8,946 nt of DNA from JADFSZ01 sp022560555 [NCBI: PVC group bacterium] (lineage in GTDB: Bacteria; GCA-001730085; JADFSZ01). Below the pieces are notes generated by a model. The model was given only the letters and a program-made list of their open reading frames with translations, made no database searches and was not told where the DNA came from. Position 1 is the stretch's first letter, and each line of letters opens with the position of its first letter. The stretch covers positions 1-8,946 of the forward strand of contig JADFSZ010000062.1 of assembly GCA_022560555.1 (NCBI GenBank), in the 5' to 3' direction. The position numbers and the translations under genes were made by a program. Shown here in pieces: positions 1-8,946 of the stretch.

Positions 1-1082
1 GTAACCTTGACAGATCCTGATTGACACACACGTCCTAAATCATTGCGACCTAAATCAACAAGCATAATGTGTTCCGCCCGCTCTTTTTCATCGGCCAAAA
101 GTTCCTTAACAAGCTTTTGGTCATCTTTATCCGTTTTACCCCGGCCCCGCGTGCCGGCAATAGGACGAACCTGAGCAACATCTCCGTTTAATGTCACCAT
201 AATTTCCGGAGAGGATCCAATCAAAGTCAAACCGGGGTAATCCAAATAAAACATATAGGGGGAAGGATTGATTGTTCGAAGCGTTCGATAAATGTCAAAT
301 GGATGACATGTGATTTTTTTGGAAAGCACCTGCGAAAGAACTACCTGAAGGATATCCCCGTTTTTAATATATTTTTTGCACTTGAGAACCGCCTTTTCAT
401 ATGCTTTTTTTGAAAAGTTTGATTTTAGTTTCCCGGTAGACTTTGAACTTTTAATTTCCGAAAGAGCGTTAGGGGACATACGGATACGGCGCATCACTTG
501 ATGAATCCTTTTCACCGCTTGGTCATAGGCTTTTCGGGGGCGTGACGATTCCAGCTCAGCGTGGGATACAACCTGCATTTTTCTTTTAGCATGATCAAAA
601 ACAATAACCACATCGTATAGAACAAAATACAAGTCAAAGACGTCTATCAAATCTTTGTTTTGGTCCGGTATATCTTCTAAAAAGCGTATATAATCGTAAG
701 CGACATATCCAACGGCTCCGCCGCAAAAAGACGGAAGATGCGGATCGGGAACATATTGGAAGGTACGAAACACATCTTTCATGATCTTCAAAGGACGTGT
801 ATTCACGACGATTTTTTCTTTCTTCTTTTTGGTCAATATCTCGGCATCACGCCCCTTACTCCGGAATACCATTTTGGAATCGCATCCAATAAAGGAGAAA
901 CGCCCCACATGCGCTCCGCCTTCGACGCTCTCCAGCAAAAAAGAGTAGGGATTTTCTTTGGAAATTTTCTTATACACAGATACGGGTGTCTCCATATCCG
1001 CCAGCATTTCAATATACACGGGTATCGTCTTGCCCTTTCGTGCTTTTTTAAGAAAATCAGAATATCCGGGATATATATTCAT
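1..1082 (-). CDS. trpE: Anthranilate synthase component I (3' end outside window)
   Basis: This is the chorismate-binding subunit, which converts chorismate and glutamine-derived ammonia to anthranilate, the first step of tryptophan synthesis in the cytoplasm. The window holds the first 360 residues of an expected 490-500; the C-terminal catalytic end lies beyond base 1. The feedback motif LLES-X10-S is intact at residues 49-63, and NPSPYMF (272-278), a second part of the tryptophan pocket, is also present, so the enzyme is probably inhibited by tryptophan. Catalytic-domain signatures are PIAGTRGRG (307-315) and ERAEHIMLVDLGRNDLGRV (334-352). The ATG at 1082 is chosen because the N-terminus (GYSDFLKKARKGKTIPVY) aligns with the usual TrpE start. 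Only a weak Shine-Dalgarno (AAGAG) precedes it. It begins 14 bases after the HTH-membrane gene, which suggests cotranscription, and there is no room for a trp attenuator in that gap. The feedback motif and overall form argue for TrpE over PabB. Confidence 0.96.
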   Translation of the reverse strand, partial: MNIYPGYSDFLKKARKGKTIPVYIEMLADMETPVSVYKKISKENPYSFLLESVEGGAHVGRFSFIGCDSKMVFRSKGRDAEILTKKKKEKIVVNTRPLKIMKDVFRTFQYVPDPHLPSFCGGAVGYVAYDYIRFLEDIPDQNKDLIDVFDLYFVLYDVVIVFDHAKRKMQVVSHAELESSRPRKAYDQAVKRIHQVMRRIRMSPNALSEIKSSKSTGKLKSNFSKKAYEKAVLKCKKYIKNGDILQVVLSQVLSKKITCHPFDIYRTLRTINPSPYMFYLDYPGLTLIGSSPEIMVTLNGDVAQVRPIAGTRGRGKTDKDDQKLVKELLADEKERAEHIMLVDLGRNDLGRVCQSGSVKV

Positions 1083-1096
1083 ATTGCTCTTACGAT

Positions 1097-1396
1097 TTAT
1101 GAAACGATTTTAAAAATAAAGTAAATGCATGCAATGATTAAAAGCGTGAAAATGATGTAAATATCGCTGTACTTCCAAAAATCGCTCAATCGGTTAATCA
1201 TTCCTCCATACCGGAATTTATATAATGCTCCTTCGCGATTTTTAAAGCGTTCGATTTCTTCGCGGTCAAACCGGAGGATCTTCCCCGCAACTTTATAGGC
1301 CTTGATCTTTTTTTGGCGAACCATTTTTTTAAAATTTCGATGACTCAAGTTCAAATATTCTGCCGCTTCATCCAAACTGATATATTTTTTGCGCAT
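1097..1396 (-). CDS. Small HTH (excisionase/MerR-like) protein with C-terminal membrane helix
   Basis: The 99-residue product has two visible parts. Residues 4-53 look like an HTH_17-type (excisionase/MerR-like) winged helix: ISLDEAAEYLNLSHRNFKKM forms the two helices, AYKVAGKILRF the wing, and DREEIERFKN the last helix. After a basic linker (about 54-76), residues 78-97 form one strongly hydrophobic segment (DIYIIFTLLIIACIYFIFKI) ending two residues before the C-terminus, so the protein is probably tail-anchored with the HTH in the cytoplasm. An AGAGGT Shine-Dalgarno lies 8 bases before the ATG. It sits between a bactofilin carrying a similar HTH and trpE, probably in one transcript. I do not recognise a named family for the whole protein. 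Possible roles are tethering DNA to the membrane or, as with RodZ and MreB, binding a cytoskeletal partner through the HTH. The architecture is clear; the function is inference. Confidence 0.85.
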   Translation of the reverse strand: MRKKYISLDEAAEYLNLSHRNFKKMVRQKKIKAYKVAGKILRFDREEIERFKNREGALYKFRYGGMINRLSDFWKYSDIYIIFTLLIIACIYFIFKIVS

Positions 1397-1430
1397 AACA
1401 CCAAACCTCTTAGTCGCATTCTTATTGAGG

Positions 1431-1457
1431 GATGGGGATGATTATCAATCCACCATC
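1431..1457 (-). promoter_or_regulatory. Hairpin in the leader of the HTH-membrane gene
   Basis: On the minus strand GATGGTGGAT and ATCCCCATC pair over nine base pairs with one bulged T around an eight-base loop (TGATAATC). It lies in the 126-base gap after the bactofilin-HTH gene, about 35 bases before the next start codon. No T-run follows it, so it is not a classical terminator. It could be an RNA processing or stability element, or chance. The rest of this gap shows no convincing promoter or gene. Confidence 0.3.
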
Positions 1458-1522
1458 ACATAAATAGCTTACCGGTCATCCATGGATAGGACAGGTCGTG
1501 GCCCCTTAAAGAACCCTTCACC

Positions 1523-2056
1523 TTATTTACGTAGTTCCGATTCAGTGACCCACGCATCAATACGAGAACGATTAAATTCCCAATGATCCTCTCTCTGAAC
1601 AGCAGGGATTTTTCCTTTTTGCGCCCATTGGTTGAGTGTTTTGGGATCAATTTCCAGATACGTACACACTTCGGCTTCGGACATCAAACTATGTCCTTTC
1701 GTCCCGCCTTCTTTCGACATCATGTCGCACCGGCCGTGGAAATAAGCGCCGTCTTCAATACTGATTTTCGGAGTATGGATATCCCCTTCGACACGCGCGG
1801 TGGATGTCAACCGTACACGAATAGACGCCGTGATCGTTCCTTTCACGCGGCCTCCGATTTCCACTTCATCCCCGTCAATCGTTGCTGTCACAACGGATTT
1901 AGGACCGACAATCAACAGACCTTTTGTGATCAATTCTCCGTCAAAACTCCCGTTGATCTTAAGATTAACGGAATCCTTAAATGTCAATTTCCCCTGCATA
2001 TCCGCATTGATATCCAAAAACTTTTCCTCTTGTACCGGCTCATGTCTTCTTGCCAT
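1523..2056 (-). CDS. Bactofilin fused to a C-terminal helix-turn-helix domain
   Basis: This is a 177-residue two-domain protein. Residues 13-112 are a bactofilin (polymer-forming cytoskeletal, formerly DUF583) domain: repeated beta-helix rungs such as LKINGSFDGELITKGLLIVG, VEIGGRVKGTITAS and ARVEGDIHTPKISIEDGAYF, ending in the typical GRCDM. Bactofilins polymerise without nucleotide into filaments that scaffold cell-shape, polar or chromosome-organising proteins. Residues 123-175 form an HTH_17-like domain (MSEAEVCTYLEIDPKTLNQW, wing REDHWEFNR, final helix SRIDAWVTE). Ordinary bactofilins have only the core plus short disordered tails. No membrane segment is visible, and the N-terminus (MARRHEPVQEEK) is charged. 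A purine-rich Shine-Dalgarno (AAAGGGGA) lies 5 bases before the ATG, and the start is only 17 bases after the kinase stop, so the two are almost certainly cotranscribed. The fold assignments are firm; whether the HTH binds DNA or protein is unknown. Confidence 0.9.
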   Translation of the reverse strand: MARRHEPVQEEKFLDINADMQGKLTFKDSVNLKINGSFDGELITKGLLIVGPKSVVTATIDGDEVEIGGRVKGTITASIRVRLTSTARVEGDIHTPKISIEDGAYFHGRCDMMSKEGGTKGHSLMSEAEVCTYLEIDPKTLNQWAQKGKIPAVQREDHWEFNRSRIDAWVTESELRK

Positions 2057-2073
2057 ACGAGTCCCCTTTCTCT

Positions 2074-3543
2074 TTATGGGTTGATAACAGATGTTTCTTC
2101 TTTGTCCGAAAATACCGGAAGTTCAATGGTAACACAGGTCCCTTTATTCACCTCACTTTCAAGCTTAACAGTTCCACCGTGTTCCTGAACAACACGCGCC
2201 ACGGTCGTGAGGCCAAGTCCGATATTGGCTTCCTTCTTCGAATAAAATAGATCAAACACATAAGCGCGTTCGTTTTCGGGTATACCGCATCCCGTATCGC
2301 AAAATTTGAGAAGAAATTTCTCTTCATCCAATTTCTTTGTCTCGATCTTAAAAACACCCCCTTGAGACATAGCCTCTTTCGCGTTCATGATAATATTAAT
2401 AAGAGCTTGTTCGACTGAATTCTCATCCAGCAAGATTTGAGGAATGGATTGGTCAAATTCAGTCTGTATTTCGATCCCATGACACGCTAGCTCATGATCC
2501 GTAAGAGCCAAGGCTTTATTGATCACATCGTGAATATTACACCGCCGTGAAACATACTCTTTTCCTCCTGCAAACATGGACACATCACGGATAATCTCAA
2601 GAACCTTGTTTAGATATTCTTGGACAATGCGCAGATTTTTAACAACATACTCCGGAACCTTCTCAGGCTCAATTTTTGACAATAGATATTCGACCCTGCC
2701 ATAAACGGATGTGAGCGGATTATTGAGATTGTGCGCCAGCGTCATGGTGATATCTCCCAACAAGGTGTTTTTCGAAGACGACAGCAATCGATTTTGCAAC
2801 CTCACCCTCTTGGTTACTTCATCAAACAGCAAAACTACGGAATCGCTTCCTTCCGTCGCGACAAGAGGGAAACAACGGACATTAAAAAACCGTCTTTGGG
2901 CTTGAGGCGCAGAGGTTTTATAGGAAACATTGTTCAGAGTATATACAATGTTTTTCTCGCAAACATAATCAACGATTTCATTGACAAAATTCGAACGAAA
3001 ACCGCTCATAAATTCCGATACAGAATCCCCGATATCTTTCGAGGTAACTGAAAAGAAATCCCGTGCTTTTTTATTGAGTGACAAAATCCGGCAATCACGA
3101 TTCAGGCAAAAAAGAGCACTGTCAATACTATCCAGAACCCGGATTTGAAAATCCATTAATTCTTTGATTCGCAAAAGCGCCTGAATTTTAGCAATCAACA
3201 CATCATTTATAAAGGGCTTGGTAACGTAATCATCAGCCCCGACATCCAAGCCGGTGATTTGATCGGCTGTTTCCGATTTGGCCGTTAACATCAAGACGGG
3301 AACGAATCGATTCCCTTCCATCGTTTTCATCTTTTTACATACCTCTGTCCCGGGAATATCAGGAAGCATCAAATCTAAAATCACAAGATGAATATGATCA
3401 TGCGTACGAACCATATCCACGGCTTCTTCTCCTGTTTGGGCCTGCAAAATACAATATCCTTCCCCCTCAAGCAGCATTTTTAAAAGTTCCTGGGAGTCCG
3501 GATCGTCTTCAACGACCAAGAGGGTTGGAGGGATGATATTCAT
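2074..3543 (-). CDS. Soluble hybrid sensor histidine kinase (REC-PAS-HisKA-HATPase_c)
   Basis: A 489-residue cytosolic signalling protein. An N-terminal receiver (about 6-128) has acidic residues E12-D13-D14, phosphoacceptor D57 in VILDLMLP, T87 and K109 in YVTKPF. A PAS-like region follows (about 130-245), then a HisKA helix with H271 in LAHNLNNPLTS, and an ATPase domain with N-box N383/N387, G1 box DTGCGIP (416-422), F-box FDLFYSKK and G2 GLGL (442-445). It has no membrane helix and no DNA-binding output domain. It should take phosphate at D57 from another kinase, or sense a cytosolic ligand, and signal through H271. Asn replaces the usual Glu/Asp after the histidine. ATG 3543 is preferred over an in-frame GTG at 3585 because it puts the receiver's first strand at the normal distance and leaves about 54 bases of leader after the predicted promoter, against about 12. 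It is the first gene of the unit that continues into bactofilin-HTH. Its partner regulator is not in the window. Confidence 0.92.
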   Translation of the reverse strand: MNIIPPTLLVVEDDPDSQELLKMLLEGEGYCILQAQTGEEAVDMVRTHDHIHLVILDLMLPDIPGTEVCKKMKTMEGNRFVPVLMLTAKSETADQITGLDVGADDYVTKPFINDVLIAKIQALLRIKELMDFQIRVLDSIDSALFCLNRDCRILSLNKKARDFFSVTSKDIGDSVSEFMSGFRSNFVNEIVDYVCEKNIVYTLNNVSYKTSAPQAQRRFFNVRCFPLVATEGSDSVVLLFDEVTKRVRLQNRLLSSSKNTLLGDITMTLAHNLNNPLTSVYGRVEYLLSKIEPEKVPEYVVKNLRIVQEYLNKVLEIIRDVSMFAGGKEYVSRRCNIHDVINKALALTDHELACHGIEIQTEFDQSIPQILLDENSVEQALINIIMNAKEAMSQGGVFKIETKKLDEEKFLLKFCDTGCGIPENERAYVFDLFYSKKEANIGLGLTTVARVVQEHGGTVKLESEVNKGTCVTIELPVFSDKEETSVINP

Positions 3544-3587
3544 TTGCTTTGGATATTTGACGGACACAAAAAATCCTATCGGCACGA

Positions 3588-3656
3588 ATTTATCAACTAC
3601 TTTAGTATATATTTAAACTATGCGAAAGACAATGCTTTTTTAATATATTGATAAAT
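3588..3656. repeat. 9-bp inverted repeat bracketing the kinase promoter
   Basis: ATTTATCAA at 3588-3596 and its exact complement TTGATAAAT at 3648-3656 lie with their centres 60 bp apart, about six helical turns. They flank the predicted -35/-10 pair, and the downstream arm covers the expected transcription start. They could be operator half-sites allowing looping, but the region is AT-rich and chance is a real alternative. Confidence 0.3.
3604..3632 (-). promoter_or_regulatory. Predicted sigma-70-type promoter for the kinase-bactofilin-HTH unit
   Basis: On the minus strand TTGTCT (3627-3632, 4/6 to consensus) is followed after exactly 17 bases by TATACT (3604-3609, 5/6). The DNA just upstream of the -35 (ATATATTAAAAAAG) is A/T-rich, like an UP element. 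Transcription would begin near 3597, about 54 bases before the ATG at 3543. This is the best promoter-like sequence I see in the window and marks the start of a unit separate from dnaE. Confidence 0.55.
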
Positions 3657-3675
3657 CAGAACTTAGGATCTAAAT

Positions 3676-3718
3676 AAGCCGATGGGGCCTTTGGCCGGAT
3701 GTCTCTCAGGCCCGGCTT
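3676..3718 (-). terminator. Possible terminator hairpin overlapping the dnaE stop
   Basis: On the minus strand AAGCCG-GGCCT (3708-3718) can pair with AGGCC and CGGCTT (3686-3690 and 3676-3681), giving 5 plus 6 base pairs with a four-base bulge. The loop itself can form GGCC-AAA-GGCC. The dnaE TGA lies inside the structure. Only a short TTATTT-like tail follows, so termination would be imperfect. Its place between dnaE and the next promoter supports the reading. Confidence 0.35.
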
Positions 3719-6700
3719 GAGCTCGGGAGCACTTGGGGGGCATTTCGCTCGGGGACGTATACAATACTGTCCGCGCCTAAAACTTCATGGATTTCTTCCA
3801 TAAACTTTTCGCTCGGAATGATGGAATAGTTTTGAGACGTCTTCAGGCGAATCTTCTCGTCTCCGTGCCTTACATTAATCAAAACGGGACACGCACCGCG
3901 ATGAACCTCCAACAAGTTCTTAACATAATCCAATCGATCCTGCTCGATATCCTTTGAAATATTCAGAACGACTTCTTTTGTGAATTTGGCGCAGATTTCA
4001 CCAAGAACAAAGACGTCTGTTACAATCAACTGAGCTTCATCATTCCTAATATCCACACGGCCGACTAAGCATAATGGTAAATCTTCTTTAAGTATATTTT
4101 TCACACGCTCAAAAACACTGGGGAACACAACAGCCGGATAAGAGCCCCCAAGGTCCTCGAGAGTCAAAAAAGCCATCCGATCGTTTCTCTTTGTTGTCAC
4201 AATTCGCGTGCTCGTAATCAACCCGCATGTGGTCACTTCGGCGCTGGCGTTTTGATACGCCCTCAGTTTGTCTGATGATAGGAACCCGTACATCCTCATG
4301 ATTTTAGAAAACCGCATGAGAGGGTGCCCCGTGACGTAAAAACCAAGGACCTCCTTTTCACAGGCCAACTTTTCCGCGTCGGCCCACTCGGGGACCTTCG
4401 GCATTTGATAGAGTTCCTGCTCAAAAATCTGTTCTTCATCATCTTTGCCGAACAGTGTCATCTGTCCATGTTTTTTTTCCGATTGAATTTTCTGCGCAAC
4501 TTCCATGGCATGATCCACAGCCGCGTACAAACTCGCGCGCTGAGGGTTCAACGAATCGAACGAGCCGCATTTGATCAAACTTTCAATCACTCGTTTATTA
4601 ACAAGACGCAATTGATTGCGCTCACAAAAATCATACAAAGAACGAAACTTTTCATGCGTTTTTCGAGCCTGAATGATGGAATCCACCGCAGTTTCTCCCA
4701 CATTTTTAACGGCAGCCAAGCCAAAACGGATTCCTTCCTTCACAACGGTAAATTTTGCGTAACTTTCGTTAATACACGGCGGTAAAACTTCAATTCCGTT
4801 TTCACGGCATTCATCAATATATTCAACAATTTTATCCGTGTTCCCCAATTCGCTGTCAAGCAGCGCAGCCATAAACTCTACCGGATAATTGGCTTTGAGA
4901 TACGCGGTTTGATAGGAGATCAACGCGTAAGCCGCACTATGGGATTTATTAAATCCATAGCCTGCGAATTGAAGAATGTCATCAAAGATTTTTTCAGCCG
5001 TTTCTTTTTTGACACCATTCTCGACGGCACCGTCAATAAATTTCATCCGGCTTTGGTCCATCACTTCCGGAATCTTTTTACTGATAGCCCGGCGAAAAAT
5101 ATCAGCTTCCGCGAGACTGAAGTTTCCGATATGGTTGACAATCTGCATCACCTGTTCCTGATAAAGCATAATCCCGTAAGTATTTTTAAGGATAGGCTCT
5201 TCTAAAGGCGTTTTATATTTGATGGGGATTTTCTTATGTTTTCTATTAATAAAATCTGAAAGCATATTCATCGGCCCCGGTCGATAAAGAGCAATGAGGG
5301 CGATGATTTCCTCAAAGCCCTCAATTCCCATTCTTTTCATAAGAGAACGCATCCCTGAGCTTTCAAGCTGAAACACCCCAAGAGTTTTCCCTTCGTTCAA
5401 GAGAGTAAAGGCCAAGGGGTCATCCAACGGAATCTTTCTGATATCGATATCAATGCCACGGGTTCTTTTGACAATAACAGTCGTATCCTCTATGACAGTT
5501 AGTGTTTTTAATCCAAGAAAATCCATTTTTAAAAGCCCGATTTTCTCAACGGAACTCATGTCATATTGCGTGGTCACCACATTATCTTTTCCGCGAAATA
5601 ACGGCGTGTTTTCTGTCAGGGGCGTTTCACTGATAACAATACCGGCCGCATGCGTAGACGCGTGCCGGGTGAGCCCTTCAAGATTGATCGCGTAATCCAA
5701 ATGGTTCCTGTACGTTTCATTCGTGATATACAACTCTTTTAATTCAGGAACTTTTTCAATGGCTTCTTTAATTGTAATATTAAGTTCAGTCGGAATCATT
5801 TTGGCAATACGATCCACATCCGAAAGAGGAATCCCCAATACACGGCCTACATCACGCACAGACGCTTTCGCGGCCATGGTCCCAAACGTGATGATCTGTG
5901 CTACACGATCAGCCCCGTATTTTTCCGTAACATATTTAATAATCTCTCCCCTTCTCTCGTAACAAAAATCAATATCTATGTCCGGCATACTAATGCGATT
6001 GTCGTTGAGGAATCTCTCAAAGAGAAGATCATATTTCAGGGGATCAATATCCGTAATATCCAAAGTGTAGGCAACAATACTGCCTGCGGCCGACCCACGG
6101 CCCGGCCCGACCGGAACTCCTTGGCTTTTGGCATAATAAATCAAATCCCATGTGATAAGAAAATAATCAACAAAACCCATTTTTTTAATCACTTGAAACT
6201 CGCGCTCAAGCCTTTCTAAGATGGCGGGATTTTGCGTGTAATCAGATCCGTATTTTTTCTTTATGCCTTCTAGACATAATTCATAAAGAAACTCTTCAGG
6301 CTTTTGTTTTCCTTCCATCGGATATTTCGGCAAATGATACGTCTTCATATCCAACTCAAGATTACATCTTTCGGCAATTTTGATCGTGTTGGCCGTGGCT
6401 CCCTTAAAAGAAGAAAACATCGTCTTCATTTCGTCCGGGCTCTTAAAATAGAACTCCTGTGTTTGGAATTTCAACCTTTTTTCATCCGAAACCATACTGC
6501 CCGTTTGAATACACAAAAGAATATCATGCGCCATATGATCCTCACGATTCGTATAATGGACATCGTTCGAGGCCACCATCGGCAAACCCGTTTTTTTGGC
6601 AATCTCTCTCAATCCTTCGTTCACCTTTTTTTGAAGAGAAATGGAGTGATCATGAAGTTCCAGATAAAAATTCCCGTCTCCGTACAGCATAGCGAATTTT

Positions 6701-7191
6701 TTGGATAGTTCCTCCGCTTCACGCAGCTCGTCATTTATAACGAGTGACGGTACGTTTCCTCTCAAACATCCTGACAGAGCAATGAGCCCTTCATGATATT
6801 TTTCCAGAAGCTCCATATCGATCCGCGGACGATAATAATATCCTTCAAGATATCCATAGCTGGATAAACGCATGAGATTGCGGTACCCTTCCTCATTGCG
6901 GGCCAGCATCGTGAAATGGTAATAGGGTTTTTCGCCCAATTTGGATTTTTTTTCAAACCGGCTTCTGGGCGCCACATAAAATTCACATCCCACTATCGGT
7001 TTGATTCCGTGTTTGACAGCCGTTTGATAAAATTTCACGGCCCCGAACATACTCCCATGATCCGTGAGTGCCAAGGCCGGCATTTTGTATTCTTTGGCTT
7101 TCTTGACAAGGTCCTCAATGCGGGAAGCCCCATCTAAGAGGCTGTATTCACTATGGACATGCAGATGAACAAAATCAGAGTGGGTGTGCAT
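3706..7191 (-). CDS. dnaE: DNA polymerase III alpha subunit
   Basis: This is the replicative polymerase catalytic subunit, 1161 residues, close to the family norm of about 1160. The PHP domain (about 5-280) opens with VHLHVHSEYSLLDG and keeps what look like all nine metal ligands: H9, H11, D20, H45, E70, H92, C142, D210, H212. E. coli DnaE has lost several of these. The C-family palm has GPGRGSAAGS (362-371), catalytic D406 and D408 in PDIDIDF, and D557 in LKMDFLGL. A helix-hairpin-helix region (about 800-880) precedes a clamp-binding motif QMTLF (910-914), an OB fold (about 985-1063) and a C-terminal tail domain. The frame stays open to 7290, but ATG 7191 is chosen because the PHP domain begins eight residues later and the extra 33 residues are translated repeat DNA. 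No good Shine-Dalgarno precedes ATG 7191. It follows guaA after 288 bases and may have its own promoter. The family assignment is essentially certain. Confidence 0.98.
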   Translation of the reverse strand: MHTHSDFVHLHVHSEYSLLDGASRIEDLVKKAKEYKMPALALTDHGSMFGAVKFYQTAVKHGIKPIVGCEFYVAPRSRFEKKSKLGEKPYYHFTMLARNEEGYRNLMRLSSYGYLEGYYYRPRIDMELLEKYHEGLIALSGCLRGNVPSLVINDELREAEELSKKFAMLYGDGNFYLELHDHSISLQKKVNEGLREIAKKTGLPMVASNDVHYTNREDHMAHDILLCIQTGSMVSDEKRLKFQTQEFYFKSPDEMKTMFSSFKGATANTIKIAERCNLELDMKTYHLPKYPMEGKQKPEEFLYELCLEGIKKKYGSDYTQNPAILERLEREFQVIKKMGFVDYFLITWDLIYYAKSQGVPVGPGRGSAAGSIVAYTLDITDIDPLKYDLLFERFLNDNRISMPDIDIDFCYERRGEIIKYVTEKYGADRVAQIITFGTMAAKASVRDVGRVLGIPLSDVDRIAKMIPTELNITIKEAIEKVPELKELYITNETYRNHLDYAINLEGLTRHASTHAAGIVISETPLTENTPLFRGKDNVVTTQYDMSSVEKIGLLKMDFLGLKTLTVIEDTTVIVKRTRGIDIDIRKIPLDDPLAFTLLNEGKTLGVFQLESSGMRSLMKRMGIEGFEEIIALIALYRPGPMNMLSDFINRKHKKIPIKYKTPLEEPILKNTYGIMLYQEQVMQIVNHIGNFSLAEADIFRRAISKKIPEVMDQSRMKFIDGAVENGVKKETAEKIFDDILQFAGYGFNKSHSAAYALISYQTAYLKANYPVEFMAALLDSELGNTDKIVEYIDECRENGIEVLPPCINESYAKFTVVKEGIRFGLAAVKNVGETAVDSIIQARKTHEKFRSLYDFCERNQLRLVNKRVIESLIKCGSFDSLNPQRASLYAAVDHAMEVAQKIQSEKKHGQMTLFGKDDEEQIFEQELYQMPKVPEWADAEKLACEKEVLGFYVTGHPLMRFSKIMRMYGFLSSDKLRAYQNASAEVTTCGLITSTRIVTTKRNDRMAFLTLEDLGGSYPAVVFPSVFERVKNILKEDLPLCLVGRVDIRNDEAQLIVTDVFVLGEICAKFTKEVVLNISKDIEQDRLDYVKNLLEVHRGACPVLINVRHGDEKIRLKTSQNYSIIPSEKFMEEIHEVLGADSIVYVPERNAPQVLPSSSRA

Positions 7192-7198
7192 AAAAATA

Positions 7199-7340
7199 CC
7201 GTTATTAGTAAATAGTAAATTGTAAATGGCTAAAAGCGAAAATCGAAACCCGTAAATGGTAAATTGTAAATCGTTAATGGTTAAAAGCAAAAATCAAATG
7301 CCGTACATGGTAACCCGTAAATCGTAAATGGTTAAAAAAC
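7199..7340. repeat. 51-bp imperfect tandem repeat next to the dnaE start
   Basis: Read on the plus strand, units begin at 7215, 7266 and 7317, exactly 51 bases apart. Each opens with GTAAAT, then a GTAAATGG-like block, a TTAAAAGC block, and in the first two units AAAATC and a CCGTAAATGG-like block. Unit 1 and unit 2 differ at only a minority of positions. Unit 3 degrades after about 24 bases, and 7199-7214 resembles the end of a preceding unit. The array ends eight bases from the dnaE ATG, so it forms most of that gene's leader. No coding function is evident. Confidence 0.8.
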
Positions 7341-7386
7341 GAGAGGATTTATTAATCGATAGCTTTACATGGAAGATTTCATTGAC

Positions 7387-7395
7387 ATTGTACCA
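7387..7395 (-). promoter_or_regulatory. Possible extended -10 promoter for dnaE
   Basis: On the minus strand TGGTACAAT has the TGn extension plus TACAAT (5/6 to TATAAT). No recognisable -35 lies at 15-18 bases. Transcription would start near 7380 and give a leader of about 190 bases containing the tandem repeat. It lies in the only non-repeat stretch (about 7341-7440) of the guaA-dnaE gap. Confidence 0.3.
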
Positions 7396-7454
7396 AATTC
7401 TAAGTCATTAATGCATTCATTTTCCAATACTTTTCAAACCTTTCACGAATTACA

Positions 7455-7476
7455 ATTTACAATTTACCATTTACGG
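7455..7476. repeat. Inverted copy of the dnaE-leader repeat
   Basis: These 22 bases are an exact reverse complement of 7250-7271 in the tandem array (core on the minus strand: CCGTAAATGGTAAATTG). The arm ends four bases from the guaA stop codon. With the array it frames about 180 bases, giving a transcript from guaA the potential to fold a long AT-rich stem. It may be a MITE-like arm or one more copy of a dispersed repeat in the opposite orientation. Confidence 0.75.
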
Positions 7477-7479
7477 AAA

Positions 7480-8946
7480 TTATTCCCATTCAATCGTACT
7501 TGGGGGTTTAGAACTAATGTCATAGACCACACGATTAATCCCTCGAACTTCATTGGTGAGCCGGCTTGAAATTGAACTCAACACAGAGTAAGGCAGTTTG
7601 ACCCAGTCCGCCGTCATGCCGTCAGAGCTTTTCACCGACCGAACGGCAATGGTGTATTCATATGTTCTTTCATCCCCCATAACCCCCACCGATTTTATGG
7701 GTAACAATACGGCAAATGTTTGCCACGTTTTGAAATATAATCCGGCCTTTTTTATCTCGCTGACAACAATATGATCCGCTTGACGCAAAATATCCAAGCG
7801 CTTTTTTGTAATTTTTCCCAAGATCCTCACGGCTAGACCCGGCCCGGGAAAAGGTTGCCGCATCAAAATCTCTTCAGGAAGCTTGAGCTCTCGGCCCAAA
7901 ACTCTCACTTCATCCTTGAATAACTCCCGAAGAGGTTCTATAAGTTTTAATCTCATCCTTTTTGGCAATCCCCCCACGTTATGATGACTTTTTATTGTAG
8001 CCGAAGGACCTTTCACGGATATACTTTCAATCACATCGGGATAGAGAGTGCCTTGCGCAAGATACGTCACGTGCCCGATTTTTTTAATTTCCCTTTCGAA
8101 CACATGAATAAATTCTTGTCCGATGATTTTTCGTTTCTTCTCTGGATCTGTCACACCGCTTAATTTCGAAAGAAAATTATGCGTTGCATCCACATAACGA
8201 AAATTTATCTTGAGTTTTTTTCGATACAAACGAATCACCTTTTTCGCTTCATCCAGGCGTAAAAGACCGTTATTCACAAACACACACGTTAATTGTTTTT
8301 TAATCGCTTTATGAAGGATAACAGACGCAACCAAAGAATCCACGCCACCGCTCACACCACAAATCACCCGCTCGTTCCCGACACTCTTTTGGATATCCTT
8401 AATGGAGGCATGAAGTAAATTTGCCATCGTCCATTGACGACGGCAATGACAAATCTTAAATATAAAATTCGCGATCATACGCCCTCCCTTATGCGTATGC
8501 GCCACTTCGGGATGAAACTGCACGCCGTATAGATTTTTATCGCGATGACGAATGGCTGCGTACGGCGCGTTGGAGGTCCGGGCTAAAACATCAAATCCTT
8601 TTGGCAGCCGTGTGGTATGATCCCCATGACTCATCCAAACAGGAACGGATTCCTTCGAAGAAAATCCCGAAAACAGATCAGTGGCTTTTGACACGCTGAT
8701 GCGGGCAAGCCCATACTCTCGACTTTTGGCTTTGGCCACTCGTCCCCCGAGAAGCTTACACATCAGCTGCATACCGTAACAAACGCCTAAAACCGGACGG
8801 TCAAGGTCGAAAAGACCGGAAGGAACATCGGGAGCTTTTTTTCCATAAACACTGGATGGACCGCCCGAAAGAATGATGCCTTTAACAAAAGAATCATTCA
8901 GGACACGCATGGATACATTGTAGGGATGAATTTCACAGTAAACTTT
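7480..8946 (-). CDS. guaA: GMP synthase, glutamine-hydrolysing (5' end outside window)
   Basis: It converts XMP, ATP and glutamine to GMP in the cytoplasm. The window holds 488 residues; about 25 N-terminal residues are missing, since the frame is still open at 8946 (KVYCEIHPYNVS precedes the first internal Met at 8910, matching normal GuaA sequence). Counting from the window edge, the class I amidotransferase domain covers about 1-170 with nucleophile C56 in LGVCYGMQLM and the His-Glu pair H145/E147 in QFHPEV. The ATP pyrophosphatase domain follows with P-loop SGGVDS (199-204). The C-terminal dimerisation domain contains RQPFPGPGLAVRILG and ends in the family-typical KPPSTIEWE. All catalytic motifs are intact. 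It is upstream of dnaE on the same strand. No GC-rich terminator follows the stop, so some read-through into dnaE is possible. guaB is not seen in the window. Confidence 0.98.
   Translation of the reverse strand, partial: KVYCEIHPYNVSMRVLNDSFVKGIILSGGPSSVYGKKAPDVPSGLFDLDRPVLGVCYGMQLMCKLLGGRVAKAKSREYGLARISVSKATDLFSGFSSKESVPVWMSHGDHTTRLPKGFDVLARTSNAPYAAIRHRDKNLYGVQFHPEVAHTHKGGRMIANFIFKICHCRRQWTMANLLHASIKDIQKSVGNERVICGVSGGVDSLVASVILHKAIKKQLTCVFVNNGLLRLDEAKKVIRLYRKKLKINFRYVDATHNFLSKLSGVTDPEKKRKIIGQEFIHVFEREIKKIGHVTYLAQGTLYPDVIESISVKGPSATIKSHHNVGGLPKRMRLKLIEPLRELFKDEVRVLGRELKLPEEILMRQPFPGPGLAVRILGKITKKRLDILRQADHIVVSEIKKAGLYFKTWQTFAVLLPIKSVGVMGDERTYEYTIAVRSVKSSDGMTADWVKLPYSVLSSISSRLTNEVRGINRVVYDISSKPPSTIEWE

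What the first reader, a model, noticed from the sequence alone, without database searches (positions are those of the whole stretch)
1097..3632. Candidate signalling-scaffold-anchor module between dnaE and trpE
One predicted promoter leads into a soluble REC-PAS kinase, then after 17 bases the bactofilin-HTH, then the HTH-membrane protein. Both small proteins carry related HTH folds with common landmarks (YL in helix 1, KI.A before the wing, an aromatic after it, a final Ile-containing helix). Together they could tether a chromosomal site to a membrane-bound bactofilin polymer under phosphorelay control. This is the best candidate for an undescribed system here.
Basis: inference. Interest (0 to 1): 0.6.

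Follow-up and report, generated by a model that had tools for sequence, protein, structure and literature searches.

The report
Bactofilin with matching membrane anchor partner
Two neighbouring genes, one making a filament protein with a DNA-binding-type head and one making a small membrane protein with the same kind of head, turn out to be a conserved pair across an uncultured bacterial phylum and probably form a membrane-attached internal scaffold, while the signalling gene beside them is only a local neighbour.

Summary
The three genes are present as described but are not a conserved trio. No relative of the kinase lies near the pair in 67 fetched loci (61 distinct places). The two small genes are a real, apparently undescribed unit. 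Full-length bactofilin-HTH homologues occur in 37 of 50 genomes reached through related dnaE genes: 37 of the 46 titled Omnitrophota, 0 of 4 others. In 35 of the 37 the HTH-membrane gene follows on the same strand; two cannot be tested. By my hand count of 384 genomes of that phylum, 317 have both genes, 1 the fusion only, 21 the membrane gene only, 45 neither. The pair usually sits between tsaD/mgtC and larB; in the window's genome tsaD and larB adjoin (25 bases) and the pair lies elsewhere. Across the family the recognition helices of both HTHs lack the positive charge of 40 HTH_17 controls from such genomes. I therefore favour protein coupling (a tail-anchored HTH protein tying a bactofilin polymer to the membrane, much as RodZ ties MreB) over a DNA tether. 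The window's own membrane protein is strongly basic, so DNA binding there is not excluded.

The parts
1523..2056 (-). bactofilin-HTH fusion protein (P0002, 177 aa)
   Evidence: Pfam Bactofilin and HTH_17; full-length match to the family profile, 228.9 bits (P0002 is one of the 37 rows of that profile)
1727..2014 (-). bactofilin domain (residues 15-110)
   Evidence: Pfam 1.3e-24; PDB 2n3d Bactofilin A 1.7e-9 and 6ria 6e-6
1541..1687 (-). HTH_17 (MerR/excisionase-like) domain of the fusion (residues 124-172)
   Evidence: Pfam 1.3e-9; BldC 6ama 2.8e-4
1097..1396 (-). tail-anchored HTH-membrane protein (P0003, 99 aa)
   Evidence: Pfam HTH_17 2e-11; model pLDDT 78.5, winged HTH followed by a long helix; family alignment A2
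1235..1384 (-). HTH_17 domain of the membrane protein (residues 5-54)
1154..1183 (-). conserved juxtamembrane aromatic motif (window DFWKYSDIYI, family DFFYFNDFYI; residues 72-81)
   Evidence: columns D72, F73, Y80 invariant in 36 sequences; columns 75 (family Y, window K), 76 (family F, window Y) and D78 at 90% or more
1100..1156 (-). C-terminal hydrophobic, probably transmembrane segment (residues 81-99)
   Evidence: 19-residue hydropathy 2.59
2074..3543 (-). soluble REC-PAS-HisKA-HATPase histidine kinase (P0001, 489 aa): a local neighbour, not a conserved part
   Evidence: hydropathy; absent near the pair in 67 loci
   Evidence: 9 of 12 matches; number of such sites not above shuffles

Best explanation
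The functional unit is the gene pair, not the trio. The bactofilin part polymerises into a membrane-proximal filament that displays a regular array of MerR-type HTH heads. The small partner is a tail-anchored membrane protein with a cytoplasmic HTH of the same family, an aromatic juxtamembrane motif and one C-terminal TM helix. The two HTHs most likely bind each other, or the partner HTH binds the filament, so that the membrane protein anchors and positions the bactofilin scaffold much as RodZ's HTH-TM protein holds MreB. Shown here: domain make-up, conservation, adjacency, the near-one-way dependence of fusion on partner, adjacency kept in two different genomic places, and loss of positive charge in the recognition helices of the family. 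Inferred: polymerisation, the HTH-HTH contact, the membrane role and any link to cell-wall or envelope work.
For: Fusion in 37 of 50 genomes (37 of 46 titled Omnitrophota), 39-49% identical to P0002. Partner directly downstream on the same strand in 35 of 37, the other two untestable; 30 of 30 in the best-scoring A2 loci, 6 of which are places already among the 37. By hand count of 384 genomes with my own thresholds: both 317, fusion only 1, partner only 21, neither 45, so the fusion is almost never found without the partner. In 17 of the 21 partner-only genomes the partner sits in the usual slot right after tsaD or mgtC with no bactofilin within 1.5 kb; the other 4 are cut by contig ends. The pair kept its adjacency though its site differs in the window's genome, where tsaD and larB are joined. 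Fusions form one clade against 6 other bactofilins (100/99). Mean recognition-helix charge: fusions -0.81 (n 37), partners -1.19 (n 36), controls +2.75 (n 40); p 5e-14 and 3e-12, not corrected for relatedness. Distances of the two HTHs correlate beyond TsaD, partial rho 0.39, not tested for significance (29 loci). F130 of Caulobacter BacA (polymerisation-deficient when F130R, PMC12448750 passage) aligns with P0002 F106 if the 2n3d chain numbering equals BacA numbering. An MTS-like N-terminus by my loose pattern is present in 25 of 36 homologues, not in the window. Precedent: RodZ's HTH is important for binding MreB (PMC4047632, passages).
Against: No interaction was modelled: the fusion did not fold from a single sequence (pLDDT 36) and no two-chain prediction was made. 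HTH_17 is a DNA-binding fold, and the P0003 model is closest to RacA-DNA, Xis and BldC-DNA structures (none at E 0.001 or better). The partner's wing is as positive as in the controls (1.94 against 1.90); only its helix differs. The window's own P0003 is basic (recognition helix +6, with wing +10; next highest in the family +2 and +4), against the family trend. The partner persists without the fusion in 17 genomes, so it must also do something else there. The neighbours named (tsaD, mgtC, gatB, ctpA, larB) are mixed housekeeping genes and do not point to one process. The charge correlation between paired HTHs is not significant (rho 0.27, p 0.11). The juxtamembrane/TM part shows little co-divergence with the fusion (partial rho 0.12-0.16).
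Confidence: 0.5

Rival explanations
1. Chromosome tether: one or both HTHs bind a chromosomal site and the bactofilin polymer plus membrane protein hold it at the membrane, as RacA or the PadC-ParA-bactofilin system does.
For: MerR-type fold; the best structural match of P0003 is the RacA-DNA complex (E 9e-3) and the A1 profile weakly matches RacA (E 0.32); window P0003 HTH is strongly basic; the partner's wing stays positive in the family; bactofilins do organise ParABS in Myxococcus through PadC (PMC5703909 passages).
Against: Family-wide loss of positive charge in the recognition helix of both HTHs, and in the fusion's wing too, against 40 controls; no ParA/ParB-type protein among the ten neighbours put to Pfam.
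Confidence: 0.2
2. Membrane-bound transcription regulators: the pair is a local regulator of the operon it sits in, the bactofilin part serving only for oligomerisation.
For: HTH_17 family; stable place inside one gene cluster in most of the 37 loci.
Against: Acidic or neutral recognition helices; the pair sits beside unrelated genes in the window's genome while adjacency of the two is kept.
Confidence: 0.12
3. Three-gene phosphorelay module as proposed: the kinase controls assembly of the tether.
For: 17-base gap and same strand in the window, so co-transcription with the fusion is plausible in this organism.
Against: No kinase match near the pair in 67 loci, 61 distinct places; no kinase beside dnaE in the other dnaE loci that have DNA there.
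Confidence: 0.06
4. Gene-order hitchhiking: the two genes stay together only because the tsaD-larB cluster is stable, without a physical partnership.
For: Most loci share that cluster (tsaD upstream in 31, larB downstream in 25 of 37).
Against: In the window's genome the pair is adjacent although it lies outside that cluster; fusion-only genomes are almost absent (1 of 318 by hand count); both carry the same kind of HTH.
Confidence: 0.12

Closest known systems
Bactofilins (PF04519: Caulobacter BacA, Thermus bactofilin, Helicobacter CcmA, Myxococcus BacNOP)
   Same: Bactofilin domain over the Pfam cut-off and matching solved bactofilins 2n3d and 6ria; hydrophobic residue at the position aligned with BacA F130; MTS-like N-terminus in 25 of 36 homologues
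   Different: Carries a C-terminal HTH_17 domain. None of 29 bactofilin loci from other genomes has one.
RodZ-MreB anchoring
   Same: Cytoplasmic HTH plus one TM helix in a protein tied to a cytoskeletal filament; the HTH used for protein contact (PMC4047632, passages)
   Different: RodZ has a periplasmic domain, a different HTH family (recalled) and an actin-like partner; here the filament protein itself also carries an HTH and the TM is at the very C-terminus
Myxococcus BacNOP-PadC-ParA
   Same: Bactofilin scaffold with an adapter that has a possible, low-scoring HTH (PMC5703909, passages)
   Different: PadC is a separate ParB-like protein that binds BacP's C-terminal extension; the passages seen describe no membrane-anchored HTH partner
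RacA / BldC / Xis MerR-like winged HTHs
   Same: Fold of the P0003 model
   Different: Those bind DNA; the family here has lost the positive recognition helix, the window's P0003 excepted

Membership tests
Bactofilin | Bactofilin domain at family cut-off | tested here: met
   86.7 bits, cut-off 27.9
Bactofilin | Nucleotide-free polymerisation | not testable with these tools
   only the hydrophobic residue aligned to BacA F130 was seen (numbering assumed)
Bactofilin | N-terminal membrane-targeting peptide (consensus MFSKKKK) | tested here: inconclusive
   loose pattern of my own in 25 of 36 homologues; window starts MARRHEPV and does not fit; consensus from PMC12448750 section 8
HTH_17 (MerR/excisionase-like) | HTH_17 domain at cut-off in both proteins | tested here: met
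   38.6 and 44.3 bits, cut-off 27
HTH_17 DNA-binding proteins | positive recognition helix | tested here: inconclusive
   not met for the family (means -0.8 and -1.2 against +2.75 in controls), met for window P0003 (+6), in between for window P0002 (+2); DNA binding itself not testable
RodZ | HTH-TM with periplasmic domain and binding to MreB | tested here: not met
   hydrophobic window ends 0-5 residues from the C-terminus in 35 homologues, so no periplasmic domain; MreB binding not testable; no Pfam RodZ-type HTH among the matches
Phosphorelay module with kinase | conserved kinase gene beside the pair | tested here: not met
   0 of 67 loci, 61 distinct places
Chromosome anchor (RacA/PadC-like) | sequence-specific DNA or ParA/ParB binding | not testable with these tools
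   charge evidence speaks against it for the family

The most novel reading that the evidence does not exclude
A phylum-wide, undescribed cytoskeletal system of Omnitrophota and a neighbouring lineage. A MerR-type DNA-binding fold has been recruited twice, once onto a bactofilin and once onto a tail-anchored membrane protein, as a matched pair of couplers that dock a bactofilin filament on the membrane. In the window's lineage the membrane-bound HTH is strongly basic and may in addition hold DNA, giving a filament-membrane-chromosome link.
Probability: 0.4. Interest if true: 0.75.

Novelty: new variant of a known kind. Interest (0 to 1): 0.6.

Why it matters
Bactofilins are widespread, but how each finds its membrane site and its clients is worked out in few species (recalled). 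Here a dedicated partner comes with the filament gene across most sampled genomes of a large uncultured phylum, with a simple testable prediction (HTH-HTH docking). It would also be a clear case of a DNA-binding fold turned into a cytoskeletal coupler, as in RodZ but in another HTH family and on both partners. The pair could be studied in a heterologous laboratory host.

Tried and rejected
Kinase as part of the system: rejected. Position beside dnaE/trpE as meaningful: rejected; guaA was detected in 39 of 81 dnaE loci, but what follows dnaE is not the module. Fusion as a one-off or assembly artefact: rejected. First impression that relatives lack the fusion: that search drew 145 genomes whose phyla are not told, and the one genome-contig scan with P0002 confirmed no relative, probably because its six exact peptide patterns suit only close relatives. 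My misread several loci on the wrong strand; repeated properly, all 29 loci hold a bactofilin frame and none an HTH. An apparent fusion of both genes into one frame in one locus rests on withheld bases and was dropped. AlphaFold of P0002 from one sequence failed. Charge correlation between paired HTHs was not significant. My simple gene caller lost the fusion in some loci and was replaced by a homology-based one. The hydropathy cut of 1.6 is not clean: none of 40 controls passes it, but two partners (L164, L176) score 1.58 and one fusion (L174) 1.63. In print: searches for bactofilin with helix-turn-helix, with DNA-binding domain/chromosome/fusion, with RodZ, with MerR/excisionase/HTH domain, and with Omnitrophota or Omnitrophica showed nothing on such a fusion in the listings. 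Only an open-licence library was searched and some lists were capped. For PMC7203096 only the first 300,000 characters are held, and they contain no mention of bactofilin.
Full report
What is there. On the minus strand the window reads guaA, dnaE, a REC-PAS-HisKA-HATPase kinase without an evident membrane segment (3543-2074), a bactofilin with a C-terminal HTH_17 domain (2056-1523), a 99-residue HTH_17 protein with a C-terminal hydrophobic segment (1396-1097), and trpE. The 17-base kinase-fusion gap is exact; 126 bases separate fusion and membrane gene, and 14 bases separate that gene from trpE. The promoter match is real, but such matches are about as frequent in shuffled sequence. The window is contig 31 of a 1.66 Mb, 222-contig genome; its phylum has one other held species, G001.

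Taxonomic setting. In a 74-row dnaE tree (window and 73 of the 81 other loci; shorter frames dropped) the window and G001 group together (SH-aLRT 92), on long branches, outside the Omnitrophota rows (quick method, midpoint root, so the place is unsure).

The trio does not hold. In 81 dnaE loci (80 from genome contigs and G001; 73 have at least 1 kb and 54 at least 6 kb after dnaE) guaA was detected in 39, but neither small gene follows dnaE; two plain bactofilin matches lie about 9 kb away on the other strand, and the nearest kinase-like frame after dnaE is 2.4 kb away on the other strand. In G001 dnaE is followed by what read by eye as an amidase and murI. The kinase sequence finds nothing (phmmer, E 0.01) in 67 loci around the pair, which are 61 distinct places.

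The pair does hold. P0002 searched in 50 genomes reached through dnaE loci (46 titled Omnitrophota, 4 others) found homologues with both domains in 37, all among the 46, 39-49% identical; the shortest match, cut by withheld bases, covers residues 9-153. I fetched these 37 loci with up to 6 kb on each side. In 35 the membrane gene follows on the same strand, -32 to 199 bases away with starts chosen by my rule; in one of the other two the contig ends and one holds withheld bases. Alignments: A1, 37 fusions including the window, one of the 37 fetched loci left out; A2, 36 membrane proteins including the window. The profiles were then run on 384 genomes drawn evenly from G163's phylum. A2 matched 373 at E 1e-3, of which 338 were below 1e-15. 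A1 matched 370, of which 318 were below 1e-30. These two sub-counts and the table of 317 both, 1 fusion only (G537), 21 partner only and 45 neither are hand counts of the printed columns with my own thresholds; G183, which holds only a fragment, counts as absent. Relatedness and incomplete assemblies are not corrected for. The 30 best A2 loci all have the fusion just upstream, 7-175 bases away; 6 of them are places already among the 37.

Elsewhere. A1 in 386 'relatives' of the window (the window, G001, and 384 others of which those listed are labelled same domain, phyla not told) matched 210 at E 1e-15. The window itself, a row of that profile, scores 228.9 bits over the full length; the next best is 105.2 bits over the bactofilin part only. 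Of 29 bactofilin loci from the 145-genome search none has an HTH in the bactofilin frame (loci). In the fusion tree the 37 fusions are one side of a branch against 6 plain bactofilins (100/99), with the window deepest (93/84). One old origin is the simplest reading; an ancient transfer is not excluded.

A move that kept the pair. In most of the 37 loci the order is (gatB) - ctpA - (polysaccharide deacetylase) - tsaD - mgtC - FUSION - PARTNER - larB or CO-dehydrogenase genes: tsaD lies upstream in 31 of 37, mgtC in 29, ctpA in 27, gatB in 25, the deacetylase in 21; larB lies downstream in 25, CdhD and RACo in 15 each (contig ends hide some). Ten neighbour proteins were put to Pfam (S41 peptidase, deacetylase, TsaD, MgtC, AIR-carboxylase-like, nickel insertion, T2SSE, CdhD, RACo, SNase); gatB, and the names larB and larC for the AIRC-like and nickel-insertion proteins, are my reading. 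In the window's genome ctpA, tsaD, larB and larC run on in contig 197 with a 25-base tsaD-larB gap and no pair or mgtC between. So in one lineage or the other the pair has probably changed place and stayed a pair. That is the best evidence against mere hitchhiking, though it is one event.

One-way dependence. The 21 partner-only genomes were read out. In 17 the upstream DNA is intact and the partner follows tsaD or mgtC directly with no bactofilin in the up to 1.5 kb on either side; 4 are cut by the contig end. So the partner can exist without the fusion, while the fusion is almost never found without the partner. This fits a membrane platform and a dependent scaffold. It also means that the partner has another role in those genomes.

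What the HTHs do. The P0003 model (single sequence, pLDDT 78.5) is a winged HTH running into a long helix; Foldseek's best matches are RacA-DNA, Pukovnik Xis and BldC-DNA, none at E 0.001 or better. As a control I took 40 standalone HTH_17 proteins from the genomes, chosen because they matched P0002's HTH. Their recognition helix carries on average +2.75 charges; the fusions -0.81 and the partners -1.19. The wing: controls +1.90, fusions +0.03, partners +1.94, so the partners' wing is not reduced. Together: +4.65, -0.78, +0.75. The sequences are related, so the p values (5e-14, 3e-12) overstate independence, and whether the controls bind DNA is not known. The window is an exception: P0003 has +6 in the helix and +10 with the wing, far above the next in its family (+2 and +4), and P0002 has +2 and 0. 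Hence the family points to protein contact, while for this organism DNA contact stays possible. Distances between the two HTHs correlate beyond what TsaD from the same loci explains (partial rho 0.39, 29 loci, no significance test). The charge correlation is not significant, and the juxtamembrane/TM part shows almost no such correlation.

Mechanism. Bactofilins bind membranes through an N-terminal peptide (consensus MFSKKKK), and polymerisation and membrane binding help each other (PMC12448750: passages and section 8 seen). A loose version of that peptide is present in 25 of 36 homologues. RodZ is the precedent for an HTH-TM protein that contacts a filament by its HTH (PMC4047632, passages). 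PadC is the precedent for a bactofilin linked to chromosome machinery (PMC5703909, passages). I judge membrane anchoring by HTH coupling most likely (0.5), a chromosome tether next (0.2). The kinase may still be co-transcribed in this organism; that is a local matter.

Novelty. Both domains are known; the fusion, the matched tail-anchored partner and their phylum-wide coupling did not turn up in the literature searches named under Tried and rejected. I rate it a new variant of a known kind.

Noticed in passing
window 1083-1096: The membrane gene ends only 14 bases before trpE, so in this organism it may be co-transcribed with trpE, while 126 bases separate it from the fusion.
   Followed up: no
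L288-L301, L303, L304, L306: In 17 genomes the HTH-membrane gene stands alone after tsaD or mgtC without the bactofilin: a natural test case for what the partner does by itself.
   Followed up: partly
L002 (G000:C157:1304-1594): The window's genome has a second bactofilin-family match (33.7 bits) inside a longer frame that by eye looks like a membrane protein with several hydrophobic stretches.
   Followed up: no
window 2074-3543: The kinase has a REC domain in front of PAS and kinase domains and no evident membrane segment or output domain; its partner is unknown.
   Followed up: no
L284 (G000:C197): The ctpA-tsaD-larB-larC neighbourhood of Omnitrophota is kept in the window's lineage without mgtC and without the pair.
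   Followed up: yes
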